This document shows positions 1-41,185 of a stretch of DNA of 41,185 nucleotides, in pieces. The notes beneath the pieces are model-generated. The model saw only the letters and a list, made by a program, of their open reading frames with translations, ran no database searches and had not been told where the DNA came from. The position numbers were made by a program, and so were the translations under genes. The stretch is from an uncultured Desulfomicrobium sp. Its GTDB lineage: Bacteria; Desulfobacterota; Desulfovibrionia; Desulfovibrionales; Desulfomicrobiaceae. The stretch lies in assembly GCA_937872685.1 (NCBI GenBank), contig CALMTS010000104.1, positions 1 to 41,185 of the forward strand, given 5' to 3'. Within the stretch, counting starts at the first letter, position 1, and each line of letters starts with the position of its first letter.

Positions 1-283
1 GCGTCAGGGCCACCAGGATGGAGCGGCGGTCCGTTTCGTGGGGGATGCGCGCCACGAGTCCCTGCTTCTCCAGGCGGTCGATGTTCACGGTCAGCGTGCC
101 GGTGGTCACGCCCATCTTGGCCGCAAGTTCCTTCATGCGCAGGGGTGATTGCTGGCCCAGGATTTCCAGGGTGTGCATCTGGGACAGGGTGATGGGGGTG
201 TCCCGCACCACGGCCTGTTCCCAGGACGAAAGTTTTTCGTAGAATTCGATGATCAGGTCGCTTAAATGTTCAAGGTCATGCAT
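1..283 (-). CDS. MarR-family transcriptional regulator (3' part cut by window edge)
   Basis: The reverse strand encodes 94 residues beginning MHDLEHLSDLIIEFYEKL and running off the left edge. Residues about 30-94 form a MarR winged helix: a helix-turn-helix around MKELAAKMGVTTGTLT, then DRLEKQGLVARIPHETDRRS, the usual wing with its D-x-R-R motif. The ATG overlaps the stop of the upstream efflux gene by 8 nt (ATGCATGA), so the two are translated from one message and probably coupled. Inference: it represses its own operon through the inverted repeats upstream of the efflux gene, and may respond to a metal. The missing C-terminal helices would hold part of the dimer interface. The family is secure; the ligand is unknown. 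Confidence 0.9.
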   Translation of the reverse strand, partial: MHDLEHLSDLIIEFYEKLSSWEQAVVRDTPITLSQMHTLEILGQQSPLRMKELAAKMGVTTGTLTVNIDRLEKQGLVARIPHETDRRSILVALT

Positions 284-1199
284 GGCCGGACTCCTGGCAT
301 GGGCGGGCTTGCTCTTCAGCCGGGCATGGAAAGGCGTGGACCTCCACGGTTACGTGGGAAAGGTGCGGTACGTCGGAAATGAGATCCTTGTAGAATTCCG
401 GCGGTTTGGGGGCCGGATCTTCCAACGTGACGTGGGCCGCCAGCCGTCTGGGCCCGACATTCCAGACATAGATGTCACGGACCGTGACCCTTCCGCCGTC
501 CTCGATGCGGCGAATGATGTCCGCATGCATTTCCTTGTCGGCGCGGTGGTCGAGGAGAACCCGGGCCGTCTGACGCAAGAGGCCCACGGCCCAGCGTCCG
601 ACGACCAGGGCGCCCGCGAGGCCCATGACCGGGTCGAGCCAGTTCAGGCCCCAGAATTTGCCGCCCAGGAGGGCGAAGATGGCCAGGACGGAGGTCAGGG
701 CGTCGGCCAGGACGTGCATGTAGGCGGCCTTCAGATTGTGGTCGTGGGCGTGGGAGTGCTCTTCGTCGCGCAGCCACCAGGCGCTGATCAGGTTGACGCT
801 CAGGCCGATGACGGCCACGAGGGTGGCTGGCCCGAAGGAGATGTGCACGGGCGAGAAGAGGCGCATGACCGACTCCACGGCCATGTAGGCGGCGACGAGG
901 AAAAGGCCCACGGCGGAGGCGAATCCCGCCAGGGCGTTGACCTTGCCGGCTCCGAAGACCAGATCCGGGTTGTCGGCGTTGCGGCGCGCCCAGACATAGG
1001 CGAACCAGGCCACGGCCATGGCCCCGGCGTGGCTGGCCATGTGCCAACCGTCGGCCAGCAGGGCCATGGAGCCGAAAAGCCAGCCCGAAAATATCTCAAC
1101 GGCCATGGTGGCCATGGTCAGCCAGAAGACGAGCCGTGTGCCGCGCTCGCCGTGTTCATGATCATGGTGGTGGCCGCAGGAACAGGAATGATCGTGCAT
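276..1199 (-). CDS. dmeF: CDF-family Co(II)/Ni(II) efflux transporter, DmeF type
   Basis: A 307-residue inner-membrane metal/proton antiporter of the cation diffusion facilitator family. The N-terminus is His/Cys-rich (about residues 2-16) and a second His cluster, EEHSHAHDH, lies in the cytoplasmic loop at about 146-154. In TM2 the metal site reads ADGWHMASH (H53 and H57, an HxxxH instead of the HxxxD of ZitB-type zinc exporters); TM5 has HVLAD (H162, D166). The ADGWHM-x-x-H and FGAGK-x-x-x-LAGF signatures are those I associate with DmeF proteins, hence cobalt/nickel rather than zinc. The start is supported by AGAGGA 8 nt upstream. It is first gene of an operon with the MarR regulator. Metal specificity is inferred from motifs only; zinc or cadmium remain possible. 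Confidence 0.85.
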   Translation of the reverse strand: MHDHSCSCGHHHDHEHGERGTRLVFWLTMATMAVEIFSGWLFGSMALLADGWHMASHAGAMAVAWFAYVWARRNADNPDLVFGAGKVNALAGFASAVGLFLVAAYMAVESVMRLFSPVHISFGPATLVAVIGLSVNLISAWWLRDEEHSHAHDHNLKAAYMHVLADALTSVLAIFALLGGKFWGLNWLDPVMGLAGALVVGRWAVGLLRQTARVLLDHRADKEMHADIIRRIEDGGRVTVRDIYVWNVGPRRLAAHVTLEDPAPKPPEFYKDLISDVPHLSHVTVEVHAFPCPAEEQARPCQESGHA

Positions 1200-1231
1200 G
1201 GGATTCCTCTTTAACTTGAAGGTCTGATTGT

Positions 1232-1270
1232 TTGATGGTCAAGTAAAGAGGAGATGTTTGATTGTCAAAC
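1232..1270. promoter_or_regulatory. Paired inverted repeats, probable MarR operators over the dmeF promoter
   Basis: Two similar inverted repeats lie 26 bp apart centre to centre: TTGA-TGG-TCAA at 1232-1242 and GTTTGA-TTG-TCAAAC at 1256-1270. Both share the core TTGA-N3-TCAA. Read toward dmeF on the minus strand, the distal repeat contains a perfect TTGACA (1268 to 1263), and 17 nt further lies a weak -10, TACTTG (1245 to 1240), covered by the proximal repeat. A dimer on each site would cover -35 and -10, which fits repression by the operon's own MarR protein. The -10 is poor, so the promoter assignment is tentative. Confidence 0.5.
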
Positions 1271-1305
1271 AGAATTTTCGGTTGAACTCGCAGGAGGGAT
1301 AAGAG

Positions 1306-1893
1306 GTGCTCGACACGCATGCCCGACAGGCGCTGCAGCCGCTTTTTGACGTTCTGGCAAGGGCCTTCGCCCGGCGTGGGATCGATCCGCTGCGCGTCAC
1401 GCTCTGGGCCCTGTTCAGCGGCGTGATGGCGGCGGCAAGCCTCGCCCTGGGTTGGACAGCGGCTTTTCTGGCGCTGCTCTGGGTTTCCGGCCTGCTGGAC
1501 GCCGTGGACGGCACTCTGGCCCGTCGCAACGGGAGCGCGAGCCGGGCGGGGGCCATGCTCGACATCGTCTGCGACCGGGCGGTGGAGGCCTGCGTCATCG
1601 TGGCCTTCGGGCTGCATTGCCCCGGGGCGCGTTTCGAACTCCTCATCCTCTGTGCGGCGGTGATCCTTTCCCTGACGGTCTTCCTGACCGCCGCCGCGGC
1701 CCTTCCGGGCACGGAGGGCAAGAGTTTTCATTATCAGGCGGGCCTGGCCGAGCGCACCGAGGGCTTCGTGTTTTTTTCCATCATGGCCCTGTGGCCGCAG
1801 CAGGCCGGCACGGTCGCGGCCATATTCGCCGTGGCCGTGGGTTTCACCGCGGCCCAACGCCTGAGGGCGGCCTTGCGCTTCTTCAGGGATTGA
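1306..1893 (+). CDS. CDP-alcohol phosphatidyltransferase family membrane protein
   Basis: 195 residues, starting at GTG with AGGAGG about 8 nt upstream. The family signature D-x2-D-G-x2-A-R-x8-G-x3-D-x3-D is complete: D65, D68, G69, A72, R73, G82, D86, D90. These Asp residues bind the two metal ions and the CDP moiety. Several hydrophobic stretches (about 33-63, 94-125 and 160-185) indicate an integral membrane enzyme. It transfers a phosphatidyl or related group from a CDP-alcohol to an acceptor alcohol, as in phosphatidylglycerophosphate, phosphatidylserine or phosphatidylinositol-phosphate synthesis. The acceptor cannot be told from sequence, and the neighbours give no lipid context, so no symbol is given. 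It is divergent from dmeF. Confidence 0.85.
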   Translation: MLDTHARQALQPLFDVLARAFARRGIDPLRVTLWALFSGVMAAASLALGWTAAFLALLWVSGLLDAVDGTLARRNGSASRAGAMLDIVCDRAVEACVIVAFGLHCPGARFELLILCAAVILSLTVFLTAAAALPGTEGKSFHYQAGLAERTEGFVFFSIMALWPQQAGTVAAIFAVAVGFTAAQRLRAALRFFRD

Positions 1894-1946
1894 CAATTCT
1901 CCCGCCCTTTGAAACTCCCGGGAACAAACATTTTTTGGAGGCAGCA

Positions 1947-2213
1947 GTGCAGGACAAGGACGGAATCTTCTACTACCCGTATCCGGGCAACAAGCGCATC
2001 CGCATGTATGTGCGCGAGCAGGACGGGAGCATCGAGTTCAGGTTGAGCAATGTGGATCACCCGGAAATCTGGGAGAAGCACGGTTGGATCGATATCGACA
2101 TCGTCCGTCGCGGCGCCCGGATGTTCGAAGAGCGCGGGGCAAAGGCCGATCCGACCAAGATCTACGACCTGGAGACGGCCCGCTATCTGATCAAGGAAGC
2201 CAAGAAGAAGTAA
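1947..2213 (+). CDS. Small conserved-looking hypothetical protein
   Basis: 88 residues from a GTG start with GGAGG 5 nt upstream (1937-1941). The open frame continues far upstream, but there it lies out of frame over the phosphatidyltransferase and is not coding. The protein is soluble and rich in aromatic and charged residues, with an early FYYPYPGNKRIRMYV stretch that looks like paired beta strands, then helical charged sequence ending in AKKK. There is no signal peptide or membrane segment, and I recognise no family. Its stop codon overlaps the start of the TrpF-like gene (TAATG), so the two are translationally coupled and may work together. Confidence 0.75.
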   Translation: MQDKDGIFYYPYPGNKRIRMYVREQDGSIEFRLSNVDHPEIWEKHGWIDIDIVRRGARMFEERGAKADPTKIYDLETARYLIKEAKKK

Positions 2214-2899
2214 TGCGCACGGGGCTGCCCATCGACGGCTTTGTGCAGGTGGCGGGAGTGCGCAGCCTGGACGAGGCGCTCATGCTGCTTGACTGCGGGG
2301 TGGATCTGCTCGGCTTTCCCCTGCGCCTGCCGGTCCACGCGGAAGACCTCTCCGAAGCGGAAACGCGCGATGTCATCGCCGGCGTGGATGCCGCCGCCTG
2401 CGTGCTCATCACCTACGACCGGGACCCGCAAAGCCTTGTCGAACTGTGCCGGTTCCTGAACGTGGGCACGGTCCAGCTGCATGCGGACGTCCCCCCGGAC
2501 ACGCTGGCCCGGGTCAAATCCCTGGCTCCCATCTCCATCATCAAAAGCTACGTCGTCGGGCGGGAAGGCATGAGCCCGGCGGACTTCGCACGGGCCTACG
2601 CGCCCGTCTGCGACGCCTTCATAACCGACACCTTCGATCCCGCCACAGGGGCCAGCGGAGCCACGGGCCACGTCCACGACTGGTCCGTCAGCGCCGAACT
2701 GGTCCGCCATTCCCCCCGTCCGGTCATCCTGGCCGGCGGACTGAACCCTTCCAATGTGCTCCAGGCGATCCTGGCCGTGCGACCGGCCGCCGTGGATGTG
2801 CACACCGGCGTGGAAGCCTCGGACGGCTCCAAGGATCGACGGCTGGTGCGCGCCTTCGTTCAGGCGGCCCGGGACGGGTTCGCCAAAGTGTTTTCCTGA
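2213..2899 (+). CDS. TrpF-like (phosphoribosylanthranilate isomerase family) barrel without the catalytic Cys
   Basis: 228 residues aligning end to end with TrpF beta/alpha barrels. Conserved parts include CGVDLLGF (28-35), VQLH (87-90), the catalytic-Asp segment FITDT with D139, GASGATGHVHDW (146-157), the phosphate-binding AGGLNPSNV (174-182) and DVHTGVE (195-201). The first strand, normally K-I-C-G with the general-base Cys, reads VQVAG here, with Ala14 in the Cys position and Gln for the Lys. No other trp genes are nearby. It may therefore be a paralogue with another substrate, a binding protein, or an isomerase with an unusual mechanism. The start is the ATG overlapping the upstream stop (TAATG). 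Fold confidence is high; TrpF activity is doubtful. Confidence 0.8.
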   Translation: MRTGLPIDGFVQVAGVRSLDEALMLLDCGVDLLGFPLRLPVHAEDLSEAETRDVIAGVDAAACVLITYDRDPQSLVELCRFLNVGTVQLHADVPPDTLARVKSLAPISIIKSYVVGREGMSPADFARAYAPVCDAFITDTFDPATGASGATGHVHDWSVSAELVRHSPRPVILAGGLNPSNVLQAILAVRPAAVDVHTGVEASDGSKDRRLVRAFVQAARDGFAKVFS

Positions 2900-2915
2900 G
2901 TCCTTTTCCGCCCTC

Positions 2916-3830
2916 TCACTCGAGCACTACGCGCAGGTCGATGCTGATCATGTCATAGACGATGTGGTAGCTCAGATATTTGAAGAACCGTGCCGACCCG
3001 TAGAGCACGCCCCATTTGGTGCGGTCCAGGTCGAGGTTGGCCATCAGCGCGATCCTGCCTTCGGCCAGGGGGCGCAGGTTCGCGTCGAAGGACACCTCGC
3101 GCGCAATGCCCCGCAGCGTCATCACGGCTGTGACGCGGTAGTTGGGCAGGGTAGCGGGGGCCTCGGGTATGGGCGCCATGTCCGTGATCTCCACGGTGCA
3201 GGTCGGGAAGTGGGAGACGAAGAAGAAGTCGTCGGACTTCAGGTGGTCTTCCAGTACCCCCTGCAGTTCGGTCCCGGCCAGGTCCGTGTTGGCGATGGAG
3301 TTCATGGACAGGGTGAAGAGCCCTTTGAGCCCCTCGCCTTCCCGGATCAGCGCGCCATCCTTGATGTCCAGCGTCCCGGTATGCCTGCTGTTGTAGTTCC
3401 GTCCGGTCCAGAGGATGCCCGATTCGGCAGGCACGGCGACATAGCGCGCATCCCGCAGTTGCAGGACCGGATGGGCGGGCTCCCATTCGTCCGCCAGCAC
3501 TCCTTCCAGAGGGTTGCCTTCGGCTTTCCAGGCGGGCAGCCCGCCATGCAGGACTGCCAGGTTGGAGTATCCGGCCCGGTGGAGTTTCCCGGCCGCGGTC
3601 ACGGCGTCCAGGGAGCCCTCGCCCGCGCCGTAGATGATGATCGGGGCGCTCTTGTCCGGGACGATGGCGGCCATGCGGTCGAGGAAGGCCACTTCGTAGA
3701 CGCAGGCGTTGAGCGCTCCGGGGATGTGGCGGGCCTCGAAGTGTTCGGGGGGCAGGACGTCCAGGATCAGCTGGCGGCCGGATTCCCGGGCGGCTCTGAC
3801 ATCTGCGGTGGATGCGGGCATGCTCGACAT
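2916..3830 (-). CDS. Rhodanese-like plus YceI-like fusion protein, rhodanese Cys absent
   Basis: 304 residues. Residues about 5-105 are a rhodanese fold (LILDVLPPEHFEARHIPGA, then LAVLHGGLPAWKAEG). The active-site loop reads IIIYGAGEGSLDA, so Gly68 sits where the persulfide-forming Cys belongs. Residues about 130-304 resemble YceI lipocalin-like domains, including WTGRNYNSRHTGTL, DDFFFVSHFPTCTVEI and the terminal strand pattern. YceI proteins are usually exported and bind isoprenoids, but no signal peptide is seen here, so this one is probably cytoplasmic. The chosen ATG has GGAG 9 nt upstream; an in-frame Met at 3821 is an alternative. It lies 119 nt downstream of the PAS gene and converges on the TrpF-like gene with only 16 nt between the stops. 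Likely non-catalytic; role unknown. Confidence 0.8.
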   Translation of the reverse strand: MSSMPASTADVRAARESGRQLILDVLPPEHFEARHIPGALNACVYEVAFLDRMAAIVPDKSAPIIIYGAGEGSLDAVTAAGKLHRAGYSNLAVLHGGLPAWKAEGNPLEGVLADEWEPAHPVLQLRDARYVAVPAESGILWTGRNYNSRHTGTLDIKDGALIREGEGLKGLFTLSMNSIANTDLAGTELQGVLEDHLKSDDFFFVSHFPTCTVEITDMAPIPEAPATLPNYRVTAVMTLRGIAREVSFDANLRPLAEGRIALMANLDLDRTKWGVLYGSARFFKYLSYHIVYDMISIDLRVVLE

Positions 3831-3949
3831 GGTGTGCTCCGTTGCAAGACGGGAGAGGCCCGTCCGGTTGGTGGTGTGCTCTCGGCGTGGACCATGACTT
3901 CTTGCGGCAGCGGATTCCCGGCCCCGCGCCGTGCTCAACATGTGCGCGC

Positions 3950-5365
3950 CTATTTCAGCTCGAAAAGAAAGCCGCCCGTGCCGTCCGGAACCGGGACCGG
4001 CGGTTCCGGGGCATGGTAGATTCTGCGGATCTTCTCACCCAGGACCCGGAGGTCTTTGAAGGATTGCTCGGCCTCGCGGACCTGGTCCATGAGGCGGGAA
4101 AGAAGTCGCTCCCTGCTGGCCTGGTCCCGGGCGGACTTGAGGGCGTCGATGTAGTCGAGCATGAGCCCAAGCTGCATGAGCTGGACCTGAGCGATGTTGT
4201 TCAGCCGGTCGGAAAGCCCGCCCATGGTGCGCCGGTAGGTTTCGAGTTCTGTCTGCGCGATGACCGCGCGCATGTCATGGATGATGACCTGGTAGCTTTC
4301 CGGGCGCCCGGAGTTGCGGTTCCTGCGGCATCCGGCCGTGACGGCCACATCCACGACCTCGCCCCCGAGGGTTTTGAGCCTGGCCGGATGACCGGTGATG
4401 CTTCCCGACTCGTCGATCTGGGACATGATCGTCTCGCGGGTCCCCTGGTCGAAGTGGGCGGACACGTTGCCGGTCAGCGCCTCTTCGCGGCTCGGGTACC
4501 CGAACAGGCTGACGGCGGCCTGGTTGATGTCCGTGAAGTCTCCCTTGGGGGAAGCCACGAAGATGGGGTCGGTCGAATTCTCGAAGATGCGGCGGTACTT
4601 CTGTTCATTGATGCGCAGCCTCTCCTCGTCGTTCTTGCGGTCGGTGATGTCCTTGATGAAATGGTAGACCTGCTGGACCCGGCCGAGACCGTGCTCCTTG
4701 AACACGACTTCGCCCTCGTCCCGCACCCAGCGTATGTCCCCGTTGGCGTGCACGATGCGGTATTCGATGCGGTCGAACTCCTTGTCGACCAGCCCGGCGT
4801 AGAATGCGTGGACCCTGGCCGTGTCATCCGGGAAGACGAGGTCGATGGGGTGGAAGATGTTCTGGACGAACTGTTCCGCGGGCAGGCCGTAAAGCCCTTC
4901 GGTGGCGCTGTTGGCCGATTCGATGCGCGAATGTTCGCGGTCGAAGGCCATGATGACCTCGGGGATGGAGTCCAGGATGCGCTTGAGCTTGTTCTCGGCC
5001 CGGGTTCGCTGGGTGATGTCTGTCAGGGAGCAGAGCAGGGCGGGGTCGCCGTCGAGAAAGACCCGCTGGGCCTGCATGATCACGAAGGATTCCGCGCCGT
5101 CGATGTCGCGAAGCGTGAATTCGAGCTTTCCGACACTGCACGCGGACCCGTCGGCAGGGATGGAGTTCAGGTATCTGGCAACGCGACGGTGGTGTTTGGG
5201 GATGACGAAATCGAAAAAGGACAGGCCCGGCAGGCTGTCCTGCCGGGTTTTGCACAATCCCGCGAAACAGAGGTTGGCGTGACTGATCGTGCCTTCCCGC
5301 AGGATGACCGTGCCCTGGCTGATGGCGTCCAGAATCCGGAAATGATTCGTGTTCAGAAGCTGCAT
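3950..5365 (-). CDS. Three-PAS signalling protein with a degenerate histidine-kinase H-box and no ATPase domain
   Basis: 471 residues, soluble. Three PAS-type modules occupy about 5-120, 125-245 and 252-368; the second and third carry typical ends such as HFIKDITDRKNDEERL (PAC motif). The following helices at about 370-450 resemble the dimerisation domain of PAS histidine kinases of the GG-[IL]-A-H-D-[FL]-N-N class, but the motif reads GGLSDRLNN (382-390), with Asp where the phosphorylated His should be. No HATPase domain follows, and the protein ends at FLFELK. It may be a sensor or adaptor that dimerises with another kinase, or a decayed kinase. The ATG at 5365 has no convincing ribosome site. 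The open frame extends upstream, but that part is the shadow of neighbouring genes. Confidence 0.8.
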   Translation of the reverse strand: MQLLNTNHFRILDAISQGTVILREGTISHANLCFAGLCKTRQDSLPGLSFFDFVIPKHHRRVARYLNSIPADGSACSVGKLEFTLRDIDGAESFVIMQAQRVFLDGDPALLCSLTDITQRTRAENKLKRILDSIPEVIMAFDREHSRIESANSATEGLYGLPAEQFVQNIFHPIDLVFPDDTARVHAFYAGLVDKEFDRIEYRIVHANGDIRWVRDEGEVVFKEHGLGRVQQVYHFIKDITDRKNDEERLRINEQKYRRIFENSTDPIFVASPKGDFTDINQAAVSLFGYPSREEALTGNVSAHFDQGTRETIMSQIDESGSITGHPARLKTLGGEVVDVAVTAGCRRNRNSGRPESYQVIIHDMRAVIAQTELETYRRTMGGLSDRLNNIAQVQLMQLGLMLDYIDALKSARDQASRERLLSRLMDQVREAEQSFKDLRVLGEKIRRIYHAPEPPVPVPDGTGGFLFELK

Positions 5366-5406
5366 GTGTGTTTTGCGCTGTGGCCGGGGACAGGGCCCCG
5401 GCTGGT

Positions 5407-6048
5407 TTACTTTGCGTTGATGGTGATTGTGTCCAGCGTGCTCAGTGTCGTCCTGGCACGCGTGCCCGGAGCGTTCAGGAGGTGCCAGGCCGTGTACTGC
5501 TCGGCGTAGAGGGTGCCCGCCGACATTCCGTCCACGGGCACGATGACCGAGAGCCCCCGCATGGAAGCCCCTGTGGCCGTGTGCAGCACCGCGCCCTCGG
5601 CCGTGGTGCCGGTGACGATGACCGTATGGACCCCGAGTTTTTCCAGGATCGCCCCCAGCTCGGTATTGAAAAATTTGTCCACGGATGACTGAACGATCGG
5701 TTCTCCGGGCAGGGGTCGGGCCGGAGGCAGAATGGTGTCGGGCGTGCCCTTGCTGGTCAGGCTGTGCACCACGGGCATGCCCGCTGCCCTGGCCTTGGCC
5801 AGGAACGCTCCGATGCGGGGGGCGGATTCCACGCAGCGGGGGCGGGATGTCGTGTTGCAGGTCCTCTCCTCGATGTCGAGGACGAGCAGGGCCGTGTCCT
5901 TGGCGTCGACAGTAACGGGTTTGAGTTCCACGGGGGCCGGCGGCTGGACCTCGGCCCACTGGTCGACGATGGTTTTCGCCCCGGCGGGCGGGGTATGGAC
6001 AAGAAACAGCAATGCGGCGGCAATGAAGACGAAACGTGACGGGTTCAT
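5407..6048 (-). CDS. Exported isochorismatase-fold hydrolase, Cys replaced by Ala
   Basis: 213 residues with a clear Sec signal peptide (hydrophobic 6-18, probable cleavage after AGA near residue 24), so a periplasmic protein. The rest is an isochorismatase/nicotinamidase fold: Asp58 in LVLDIEE, Lys125 in SSVDKFFNTEL, and the nucleophile segment GTTAEGAVLHTA, where Ala153 replaces the usual Cys. Known family fact: true isochorismatases such as PhzD and EntB also lack this Cys and use Asp and Lys, so catalysis is not excluded; amidase activity is. Two Cys (C64, C72) might form a disulfide. The ATG overlaps the stop of the thioesterase gene (ATGA), implying coupled translation. Substrate unknown. 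Confidence 0.85.
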   Translation of the reverse strand: MNPSRFVFIAAALLFLVHTPPAGAKTIVDQWAEVQPPAPVELKPVTVDAKDTALLVLDIEERTCNTTSRPRCVESAPRIGAFLAKARAAGMPVVHSLTSKGTPDTILPPARPLPGEPIVQSSVDKFFNTELGAILEKLGVHTVIVTGTTAEGAVLHTATGASMRGLSVIVPVDGMSAGTLYAEQYTAWHLLNAPGTRARTTLSTLDTITINAK

Positions 6049-6515
6049 GAGACCTCCTCGCGGACCGGGGGGTGTGCCGGAGCCCGGATGGCATCCGGCG
6101 CTTTTGCCCCTGCCTTGCGTATATTATACACGCCCCGGCCTTCGGCAATGACGACTTCGGGATTTGCGGCCGAAAAAATCTGCACCGTGGCATTGCCCAC
6201 CCGGTTGCCCAGCAGCTTGACCTCGCCGATGGCGATGAGGTCCGCCGGATCGGCAGGCCGCAGGTAGTCCACGCGCATGTCGATGGTCGCCACCCGGTCC
6301 CGGACCGAACATGCCGCCCACACGGCAGAGCCTCCGCAGGTGTCCACAAGCATGGAGATCAGCCCCCCGTGCAGGGCCGGGCGGCGCGGGTCGCCGATGA
6401 ACTCGGGGCGGTAGGGCATGCGCAGGCGCGCGTAGCCCGGGCGAATTTCTTCCACCACAAGCCCGAGGAAATGGTCGAAGGGAATCTCGTGTTCGATGAC
6501 GTGGCGAATGTCCAT
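6045..6515 (-). CDS. PaaI-type hotdog-fold thioesterase
   Basis: 156 residues. The hotdog core includes FIGDPRRPALHGGLISMLVD with the conserved H-G-G followed by a long helix, then MRVDYLRPADPADLIAIGEV, the standard strand pattern of PaaI/YdiI acyl-CoA thioesterases. The expected role is hydrolysis of an acyl-CoA, often aromatic or hydroxylated, in the cytoplasm. GAGGA 5 nt upstream supports the start. It is first gene of the minus-strand group that continues with the isochorismatase-fold, PAS and rhodanese-YceI genes, and diverges from minC across about 180 nt. The acyl group cannot be predicted. Confidence 0.88.
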   Translation of the reverse strand: MDIRHVIEHEIPFDHFLGLVVEEIRPGYARLRMPYRPEFIGDPRRPALHGGLISMLVDTCGGSAVWAACSVRDRVATIDMRVDYLRPADPADLIAIGEVKLLGNRVGNATVQIFSAANPEVVIAEGRGVYNIRKAGAKAPDAIRAPAHPPVREEVS

Positions 6516-6697
6516 TGGGTCCTCGTGTGCAAAGTGACGTGACTCAATGTCATGTGCAAGACGGGGGCGTCCGTCAAGGGCCGTCTGATGGGCCGCCTTC
6601 TGTGGGGGCTTGTGCTCGCAGCGGTCCCAATGTAAACCCGCCCCTCGTTTCCGGCTCGCTCGCCGGATGCAATGTATAACCCCTTAAGGACATTCGA

Positions 6698-7378
6698 GTG
6701 TCGTCCTTTGAACTCAAGGGCAAGGTCGCCCCGTGCACGTTGTTCCGCCCCCTGACCACCGACCTGGCCGCACTGGCCGCCGACGTGGCCGGGCGCCTGG
6801 CCGAGACGCCGCAGCTGCTTCGCAACCTTGCCGTCATCATCGATTTTTCATCGCTGGGCCGGCTTCGCGACGGGCTGGATCTGGGAGCGCTTGCGGGTCT
6901 TTTGCGTGAGCACGGCCTGACGCCGGTGGGCATCCAGGGCGGGAGCGAAGAGCACGAACTCCAGGCCGGCGAACTGCGGCTGGGCGTGTTTTCCGAAAAC
7001 AGGGCGGCTGCCGCCAGGGCGGCGGAAAGCCCTGCCTGTGCGCCGTCCGAGGCCGGCGCGATGGTCGTGGACAAGCCCGTGCGGTCAGGGCAGCAGGTGT
7101 ACGCCAAGGGGCGGGACCTCGTGGTTCTCGCACCCGTGGGTCAGGGCGCCGAGGTCATCGCCGACGGCAACATCCACATCTATGCCCCACTGCGCGGCCG
7201 GGCCCTGGCCGGCGCCATGGGCTTCGAGGGCGCCCGGATTTTCTGCAGGGAACTGCGTGCGGAACTGATCTCCGTGGCAGGGCTGTACCGCGTCAGCGAA
7301 GACCTGCCCGAAAAGTACAGCGGCGTTGCGGTTCAGGTACGCCTGAGCGGCCGCCAACTCGTGATCGAACCTCTCTAG
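6698..7378 (+). CDS. minC: Septum site-determining protein MinC
   Basis: 226 residues, GTG start with AAGGA 7 nt upstream. MinC is the FtsZ antagonist that MinD carries to the membrane. The N-terminal domain (FELKG at 4-8, IIDFSSLG near 47-54) binds FtsZ. The C-terminal beta-helix (about 125-226) has the signature RSGQQVYAKGRDLVVLAPVG and ADGNIHIYAPLRGRALAGA, which binds MinD and dimerises. An Ala-rich linker (about 100-120) joins them. It heads minCDE in the usual order, with 18 nt to minD. The upstream 180 nt hold a TCCGGC/GCCGGA inverted repeat (6650-6667) and a TATAAC (6675-6680), but no matching -35 that I can find. Confidence 0.97.
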   Translation: MSSFELKGKVAPCTLFRPLTTDLAALAADVAGRLAETPQLLRNLAVIIDFSSLGRLRDGLDLGALAGLLREHGLTPVGIQGGSEEHELQAGELRLGVFSENRAAAARAAESPACAPSEAGAMVVDKPVRSGQQVYAKGRDLVVLAPVGQGAEVIADGNIHIYAPLRGRALAGAMGFEGARIFCRELRAELISVAGLYRVSEDLPEKYSGVAVQVRLSGRQLVIEPL

Positions 7379-7396
7379 ACAGGACCAGGAGGGACT

Positions 7397-8203
7397 GTGG
7401 GTAAAATTATTGTTGTCACTTCCGGCAAGGGCGGGGTCGGCAAGACCACGTCCAGCGCGTCCCTGGCCACGGGCCTTGCCCGCCGGGGCAAGCAGGTTGC
7501 GGTGCTCGATTTCGACGTGGGCCTCAGGAACCTGGACCTCATCATGGGCTGCGAGCGACGGGTGGTCTATGATTTCGTCAATGTCATCCAGGGCGAGGCG
7601 ACGCTGCACCAGGCCCTCATCCGCGACAAGCGGGTGGAGAACCTCTTCATCCTCCCGGCGTCCCAGACCAAGGACAAGGAAGCCCTGCGCATGGACGGCG
7701 TGGAGAAGATCCTGGACGAGCTCTCGAGCCGTTTCGACTTCATCATCTGCGACTCCCCGGCCGGCATCGAGCACGGGGCGCTCATGGCCATGCATTTCGC
7801 CGACGAGGCCGTGGTCGTGACCAACCCCGAAGTGTCTTCGGTCCGCGATTCCGACCGGGTGCTGGGCCTGTTGCAGAGCAAGACGCGGAAGGCCAGGGAA
7901 GGCGGGAACATCAGGGAGCATCTGCTTCTGACCCGCTACGACCCTGAACGGGTCAGCCGCGGCGAGATGCTCAGCGTGGCCGACGTGGAGGAGATCCTGG
8001 CCATCCCGCTGCTGGGGGTCATTCCGGAATCCAAGTCCGTGCTGGCGGCCTCCAACTCGGGCGAGCCCGTCATCCTCGATGATGCCAGCGACGCGGGTCA
8101 GGCATACGACGATGCCGTGGCGCGCCTGCTGGGCGAAGACCTCCCGCACCGTTTCCTCACTCCGGCCAGAAAGGGCTTCTTTGCCCGAATCTTCGGGGGC
8201 TGA
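7397..8203 (+). CDS. minD: Septum site-determining ATPase MinD
   Basis: 268 residues, GTG start after AGGAGG. MinD is a membrane-cycling ParA/MinD-family ATPase that recruits MinC and is driven off by MinE. It shows the deviant Walker A GKGGVGKTT near residue 10, DFDVGLRNLDLIMG (Walker A' region) near 38, and CDSPAGIE (Walker B) near 119. The C-terminus ends in KGFFARIFGG, the amphipathic membrane-targeting helix that inserts into the bilayer in the ATP dimer. It lies between minC and minE with 1 nt between its stop and the minE ATG. All key residues are present. Confidence 0.97.
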   Translation: MGKIIVVTSGKGGVGKTTSSASLATGLARRGKQVAVLDFDVGLRNLDLIMGCERRVVYDFVNVIQGEATLHQALIRDKRVENLFILPASQTKDKEALRMDGVEKILDELSSRFDFIICDSPAGIEHGALMAMHFADEAVVVTNPEVSSVRDSDRVLGLLQSKTRKAREGGNIREHLLLTRYDPERVSRGEMLSVADVEEILAIPLLGVIPESKSVLAASNSGEPVILDDASDAGQAYDDAVARLLGEDLPHRFLTPARKGFFARIFGG

Positions 8204-8204
8204 C

Positions 8205-8459
8205 ATGGGTATTTTCAGCTATTTCCGCGCCAAGAAGTCCAGTGCCGAGGTCGCCAAGAACCGGCTGCAGATCATCGTGGCCCATGAGCGGGCCCAGAAC
8301 GGCGGGTACGAGTTTCTGCCGCGGTTGCGCCAGGAACTTCTTCTCGTGGTCCAGAAATACGTGCATGTGGAGCTTGAGAACATCCGGGTGGACGTGAACA
8401 GGGACGGCGACTGCGAAGTCCTGGAGTTCAACGTGACCCTGCCCGACAACAAGCGCTGA
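8205..8459 (+). CDS. minE: Cell division topological specificity factor MinE
   Basis: 84 residues. It starts at the ATG 1 nt after the minD stop; an upstream in-frame start inside minD is ignored. The N-terminal amphipathic segment (GIFSYFRAKK) is the membrane-targeting part, and residues about 12-32 (SAEVAKNRLQIIVAHERAQ) are the anti-MinCD region that stimulates MinD ATPase. The rest forms the topological-specificity beta domain (LRQELLLVVQKYVHVE, LEFNVTLPD). Presence of MinE rather than DivIVA indicates an oscillating Min system. It is the last gene of the operon, followed by a strong hairpin. Confidence 0.97.
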   Translation: MGIFSYFRAKKSSAEVAKNRLQIIVAHERAQNGGYEFLPRLRQELLLVVQKYVHVELENIRVDVNRDGDCEVLEFNVTLPDNKR

Positions 8460-8479
8460 GCGCGACATCGCATTGAACA

Positions 8480-8515
8480 GCCGGGCCGGGGCAGCGCGCC
8501 CCGGCCCGGCTTTCG
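8480..8515 (+). terminator. Hairpin terminator after minE
   Basis: A perfect 13-bp G+C-rich stem (8480-8492 with 8498-8510) and a 5-nt loop start 20 nt after the minE stop. Only TTT follows, so termination would rely on stem strength or on Rho assistance. Confidence 0.65.
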
Positions 8516-8526
8516 GCCGATCCTCG

Positions 8527-8555
8527 TTGACAGCCGTGTTGTGGGCGTTTTAACC
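8527..8555 (+). promoter_or_regulatory. Candidate promoter of the GNAT gene
   Basis: A perfect -35 TTGACA (8527-8532), a 17-nt spacer, and a poor -10 TTAACC (8550-8555). Transcription from here would start just before the ATG at 8589 and exclude the alternative GTG at 8541, so it helps choose the start of the next gene. Confidence 0.35.
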
Positions 8556-8588
8556 GTGCCGAAGCCCTTTACCCCAACCCCCCGCACC

Positions 8589-9212
8589 ATGGTTTCAGAA
8601 CGCAACCACCGCCCCGAGATCACCATCCGCGAGATGGAACTGGACGACCTCGCCCCGGTCTATCATCTGGGCGAACGCCTCTTCACCTGCGACCTCTATC
8701 CCTTCCTCTACCGCACCTGGGACGAGTGGGAGGTCGTCGGCCATTACAACACGGACCCCGAGTTCAGCCTCGTGGCCGAGGTGGACGACGTCCTCGCCGG
8801 GTTCATCATAGGCACCCTCATCAGCAAGGCTTCCTGGACCTACGGGTATATCGTCTGGCTGGGAGTGGACCGGGCTTTCCAGTCCACGGGCGTGGCGCAC
8901 AAGCTCTACGACAGGCTGGTGGAGCGCATGGTCGAGGCCGGTGCGCGTTATCTCATCGCCGACACGGACCCGAGCAACACTGCGGCCCTCAAGTTCTTTA
9001 CCAAGAAGGGTTTCACGGACGAGCGCGAGCACGTGGTCCTGTCCCTGAACCTGAGCAGGAACCCACGCTACCGGACCATCCTGGAGAAGCACGGCAATGG
9101 GCACGCCGAAGGCGAGCCCCGGGCCAAGAAGCCCCGGCGTCCCAAAACGTCCGCAAAGCAAGGCCAGGAAAAACCCCTCTGCGGCGCCACGGTGCTGGAA
9201 CCGGAATCCTAG
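8589..9212 (+). CDS. GNAT-family N-acetyltransferase with basic C-terminal tail
   Basis: 207 residues. The GNAT fold spans about 10-150, with the acetyl-CoA-binding motif A in VDRAFQSTGVAHKLYDRLVE (Q-x-x-G-x-A) and motif B in DPSNTAALKFFTKKGF, the usual N-x-x-A-x-x-F-Y/F-x-x-x-G-F pattern. The tail (about 170-200) is Lys/Arg/Pro-rich (AKKPRRPKTSAKQGQEK) and looks disordered; it could bind nucleic acid or ribosomes. The ATG has no clear ribosome site; a GTG at 8541 is an alternative but would overlap the candidate promoter. It is a stand-alone gene convergent with mutM. The acceptor substrate, protein or small molecule, is unknown. Confidence 0.85.
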   Translation: MVSERNHRPEITIREMELDDLAPVYHLGERLFTCDLYPFLYRTWDEWEVVGHYNTDPEFSLVAEVDDVLAGFIIGTLISKASWTYGYIVWLGVDRAFQSTGVAHKLYDRLVERMVEAGARYLIADTDPSNTAALKFFTKKGFTDEREHVVLSLNLSRNPRYRTILEKHGNGHAEGEPRAKKPRRPKTSAKQGQEKPLCGATVLEPES

Positions 9213-9288
9213 AAACGCCTTCCCGCCGGTTTAGACAGTGTCCGGGCCCGTTCATCAGGTCCCGACAGCCGCTGCCCATCCGGAACAC

Positions 9289-10101
9289 TCAGTATTTCTT
9301 CTGGCATTTCGGACAGTGCGTCGAGGTGCGGCCGGCGATCTGTTCCGCCTTGAGCGGCCGGCCGCAGGCCGGGCACGGTTCGCCCTTTTTGCCGTAGACT
9401 TGGAAGGAGTCCTGGAAGATGCCGCTCTTGCCGTAGGCGTTGCGGTAGTCGCTGATGGTGCTTCCGCCGGCCTCGATGGCCTCGGCCAGGATGCGCTGCA
9501 GTTCAGTGCACAGGAGAAGGCGCTTTGCGGGAGGGATGTTTGCGGCGATGCTCGCCGGGTGGATGCGGGCCGCGAAAAGGGATTCGTCGGCGTAGATGTT
9601 GCCGATGCCGGCCAGGACGGTCTGGTTGAGGAGCAGCGCCTTCACCCCGGCGGAGCGGGCGGCAATGCGTCCGGCCAGTTCTTGGGCCGTTGCCTCCAGA
9701 GGTTCGGGGCCCAGGCTGGAATAAAAGTCCCATTTCTCAAGGTCGTCCGGTTCGAGCACGGCGCAGAAGCCGAAACGTCGCGTGTCCTCGAAGACGATCC
9801 TGTCGCCGCCGTCAAGGTCCAGGACCAGGTGCGTGTGCCTGGGCAGGGCCATCCCCGGTCCGGCCAGCCAGACCCTGCCGGTCATTTTGAGGTGGAAGAA
9901 GAGGAAGGCTCCGCCGTCCAGATGAACCCGGAGCAGCTTGGCCCTGCGCGAGACGCGGGCGATGCGTTTGCCCGCGAGGGTGTCGATATCGCCTGCCCGC
10001 AGCACGCCCGGCGTCAGCAGGCGGCCTTCGGAGATGCGACGCCCCTGGACCTGGGCGTGCAGCCCCCGGGCGATGGTTTCGACTTCGGGCAGTTCGGGCA
10101 T
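9289..10101 (-). CDS. mutM: Formamidopyrimidine-DNA glycosylase (Fpg/MutM)
   Basis: 270 residues, the standard length. It removes 8-oxoguanine and FaPy lesions and nicks the abasic site. Visible features: the N-terminal catalytic PELPEVET (Pro2 is the Schiff-base nucleophile after Met removal, Glu3 the acid), the beta-strand Lys in FFHLKMTGR, the helix-two-turn-helix QTVLAGIGNIYADE, and the C-terminal zinc finger C-x2-C-x16-C-x2-C ending the protein. The ATG overlaps the stop of the upstream ChaN-PDZ gene (TGATG), so it is last in a coupled three-gene operon with a CoA ligase and a haem/iron-linked lipoprotein. Convergent with the GNAT gene across 76 nt in which I see no clear terminator. Confidence 0.97.
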   Translation of the reverse strand: MPELPEVETIARGLHAQVQGRRISEGRLLTPGVLRAGDIDTLAGKRIARVSRRAKLLRVHLDGGAFLFFHLKMTGRVWLAGPGMALPRHTHLVLDLDGGDRIVFEDTRRFGFCAVLEPDDLEKWDFYSSLGPEPLEATAQELAGRIAARSAGVKALLLNQTVLAGIGNIYADESLFAARIHPASIAANIPPAKRLLLCTELQRILAEAIEAGGSTISDYRNAYGKSGIFQDSFQVYGKKGEPCPACGRPLKAEQIAGRTSTHCPKCQKKY

Positions 10102-11291
10102 CAGGGCAGGGGGAGGTTCAGGGTCAGGGTCCGGTCCCCGCGGCGTACCGTCAGATTCAAGGGTTTTTTCGCACGGGAGGCGGCCATGGCCGCAAAATGC
10201 AGGTCCGCGGACTCCTTGAGGTCCTTGCCGCCGGCCGCGACAAGGATGTCGCCGGCCTGCAGGCCGGCCTGTTCCGCCCGCGACCCCGTCTCGACGCTCT
10301 CCACGCGCATGCCCCCTTCCTCGAAGAGGATGTTCATGCCCAGGCGGCTCTTGTGCTGTGAGGCGCAGTGGAAATAGACCGATGCACCGGGCAACGGGCG
10401 CTGGCTCTGGTCCGTCTGCTCCTGGAAGTCGCTTTCGCTCCGTACGGGCATGACGCCCAGGCATGCGCTTTCGGGAGCCAGGGTGCGCAGCCGATATTCG
10501 ATGCCCCAGCCGTGCTCCACATGTCCGCTTCCGGTCAGGATCAGCATCGGTATCCCCAGCCTTTCGCTCCAGGCCAGGGCCTGCTCGGCCATCATGGAAT
10601 CCCACAGGGCCTGCACCAGGAAGAAGCGCTCGGTCATGGCCGACATGTCGGGCATCGTGCTTGCTTCGGCCGTGGCATTGACGCCGGCCGCGCGCATGCT
10701 CTGGTGCAGCCCGACCTGTTCCTCCAGGGCGGCCTTCTGGGCCGGGCTGACGGGAACGATGCGCCGGGGCAGGGCATTGCGGTCCGCAGGGCTCAGGGCC
10801 GACTCGCCCTTGTCCCGGAACGTGGTCAGCACCTGGCGCGGGATGTTCAGGGCCGCCACGGGCAGGCCGTATGTTTCGGCCAGCTCGAAAATGGGCTTGT
10901 ACTGGACGTACGGGTAGCCCCAGAGTTTCTCCCAATCCGACTCGGCGCCGAGGTTCGCGGCCGTAATGGTGCGTGCGTTGAACCTGTCGAGTACGGGCTG
11001 GGATGTGACCGGCAGCATTTCGAGGCCGATGGCGAAGCGGAAGCCGCTTGCGGCCAGGGCTTCGATGAGGCGAGCCTGCACGGCGTGGTCGCAGAGGTTC
11101 GTGTGGCTCTCGCCGACGAGGATGAAATCCGCGGCCCGGGCCAGGCGCACGACCTCATGGTCGGCCAGGACCCGTCCCTTGGCCGAGAGGAATGAGCCCG
11201 GCGGCGGGGGAGTCCAGGTGGACGTCACCGCCGCCGGTTTGGCGCAGCCGGCCAGCATGGCCAGCAGGAGGGGCAGGATGAGGCTTTTCAT
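10101..11291 (-). CDS. ChaN-like (DUF399) lipoprotein with C-terminal PDZ domain
   Basis: 396 residues. A lipoprotein signal precedes the lipobox L-A-G-C with Cys16. Residues about 40-270 match the ChaN/DUF399 haem- or iron-binding family: GESHTN (60-65), the helix after it, and LTGSGHVEHGWG (252-263) with conserved His. The C-terminal part (about 315-396) is a PDZ domain (MRVESVETGSRAEQAGLQAGD). The start was chosen as the ATG overlapping the PaaK-like stop (TGATG); a start 9 nt upstream is also open but lies inside that gene. Known ChaN of Campylobacter is a haem-binding outer-membrane lipoprotein; the PDZ addition suggests peptide binding. The exact ligand is not determinable. Confidence 0.88.
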   Translation of the reverse strand: MKSLILPLLLAMLAGCAKPAAVTSTWTPPPPGSFLSAKGRVLADHEVVRLARAADFILVGESHTNLCDHAVQARLIEALAASGFRFAIGLEMLPVTSQPVLDRFNARTITAANLGAESDWEKLWGYPYVQYKPIFELAETYGLPVAALNIPRQVLTTFRDKGESALSPADRNALPRRIVPVSPAQKAALEEQVGLHQSMRAAGVNATAEASTMPDMSAMTERFFLVQALWDSMMAEQALAWSERLGIPMLILTGSGHVEHGWGIEYRLRTLAPESACLGVMPVRSESDFQEQTDQSQRPLPGASVYFHCASQHKSRLGMNILFEEGGMRVESVETGSRAEQAGLQAGDILVAAGGKDLKESADLHFAAMAASRAKKPLNLTVRRGDRTLTLNLPLP

Positions 11292-12556
11292 CAATCCCAA
11301 TTGCGCTTGTCCTCGATGAACCGGATCTGCGGAGGCAGGGTGCCGGGGGTGAGTATCTTCAGCGCCGGCCGGATCTTGATCTTCTCGCGGAACATGTGCA
11401 GCAGCTCCTCTTCCCGCTTGAAGCCCGAGGTCTCGATCAAGAGCGTCATCTCATCGATGCCGCCTGGGTTGGTGACTTCGATCTGCCACCTCTTGATCTC
11501 TTCGAAGCTGGAGATGACCTGCTCGACCTGGTGCGGGTAGACGAACATGCCCTTGATGCGGGCCGTGGTGTCCACGCGGCCGACGATGGTGCCCAGGCGA
11601 GGGGACGTGCGGCCGCAGGGGCAGGACGCGCGGTCGATGTAGGACAGGTCGCCGGTGGCCAGGCGGATCAGCGGGTAGGTCTTGTTGAAGGCCGTGACCA
11701 CGATTTCGCCCACTTCGCCGTCCTTGAGCGGAATGCCCGTGTCGGGGTGGCAGATCTCCACGTAGGCGCGGTTGGCGATGTGCAGGCCGTTCTTGTGGAA
11801 GCATTCGTAGCCGATGCAGCCCACGTCGGCGGTGCCGTAGCCCTGGCGCATGATCAGGTCGAATTTCTTTTCAAGGGTGGAGCGCAGCTTCTCGGAGAAT
11901 TTTTCGCCGGTGACGAAGGCCACTTCCAGGTACAGGTCCTTGCGCAGGTTGAGGCCCTTCTCCTCGCCCTTCTGGGCCAGGTGCATGAGGTAGCTGGGCG
12001 TGCCCACATAGCCGGTGACGCGCAGCTTCTTCATGATGTCGAGCTGGCTGCCGGTGTTGCCGGGGCCCGTGGGCACCACGGCGCAGCTCAGCTGGCGCAG
12101 GGGCTCCTCGAACATCAGGCCGGCCGGGGTCATGTGGTAGTTGAAGGTGTTCTGGACCAGGTCGCCGGAACGGAAGCCCGCGGCGTAGAAGCTTTCGGTC
12201 CAGCCCCAGTAGTCGTCCCCTCTGTCCTCGGGGTCGAAGATCGGGCCGGGGGACAGGAACACGCGGCGCAGTTCGCCCAGGTCCTTGGTCAGCAGGCCGC
12301 CCAGGCGCGGGCCCATGGACTGCAGGAAGATGAGTTCCTTTTTCTTGAGGATCGGGACGTGCTTGAGGTCGATGAGGTCACGGAATTTTTCCACGGAAAA
12401 TTGGGCGCGGTCGAAGCGCTTCTTCACGTCCTCGGAATATCTGTATGCGTACGAGAGCAGCTCTTTGAGCTGGATCTGATAGTATTTCTGGCGCTCGGTG
12501 GCATCCAGAACTTCGCGCCGGCTGAAAATGCCTTCAGTGCGATCCTTGCGGGTCAT
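11291..12556 (-). CDS. Phenylacetate-CoA ligase-like AMP-forming enzyme
   Basis: 421 residues, close to the PaaK-family length of about 430. It shows the adenylate-forming family pattern of PaaK: YVGTPSYLMHLAQKGEE, LRQGYGTADVGCIGYEC region, TGDLSYIDRASCPCGRTSPRLGTIVGRVD and the C-terminal hinge plus small domain from about 310. The CPCGR segment is typical of PaaK. The reaction would be an aryl or acyl acid + ATP + CoA to acyl-CoA + AMP + PPi. AAGGAGG upstream supports the start. It heads the operon with the ChaN-PDZ lipoprotein and mutM. There is no phenylacetate catabolic context, so the substrate is open. Confidence 0.85.
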   Translation of the reverse strand: MTRKDRTEGIFSRREVLDATERQKYYQIQLKELLSYAYRYSEDVKKRFDRAQFSVEKFRDLIDLKHVPILKKKELIFLQSMGPRLGGLLTKDLGELRRVFLSPGPIFDPEDRGDDYWGWTESFYAAGFRSGDLVQNTFNYHMTPAGLMFEEPLRQLSCAVVPTGPGNTGSQLDIMKKLRVTGYVGTPSYLMHLAQKGEEKGLNLRKDLYLEVAFVTGEKFSEKLRSTLEKKFDLIMRQGYGTADVGCIGYECFHKNGLHIANRAYVEICHPDTGIPLKDGEVGEIVVTAFNKTYPLIRLATGDLSYIDRASCPCGRTSPRLGTIVGRVDTTARIKGMFVYPHQVEQVISSFEEIKRWQIEVTNPGGIDEMTLLIETSGFKREEELLHMFREKIKIRPALKILTPGTLPPQIRFIEDKRNWD

Positions 12557-12633
12557 CAGCGCTCCTCCTTGCGGGTTTGGGTCCGGCCGGTGGGTCGGGG
12601 CTAAAGGGTGGAATGAAGTTCAACTCTATAGGA

Positions 12634-12672
12634 ATAAAAAAAGGATTTGCAAGCGTGTTGTTGCAAATCCTT
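12634..12672 (-). terminator. Rho-independent terminator after trmI
   Basis: Read on the minus strand, a perfect 12-bp stem (AAGGATTTGCAA with TTGCAAATCCTT, 12641-12652 and 12661-12672) with an 8-nt loop is followed by a run of T (A run at 12636-12642 on the plus strand). It lies 28 nt past the trmI stop, so the downstream PaaK-like operon needs its own promoter between about 12560 and 12635; I see none with good boxes. Confidence 0.88.
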
Positions 12673-12699
12673 GGAATAGATAGAAAATAAAGAAAAGGC

Positions 12700-13539
12700 T
12701 TATTCTTCTGCCAAGGCCTCTTCTTCGGGTTCCTCGTCTGCGAACCCTTCCGGCTCAACGGTTTCCGGCGTTTCGAGCTGGGCGAACGTGCGAGCGAAGA
12801 CCAGAAAGCCCGTGTGGGCGACCATGCGGTCGTCGGGGCGCAGGCGTTCGGGCACGGGCTTGTAGTGCCGCAGGAAGATTTCGAGCACCTCGATCTGGCG
12901 GAACGGCCCGCCTTCCATGGCTTTGAGCAGGTCCTGGACCTGGTTGGTGGTCGGCAGCAGAAAGCCGATGGGCGCGCCCGGAACCACGGCGTTCGGGATA
13001 TGGTGGATGTAGTCGCAGGGTTCGCGCACATCCAGGAAGAGGGCGTCGGCCGCGTGGGGGTGGAAGCCTTCGGCGATGTCGTGGTGGAACTGCTCCACTC
13101 GGTGCGCGAGGCCGATGCGTTCCAGATTCTGGCGGCAGAGGGTGAAGAATTCCTCGCGCCTCTCGTAAGTATAGACTTTGCCCGTGTCCCCGACCAGCCA
13201 CGCCAGGGCAGTGGTCAGGCCGCCGGAACCGCAGCCGGCTTCGACGATGCGGCAGCCGGGGCCGATGCCGAGCTTCATGGCGATGTAGCCGATCTCTTTG
13301 GGGTAGATGATCTGGGTACGGCGTTTGACGGACTTGATGAGGTCGTAGAGGGTCGGCCGCATGACCGTGAAGGGATAGCCCTTGTGGGTCAGGACCTGCT
13401 GCCCCCAGCCCGCGGCGCGGACCTCGTCGAGGTTCAGTATCCCCTCGTTGGTGTGCATGACCTGCCCTTCCTGGGCGGAAACGAAATATCTCTTGTCCTT
13501 TGCGTTGAGCAGCATTACCAGCTGTCCCGGTTCAAGCAT
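12700..13539 (-). CDS. trmI: tRNA (adenine-58-N1)-methyltransferase TrmI
   Basis: 279 residues. It methylates N1 of A58 in the T loop of tRNA using SAM. The N-terminal small beta domain (2-60) leads to RRTQIIYPKEIGYIAMKLG and the Rossmann SAM motif VEAGCGSGGLTTALAW (99-114), then YTYERREEF (acidic ribose binder) and LFLDVREPCDYI (motif IV). The last about 20 residues are an acidic low-complexity tail (EEPEEEALAEE). The start at 13539 has AGGAGG 4 nt upstream; the longer frame to 13581 has no support. Common in Archaea, Actinobacteria and some Deltaproteobacteria. It is monocistronic: terminator behind, divergent from rng. Confidence 0.93.
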   Translation of the reverse strand: MLEPGQLVMLLNAKDKRYFVSAQEGQVMHTNEGILNLDEVRAAGWGQQVLTHKGYPFTVMRPTLYDLIKSVKRRTQIIYPKEIGYIAMKLGIGPGCRIVEAGCGSGGLTTALAWLVGDTGKVYTYERREEFFTLCRQNLERIGLAHRVEQFHHDIAEGFHPHAADALFLDVREPCDYIHHIPNAVVPGAPIGFLLPTTNQVQDLLKAMEGGPFRQIEVLEIFLRHYKPVPERLRPDDRMVAHTGFLVFARTFAQLETPETVEPEGFADEEPEEEALAEE

Positions 13540-13624
13540 GTGGCCTCCTGTGAAGTGCGTAGGCGGGAGTAGCCATGGCAAAATGGGATGTCAAGCGAAC
13601 GCCTGGCCTCCGTAAGGGTTTTTC

Positions 13625-13653
13625 TTGCTATGAATACGCCTGCCGGGTATGGT
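13625..13653 (+). promoter_or_regulatory. Candidate promoter for the rng operon
   Basis: -35 TTGCTA (13625-13630), a 17-nt spacer and -10 TATGGT (13648-13653); each box matches 4 of 6 consensus bases. A start near 13660 would give an rng leader of about 155 nt holding the hairpins at 13734-13790. Confidence 0.35.
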
Positions 13654-13733
13654 AACACCTTAATATGTGGTGCGACGTGCGTCCGGCAGTGACCGGCCCC
13701 TTTTCTTTTCGCAAAGCCGCGCGCCACGATTAC

Positions 13734-13790
13734 GCAAATTTTCATCGGACTTCGGTCCGCAAATTTTATCATTTTTCCCGGCGTTGCCGG
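13734..13790 (+). promoter_or_regulatory. Structured 5' leader of the RNase G gene
   Basis: Two hairpins precede rng. The first is CGGAC-TTCG-GTCCG (13746-13759), a UUCG tetraloop, flanked on both sides by the same A/U-rich 9-mer GCAAATTTT (13734 and 13759, a 25-nt period). The second is CCGGC-GTT-GCCGG (13778-13790), 25 nt before the ATG and preceded by a T run. Single-stranded A/U-rich tracts beside hairpins are what RNase E/G enzymes cut, and E. coli rne is autoregulated through leader hairpins. The structures are seen directly; autoregulation here is inferred. Confidence 0.5.
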
Positions 13791-13815
13791 AAACCTTTTT
13801 CATTTGAGGATATTC

Positions 13816-15288
13816 ATGGGAGAGAAGCAGAAGCGCAAGATGTTCATCAGCGTGTTGCCTGGTGAACAGGTCGAAGTGGCCATCATGGAAGATGGCATCG
13901 TGGTCGAATACTACGTCGAGATGCTCCACCAGAGCAAAACCAAGGGTAACATATATAAAGGAAAGATCCACAACGTGGACCAGGCCCTGCAGGCCGCCTT
14001 CATCAACTACGGAGCCGAGAAGAACGGCTTTCTGCAGGTCGACGAGGTTCATCCCGAATATTACCTGACCGACGTGCCCACGCGCGGCAAGTACCCGCCC
14101 CTGCAAAAGGTTCTGAAGCCGGGCCAGGAGGTGCTGGTGCAGGTCGTCAAGGAACCGGTGGGTTCCAAGGGTGCCTTCCTGACAACCTATCTGTCCATTC
14201 CCGGACGCTATTTCGTGCTCACCCCCGGCCGCGAGCAGCTCGGCATTTCCCGCAAGATCGAGGACGAGAAGGAGCGCGACCGCCTGAAGGAGGTCGTGGA
14301 GGAACTCAAGCTCGACGAAGGCCTGGGAGTCATCGTGCGGACGGTCAGCGAGGCCCAGAGCAAGAGCAGTCTGTCCAAGGACCTGCAGGTCCTGAAGCGC
14401 CTGTGGAAGGACATCCGCAAGAAAGGCATCTCTTCCGAGTCCCCGTCCCTGGTTTACGAGGAGAAGGATCTGGCCTTCCGAGCCATCCGCGATTACCTGA
14501 CCCCGGACATCGCCGAGTGCTGGGTGGATGACGAAGAGACCGCCAGGCAGATCACGGAATTCGCGACCCTTCTCTTTCCGCGCCGCAAGACGTTCATCAA
14601 GGTCCACAACGAGACGGAGAGGACGCTCTACGAGCGCTTCCGCATCGAGGCCCAGCTGCAGAAGATATTCAGCCGCTCGGTCAACCTGCCCAGCGGCGGC
14701 CAGCTGGTCATCGACCACACCGAGGCCCTGACGGCCATCGACATCAACTCCGGCAAGATCGGAGGCGAGAAGAATTTCAAGGAAATGGCCCTGCGCACCA
14801 ATATTGAAGCCGCAAGGGAAATCCCCAACCAGCTCATGCTGCGCGACATCGGCGGCCAGATCGTGGTGGACTTCATCGAGATGAAGGACGGCAAGCACAT
14901 CCGCGAAGTTGAAAAGGAGCTGCGCCAGGCCCTCAAGGTGGACCGGGCGCGGACGGACATCGGCCGCATCTCCAAGTTCGGCCTCCTTGAAATCGTGCGC
15001 CAGCGCCTGGGCACCTCGGCCCTGTCCGGGAGCCTGGAGCCCTGCCCTCACTGTTCCGGGGCCGGCACCCGCCGCAACCTTGAATGGCGTTCCATGCAGG
15101 CCCTCAAAGACCTCTACCGCGAATTGCGCAAAGACAAGCAGACCGAGCCCTTCACCTACATCACCGACGCGGACCTGATGCACTATCTCGTCAACCGCAA
15201 ACGCGAAAAACTCATGGAGTTCGAGCGGACATTCGAGCGCAAGATACATATCATGCCCTCGGCAACGCCCAACTGCGCATTTTGCTAG
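13816..15288 (+). CDS. rng: Ribonuclease E/G family endoribonuclease (short, RNase G type)
   Basis: 490 residues: the catalytic core only, without the long degradosome scaffold of E. coli RNase E. An S1 domain lies at about 40-125 (GNIYKGKIHNVDQALQAAFINYG). The 5'-sensor/RNase H-like part and DNase I-like subdomain hold the metal-binding Asp309 (LTAIDINSG) and Asp352 (IVVDFIEM). The Zn-link CPHC is at 410-413, which tethers the tetramer. It processes rRNA, tRNA precursors and mRNA. The start at 13816 has GAGGA 5 nt upstream; a TTG 12 nt earlier overlaps that site and is rejected. It heads an operon with queH, hemW and a DEAD-box helicase. Confidence 0.95.
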   Translation: MGEKQKRKMFISVLPGEQVEVAIMEDGIVVEYYVEMLHQSKTKGNIYKGKIHNVDQALQAAFINYGAEKNGFLQVDEVHPEYYLTDVPTRGKYPPLQKVLKPGQEVLVQVVKEPVGSKGAFLTTYLSIPGRYFVLTPGREQLGISRKIEDEKERDRLKEVVEELKLDEGLGVIVRTVSEAQSKSSLSKDLQVLKRLWKDIRKKGISSESPSLVYEEKDLAFRAIRDYLTPDIAECWVDDEETARQITEFATLLFPRRKTFIKVHNETERTLYERFRIEAQLQKIFSRSVNLPSGGQLVIDHTEALTAIDINSGKIGGEKNFKEMALRTNIEAAREIPNQLMLRDIGGQIVVDFIEMKDGKHIREVEKELRQALKVDRARTDIGRISKFGLLEIVRQRLGTSALSGSLEPCPHCSGAGTRRNLEWRSMQALKDLYRELRKDKQTEPFTYITDADLMHYLVNRKREKLMEFERTFERKIHIMPSATPNCAFC

Positions 15289-15296
15289 GTTCCCCG

Positions 15297-15845
15297 ATGA
15301 AGATTCTGGTTCACATGTGCTGTGGGCCGTGCGCCATCACACCTGTCCTGGCTCTCCTCGAGGCCGGGGCGGGTGTGACCGGCTTCTTCTACAACCCGAA
15401 CATCCACCCCCTGCAGGAATATCTGCGCCGTCGCGAAGGGGTGGCTCAGGTGGCCGAACGTCTCGGCATCCCGGTCATTTTCAAGGACGACGAGTACGAC
15501 CCCCAGATCTGGTTCAGGGCCGTGACCTTTCGTGAACCCAACCGTTGCGCCCCCTGCTACGCCCTGCGCCTGGAGCGGACCCTGTCCGTCGCCAGGCGCG
15601 GAGGATTCGACGCCTTCACGACCACGCTCCTGTACAGCAAGTTCCAGAAACACGACCAGATCAGGACCATGGGACAGGATATGGCCCAGGGTTCGGGAGT
15701 GGAATTTCACTATGAGGACTTCAGGACGGGGTGGAGCGAAGGCATCGCCAGGTCCAAGGACTGGGGAATCTACAGGCAGCAGTATTGCGGATGTCTCTAT
15801 AGCGAGTTCGAGCGATATTCCTCGGAGCTGCGCAGGAAGGCCTGA
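15297..15845 (+). CDS. queH: Epoxyqueuosine reductase QueH
   Basis: 182 residues. QueH performs the last step of queuosine synthesis in tRNA, reducing epoxyqueuosine, and is the non-homologous replacement for cobalamin-dependent QueG. The family Cys are all present: CCGPC (C8, C9, C12), RCAPC (C84, C87) and QYCGC (C164, C166), expected to bind a 4Fe-4S cluster and a second metal. FYNPNIHPLQEY is also typical. It starts 8 nt after the rng stop and ends 3 nt before hemW, so it is cotranscribed. The start Met directly precedes the conserved KILVHMCCGPC. Confidence 0.95.
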   Translation: MKILVHMCCGPCAITPVLALLEAGAGVTGFFYNPNIHPLQEYLRRREGVAQVAERLGIPVIFKDDEYDPQIWFRAVTFREPNRCAPCYALRLERTLSVARRGGFDAFTTTLLYSKFQKHDQIRTMGQDMAQGSGVEFHYEDFRTGWSEGIARSKDWGIYRQQYCGCLYSEFERYSSELRRKA

Positions 15846-15848
15846 GCC

Positions 15849-17018
15849 ATGCTGCTTTACATACATGTACCCTTTTGCGTGCGTAAATGCGGGTACTGCG
15901 CCTTTCACTCCGGCCCGTTTTCCCCTGCAGCGGCGGGAGAATACCTCGATTGCGTGCTGCGGGAGATGGACGGTTGGGGCAGAACCCTGGGGCGCGCCGC
16001 TGTGGAGACCGTCTATTTCGGGGGCGGGACACCATCGCTGCTGACGCCGGGCCAGATCGGGGCCATCCTTGACTCGGCCGCCAGAACCTTCCGTCTGGAG
16101 GAGGGGGCTGAGATCACGCTGGAGGCGAATCCCGAGTCGGCCCTGAAGTCCGGTTTTCTGGCGGCGGTGCGGGGGCTGGGCGTGAACCGCCTGAGTCTGG
16201 GCGTGCAGAGCCTGCGGGACGACCTGTTGGTCCGGCTGGGACGACCCCACGACAGCGCCCAGGCGCGGCGTGCGGCAGAAGCGGCCAGAGCGGCCGGGTT
16301 TTCCAACCTGAGCCTGGACATGATCTGGGGGCTGCCCGGGCAGGACGCCGCCATGTGGCTGGAAGATCTGGCCGGAGTCGTGGGTCTGGCCCCGGAGCAC
16401 ATGTCCTGCTACGGTTTGAGCCTGGAGGAGGGTGCGCCCCTGGCCGAGGCGGTTCGCGCCGGCCTGGCGGTGCTGCCAGAGGAGGAGGAAGCGGCCCGGA
16501 TGTACCTGGAGGGTTCGGCGTATCTCGAATCAGAGGGCTACGGCCACTACGAGATATCCAATTACGCCCGTCCCGGACGGGAGAGCCGGCACAACTGCGG
16601 CTACTGGTGCGGTCGGGACTATCTGGGGCTTGGGCCTGCGGCTGTGTCCACCCTGGACGGCAGGCGCTGGGCGAACCCTTCGGGCCTCGCCGATTACGCC
16701 TTGGTCGCGGCCGCAGGCGGGGCGCGGGACGAGGTGGAGGTCCTGAGCGACGACACGCGGCGACAGGAGATGGTCATGCTGGCCCTGCGCACGGGGGACG
16801 GACTTGACCTGGAAAAATTCATGGCAGCGACCGGAAGAGAGTTTCCGCGGCGCGACCCGGCTGTCGAGCAATTGTGCTCCAGCGGGCTGGTCCGCCTCGG
16901 CGCCGGTCGTCTTCAACTGACACGCGAAGGCATGCTGGTCAGCAACTCCGTCATCGAACTGGTGCTCGGAGTGGTGGATCGCATGCACGCAACAACTGCG
17001 CAGGAATCATATGACTGA
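15849..17018 (+). CDS. hemW: Radical SAM haem chaperone HemW
   Basis: 389 residues. It carries the HemW radical-SAM cluster C-x3-C-x2-C (C10, C14, C17), the GGGTPS motif, LEANPES, and the C-terminal RHNCGYW signature (H-N-x-x-Y-W) followed by YLGLGPAA. Known role: HemW is a haem chaperone delivering haem to respiratory proteins, and is often misannotated as oxygen-independent coproporphyrinogen oxidase HemN; the HNxxYW motif and lack of the HemN N-terminal extension separate them. It lies 3 nt after queH, and its stop overlaps the helicase start by 8 nt (ATGACTGA). Confidence 0.93.
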   Translation: MLLYIHVPFCVRKCGYCAFHSGPFSPAAAGEYLDCVLREMDGWGRTLGRAAVETVYFGGGTPSLLTPGQIGAILDSAARTFRLEEGAEITLEANPESALKSGFLAAVRGLGVNRLSLGVQSLRDDLLVRLGRPHDSAQARRAAEAARAAGFSNLSLDMIWGLPGQDAAMWLEDLAGVVGLAPEHMSCYGLSLEEGAPLAEAVRAGLAVLPEEEEAARMYLEGSAYLESEGYGHYEISNYARPGRESRHNCGYWCGRDYLGLGPAAVSTLDGRRWANPSGLADYALVAAAGGARDEVEVLSDDTRRQEMVMLALRTGDGLDLEKFMAATGREFPRRDPAVEQLCSSGLVRLGAGRLQLTREGMLVSNSVIELVLGVVDRMHATTAQESYD

Positions 17019-19131
17019 CACCAATGATTTTGGTGAGGCCCAAAACGGGGCATCCCAAACCGAGAATTTCGAAGGCAAGGCATTTTCCATGGCCGACCTG
17101 CCGCCCGTACTGCGGGCCGCGTCGCTCCGCCTGAACTGGACCGAGCTCATGCCGGTTCAGATCCAGACCATTCCGTACATGCTGGAAGGGACAGACGTCA
17201 TGGTTCAGTCCCAGACCGGCAGCGGCAAGACGGGCGCATTCCTGTTGCCCATCCTGAATCGCATCGACACCGGACTCGGCGCCCCCCAGGCGCTCGTTCT
17301 GGTTCCGACCCGCGAGCTCGCGGTGCAGGTCACCCGGGATGCCGAGGAACTGGGCAGGGAGTGCGGAGTCCGGCCAGTGTCCATCTATGGTGGCGTGGGC
17401 TACAAGGGCCAGATTCAGGGTCTGGAGAGCGGCTCGCAGCTCGTCATCGGGACGCCGGGCCGCATCCTGGACCATCTGCTCAAGGGTACTCTCAACCTGG
17501 ACAGGCTGAAGGTTCTCATCTTCGATGAAGCGGACCGCATGCTGTCCATGGGCTTCTACCCGGACATGAAACAGCTTCAGCGCTATTTGCCGCGCGGTCT
17601 GCAGTCGGCCATGTTCTCGGCGACGTACCCCGGTCATGTGAAGCGTCTGGCCCAGCAGTTTCTGAAGGATCCGGTTTTCGTCTCACTGAGCCAGGACCAG
17701 GTGCATGTCAGCGACGTTCTGCACGTGGTCTACAAGGTGCCGGCCATGCAGAAGAGCCGCATCCTGGTCAAGATCATCGAGCAGGAGAATCCGGCCTCGG
17801 CCATCATTTTCTGCAACACAAAGGCCGACGTTCACTTCGTTTCCACGGTGCTGCGACGCTTCGGGTACGACGTGGGCGAGATCAGCGCCGACTTGACCCA
17901 GGCCGCCCGCGAGGAGGTTTTGGAGAAGCTGCGTCTGAACAAGCTCAAATTCCTGGTGGCCACGGATGTGGCTGCCCGCGGCATCGACATCCACGAACTC
18001 TCCCATGTCTTCCAGTACCAGCCCCCCCAGGACCATGAAGCCTACGTGCACCGCACTGGCCGCACGGGGCGGGCCGGGGCCGCAGGCGTCGCCATTTCCT
18101 TTGTATCGGGCATGGAGGAGATCGAACTGGAGCAGATCGCCAAGAAATTCTCCATTCCCATGATCGAGCACGCGGTGCCGGCCGATGAAGAACTGGAGAC
18201 CCTCATATCACAGCGCGCCGTGTTCCTGCTGGAGTCGCGCCTGCGCAAGGCCGACAACATCCAGAAGGAGCGCATGCAGCGGTTCATGCGTACCGTGGGC
18301 GAACTGGCGGCCAATGATGATTCCCGCGCCCTGCTGGCCATGCTTGTGGACGAGTTCTATCAGGCCACGTTCCACGCTCCGCTTGAGCAGCCTTCGGAAA
18401 AGATGGTCGACATGATCCGTCCCGTGCCCGCCGAGCAGCGGGCTGCCGCCCCTGCCGAAGGCAGTCGGGCCGAAGGCGAGAAGCGTCGCCGCAAGCGTTC
18501 CCGCAAGAAGCCGGGCAACGGAGGGGAAGGCCGCGAACCCGGTCGCGCCGATACGCCGCAGGCCGTGCGCGAGGAGTCGGAAACTCCGCAAACCGTGCGC
18601 GAGGAAATGGAGATGCCGCAAACTCCGGACGAAGAGTCCGTGGCGCCGGTCCCGGCTCCTGCGCCGGTTGCCGTTGCGCAGCCTGCGCCTTCCCGGCCTT
18701 CCAGAGATGTTCGGCCGCCGGAAGCGGATCTGACGGGCGAGGAACTGGAAGACGTCGCCGACGAGGTTGCCGATGCCGGGCCAGAGGCTGCGGAAGGCCA
18801 GCCAGCACCGGCGCCCAAGAAGCGCAGACGCCGCCGTCCGAGGAAGTCTTCCGGCCAGAAAGTAGAAGGCGCCCGCGAGGGGACGGGTGAGGCTGGTGCC
18901 GGCGATGCGCCTGCGGCCCAGAGGCCTGCACCCGCAGAGTCCAGGCAGGGGACCGCGCCTGCGCCCAAGCCCCGGCCCAAGCCAGAGGCCAAGCCTGCGC
19001 CCAAGTCCGAGGACACGGCGTCCGCGCCCAAGGCGCCTCGCAGCGAGCCTGGCGGCAAGTCCGGTCGGAAGAAACCCGCAGAACAGCCGGCCACTCCGTC
19101 AAAACCCAAGAAAAAGATCTTCCTTGAATAA
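17011..19131 (+). CDS. DEAD-box RNA helicase with long basic low-complexity tail
   Basis: 706 residues. The core (about 20-400) has all motifs: Q-motif Gln50, TGSGKT (69-74), PTREL (99-103), TPGR (148-151), DEAD (172-175), SAT near 203, and HRTGRTGRAG near 350. It unwinds short RNA duplexes with ATP. Residues about 480-706 are Pro/Ala/Glu-rich and probably disordered, broken by three basic patches (KRRRKRSRKK, KKRRRRRPRK, KPKKK) and a 10-residue tandem repeat at 515-544. Such tails bind RNA or partner nucleases. It is cotranscribed with rng, so the two may act as a small RNA-processing unit. A CsdA/RhlE-like subfamily is plausible but no symbol is assigned. Confidence 0.95.
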   Translation: MTDTNDFGEAQNGASQTENFEGKAFSMADLPPVLRAASLRLNWTELMPVQIQTIPYMLEGTDVMVQSQTGSGKTGAFLLPILNRIDTGLGAPQALVLVPTRELAVQVTRDAEELGRECGVRPVSIYGGVGYKGQIQGLESGSQLVIGTPGRILDHLLKGTLNLDRLKVLIFDEADRMLSMGFYPDMKQLQRYLPRGLQSAMFSATYPGHVKRLAQQFLKDPVFVSLSQDQVHVSDVLHVVYKVPAMQKSRILVKIIEQENPASAIIFCNTKADVHFVSTVLRRFGYDVGEISADLTQAAREEVLEKLRLNKLKFLVATDVAARGIDIHELSHVFQYQPPQDHEAYVHRTGRTGRAGAAGVAISFVSGMEEIELEQIAKKFSIPMIEHAVPADEELETLISQRAVFLLESRLRKADNIQKERMQRFMRTVGELAANDDSRALLAMLVDEFYQATFHAPLEQPSEKMVDMIRPVPAEQRAAAPAEGSRAEGEKRRRKRSRKKPGNGGEGREPGRADTPQAVREESETPQTVREEMEMPQTPDEESVAPVPAPAPVAVAQPAPSRPSRDVRPPEADLTGEELEDVADEVADAGPEAAEGQPAPAPKKRRRRRPRKSSGQKVEGAREGTGEAGAGDAPAAQRPAPAESRQGTAPAPKPRPKPEAKPAPKSEDTASAPKAPRSEPGGKSGRKKPAEQPATPSKPKKKIFLE
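18553..18642 (+). repeat. Three 30-bp in-frame tandem repeats in the helicase tail
   Basis: Units at 18553-18582, 18583-18612 and 18613-18642 encode TPQAVREESE, TPQTVREEME and MPQTPDEESV. The first two are closely similar in DNA, the third more diverged. The unit number could vary between strains. Confidence 0.75.
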
Positions 19132-19133
19132 GC

Positions 19134-19161
19134 AAAAAACCCGGCCTGGCCGGGTTTTTTT
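19134..19161 (+). terminator. Rho-independent terminator of the rng-helicase operon
   Basis: Stem CCCGGC (19140-19145) with GCCGGG (19149-19154), a 3-nt loop, then seven T; an A run on the 5' side extends the pairing. It starts immediately after the helicase stop. Confidence 0.9.
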
Positions 19162-19350
19162 GACCGCTCGCGCATGGCCGCATCAGGCCGCTGGCGCCTG
19201 AGTCCGATGCGACGGCTTTGGTGTCGACGCGGGACTGGAATTCACGTATGAAGAAACGTGCAATGTCCGCTTTGAAAATGGCAGCGGCTCCCACTTCCGG
19301 AGATCTGGCCGGAGAGGGGCTTTGAGGTGCGCTGCAGGACTGGAGGCAAT

Positions 19351-19725
19351 ATGACACATGAACGACGCAAGAGAAGCCGCGTCAGCCTGGAATTCCCCCT
19401 GACCATAGCCTTCGAAGGCAAACGGGTGAGGGGGCGGGTCCATGACCTGAGCCTCAAGGGCCTGTCCTGCTCCACCGAGGAGTGGATTCTGCCCGGCAAG
19501 GAATGTGAGGTCACCCTGGAACTCGAATCGGGGCTGCGCATGCATATTCACGGGCGGATCATCCGGGCCGGTCAGGACGGGGCCATAGATTTCCTGCGCA
19601 TGGACGAGACAAGTTTCGCCCATCTGCGCAATCTGGTCCGGCTTTACGCCGAGGACGCGGACGTGGTCGATGAGGAGTTGCGCCGTCCCGCGTTCACACC
19701 GGAAGGCGAGCCTTTTCCAGAGTGA
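19351..19725 (+). CDS. Single-domain PilZ protein
   Basis: 124 residues. Both c-di-GMP-binding motifs are present: R-x3-R (R6 and R10 in RRKRSR) and D-x-S-x2-G (DLSLKG, 32-37). The remainder is the six-strand PilZ barrel and a C-terminal helix. It is probably a diffusible c-di-GMP receptor acting on motility or surface behaviour, but no effector gene is adjacent. The chosen ATG has GGAGG 6 nt upstream; the 24-nt longer frame does not. The 190 nt before it contain the previous terminator and no clear promoter. Its 3' end overlaps the end of ogt on the other strand by 32 nt. Confidence 0.92.
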   Translation: MTHERRKRSRVSLEFPLTIAFEGKRVRGRVHDLSLKGLSCSTEEWILPGKECEVTLELESGLRMHIHGRIIRAGQDGAIDFLRMDETSFAHLRNLVRLYAEDADVVDEELRRPAFTPEGEPFPE

Positions 19726-20173
19726 GCAGGGTCTTTTTCAGCGGAAGGCCGGGGCCGAAGCCGCCCAACCCCTGATTGCCGGCCAGCACGCGGTGGCAGG
19801 GGAAGAAGAGCGGCCAGGGATTTCTGGCCATGACCCCGCCCACGGCGCGCGCCGCGCGGGGCGAGCCGCACATGGCGGCCAGCCGGCCGTAGGTGGTGTG
19901 CGAGCCGCGGGGGACATGGCGGCGCAGGGTTTCCAGAACCAGGACGGAGAATGGGGTCAGACCTCGCAGATCCAGCGGCAGTTCCGGCCAGGTGTCGGTC
20001 TGGAGCCGGTCGTACCCTGTGATGAGTTCCCTGAGTTCGGCCCCGTAGGGTGAAAGGGGGCCGGAGGCCGGCCTGGGTTCGGGCGAGAGGTCGATGCCTG
20101 CCAGCAGCCCGCCGGCCCAGATGAAGGTGGCCGAGAACCAATCGTTGGTGAACGTCTCCGAAATCATGTTCAT
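19694..20173 (-). CDS. ogt: Methylated-DNA-protein cysteine methyltransferase
   Basis: 159 residues. It repairs O6-alkylguanine by suicidal transfer to Cys126 in FFPCHRVLAGNQGLGGFG (123-140), the complete active-site signature. The helix-turn-helix SHTTYGRLAAMCGSPRAARAVGG (91-113) supplies the arginine finger and DNA-binding helix. The N-terminal domain is short but present. The ATG overlaps the stop of the upstream radical SAM gene by 4 nt (ATGA), so translation is coupled; a second in-frame Met lies 2 codons later. Ada-type regulatory domains are absent. No terminator separates it from the convergent PilZ gene. Confidence 0.93.
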   Translation of the reverse strand: MNMISETFTNDWFSATFIWAGGLLAGIDLSPEPRPASGPLSPYGAELRELITGYDRLQTDTWPELPLDLRGLTPFSVLVLETLRRHVPRGSHTTYGRLAAMCGSPRAARAVGGVMARNPWPLFFPCHRVLAGNQGLGGFGPGLPLKKTLLTLEKARLPV

Positions 20174-21123
20174 CCGTTTTCCCGCCCGTCGAGATTGAAC
20201 CACTCTGAAAGGGGCATCCCGAGCGCCTTGCCCTGCCACACATCCGACTCCAGCAGACATTGTTTCGTTGCGTTGAGGTATTTCGTCTTGTCCAGAGCCC
20301 AGCCGGGTGCGGCCAGTTCGCTGGCATCCGGATCCGAGTTCAGGCGGTGCACGACGATGTCCGGCCGCAAGAGCGTGAGCCCCCGCACGAGCCAGGTCAG
20401 GGAGTCGGCCTGCGAGAGGGGCTCCAACTCCCCATCCCGCCACTGCCTTTCCAGGACTGTCCCCCGGCAAATGTAGAGATTATGGATTTTGATGCCGGAT
20501 ACAGGCAGGCTGTTGACAACGGCCAGGGTTTGTTCGAAGTCCGCCAGGGTCTCGCCGGGCAGGCCCGTGATGACGTGGGCGCAGACCTTGACGCCCGAAT
20601 CTCCGGCCTTTTTGGCCCATTCGGCGAAGCAGGCCGCGTCGTGGCCGCGGTTGATACGCCGCAGGGTTTTGTCGTGGGCCGACTGCAGGCCCAGGTCGAG
20701 CCAGACCTCCTCGAATGGCGCGTCGCGCAGTATGGCGAGCTTTTCTTCGTCCAGGCAATCCGGCCTCGTGCCGACGGCGATTCCTGCCAGGTCCGGCAGT
20801 CCGGCAAGTTCCCGCATCATGCCCCGCAGGCGGTCGGCCGGTCCGTAAGTGTTGGAGAAGGACTGGATGTAGCCCATGAAGCGCACGTCCTTTTCGCGGG
20901 TGAGCATGCGCTCGCGGGCGGTGAGGAATTGCCTGCGCAAGGGCTGGGTCCCGGCCAATCCCGTGCCGGAGCCTTTCTCGTTGCAGAAGGTGCACCCCCC
21001 GGCCGAGATGAGCCCGTCGCGATTTGGGCAGGAACTGCCTGCGTCCAGCGCGATCTTGCGGACCCTGCATCCGAAGCGTCGCCGGAAATAGACCGAGAGG
21101 GGATAGAAGCGGTTTGGTGACAT
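20170..21123 (-). CDS. YhcC-family (TIGR01212) radical SAM protein
   Basis: 317 residues. The 4Fe-4S cluster motif is C-x11-C-x2-C (C32, C44, C47), in CPNRDG then GGCTFCNE, the unusual spacing of the YhcC/TIGR01212 family. Later family blocks are YIQSFSNTYGP, AVGTRPDCL, LDLGLQSAHDKTLRRINRGHD and HVITGLPGE. The family resembles the Elp3-like radical SAM enzymes but no firm reaction is known to me. There is no good ribosome site before the ATG at 21123. It lies upstream of and coupled to ogt; divergent from mreB. Confidence 0.9.
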   Translation of the reverse strand: MSPNRFYPLSVYFRRRFGCRVRKIALDAGSSCPNRDGLISAGGCTFCNEKGSGTGLAGTQPLRRQFLTARERMLTREKDVRFMGYIQSFSNTYGPADRLRGMMRELAGLPDLAGIAVGTRPDCLDEEKLAILRDAPFEEVWLDLGLQSAHDKTLRRINRGHDAACFAEWAKKAGDSGVKVCAHVITGLPGETLADFEQTLAVVNSLPVSGIKIHNLYICRGTVLERQWRDGELEPLSQADSLTWLVRGLTLLRPDIVVHRLNSDPDASELAAPGWALDKTKYLNATKQCLLESDVWQGKALGMPLSEWFNLDGRENG

Positions 21124-21301
21124 GCTTGGTATGATTGGGTTTTGTCCTGGCCGGTGGCGGTGGTTGCCTGTGCCGTTATCTTCTGATAGTCAGAGCGGCT
21201 CGTTATACGTCATTATTTTTGGCCCATTGGCCCGTGTTCCGCCTTGGCATGTCCCGGGAACGACCGCTCCCTTTGCGAGTGAACCGTGCTGAACATGATA
21301 A

Positions 21302-22354
<1,053 letters not shown>

Positions 22355-22358
22355 ACGT

Positions 22359-23345
22359 ATGTCTACCCGCTTCAAATACCTGCTCCTGTTTTTTTTCCTT
22401 CCGCTTTTTCTCTACTTTTCCATGTACACATGGAACTGGAAGACCGGTTATCTGGACCGGCTCGCCGCCATGACCGGGCTGGATGTCGCCGGCTGGATCA
22501 TGGCGCCGGGGCGCTGGTTGCAGAACAACGTCGACGAGTTCTGGTCCCGCTACGTGTACCTGGTCGGGGTGCGGCAGGAAAACGAGGACCTGACCCTGCG
22601 GGTCCGTGACCTGGAGATGGAGTTGGCCCGCATCTCCGAAAAGGCCAAGTCCGCGGACCGCATGACGTCCCTGCTCCGATTCAGCCCCGAGGCGTCGTGG
22701 GAGAAGCGCGGGGGCAGGGTCATCGGCCAGCGTCTCGGCCCCAATGCCATTCTGGAGACCATCCTCATAGATCTTGGCTCGGCGCATGGTATTCATGCCA
22801 ACGATCCCGTCATTTCCCCGCGGGGGGTGGTGGGACGCATCGCCAAGCCAGGACTTCATTTTTCCTCGGTTCTGCTGCTTTCCGACGCCACGAGCCGGAT
22901 TCCGGTCATCACCAGCGACGGCCGCGTGCCGGCTATCGTCCAGGGGCAGGGTCCCGGGGCGTTCCTTGAGGTCAAATTCATCCCTCGCAACGACCCCGTC
23001 AGTCCGGGAGAACTCCTGCTCAGTTCCGGGCAGGGCGGAGTTTTTCCCAAGGGCATTCCCGTGGCCAGGGTTGTCGAGGTCACGCCTGCCGATGTTTCCC
23101 TGTTCCAGAAGGTCTACGCCGAGCCTTTGCTGGCGCTGCGATATTATGAAGAGTTGCTGGTCCTGAGCCGCACGGACGGATTTGACCCGGCAGGGCCCGT
23201 GGTCAACGCGACCGGCGTGGGAGACGCGTCCGGCAATTCCACCACCGCCCCGGCGGAAAAACCTGCGGAGAACGCCTCGACACCCGCCGCGCCCGAGGCG
23301 CAGCCTCCCAAGGCGACCCGCCATCCCGTGCGAAAGAGATCGTGA
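22359..23345 (+). CDS. mreC: Rod shape-determining protein MreC
   Basis: 328 residues. One N-terminal membrane anchor (about 6-24), then a coiled coil (about 65-100: NEDLTLRVRDLEMELARISEKA) and the two-lobed periplasmic beta domain (about 115-270), with VIGQRLGPNAILETILIDLGSAHGI and DPVISPRGVVGRI as family blocks. The last about 60 residues are a Pro/Ala-rich tail ending in basic residues. MreC activates PBP2/RodA in the elongasome. It begins 4 nt after mreB, and its TGA overlaps the mreD GTG. Confidence 0.95.
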   Translation: MSTRFKYLLLFFFLPLFLYFSMYTWNWKTGYLDRLAAMTGLDVAGWIMAPGRWLQNNVDEFWSRYVYLVGVRQENEDLTLRVRDLEMELARISEKAKSADRMTSLLRFSPEASWEKRGGRVIGQRLGPNAILETILIDLGSAHGIHANDPVISPRGVVGRIAKPGLHFSSVLLLSDATSRIPVITSDGRVPAIVQGQGPGAFLEVKFIPRNDPVSPGELLLSSGQGGVFPKGIPVARVVEVTPADVSLFQKVYAEPLLALRYYEELLVLSRTDGFDPAGPVVNATGVGDASGNSTTAPAEKPAENASTPAAPEAQPPKATRHPVRKRS

Positions 23346-23848
23346 GATTGTCCTCTACCCCGTATGGTCAACGGCGTCCCGGCCAGTTCCCTGCCCCCCT
23401 CTGGTGGGCGGGGTATCTCATCGTGGCCGTCTGGGCGCAGGAACTCTCGGGAGGCCTTGATTTCCTCTCGCCCGGCCTGCTTGTCTGCATGCAGACCGGA
23501 CAATGGTGGACGGCGGCCTGGATGACCGTGCTCTGGGTGCTCGTACAGGAGGGGATCGGCAACCTGCTCTTCGGGGTGGTCATTTTGTTTTATGCAGGGA
23601 TGTTCGCCTTCTTCATGCTGACAAGATGGCTCCTTGAGCCCGAAAATCCTTTATTCATCCTTTTTTTCTCCCTTGTGCTGGCATTGTGGGGATGGGTGGC
23701 CTTGAACGGGGCCGTCCGCTTCCAGGAAATACCGGCGCAGGTGCACGCGCCGTGGCCCTGGATCGCGAAGCAGTGGCTGGCGTACGTCGTTTTTTGGGCC
23801 GGGGCGCTGGCTGCGTACCGGCGGTGGGGCGGTCATGGGCGCGTTTGA
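23342..23848 (+). CDS. mreD: Rod shape-determining protein MreD
   Basis: 168 residues, GTG start overlapping the mreC stop (GTGA). Strongly hydrophobic with about five membrane helices and many Trp; sequence identity to MreD is weak by eye, and the call rests on position between mreC and mrdA plus size and topology. The soluble N-terminal stretch of about 20 residues is basic. MreD is the membrane partner of MreC. It overlaps the mrdA start by 14 nt. Confidence 0.85.
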   Translation: MRLSSTPYGQRRPGQFPAPLWWAGYLIVAVWAQELSGGLDFLSPGLLVCMQTGQWWTAAWMTVLWVLVQEGIGNLLFGVVILFYAGMFAFFMLTRWLLEPENPLFILFFSLVLALWGWVALNGAVRFQEIPAQVHAPWPWIAKQWLAYVVFWAGALAAYRRWGGHGRV

Positions 23849-25628
23849 CACCCCGGAGAGACCCCGCATTTTATCCGGACCAACGCTGTTGCTGGTTTGT
23901 CTGGTTCTGCTTTTCTGCATTTTCGGCATCCGGCTGTGGTATCTGCAGATATACAAGAACGATTTCTATACGAGCCGCGCCCAGGAAAACCGGACGCGGC
24001 AGAGCACCATGTTCTCCCCGCGCGGCATCATCCGGGACCGCGGCGGCGTGCTGCTTGCGGAGAACACGCCGGCCTACGCCCTGGCCCTGGTCCGAGAGGA
24101 CTGTCCGGACATCCCCCGGACTCTTGATCAGGTCAGCCGCTGGACCGGCCAGCCACGGGACGAGTTGCAGAAGGTGTTCGAAATTGGCCGTAAGCGGGTC
24201 AAGCATTTCGACGAGCAGGTCATCGTGCCGAACATACCGTTCGAACTCGTAGCCCTGGTGGAGGCGCACCGGCAGGAATGGCCGGGGCTGACCATCGCCG
24301 TGCGGCCCAAACGATCCTACACCTACGGGGCAACCCTGGCCCATGTCCTGGGGTATGTGGCCAGGGCCAATGAAGAGGAGCTCAATAACGACCCCGATCT
24401 GCAGCTCGGGGACGATGTGGGCAAGCAGGGCGTCGAACTCGTGCTGGAGCGTCGGCTGCGGGGGACCAAGGGGCTGGAGGAGTTTGAGGTCGATGCGTCG
24501 GGACGCGTGCTGTCTTCCAGGGTCGTGACCCAACCGGTCATGGGCGAGGATTTGACTCTGAGCCTCTCTCTGCCGTTGCAGGAGGTCGCGACAAAGGCAC
24601 TTGAGGGGCGAACCGGGTCCGTGGTGGTTCTGGACGCGGACACCGGCGAGATTCTGGCTCAGGTAAGCCTGCCCAGCTATGATCCCAACGAGTTTGTCGT
24701 AGGCATCAGTCACGCCAAGTGGAAGGAACTCCTGGAGGACCCCGAGCATCCGTTGCAGAACCGGCCCGTGCAGAGCGCCTATCCGCCGGGCTCGGTCTTC
24801 AAGCTGGTCCTTGGCGGGCTGGCCCTGGAGAGCGGGGCCGTGAAACCGTCCACCACGGTATTCTGTTCCGGCAGCTATCAGCTCGGCAAGCGTGTCTTCA
24901 GGTGCTGGAACAAGGGTGGACACGGCAAGACGGATTTCAGGAAGTCGCTGCGAGAGTCCTGCGACGTCTACTACTACCAGCTCGGCGAGCGGCTGGGCGT
25001 GAACGCCATCAGCGATTATGCGACCCGCTGCGGGTTCGGGGTTAAAACCGGTGTCGAATTGCCGCACGAGCGCTCGGGCAACATGCCTACGGCCGAGTGG
25101 AAGTTGAAGAGGTTCGGCGAGAAATGGCAAGGGGGGGAAACCCTGAATTTCTCCATCGGCCAGGGCTATACACAGACAACCCCGTTGCAGGTGGCCCGTT
25201 TTGTAGCCGCTCTGGTCAATGGCGGACGCCTGCTGCGCCCCACGCTTCTTTTGACGGAGACTCCCGATGTCGTGGGCGAACTGCCCATGAAGGCCGCAAC
25301 GCGCAAGCTCATCCTGGACGCCATGGTTGCCACGGTAGAGGAGGAGCGCGGCACGGCCCGCCTTCTGCGCCGAGAGGGCATTCGCATCGGCGGCAAGACC
25401 GGAACGGCTCAGGTCGTGAAGCTCATGGACAAATACGAGAAGAAGAAAACCCAGGAGATTCCGTATAAATACAGGGATCACGCATGGTTGGCCGGATTTG
25501 CGGAAAAGGACGGGCGACGCTATGTCGCTGTGGCCATGGTCGAGCACGGCGGGCATGGCGGCTCCGATGCCGGTCCCGTGGTAGGGGCGGTGTTCGACGC
25601 CATTTTCGGCGTGCAGCAGGCACAGTGA
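23835..25628 (+). CDS. mrdA: Peptidoglycan transpeptidase PBP2 (MrdA)
   Basis: 597 residues. A single N-terminal membrane helix (about 15-33) is followed by the pedestal/dimerisation domain (SPRGIIRDRGGVLLAEN, 61-77) and the class B transpeptidase domain. Active-site motifs are S-x-x-K (Ser320, Lys323 in YPPGSVFK), S-C-D (375-377) and K-T-G-T (521-524). SCD in place of SxN is common in PBP2 proteins and is not a defect. It crosslinks lateral-wall peptidoglycan with RodA. Translation starts inside mreD, implying coupling. Confidence 0.97.
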   Translation: MGAFDTPERPRILSGPTLLLVCLVLLFCIFGIRLWYLQIYKNDFYTSRAQENRTRQSTMFSPRGIIRDRGGVLLAENTPAYALALVREDCPDIPRTLDQVSRWTGQPRDELQKVFEIGRKRVKHFDEQVIVPNIPFELVALVEAHRQEWPGLTIAVRPKRSYTYGATLAHVLGYVARANEEELNNDPDLQLGDDVGKQGVELVLERRLRGTKGLEEFEVDASGRVLSSRVVTQPVMGEDLTLSLSLPLQEVATKALEGRTGSVVVLDADTGEILAQVSLPSYDPNEFVVGISHAKWKELLEDPEHPLQNRPVQSAYPPGSVFKLVLGGLALESGAVKPSTTVFCSGSYQLGKRVFRCWNKGGHGKTDFRKSLRESCDVYYYQLGERLGVNAISDYATRCGFGVKTGVELPHERSGNMPTAEWKLKRFGEKWQGGETLNFSIGQGYTQTTPLQVARFVAALVNGGRLLRPTLLLTETPDVVGELPMKAATRKLILDAMVATVEEERGTARLLRREGIRIGGKTGTAQVVKLMDKYEKKKTQEIPYKYRDHAWLAGFAEKDGRRYVAVAMVEHGGHGGSDAGPVVGAVFDAIFGVQQAQ

Positions 25629-25640
25629 CCGGGGACGCAC

Positions 25641-26750
25641 ATGTTCGATAGACGGCTTGTTTTCCACATCAACTGGGGCCTGGTGGCTTTGACCGCGATC
25701 CTGTTTCTGATCGGCGTGGGGAACCTCTATTCAGCCAGCGCATTGCGGGTCGCCTCCGGAATCGAACTCGACGGGTATTTCAACAAGCAGCTCTTGTGGG
25801 GCGGAGCCGGACTCCTCGTCATGGCCGGCATTGTCCTGATCGACTATAGACACTTCAAGGCCGTATCCTGGCCGTTCTTCTTCCTCTCGCTGCTGCTGCT
25901 GCTCGGTGTCGCGGTGGCAGGCAAAACCATCTACGGGGCCAAACGCTGGCTCGATCTCGGGTTTTTCAACCTGCAGCCGACTGAGCTGACCAAGATCGCC
26001 GTGCTCATCCTTGGGGCGCGCCTGATGGCCCGCATGGACGGCCGCCTTGGCTGGGTCAATCTGGGCAAGGTGCTGCTGGTGGGCCTTGTGCCGGCGATCC
26101 TTGTTGTCAAACAGCCGGACCTGGGTTCAGCGCTGAACATCCTGCTCATCCTGGGAGGCATGATCCTGTTCAAGGGTATCACCGCCGGGGTGTTCAAGGT
26201 TCTGGTCGTGGTTCTTCCGGTCATGCTGCCGTTCGGCTGGTTTTTTCTCCACGACTACCAGAAGCAGCGCATCCTGACCTTTCTCGATCCAGGGAACGAC
26301 CCTCTGGGGGCCGGATACCATATCATTCAGTCACAGATTGCCATCGGGTCTGGAGGGTTCTGGGGCAAGGGCTTCCTGCAGGGCACCCAGAGCCAGCTGC
26401 GCTTTCTGCCCGAGAAGCATACGGACTTTGCCTTTGCCGTGTTCGGCGAGGAGTGGGGCTTCTTCGGGGCCATGATTCTCCTGATACTTTTCTGTGCCTT
26501 CCTCTATCAGGTCTATATCGTCTCCATGGAGGCCAAGGACGACTTCGGGAGCTATCTCGCTGCCGGGGTGTTCTTCTACTTCTTCTGGCAGATCCTCATC
26601 AACATGGGCATGGTCCTCGGCATCATGCCTGTCGTAGGCATTCCCTTGCCATTCATCAGCTACGGAGGCAGCGCATCCGTAGTCAATTTCTGCATGATCG
26701 GCGTGGTTCTGAACGTGGCCATGCGCCGGTTTGTCTTCAAGAAAGCATAG
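25641..26750 (+). CDS. rodA: SEDS-family peptidoglycan glycosyltransferase RodA
   Basis: 369 residues with about ten membrane helices. SEDS motifs include AKRWLDLGFFNLQPTELTK (region 99-117), VKQPDLGSALN, FLPEKHTDFAFAVFGEEWG with the catalytic Asp of loop 4, and the last-helix motif GIPLPFISYGGSA. It polymerises lipid II glycan strands together with PBP2. It starts 12 nt after mrdA with GGGGA upstream. It is the last gene of the elongasome operon; a weak hairpin follows. Confidence 0.97.
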   Translation: MFDRRLVFHINWGLVALTAILFLIGVGNLYSASALRVASGIELDGYFNKQLLWGGAGLLVMAGIVLIDYRHFKAVSWPFFFLSLLLLLGVAVAGKTIYGAKRWLDLGFFNLQPTELTKIAVLILGARLMARMDGRLGWVNLGKVLLVGLVPAILVVKQPDLGSALNILLILGGMILFKGITAGVFKVLVVVLPVMLPFGWFFLHDYQKQRILTFLDPGNDPLGAGYHIIQSQIAIGSGGFWGKGFLQGTQSQLRFLPEKHTDFAFAVFGEEWGFFGAMILLILFCAFLYQVYIVSMEAKDDFGSYLAAGVFFYFFWQILINMGMVLGIMPVVGIPLPFISYGGSASVVNFCMIGVVLNVAMRRFVFKKA

Positions 26751-26757
26751 CCTGTCC

Positions 26758-26785
26758 CGGTCCGTCGATACGGACGGCCCTTTTT
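26758..26785 (+). terminator. Candidate terminator after rodA
   Basis: Six-bp stem GTCCGT (26760-26765) with ACGGAC (26770-26775), loop CGAT, then GGCCC and five T. The interval between stem and T run is longer than usual, so efficiency is uncertain. Confidence 0.45.
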
Positions 26786-26870
26786 GCGCAGGCGTTCGGA
26801 ATGGCCTGTAAGGATGGGGGGCTATTTTCCGACATACAAGGTGCGCGCTAGGCACGTGAATTTCTGAACA

Positions 26871-26956
26871 AACTCCGCAAATCAAGGAGTTGCAAACCAA
26901 TTTGCAGGTAGTTTGTCCAAAAAGATTTTGACACGAAAATGGGAATCAGATAGAGG
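26871..26956 (+). promoter_or_regulatory. Promoter region of the ATP synthase operon
   Basis: A perfect -35 TTGACA (26928-26933), a 17-nt spacer and TAGAGG (26951-26956, 3 of 6) give a plausible promoter 45 nt before atpF'. Upstream are two inverted repeats: AACTCC-N9-GGAGTT (26871-26891) and TGCAAA-CCAA-TTTGCA (26891-26906). The second sits about 22 nt before the -35, a usual place for an activator or for an operator. No regulator is known to me for this site. The rest of the gap after rodA (26786-26870) shows nothing. Confidence 0.5.
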
Positions 26957-27001
26957 CCCTGTGACTTTGAACAAAAATTCACATACTTTTTAGGGGGCGG
27001 C

Positions 27002-27424
27002 ATGATTGATCTCGATTGGACATTTTTTATGCAACTTGTGAACTTTTTGGTCATCCTGACGGTCTTGAATCTGATCTTGTTCCGCCCGATCCGGGGGATC
27101 ATCAAGAAGCGGGCCGAGGTCATGAGCGAAAAGTTGGGCTCCATCGAGGCCTTCACGGCCAAGGCCGAGTCCAAACTCGAAAACTACAAGGCTTCCCTTA
27201 CGGGCGCACGGGTCGAGGCGCAGCAGTTGCGCGTGTCCCTGAAGTCTGAGGGCGTGGAAGCTGAATCCGCCGTCCTGGCCAAGGCCGGGGCCGAGGCTGC
27301 CGAGAAGGTCGCCGCCGCCCGCAAAGAGATTGAAGGTCAGAAGCAGGCCGCCCTGAAGGCCCTGCGTGGCGAAGTCGCAGGCTACGCAAAGAGCGTCGCC
27401 GAAAAGGTGCTCAGCAAGGCGTAG
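27002..27424 (+). CDS. atpF': ATP synthase Fo subunit b'
   Basis: 140 residues: one N-terminal membrane helix (about 7-27, FFMQLVNFLVILTVLNLILF) with the family RPI motif after it, then a continuous charged coiled coil forming the peripheral stator stalk. It differs from the second b-type gene next to it, so the stalk is probably a b/b' heterodimer. GGGGGCGG lies just upstream of the ATG. It is first gene of an operon without atpB or atpE. Confidence 0.93.
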   Translation: MIDLDWTFFMQLVNFLVILTVLNLILFRPIRGIIKKRAEVMSEKLGSIEAFTAKAESKLENYKASLTGARVEAQQLRVSLKSEGVEAESAVLAKAGAEAAEKVAAARKEIEGQKQAALKALRGEVAGYAKSVAEKVLSKA

Positions 27425-27484
27425 TCGGGCTGGTATTTCCTTGTGTGTCATAGATTTACTTTTTCATATAAGGAGGGCGGAATT

Positions 27485-28054
27485 TTGAAAAAATTCAAGA
27501 CTGTCGGATTGGTGACGGCAGCACTGGTTCTTTGCGCGGCGATTGCGTTCGCCAGCGAAGGAGAAGGTGGGGGGCACAACAAGTGGCTCGACCTTCTGTA
27601 TCGTTTTATCAACTTCGGCATCGTGGCCTTTCTGGTCTACAAGTTCGCTGGCAAGCGTCTGGCGGACATGCTCTCCGGGCGTACCAAGCAGATCGAGACC
27701 GATTTGAGCGATCTCGACGAACGCAAGGAAGATGCGGAGAAGCGTCTGCTTGAAGTTGAGGCGAGCATTGCCAATCTCGAGGCTGAGAAAGCCAAAATCC
27801 TGGCTGACGCAAAGGCCCAGGGCGAGGCCATGCGCCAGGCGATCATCGAGAAGGCCGAAGCCCAGGCTGTACAGATCAAGGCCCAGGCCGAGGTCTCCGC
27901 AGCTCAGGAGGCCAAGCTGGCCGTTGACGCCATCCGTGAGGAACTGGCTGAGAAGATCGCCGCTGCCGCTGAAGATCTGGTGAAAAAGCAGCTCAAGAAG
28001 AAGGATCACGAAGATTTGGTCAACGAATATCTTAAAAAGGTGGTGCTCAATTGA
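27485..28054 (+). CDS. atpF: ATP synthase Fo subunit b
   Basis: 189 residues from a TTG start with AGGAGG 8 nt upstream (27471-27476). A longer frame from 27443 would place this site inside the gene and is rejected. The N-terminus is odd: KKFKTVGLVTAALVLCAAIAFAS looks like a cleavable signal peptide, followed by SEGEGGGHNK and then the true membrane helix (about 34-52). The rest is the coiled-coil stalk (about 55-175) ending KKVVLN, which contacts delta. The same arrangement is known to me in other Deltaproteobacteria. Its stop overlaps the atpH start (TTGA). Confidence 0.93.
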   Translation: MKKFKTVGLVTAALVLCAAIAFASEGEGGGHNKWLDLLYRFINFGIVAFLVYKFAGKRLADMLSGRTKQIETDLSDLDERKEDAEKRLLEVEASIANLEAEKAKILADAKAQGEAMRQAIIEKAEAQAVQIKAQAEVSAAQEAKLAVDAIREELAEKIAAAAEDLVKKQLKKKDHEDLVNEYLKKVVLN

Positions 28055-28605
28055 CTGGGAATATCGTAGCAAGACGGTACGCCAAGGCGTTGTTCACCGT
28101 TGCGCAGGCGCAATCCGACAAGGGTGCGATGGCGCAGTACGGCGATGACTTGGCCAAGCTGGCTGGAGTCCTGGAGAATGCGCCTGAGCTCACGAAGATC
28201 TTCCGCAATCCGATTTTTAGCGTGGAAGAAAAGAGAGGAGTGATTGTCAAGGTACTGGACAAGGTCGCTCCCAGCGCCATGGTCCGGAACTTCTGTCTGC
28301 TTCTGGCGGACAAGGACAGGCTGGCTTTTCTCCCCGAGATCAACGCGTCTTACGGGATGCTTCTGGATGCGGCCCAGGGCGTTCTTCGTGGCAAGCTGGT
28401 GACGGCAGTGAAGCTTCCCGACAACGTGCAGAAGAATGTTGTCGACAAGTTGCAGAAAGAGTCGGGTCAGAAGGTTGTCCTTGATTACGAAGTGGATCAG
28501 GACATCATCGGCGGGCTCATGCTCAAGATCGGGGACAAAGTCCTTGACGCCAGTATTCGGGCTCAACTTCAAATTTTGAAAGAAAATATCAAAAGGGGTG
28601 AGTAG
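28051..28605 (+). CDS. atpH: ATP synthase F1 subunit delta
   Basis: 184 residues, TTG start overlapping the atpF stop by 4 nt. Delta joins the stator stalk to the top of F1. N-terminal helical bundle begins [14 protein letters not shown]; the C-terminal block [22 protein letters not shown] is the family signature that pairs with subunit b. AAGGTGG lies about 9 nt upstream. No internal ATG would keep the conserved ARRYAKALF, so the TTG start is secure. Confidence 0.95.
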
Positions 28606-28610
28606 AGGCT

Positions 28611-30119
28611 ATGCAGATCAAAGCAGAAGAAATTAGCCAGATCATCGAAGGCCAGATCAAGAATTACGAGAAAAAGGTTGAGATGAGCGAAACTGGCGTG
28701 GTCCTGTCGGTGGGTGACGGTATCGCCCGCGTTTACGGATGCGAAAACGCGATGGCCATGGAACTCCTCGAGTTCCCCGGCAACGTCATGGGAATGGTCC
28801 TTAACCTGGAAGAAGATTCCGTCGGTGTCGCCCTCCTCGGCGAAACCGAGCACATCAAGGAAGGCGACATCGTCAAGCGTACGGGCCGCATCTTCCAGGT
28901 GCCGGTCGGCGACGCGGTCATGGGGCGTGTCATCGATCCCCTGGGCAACCCGATCGACGGCCTCGGACCGATCCAGACGGACATGTTCCGTAACGTCGAA
29001 ATCAAGGCTCCCGGCATCGTCGCCCGTAAGTCCGTCCACGAGCCCATGTACACGGGTCTGAAGGCCATCGACGCCATGACCCCCATCGGACGCGGACAGC
29101 GCGAACTGATCATCGGCGACCGTCAGGTCGGCAAGACCGCCGTCGGCGTCGACGCCATCCTGGCCCAGAAGAACAGTGACATTCACTGCTTCTACGTCGC
29201 CATCGGCCAGAAGCGTTCCACTGTTGCCCAGGTCGTCGAGGCCCTGCGTCAGAACGGCGCCCTGGAATACACCACCGTCATTTCCGCTACCGCTTCCGAG
29301 CCTGCTCCCCTGCAGTTCATCGCGGCATACTGCGGATGCACGATGGCTGAATTTTACCGTGACAATGGCAAGCACGCCCTGATCGTTTATGACGATCTGT
29401 CCAAGCAGGCCGTGGCCTACCGCCAGATGTCCCTGTTGCTGCGCCGCCCTCCGGGACGCGAAGCCTTCCCCGGCGACGTTTTCTACCTGCACTCCCGCCT
29501 GCTGGAGCGCGCCTGTAAGGTCAATGATGGCCTCGGCGCCGGATCCCTTACCGCTCTGCCGGTCATTGAAACCCAGGCTGGTGACGTGTCCGCCTACATC
29601 CCGACAAACGTCATCTCCATCACCGACGGCCAGGTTTACCTGGAGCCCAACCTGTTCATGGCCGGCATCCGCCCCGCCATCAACGTTGGTCTGTCCGTTT
29701 CCCGAGTCGGTGGTGCCGCCCAGATCAAAGCCATGAAGAAGGTTGCCGGCACGTTGCGTCTTGATCTCGCCCAGTATCGCGAACTGGCAGCTTTCGCCCA
29801 GTTCGGTTCCGATCTGGACAAGGCCACCAAGACCAAGCTGACCCGCGGTGAACGTCTCGTCGAACTGCTCAAGCAGCCCCAGTATCAGCCCATGCCTGTT
29901 GAAGAGCAGGTCGCGGTGCTGTATGCCGGTACCCGCGGTTTCCTTGACGACGTCGCCGTCTCCGACGCCATCCGTTTCGGCACTGAGTTGGTCGACTTCA
30001 TGCGCAATCAGAAGTCCGACGTCCTGGCTGAAATCGTACAGACCAAGGATCTTGGCGCTGAAACCGAAAAGAAGCTGGCTGCAGCGATCACTGAGTTCAA
30101 AGCCGGTTTCAAAGCCTAG
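28611..30119 (+). CDS. atpA: ATP synthase F1 subunit alpha
   Basis: 502 residues, normal length. The non-catalytic nucleotide site is seen in Walker [11 protein letters not shown] (about 169-178) and in [17 protein letters not shown]; the arginine-finger region is [25 protein letters not shown]. The N-terminal [16 protein letters not shown] contacts delta. Five nt separate it from atpH. Codon use is strongly biased to C-ending codons (GTC, ATC, CGT), as in highly expressed genes. Confidence 0.98.
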
Positions 30120-30138
30120 ATCGTTTAAGGAGTCGTAA

Positions 30139-31011
30139 ATGGCATCACTGAGGGACATACAGAACAAGATCGTCGGTGTGAAAAAGACCAAGCAGATCAC
30201 GAAGGCGATGAACATGGTCGCTTCCGCGAAACTGCGTGGTGCTCAGAACCGTATCGAGCGCTTCCGTCCCTATGCTGATAAGTTCCATGACATTCTTATC
30301 GATCTGGCTTCCCGCGCCGACGCCAGCGTTCATCCCCTGCTCGAGAAACGTGAAGTGATCCAGAACATAGGCATCATTCTGGTCACCTCCGACAAGGGGT
30401 TGTGCGGCAGCTTCAACGCGAACCTCTGCGCCGCCGCCAACAGGCTGGCCAAGCAGAAGGAAGCAGAAGGCAAGACGGTCAAGTTTATCTGCATCGGAAA
30501 GAAAGGCAGGGATTTCATTCGCAAGACGAAGTTTGAAATCGTTTCGCAGTACGCTGAGCACATGACCAACTTCGATTTTCAGTTGGCCAGCGAAACGGGT
30601 AACTACGTCATCGATGGATATCTCTCCGGACAGTTTGACGAAGTGCATATCGTCTTTGGAAAGTTCGTGAGCATCGCCAGGCAGGAAGCTACGGCGTCGC
30701 AGATTCTCCCGGCCGAGACGGCCGAGGCGGAAGCTCCGGCCGGCGCCTCCAGCGAATACATCTTCGAACCTTCGGTGGAAGGGCTTCTGGCCGAACTTCT
30801 GCCCAGATATGTTAAGGTCCAGATGTATCGCGGACTGCTTGATACCTCGGCCAGCGAGCATGCGGCACGCATGTCGGCCATGGATAACGCGACCAAGAAC
30901 TGCGACGAAATGGTCGGCAGTCTGACCCTTGTATACAACAAGGCCCGTCAGACGAGCATCACCACCCAATTAATGGACATCGTAGGCGGTGCCGAGGCAC
31001 TGAAAGGATAA
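30139..31011 (+). CDS. atpG: ATP synthase F1 subunit gamma
   Basis: 290 residues. The rotating shaft: N-terminal helix SLRDIQNKIVGVKKTKQITKAM and C-terminal helix ending ITTQLMDIVGGAEAL form the antiparallel coiled coil in the alpha3-beta3 core, with ILVTSDKGLCGSFN the conserved central strand. AAGGAG lies 7 nt before the ATG. There is no extra cysteine redox loop. Confidence 0.97.
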   Translation: MASLRDIQNKIVGVKKTKQITKAMNMVASAKLRGAQNRIERFRPYADKFHDILIDLASRADASVHPLLEKREVIQNIGIILVTSDKGLCGSFNANLCAAANRLAKQKEAEGKTVKFICIGKKGRDFIRKTKFEIVSQYAEHMTNFDFQLASETGNYVIDGYLSGQFDEVHIVFGKFVSIARQEATASQILPAETAEAEAPAGASSEYIFEPSVEGLLAELLPRYVKVQMYRGLLDTSASEHAARMSAMDNATKNCDEMVGSLTLVYNKARQTSITTQLMDIVGGAEALKG

Positions 31012-31021
31012 GGGGGCATAA

Positions 31022-32434
<1,413 letters not shown>

Positions 32435-32455
32435 TTCTTGCCCTGGGGTATTGAT

Positions 32456-32884
32456 ATGGCTAAAACAATTACGCTTGAAATAGTGACACCGGACAAGATG
32501 GTGCTCAAGGAAGAGGTCGATTATGTCGGCGCTCCTGGCATCAATGGTGAATTTGGTGTCCTGCCCAATCATATCCCGTTTCTCTCTGCGCTTGGTATCG
32601 GGAGCCTCTACTATAAACTGAACGGCAAGAAGTACTTTGTCTTTGTTGCCGGCGGGTTTGCAGAGGTGTCCCCTGCGAAGGTGACAGTCCTTGCTGAGGT
32701 GGCTGAAAAGGCTGAAGATATCGATCTGGAGCGGGCCCGCAGGGCTCAGGACAGAGCCGAGCAGCGCGCCAGACAGCAACAGGAGAAATTGGATCACGCA
32801 GCCGTCCAGGCTGCATTGGCCAGGGCGCTCCACCGCATGAAGTGTCGTGCAAACGCTGTGAGCGAAGGCACGTGCCGAATGTAA
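32456..32884 (+). CDS. atpC: ATP synthase F1 subunit epsilon
   Basis: 142 residues from the ATG at 32456; a nearby upstream in-frame GTG/ATG-like start would add six residues but lacks conservation. The beta-sandwich domain (about 3-88) has [22 protein letters not shown] and [11 protein letters not shown], followed by a two-helix C-terminal domain (about 95-135) that may inhibit ATP hydrolysis. The tail [14 protein letters not shown] carries two Cys, which is unusual. It ends the operon just before a strong terminator. Confidence 0.95.
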
Positions 32885-32904
32885 TAGGCGCTGTTGAATG
32901 AATG

Positions 32905-32939
32905 AAAAAGCAGGCTCTCCGGAGCCTGCTTTTTTTTTC
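32905..32939 (+). terminator. Rho-independent terminator of the atp operon
   Basis: Nine-bp stem AGCAGGCTC (32909-32917) with GAGCCTGCT (32922-32930), loop TCCG, then eight T; an A run on the other side makes it potentially bidirectional. It lies 24 nt after atpC. Confidence 0.95.
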
Positions 32940-32949
32940 TCCGCCACTC

Positions 32950-33002
32950 TTGAGAGTTTGTTAATGTGTCGATATCTTTCGTTCTCTACGCAAGTCGAGA
33001 AC
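32950..33002 (+). promoter_or_regulatory. Promoter and leader hairpin of the glmU group
   Basis: -35 TTGAGA (32950-32955), 17-nt spacer, -10 TATCTT (32973-32978, 4 of 6). A start near 32985 gives a leader of about 118 nt. An inverted repeat GTTCTC-N10-GAGAAC (32981-32986 and 32997-33002) lies at the transcription start and could be an operator or a 5'-end hairpin. It restarts transcription after the atp terminator. Confidence 0.5.
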
Positions 33003-33102
33003 TGGCTTGCTTGAGTTCGGCTCCGTTTGGATCCGATGCGCCGGAAAGGTTTTTCTCTGCGGAAGCAGGCAGTCCGCAAATATTCAGGTTGGGAGGACGC
33101 GG

Positions 33103-34473
33103 ATGAATACAAAGTTGGGATACGTACTTCTGGCTGCGGGAAAAGGGACGCGGATGCACTCGGACTCGCCCAAAGTGCTGCAGACCGTCCTGGGCAAGCC
33201 TCTGCTTGGTTATGTTTTTGATGCCTTGCGGCAGGTGCCGCCGAATATCGTCTGGACTGTTATCGGTTTCGGAGCCCAAGAGGTCAGATCGGTATTTTCA
33301 GGGCGTGATCTGCAATTTATTTTACAAGAAGAGCAGCTTGGTACCGGTCACGCTGTGTCTCTGGCCTGGCCGGAAGTGGAGGCAAGCGGCTTGTCCCATA
33401 TCTGTGTTCTGAACGGTGATACGCCCTACGTTCCCGTCGATGAGGTTGAGGCTCTGGCCTCGATGTGTGCAGAGGAAGGAGCGGCCATGGGCATGCTTAC
33501 CCTCGAACTTGAAAATCCCTTTGGGTATGGGCGGGTGATACGGTCGTCTGAGGGAACGGTTCTTCGGGTTGTCGAGGAAAAGGATTTTGACGCTGTGGAA
33601 CACGGAGGGGAGGTTCATGAGGTCAATTCCGGAGTATATGTCTTCGATGTGGGCCGTTGTTCGAATCTCTTGGCAAAAATTGATCGGGACAACGCACAGG
33701 GTGAGTTTTATCTGACTCAGATGATAAGCATTTGTTCTGAGGCGGGACTACCTATTGTAGGAATGCCGTTCGGCAATTCGGAGTTGCTCCGCGGTATCAA
33801 TTCCCCCATGGATTTGGTAAATTTTGAGGAAACCTTGCGGGACTGGATCGTTTCCTCGCATCTTCACGCTGGTGTGATCTTGCGAAATGCGAACTCGATT
33901 GTCATTGGCCCGGACGTGGAGATCGAACCGGGGGCCGAACTGGTGGGACCGTGCGAAGTTTACGGTTGTTCGAGGATTGAACGCGGGGCGAAGATCGCCT
34001 CACATTGCTGGATCAAGGACTCGATTCTTGGTTCTTGCCAAGTGAAATCCTTTTCTCATATTGAAGGATCGCGGGTCTGGGCAGGAGCCACGGTCGGCCC
34101 TTTTGCACGCTTGAGACCTGGTTCGGACATTGGTCAAAATGCCAGGATAGGCAATTTTGTCGAGGTCAAAAATACTGTTCTCCACGTCGGGGCCAAGGCA
34201 GGCCATCTGTCCTACCTGGGTGACAGCGAGATAGGCGCGGGCGCAAATATCGGTGCAGGAACCATTACCTGCAACTATGACGGAGTGCGCAAGCATCGTA
34301 CGGAAATCGGCGCGGGGGCCTTCATTGGCAGCAACACAGCCCTCGTCGCTCCAGTTGTTGTTGGCGAAGGCGCCCTTGTCGGCGCCGGATCAGTGGTTAC
34401 CAAGGATGTTCCGGACGGAGTTCTGTGTGTGGCACGTGCCCGGCAAACGAACATCGAGCGGAAGAAGCGATAA
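33103..34473 (+). CDS. glmU: Bifunctional N-acetylglucosamine-1-phosphate uridyltransferase / glucosamine-1-phosphate acetyltransferase
   Basis: 456 residues, the same length as the E. coli enzyme. It acetylates glucosamine-1-P and then makes UDP-GlcNAc, precursor of peptidoglycan and LPS. The N-terminal uridyltransferase has LAAGKGTRMHSDSPKVL (10-26), LGTGHA and VLNGDTPYV. The C-terminal left-handed beta-helix (about 250-450) shows repeated [LIV]-G-x4 hexapeptides, with the acetyltransferase His in KAGHLSYLGD and the CNYDG motif. The start at 33103 has GGAGG 6 nt upstream; the longer frame is not supported. Codon use here is visibly less G+C-biased than in the atp genes. Confidence 0.97.
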   Translation: MNTKLGYVLLAAGKGTRMHSDSPKVLQTVLGKPLLGYVFDALRQVPPNIVWTVIGFGAQEVRSVFSGRDLQFILQEEQLGTGHAVSLAWPEVEASGLSHICVLNGDTPYVPVDEVEALASMCAEEGAAMGMLTLELENPFGYGRVIRSSEGTVLRVVEEKDFDAVEHGGEVHEVNSGVYVFDVGRCSNLLAKIDRDNAQGEFYLTQMISICSEAGLPIVGMPFGNSELLRGINSPMDLVNFEETLRDWIVSSHLHAGVILRNANSIVIGPDVEIEPGAELVGPCEVYGCSRIERGAKIASHCWIKDSILGSCQVKSFSHIEGSRVWAGATVGPFARLRPGSDIGQNARIGNFVEVKNTVLHVGAKAGHLSYLGDSEIGAGANIGAGTITCNYDGVRKHRTEIGAGAFIGSNTALVAPVVVGEGALVGAGSVVTKDVPDGVLCVARARQTNIERKKR

Positions 34474-34499
34474 AAGACACCTTAATCCCAGGACATGAC

Positions 34500-34679
34500 A
34501 TGGATATTCTGAATCAACTCACGGACAAGATAACCCTTCTCCTGGAACGTCAGGATGCTTTGAAACTTGAGAATTCTCAATTAAAGGAAGAGCTTGAGAT
34601 GGAGCGTCAGAACAAGGAGGCTGTTCTGGCCAAGGTGGAAAATATCTTGAACAGGTTGCAAGAGGTTGATAGAAACTAG
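34500..34679 (+). CDS. Small ZapB-like coiled-coil protein
   Basis: 59 residues, all one predicted coiled coil: LTDKITLLLERQDALKLENS, then heavily charged heptads to the end. It resembles the short ZapB-type cell-division proteins in size and in a position directly before zapA, three nt apart. AGGA lies 6 nt before the ATG. Coiled coils are low-information sequences, so homology to ZapB is suggestive; the partnership with ZapA is inferred from adjacency. Confidence 0.75.
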   Translation: MDILNQLTDKITLLLERQDALKLENSQLKEELEMERQNKEAVLAKVENILNRLQEVDRN

Positions 34680-34682
34680 CTA

Positions 34683-34949
34683 ATGCCAGGATACAATTTG
34701 ACAGTGCTCGGCCTCGATCTTTCCTTCGCGGCCGACGTCCCGCCTGAGCGGATTCACCAGGCTGTAGAGTTTGTACACAAACGCTACAGCGAGCTTCAAG
34801 GGCGGGCCAACAGCATGAGCAAGGAGCGGCTCCTGACATATCTGGCACTCAGTCTGGCCGACGATTATTTACATGATCAAGGGAAGTTGACGCAGCTTGA
34901 AGGCAACCTGCAGCAACTTCTTTCGAAGATAGATAGTCCTGAAGAATAG
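34683..34949 (+). CDS. zapA: Cell division protein ZapA
   Basis: 88 residues. The N-terminal part (YNLTVLGLDLSFAADVPPERI) is the ZapA globular domain and the rest is the C-terminal helix (AVEFVHKRYSELQGRANSMSKERLLTYLALSLADDYL) that forms the dimeric or tetrameric coiled coil. ZapA crosslinks FtsZ protofilaments at the Z ring. It is followed directly by the 6S RNA, an arrangement well known from Gammaproteobacteria. Confidence 0.9.
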   Translation: MPGYNLTVLGLDLSFAADVPPERIHQAVEFVHKRYSELQGRANSMSKERLLTYLALSLADDYLHDQGKLTQLEGNLQQLLSKIDSPEE

Positions 34950-34950
34950 C

Positions 34951-35140
34951 AGACCAAAACCCTGGGGGGTCAGTGATTGGTGATGCGTTTTTGAGCCAAT
35001 AAAGCGCAATTAGGGTAGCTTACAACGGTCTTGTGTGCATGCTCCGGAACGCCGGAGAAGCCTTATGGGCTGTAGCCAACCCCCTCTTAACTTAAGAGGT
35101 TCAAAATGATTCCCAACACTGCCTTCCGGGGCTTTTAAAG
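34951..35140 (+). ncRNA. ssrS: 6S RNA, regulator of sigma-70 RNA polymerase
   Basis: No ORF here. The stretch has the sequence and shape of 6S RNA. The closing stem pairs CCCTGG (34960-34965) with CCGGGG (35126-35131), and CAGTG (34971-34975) with CACTG (35117-35121). The apical arm holds GCATGCTCCGG-AACG-CCGGAGAAGCCTTA (35037-35065), very close to the E. coli GCATGCTCGG...CCGAGAAGCCTTA block. The hairpin CCTCTTAA-C-TTAAGAGG (35083-35099) matches the one beside the central bubble. The genomic place, directly after zapA, also fits. 6S RNA mimics an open promoter and holds the housekeeping holoenzyme in stationary phase. The ends are estimates to about 10 nt; I see no convincing promoter or terminator. 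Confidence 0.9.
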
Positions 35141-35291
35141 AGTCTGTCCTCTCGAAAAGCCAGACCAGCCTTCCCTCCTTGCTGAGTTGAAGTTACACGC
35201 GCTGTCGTTCCCCGGGTCCGATTTCAGGACAGGAGCGGCAATTCATGGCCCTCGCGCAGGCATCTCAATATATTTCGCCAAGGAGTTTTTC

Positions 35292-36848
35292 ATGGCTGAC
35301 ATCATCATCACCGCATTTATTTGTATCGGAATCGGTGCAGTTGCGGGCTTTCTCTTCAAGAAATACATCACCGACAAAGAAATCGAAGACGCCCAGAAGT
35401 TGTCTGAGCGTATTCTCGACGAAGCCAAAAAGGACGCCCAGGCGCACAAGAAGGAAATTTTGCTCCAGGCGCAGGACGAGGTTTTCGCCCTGAAGAAGGA
35501 GATAGAGCAGGACGCCAAGGATCGGGAGCGGGAGATCAAGAAGAACGAGGCCAGGTTGCAAGCCAAGGAAGAGCGGCTGGAAAAGAAAGTGGAGTCTCTG
35601 GCTCTCAAGGAAAGTGAACTGGTCAGTCTGGAGAAGAAAGTTGCCAAGCAGGAGCGGGCGGTCGAGGAGAAGGAGGAGGGACTGCAGGAATTGGTCGCCC
35701 AGCAGCAGGCCCGACTTGAGGAGATTTCCGGCCTGACGGCTGAAGAGGCCCGCGCCCGGCTCATGCAGGAGATCGAAAGCAAGGCCCGGCATGAGGCTGC
35801 GAAGATGGTCCGGGTCATCGAGGTCGAAGCACAGGAAACGGCGCACCGGAAGGCCCAGATGATCATCGCGAGCGCTGTGCAGCGCTACGCTGGAGACTAT
35901 GTTTCTGAGCATACGGTCAGTTCCGTCGAGCTGCCCAGTGAAGATATGAAGGGGCGCATCATCGGCCGTGAAGGACGCAACATCCGCGCCATAGAGGCCG
36001 CCACGGGAGTAGACCTTATCATTGACGATACGCCCGAGACGGTCATCCTTTCGGCCTACAATCCCCTGCGCCGCGAGGTGGCGAAACGTTCGTTGGAACG
36101 CCTCATCAGCGACGGACGAATTCATCCCGCCCGGATCGAGGACATCGTGAAGAAGGTCGAGAAAGAAATGGACGTGCAGATTCGCGAGATCGGCGAACAG
36201 GCCACCTTCGACCTGGGCGTGCACGGCATCCATCCGGAGATCGTTCGTCTGCTCGGCCAACTCCGATTCCGTACGAGTTTTACCCAGAACGTTCTGCAGC
36301 ATTCCCTCGAGGTTGCCTTTCTCTGCGGGATCATGGCCGCCGAGCTCGGGCTGGATATCAAGAAGGCCAAGCGTGCCGGTCTGCTTCATGACCTGGGCAA
36401 GGCCGTTGACCATGAAGTTGAGGGTCCTCATGCCATCATCGGCGCCGATTTGGCCAAGAAATACAACGAATCCAGCGAAATTGTGCACGCCATTGCGGCG
36501 CACCACGAGGATGTGCCCCCCAAATCCGTCTATGCGGTGCTGGTCCAGGCCGCCGACAGCCTGTCCGGCGCGCGTCCCGGCGCCCGCAAGGAACTCTTGG
36601 AAAGCTACGTCAAGCGTCTGGAGGAGTTGGAAGGAATCGCCACGGGCTTCAACGGCGTAAGCAGGGCCTTTGCCATCCAGGCCGGCCGCGAGGTGCGTGT
36701 CATGGTGGATTGCGATTCGGTCAACGACGATCAGATTTACATGTTGAGCAAAGATATTGCCAAGCAGATCGAAGAGAAGATGACGTACCCAGGGCAGATC
36801 AGGGTCACGGTCATTCGCGAGAAGAGGGCCGTAGGCATTGCCAAGTAG
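35292..36848 (+). CDS. rny: Ribonuclease Y
   Basis: 518 residues, the normal length. N-terminal membrane anchor (about 3-20), long coiled coil (about 25-205), KH domain (DMKGRIIGREGRNIRAIEAATGVDLIIDDTP, about 218-250) and an HD phosphodiesterase domain with HSLEVA and LLHDLGKAVDHE. It is a membrane-bound endoribonuclease that starts mRNA decay, best known in Firmicutes. AAGGAG 7 nt before the ATG fixes the start; the longer frame covers the intergenic leader. The 150 nt between 6S RNA and rny hold no clear promoter, so rny may be read through from upstream. Confidence 0.97.
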   Translation: MADIIITAFICIGIGAVAGFLFKKYITDKEIEDAQKLSERILDEAKKDAQAHKKEILLQAQDEVFALKKEIEQDAKDREREIKKNEARLQAKEERLEKKVESLALKESELVSLEKKVAKQERAVEEKEEGLQELVAQQQARLEEISGLTAEEARARLMQEIESKARHEAAKMVRVIEVEAQETAHRKAQMIIASAVQRYAGDYVSEHTVSSVELPSEDMKGRIIGREGRNIRAIEAATGVDLIIDDTPETVILSAYNPLRREVAKRSLERLISDGRIHPARIEDIVKKVEKEMDVQIREIGEQATFDLGVHGIHPEIVRLLGQLRFRTSFTQNVLQHSLEVAFLCGIMAAELGLDIKKAKRAGLLHDLGKAVDHEVEGPHAIIGADLAKKYNESSEIVHAIAAHHEDVPPKSVYAVLVQAADSLSGARPGARKELLESYVKRLEELEGIATGFNGVSRAFAIQAGREVRVMVDCDSVNDDQIYMLSKDIAKQIEEKMTYPGQIRVTVIREKRAVGIAK

Positions 36849-37644
36849 CTCCTTTTTACGGCTTCTCTTTCTGGGCGATATCGTAGGCAGGGCAGGGCGG
36901 CAGATGGTGAAAGACCATCTGCCGCGTTTGCGTCGTGAGTTGGGGCTGAACGCGGTGCTCGCCAATGGCGAGAACGCGTCGGGTGGTCTTGGGCTTTCGG
37001 CCAAAAGCGCCATGGAGTTGCGCCGCATCGGGATCGATGTCGTGACCACCGGCAACCACATATGGAAGTATCCAGACATACGTCCGGTTCTGGCTTCGGA
37101 ACCATGGATTCTGCGTCCGGCCAATTTTCCGGACCAGGCTCCGGGGCGTGGGGCAGGTGTGTACTCTCTGGGCGAGGGATTCCCCGAACTTGCTGTCATC
37201 AATCTGCAGGGGCGGACGTTCATGGAGCCGATCGACTGCCCTTTCGCTGCTGCCCGGCGGTTGCTCGGTACGATCCCGGAAGGCGCAGTCATCGTGGTGG
37301 ACATGCATGCTGAGGCGACCTCCGAGAAACGGGCCATGGCACATCTGCTGCGCGGCCGGGTACATGCCGTAGTAGGCACGCACACGCACGTGCAAACCAA
37401 CGACGCCCGTGTGCTTGACGGGATCACGGGATATATTTCCGATCTCGGGATGTGCGGGCCTGAGGACTCCTGCCTTGGCATGGACAACGACATCATCCTG
37501 CAGAGATTTCAGACCTGCCTGCCCCACCGCTTCGAGCTGTCCAAAGGGGCCTGCATGCTCAATGGGGCTTTGATTGAAATGGACCAGGGAAAGTGCATAA
37601 GCATTGTTCCCTGGCAATACAGGGAACATAAGGAACAGTCATGA
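36838..37644 (+). CDS. ymdB: YmdB-family metallophosphoesterase (TIGR00282)
   Basis: 268 residues. Dimetal phosphoesterase motifs: [10 protein letters not shown] (12-21), [31 protein letters not shown] and [11 protein letters not shown]. Known B. subtilis YmdB hydrolyses 2',3'-cAMP and affects RNase Y-dependent mRNA decay, and lies next to rny there too. The start is TTG, overlapping rny by 11 nt; no ATG or GTG lies before the conserved RLLFLGD. Its stop overlaps the tyrS ATG (ATGA). Confidence 0.93.
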
Positions 37645-38837
37645 CAGACACAGAGTTGGCACGCCAGCTGGAGCAGATTCGGCGCGGAAGCGTGGAGATC
37701 ATCAATGAAGAGGAACTGGTAGCGAAGCTGCGCCGCGATACGCCCCTGCGCGTCAAAGCGGGGTTTGACCCTACTGCCCCGGACCTGCACTTGGGACACA
37801 CCGTCCTCATCCAGAAGCTCAAGCATTTTCAGGATCTCGGTCACCAAGTCATCTTCCTGATCGGTGATTTCACAGGCATGATCGGCGACCCTTCGGGCAA
37901 GTCCGAGACGCGCAAGACTCTGACCCGTGAGGAAGTGCTGCGCAACGCCGAGTCCTACAAGAAGCAGATTTTCAAGATCCTCGATCCCCAGCGTACCGAG
38001 ATCGCCTTCAACTCCACCTGGATGGACGCCTTTACCGCGGCGGACTTCATAGGCCTGTGCTCCCGCTACACCGTGGCGCGCATGCTTGAGCGCGACGATT
38101 TCGAGAAGCGTTTCAAGGGAAACCAGCCCATATCCATTCATGAATTTCTCTACCCCCTCGTTCAGGGCTATGACTCGGTGGCCCTGCGCGCCGATGTGGA
38201 GCTTGGCGGCACGGACCAGAAGTTCAACCTGCTCATGGGCCGCCATCTTCAGCGCGAGCACGGACAGGCATCCCAAATCGTGCTGACCATGCCCATCCTG
38301 GAAGGACTCGACGGGGTCCAGAAGATGAGCAAATCCCTTGGCAATTACATCGGCATCGATGAGGCCCCGGGCGACATGTTCGGCAAGGTCATGTCCATTT
38401 CCGACGACCTCATGTGGCGCTATTACGAACTCCTTTCGGATCGTTCCCTGGACGATATCCGGGCCCTGCGTGCCCAGGTCCTGGACGGATCTCTGCACCC
38501 CAAGACCGCCAAGGAAGACCTGGCCGAGGAGATCACGAGGCGATTCCACGGTTCCGAGGCTGGGGCCGCGGCACGGGACGGTTTTAACGCGGTATTCGCC
38601 AAGCAAGGCATCCCTGAAGACATAGAGGTCTTTTCCGCGTCGGCCGGAGCGGTGCTGGTTGATGTGCTGAGCGAGAGCGGAGTCTGCTCGTCCAAGGGCG
38701 ATGCCAGGCGCATGTGCAAGCAGAACGCCGTGACCATCGATGGCCAAAAGGAGGATGACGCCTCCTTCGCCTTTGCGCCAGGCGAGTATGTCCTCAAGGT
38801 CGGCAAGAAGCGCTTTCTCAAGGTCGTCGTGGAGTAG
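37641..38837 (+). CDS. tyrS: Tyrosyl-tRNA synthetase
   Basis: 398 residues, class I. HIGH-type motif HLGH (50-53) in [13 protein letters not shown], the tyrosine-binding region [21 protein letters not shown] (176-196), and KMSKS (228-232). The C-terminal S4 RNA-binding domain spans about 330-398. The [11 protein letters not shown] form marks the TyrS2/TyrZ-like clade common in Deltaproteobacteria. ATG overlaps the ymdB stop by 4 nt, so it is coupled to rny-ymdB. Confidence 0.97.
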
Positions 38838-38845
38838 GGGGGAGT

Positions 38846-39700
38846 ATGTGGCGTAAGACCGTGCTCTTGGCGCGGATGGTCAAGATCGAGCATTCGATCT
38901 TCGCATTGCCGTTCGCGTACCTCGGAATGCTCTGGGCCGCGGACGGCTGGCCCGGATGGAAGGTGTTTCTGGCGTTGACCGCGGCCATGGTTGCCGTTCG
39001 ATCCTTCGCCATGGCGGTGAATCGTTTGGCGGACCTGCCCATGGACGCCAAAAACCCCCGCACGCGGAACCGGCCGTTGGTTACCGGCGAGATCGGGATT
39101 TTCGAGACGCGGATTTTTATCGCCGCCAGCGCCGTGATCTTTGTCGGTGCCTGCTGGCTGCTCAACCCCCTTTGCCTCGCCCTTTCCCCTGTGGCGCTGG
39201 TCTGGTCCGGCCTGTACAGCTTTACCAAGCGGTTCACCTCCCTCTGTCACTTCGTTCTTGGTTCGGTGCTGGGCCTGGCTCCGCTGGCCGGATGGTTTGC
39301 GGTTTCTCCCCACGTGGAACTGACCCCCGTGCTCCTGGGCCTGGGGGTGACGTTTTGGGTTGGGGGCTTTGATATCCTTTATGCATGCCAGGATGTTGAG
39401 TTCGACCGGAGCGAGGGCCTGAATTCCCTGCCGGCACGCCTGGGTGTGGGGCCCGCTTTGGCTCTTTCAACGTTCAGCCATGTGGTCACGAGCCTGTTCT
39501 TTCTTCTGGCCGGCTGGGCTTCCGGGGCAGGGTTCATCTACGCAGGCGCTTGTCTGGCAGTGGCCTTGATCCTGCTCTTGGAGCATCGCCTTATTTCTGA
39601 ACAGGACATGAGCAGGGTCAATCTGGCGTTTTTTACCATTAACGGTTGTGTTGCAGTTTTCCTTTTTGCAGGTGCGGTCCTCGATACCGTGCTTGCGTAA
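38846..39700 (+). CDS. UbiA-family prenyltransferase, probable menaquinone-pathway enzyme
   Basis: 284 residues with eight or nine membrane helices. The first Asp-rich motif N-R-L-A-D-L-P-M-D (N59, D63, D67) with following RTRNRPL and the second D-x3-D (CQDVEFDRSEG, about 182-192) bind the Mg-prenyl diphosphate. The enzyme attaches a polyprenyl chain to an aromatic acid. In bacteria using the futalosine route this is MqnP, and 4-hydroxybenzoate prenyltransferase (UbiA) is the other common label; I cannot choose by sequence. It begins 8 nt after tyrS, with GGGGGAG just upstream. Confidence 0.9.
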   Translation: MWRKTVLLARMVKIEHSIFALPFAYLGMLWAADGWPGWKVFLALTAAMVAVRSFAMAVNRLADLPMDAKNPRTRNRPLVTGEIGIFETRIFIAASAVIFVGACWLLNPLCLALSPVALVWSGLYSFTKRFTSLCHFVLGSVLGLAPLAGWFAVSPHVELTPVLLGLGVTFWVGGFDILYACQDVEFDRSEGLNSLPARLGVGPALALSTFSHVVTSLFFLLAGWASGAGFIYAGACLAVALILLLEHRLISEQDMSRVNLAFFTINGCVAVFLFAGAVLDTVLA

Positions 39701-39723
39701 TTCAGTCCTTGAGGGAGCATCCC

Positions 39724-41172
39724 ATGCGTGAATCCAATATTTTCCCCTCCTATCGCGGAGAAATGGAATATGTCTGCCTCGGCTGCCAAGCCAGGTATCC
39801 CATCGACGAACTTCACTACACCTGTCCGCAGTGCAAGGGCGTCTTCCTGCTCGAGGATACCCGCTTCGGTGAGTTGGAAAAGACCTCCGGCCAGGCATGG
39901 CGCGACCTCTTCGACCAGCGTGCCGCAACCAAGAACCCGGCCCTGCGCGGCATTTTTCGGTTCTATGAACTCATGGCTCCCGTGGTTGGCGAAGAGGACA
40001 TCGTGTATCTAGGCGAGGGCAATACGCCTGTGACCCGTTCTTCACCTGCCCTTGAGCGCCTTGTCGGCCAGCCCATGGCCTTCAAGAACGACGGGCAGAA
40101 CCCCTCGGCATCCTTCAAGGACCGTGGCATGGCCTGCGCATTTTCCTATCTGCGGCATCTCGTGGCCAGACATGGGTGGGACAACGTCCTGACCATCTGT
40201 GCATCCACCGGAGACACCTCGGCCGCAGCCGCCCTCTATGCCGCCTATGTCGGCGCCCCTTTGACTTCCGTGGTGCTGTTGCCCAAAGGGAAGGTCACTG
40301 CCCAGCAGCTGTCCCAACCTCTGGGAAGCGGTGCGAAAGTGCTGGAGATTCCCGGAGTCTTCGATGACTGCATGAAGGTCGTGGAGTATCTGGCAGACCA
40401 CTACAGGGTGGCCCTGCTCAATTCCAAAAACGCCTGGCGTATCCTGGGTCAGGAGAGCTACGCTTTCGAGGTGGCCCAGTGGTATGATTGGGATATGCGC
40501 GGCAAGGCCGTGTTCGTGCCCATCGGCAACGCCGGAAACATCACGGCCATCATGGGCGGCTTTCTCAAGCTTTTGCGCCTGGGTATCATCGACGTTCTGC
40601 CGCGCATTTTCGGTGTGCAGTCCGAGCACGCCGACCCGGTTTTCCGATACTATGCACAGGAAGAGGGGCATCGTCGTTACGAAGCCGTAAAGGTCCGTCC
40701 CTCCGTTGCCCAGGCGGCCATGATCGGCAATCCCGTGTCCTTTCCGCGAGTGGCGTTCTTCGCGGATAAATACGTCAGCCTGGGCGGTTCCTTCCAGGTC
40801 GTGCAGGTCAGCGAACAGCGCATCATCGAATCCATGCTTCTGGCCAACCGTCACGGGCACATTGCCTGCACGCAGGGAGGAGAATGCCTGGCCGGTCTGC
40901 TCAAGGCGCGGGAACAGGGGCTGATGGAAAAGGACGAGCTCGCAGTGCTCGACGCTACGGCCCATGCCCTCAAGTTCTCGGGGTTCCAGGACATGTACTA
41001 CCAGAATTCCTTCGGGCCTGAATACGGCATCACCCCTGATGAGGCCCTGGCCAACGCTCCTCGCCTGGTCATCGGCCAGGACGACAAGGATCGCCTTTCG
41101 GAGGAAGCTTTCACGGTCCAGGCTGCTCACAATGTGGTCAGCATACTGGGCTTGAATCGCAAAGAGGGGTAG
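39724..41172 (+). CDS. thrC: Threonine synthase
   Basis: 482 residues. A PLP enzyme that converts O-phosphohomoserine to threonine. PLP Lys132 lies in SASFKDRGM, with substrate loops GEGNTPVTRS and CASTGDTSAAAALYAAY, and the phosphate cup near IPIGNAGNITAIMGG. It has an N-terminal zinc ribbon C-x2-C-x12-C-x2-C (C18, C21, C34, C37), seen in one threonine synthase class. GAGGGAG 7 nt before the ATG fixes the start; a longer frame over ubiA is rejected. It follows the prenyltransferase by 23 nt. The last 13 nt of the window hold nothing. Confidence 0.95.
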   Translation: MRESNIFPSYRGEMEYVCLGCQARYPIDELHYTCPQCKGVFLLEDTRFGELEKTSGQAWRDLFDQRAATKNPALRGIFRFYELMAPVVGEEDIVYLGEGNTPVTRSSPALERLVGQPMAFKNDGQNPSASFKDRGMACAFSYLRHLVARHGWDNVLTICASTGDTSAAAALYAAYVGAPLTSVVLLPKGKVTAQQLSQPLGSGAKVLEIPGVFDDCMKVVEYLADHYRVALLNSKNAWRILGQESYAFEVAQWYDWDMRGKAVFVPIGNAGNITAIMGGFLKLLRLGIIDVLPRIFGVQSEHADPVFRYYAQEEGHRRYEAVKVRPSVAQAAMIGNPVSFPRVAFFADKYVSLGGSFQVVQVSEQRIIESMLLANRHGHIACTQGGECLAGLLKAREQGLMEKDELAVLDATAHALKFSGFQDMYYQNSFGPEYGITPDEALANAPRLVIGQDDKDRLSEEAFTVQAAHNVVSILGLNRKEG

Positions 41173-41185
41173 GAGAAAGGTTCGT

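Follow-up and report, generated by a model that had tools for sequence, protein, structure and literature searches.

In a Desulfomicrobium MAG contig, of which a stretch of 41,185 nucleotides (the window) was analysed, four genes follow each other on the minus strand. They encode a hotdog-fold thioesterase, an exported isochorismatase-fold protein (IsoC), a protein with three PAS stretches and a rhodanese-YceI fusion (Rho-YceI). The last three each lack a residue that their fold would lead one to expect. This raises the question of whether the residues were lost jointly, as parts of one dedicated sensing or binding system as the original prediction had it, or whether each protein carries its own variant. 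Such a system, if true, would be a new sensing device, but the comparative evidence takes away most of that case. We favour, with a probability of about 0.72, a genus-level cluster whose tail is variable and whose members each represent a separate, fixed ‘non-catalytic’ variant of a known fold.

Gene layout and conservation of the substituted residues

The coordinates and order of the four genes were verified, as were all three substitutions (Table 1). The thioesterase and IsoC genes overlap by 4 nt; gaps of 41 nt (IsoC/PAS) and 119 nt (PAS/Rho-YceI) follow. The overlap, which had been taken as coupling of the first two genes, is real at this locus but not general: it is restricted to genomes G000, G003 and G014, while the two genes are 16–46 nt apart in the others. 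Promoter and terminator scans revealed nothing clearly above shuffled sequence.

Table 1. Genes and diagnostic codons of the cluster, in positions of the window.
Feature	Position	Strand	Length	Remarks
Thioesterase gene, first of the cluster	6045..6515	-	156 aa	Hotdog fold (4HBT / TIGR00369)
IsoC gene	5407..6048	-	213 aa	Exported isochorismatase-fold protein, signal-peptide-like N-terminus
IsoC Asp58 codon	5875..5877	-		Catalytic Asp kept; Asp in every family member with a residue there
IsoC Lys125 codon	5674..5676	-		Five residues past canonical Lys column; Lys in 49/49 family members
IsoC Ala153 codon	5590..5592	-		Position of nucleophilic Cys; Ala in 50/50 family members
Triple-PAS protein gene	3950..5365	-	471 aa	C-terminal two-helix (DHp-like) hairpin, no ATPase domain
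PAS Asp386 codon	4208..4210	-		GGLSDRLNN, aligned with His of paralogue GGMCHYLNT; Asp in 13/13 orthologues
Rho-YceI gene	2916..3830	-	304 aa	Rhodanese-YceI fusion, variable tail gene
Rhodanese Gly68 codon	3627..3629	-		Position of catalytic Cys (loop after strand 3); Gly in 34/34 homologues

The first gene product passed the general models for hotdog thioesterases (Pfam 4HBT, 41.4 bits against a cut-off of 20.6; TIGR00369, 66.5 against 36.6) but did not reach the PaaI equivalog TIGR02286 (28.8 bits, cut-off 118.9). The name PaaI thioesterase is thus too specific for what is a general hotdog thioesterase. The protein is 87–94% identical across most Desulfomicrobium relatives, with dN/dS values of 0.06–0.09.

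The three substitutions are present in the orthologues, and in all homologues read they are invariant. The dN/dS values of the cluster genes (0.05–0.23) indicate purifying selection and lie within the range of the neighbouring genes for the PRAI-like protein, MinC and MinD. This bears out the earlier statement that the substitutions are not chance decay. Three neighbours each without a key residue might suggest pseudogenization in progress, the residues being missing since the genes decay; given open frames in the orthologues, the invariance and the selection values, this is extremely improbable, and we ruled it out. To judge from the sequence comparison, there was no joint loss of these residues, each replacement being fixed in its own protein family. 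Adjacent proteins without catalytic residues are no evidence for joint loss if every substitution is family-fixed.

The PAS protein and Rho-YceI

Pfam revealed three PAS stretches in the third protein and no match to HisKA or HATPase even at E ≤ 10. Two helices are predicted at its C-terminus (residues 366–411 and 415–451; the whole model has low confidence, pLDDT 56.7), and the chain ends about 20 residues past this hairpin. Tandem PAS domains followed by a predicted helical hairpin at the place of the DHp domain are reminiscent of PAS sensor histidine kinases, from which the protein differs by the missing HisKA match, the missing ATPase domain and Asp in place of His. The assignment of Asp-386 to the position of the kinase His is backed by the alignment with paralogue L168 from the same genome, which has His there, and by the predicted hairpin, but not by Pfam. 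L168 has the His, yet it also lacks an ATPase domain. The C-terminal region was found in Desulfomicrobium only, and the PAS protein is a family of its own at the genus level. Most likely, it would act as a dimeric cytoplasmic sensor or scaffold incapable of autophosphorylation.

Rho-YceI matches the Pfam profiles for rhodanese (55.3 bits, residues 8–104) and YceI (62.1 bits against a cut-off of 23.7, residues 130–302), and no signal peptide is visible. Of the rhodanese domains encoded by this genome, 11 of 13 have kept the Cys. Fusions of an inactive rhodanese domain with another domain form a recognised class (class 4), in which the rhodanese part is seen as an interaction module (PMC10135228). 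With both profiles above cut-off and Gly at position 68, Rho-YceI shows the two features of this class, absence of the loop Cys and fusion to an unrelated domain; it is set apart by its fusion partner, a YceI domain. Our literature search found no description of a rhodanese-YceI fusion. The protein occurs in 52 of 297 Desulfovibrionia genomes, nearly always at full length, and in 18 of the 53 genera of a class-wide sample; its range is the order. Its most likely role would be that of a cytoplasmic lipid-type binding domain joined to a non-catalytic rhodanese for protein contacts.

A gene for a PAS-domain protein lies nearby in 13 of 21 Rho-YceI loci. One of these is the PAS gene of the cluster itself (G003), and another encodes a PAS kinase from a different family (G225). 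We discounted this proximity as a functional link, since PAS genes are numerous in these genomes and most such loci are from one genus.

Gene order and the case for a common system

Order and spacing could be read in 11 Desulfomicrobium genomes. The core of thioesterase, IsoC and PAS genes is complete in eight relatives and present in one further locus truncated by the contig end, with gaps of at most 41 nt. The gene for Rho-YceI belongs to four of the 11 loci (G000, G003, G007, G014) and is absent from seven. A gene for an Old Yellow Enzyme (OYE)-like flavoprotein is located 3' of the PAS gene in six genomes, although not at the present locus, and intervenes between the PAS and Rho-YceI genes in two of the four loci having the latter. 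Where IsoC and Rho-YceI co-occur outside Desulfomicrobium, their genes are far apart (at 0.21 and 2.31 Mb in G056, for instance) or on separate contigs. The predicted conservation of gene order therefore holds for the core in most Desulfomicrobium genomes with IsoC, but not for Rho-YceI. Even the core is not indivisible: G005, G008 and G015 have a PAS orthologue but no IsoC, and G011 has thioesterase and IsoC without the PAS protein.

The range of the IsoC family is the whole phylum, where it occurs without the other cluster genes, and none of its neighbours outside Desulfomicrobium recurs. As IsoC is phylum-wide, Rho-YceI order-wide and the two are unlinked outside the genus, the substitutions in IsoC and the rhodanese domain predate the neighbourhood. 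A joint origin of the losses within one four-gene system is not supported.

In its full form, that system would span periplasm and cytoplasm: IsoC would bind a ligand outside, the PAS protein and Rho-YceI would relay the signal inside, and the thioesterase would act on the CoA form of the ligand. The common strand, the short gaps, the overlap of the first two genes in three genomes, and the conservation of all three odd proteins under selection speak for it. Against these stand the absence of Rho-YceI from most loci and its separation elsewhere, and the occurrence of IsoC without the other members across order and phylum. Furthermore, the cluster contains no gene for a transmembrane relay, which leaves no visible route from periplasmic IsoC to the cytosolic proteins. 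We consider a dedicated four-gene system very unlikely. The aromatic or isoprenoid nature proposed for the ligand is a guess derived from family names. None of the results ties the four genes functionally, the roles being deduced from folds.

A narrower proposal confines the system to the core, together with the OYE-like protein where present, as one Desulfomicrobium pathway with Rho-YceI as a passenger. The retained order with its short gaps and the recurrence of the OYE-like gene after the PAS gene fit this; the genomes in which IsoC or the PAS protein stands without the other, and the lack of recurrent IsoC neighbours outside the genus, do not. Synteny within the genus may reflect inheritance alone, because synteny is as strong for the min and PRAI-like genes on the flanks as it is for the core. 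We regard this proposal, too, as unlikely. In the preferred reading, the thioesterase, IsoC and PAS genes probably form a Desulfomicrobium gene cluster transcribed as a single unit. The tail would differ between species, carrying the gene for the OYE-like flavoprotein, that for Rho-YceI, both or neither, and the substitutions in IsoC and Rho-YceI would have been fixed in their lineages long before the genes met.

Two observations run counter to separate origins without a link. Most IsoC-bearing genomes of the genus have retained the order of the core, so a functional link within it is possible, and Rho-YceI, having joined the cluster, has persisted in four genomes.

Active site and distribution of IsoC

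IsoC belongs to the isochorismatase fold superfamily (PF00857, 81.2 bits against a cut-off of 27). Its AlphaFold2 model (pLDDT 92.5) matches many solved members of the fold with VIA Z values of 20.9–22.9, best 3irv (Z 22.9, 168 residues aligned, rmsd 2.3). From the Asp-Lys-Cys triad of the Cys hydrolases, Asp is present and both Lys and Cys are absent. At column 153, the three Cys-bearing relatives have Cys, and EntB (the N-terminal domain of the E. coli protein, matching PDB 2fq1 over all 182 residues) has Gly. The canonical Lys column (120) has Lys in all four reference sequences and in only three of 49 family members, with Gln in the present protein; this second loss had been overlooked. 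At the column of Lys-125, Cys hydrolases and EntB have Ala or Gly, so this Lys is specific to the family. Cys-64 and Cys-72 co-vary, both missing in L180 and L181 and both present in the other members; they probably form a disulfide.

IsoC shares fold (Z up to 22.9) and retained Asp with Cys hydrolases such as N-carbamoylsarcosine amidase, BiuH, maleamate amidase and nicotinamidase, and is set apart from them by Ala for Cys throughout and the unconserved Lys column. As the Cys nucleophile is likewise missing from EntB and PhzD, which retain the catalytic Asp, we considered whether IsoC is an isochorismatase sensu stricto. The fold is that of EntB, VibB and PhzD (Z 20.9–21.9 to 2fq1, 3tb4, 3tg2 and 1nf9), and the Ala-His of the YAHIG motif is common to most IsoC relatives. 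However, the isochorismatase site uses an active-site Lys and a substrate-binding Gln (residue roles according to PMC12210187), and IsoC lacks both, having Gln-120 at the Lys column and Thr-98 at the Gln column. In the family the former column is unconserved and the latter mostly Thr or Ser. The new Lys-125, Ala instead of Gly and the signal-peptide-like N-terminus are further differences. The deviating Lys and Gln columns ruled out this assignment. A public record names an IsoC homologue ‘isochorismatase family protein’; its active site, as read from the alignment, does not support isochorismatase activity.

Engineered Cys mutants of the fold have been solved with ligand (4l08, C149A; 6xj4, C162S; according to PDB titles), so a site without Cys is able to bind. 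Our literature search found no description of an isochorismatase pseudoenzyme. Most likely, IsoC would be a periplasmic small-molecule binder, or a hydrolase with a site rebuilt around the kept Asp-58 and the invariant Lys-125 after loss of Cys and canonical Lys. We regard as unlikely the composite proposal of an undescribed, phylum-wide exported family with a rebuilt pocket (invariant Asp, displaced Lys, disulfide), acting as periplasmic binder or by new hydrolytic chemistry and paired in Desulfomicrobium with a kinase-less cytoplasmic PAS sensor.

The lead offered by the locus is IsoC as a conserved, apparently exported family of sulphate reducers and their relatives. Its activity or ligand is directly testable because the residue pattern is defined and unusual. 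The family occurs in 11 of the 53 genera of the class-wide sample. A phage search with IsoC gave no match, and a plasmid search gave one, a Caballeronia record that also shows the Ala signature.

Gene order within Desulfomicrobium and beyond

The four genes were confirmed at their predicted positions and strand on contig G000:C104, all 41,185 bases of which make up the window and which is one of 506 contigs in the MAG, and their products contain the domains listed in the table. The thioesterase scores below the PaaI equivalog cut-off, and its label 'PaaI' is a nickname only. The min genes are located upstream on the opposite strand and a convergent PRAI-like gene downstream of the cluster (both named by inspecting translations).

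Within Desulfomicrobium, the window and eight relatives (G001, G002, G003, G004, G006, G012, G013 and G014) have the full gene order thioesterase–IsoC–PAS. In G007 the locus ends at the contig end inside IsoC, while G011 has the thioesterase and IsoC genes and no PAS gene. Rho-YceI is found at this locus only in the window's genome (G000), G003, G007 and G014. An Old Yellow Enzyme-like (OYE-like) gene (355 aa), named from its sequence and not from a profile search, is a cluster member in six relatives: it lies between PAS and Rho-YceI in G014 and G007, and after PAS, without Rho-YceI, in G002, G004, G006 and G013. It was sought in the window's genome and in G003 and was not found.

Coordinates of the genes and motifs
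Feature	Position	Strand	Remark
Thioesterase	window 6045-6515	-	4HBT above Pfam cut-off
IsoC	window 5407-6048	-	Isochorismatase above Pfam cut-off
IsoC Cys64/Cys72 region	window 5833-5859	-	near-invariant motif TCNxxxRPRC
IsoC Lys125	window 5674-5676		
PAS	window 3950-5365	-	three PAS stretches above Pfam cut-off
PAS C-terminal tail	window 3953-4012		PEPPxPVxDGxGGxLFDL
Rho-YceI	window 2916-3830	-	Rhodanese and YceI above Pfam cut-off
Rho-YceI Cys43	window 3702-3704	-	
OYE-like gene	L056:2988-4055	-	
OYE-like gene	L057:1974-3041	+	
OYE-like gene	L059, L060, L061, L062		after PAS
PAS paralogue	L168:1471-3213	-	contig C132 of the window's genome
Rhodanese domain without loop Cys	G000:C126:7044-7301 (L215)		VFGRSVSRRYD
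PAS hybrid histidine kinase gene and Rho-YceI	L138:6309-9816		G225

In a class-wide sample of 297 genomes, IsoC occurs in 30 and Rho-YceI in 52. Where genomes of other genera contain both, the genes are far apart (0.21 versus 2.31 Mb in G056, 1.48 versus 1.12 Mb in G073, 3.07 versus 3.49 Mb in G094) or on separate contigs, and no recurring neighbour of IsoC was found among 18 loci from other genera. Strong matches to IsoC are present in 22 of 395 genomes phylum-wide, and a homologue is also encoded on a Caballeronia plasmid. The Rho-YceI fusion is spread across the Desulfovibrionales. A PAS gene is found near it in 13 of 21 loci, which probably represents synteny inside one genus. In G225, which belongs to a different family within the order, Rho-YceI converges on the gene for a large PAS hybrid histidine kinase.

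Origin of the substitutions

Ala at IsoC position 153 and Gly at Rho-YceI position 68 were found in all orthologues and distant homologues read (50/50 and 34/34), and Asp at PAS position 386 in all 13 homologous sequences. Gly68 is locally unusual, because 11 of the 13 rhodanese domains of the window's genome keep the Cys, yet it is fixed within the Rho-YceI family. A second rhodanese domain of this genome (L215) also lacks the loop Cys. Pairwise dN/dS values are 0.05–0.23 across all four genes, inside the range of the adjacent PRAI-like, MinC and MinD genes. Together with the invariance of the substitutions this rules out gene decay, which the original prediction had considered unlikely.

Its description as independent loss in three neighbours is wrong. 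The IsoC and rhodanese substitutions predate the neighbourhood, because homologues elsewhere are unlinked, IsoC has no recurrent neighbour, and IsoC occurs phylum-wide and on a plasmid. Families already carrying the substitutions came together as neighbours in one genus. The original interpretation is partly supported: conservation stands, but the occurrence of Rho-YceI at the locus and the unlinked homologues elsewhere speak against a joint four-gene sensing or binding system. Most likely (probability about 0.7), the locus is a cluster at the level of the genus, with a tail that varies, and its members are distinct variants of known folds, each of them fixed. Its interest is low to moderate, and derives mainly from IsoC.

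The IsoC active site

The AlphaFold2 model of IsoC is confident (pLDDT 92.5) and matches many solved superfamily members (Z 20.9–22.9). Hydrolases of the isochorismatase superfamily have an Asp-Lys-Cys triad, whereas the true isochorismatases EntB, VibB and PhzD lack the Cys. Its absence by itself is therefore no proof of a dead enzyme, which weakens the premise of the original prediction. In PhzD and VibB, the substrate is bound by the main-chain amide of a Gly and has an Asp and a Lys close by (PMC12210187); our alignment equates this Gly with the Cys column.

Asp58 is retained in IsoC. Upon alignment with three Cys-bearing relatives and EntB, the canonical Lys column contained Lys in 3 of 49 IsoC family members, and the Gln column of isochorismatases was mostly Thr or Ser. 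Lys125, five residues past the canonical Lys column, is invariant in the family, while the Cys-bearing relatives and EntB carry Ala or Gly there. With both columns different and Lys125 new, the mechanism of PhzD and VibB does not fit IsoC.

Every homologue read has Cys64 and Cys72 apart from L180 and L181, which lack both; this joint absence suggests a disulfide. Read by eye, the N-terminus has the appearance of a signal peptide.

The PAS and Rho-YceI proteins

Two long helices (366–411 and 415–451) are predicted after the three PAS domains, with local confidence of 71–89 over roughly 391–440; the rest of the model is poor. Neither HisKA nor HATPase was found by Pfam. The paralogue L168 shares 31% identity with the PAS protein over 410 columns and is laid out alike, with three PAS domains and a DHp-like region. 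It has His where the PAS protein has Asp (GGMCHYLNT versus GGLSDRLNN), and possibly acts as partner or phosphotransfer protein. As L168 has the His but also lacks an ATPase domain, the lack of a kinase domain is probably the earlier trait of this small PAS family, and Asp386 probably a later step within one branch. The C-terminal region of the PAS protein was not found outside Desulfomicrobium. Key positions of its tail are invariant in 13 Desulfomicrobium orthologues, and the tail belongs to no known family.

The rhodanese Cys is absent from all 34 Rho-YceI sequences. Rhodanese domains that lack the Cys and are joined to a further domain form an established class and are regarded as mediators of contacts between proteins (PMC10135228); Rho-YceI has the missing Cys and the fused second domain in common with them. 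Rho-YceI is probably cytoplasmic, as no signal peptide is visible. All 34 sequences also have Cys43, which lies just past the HIPGA motif.
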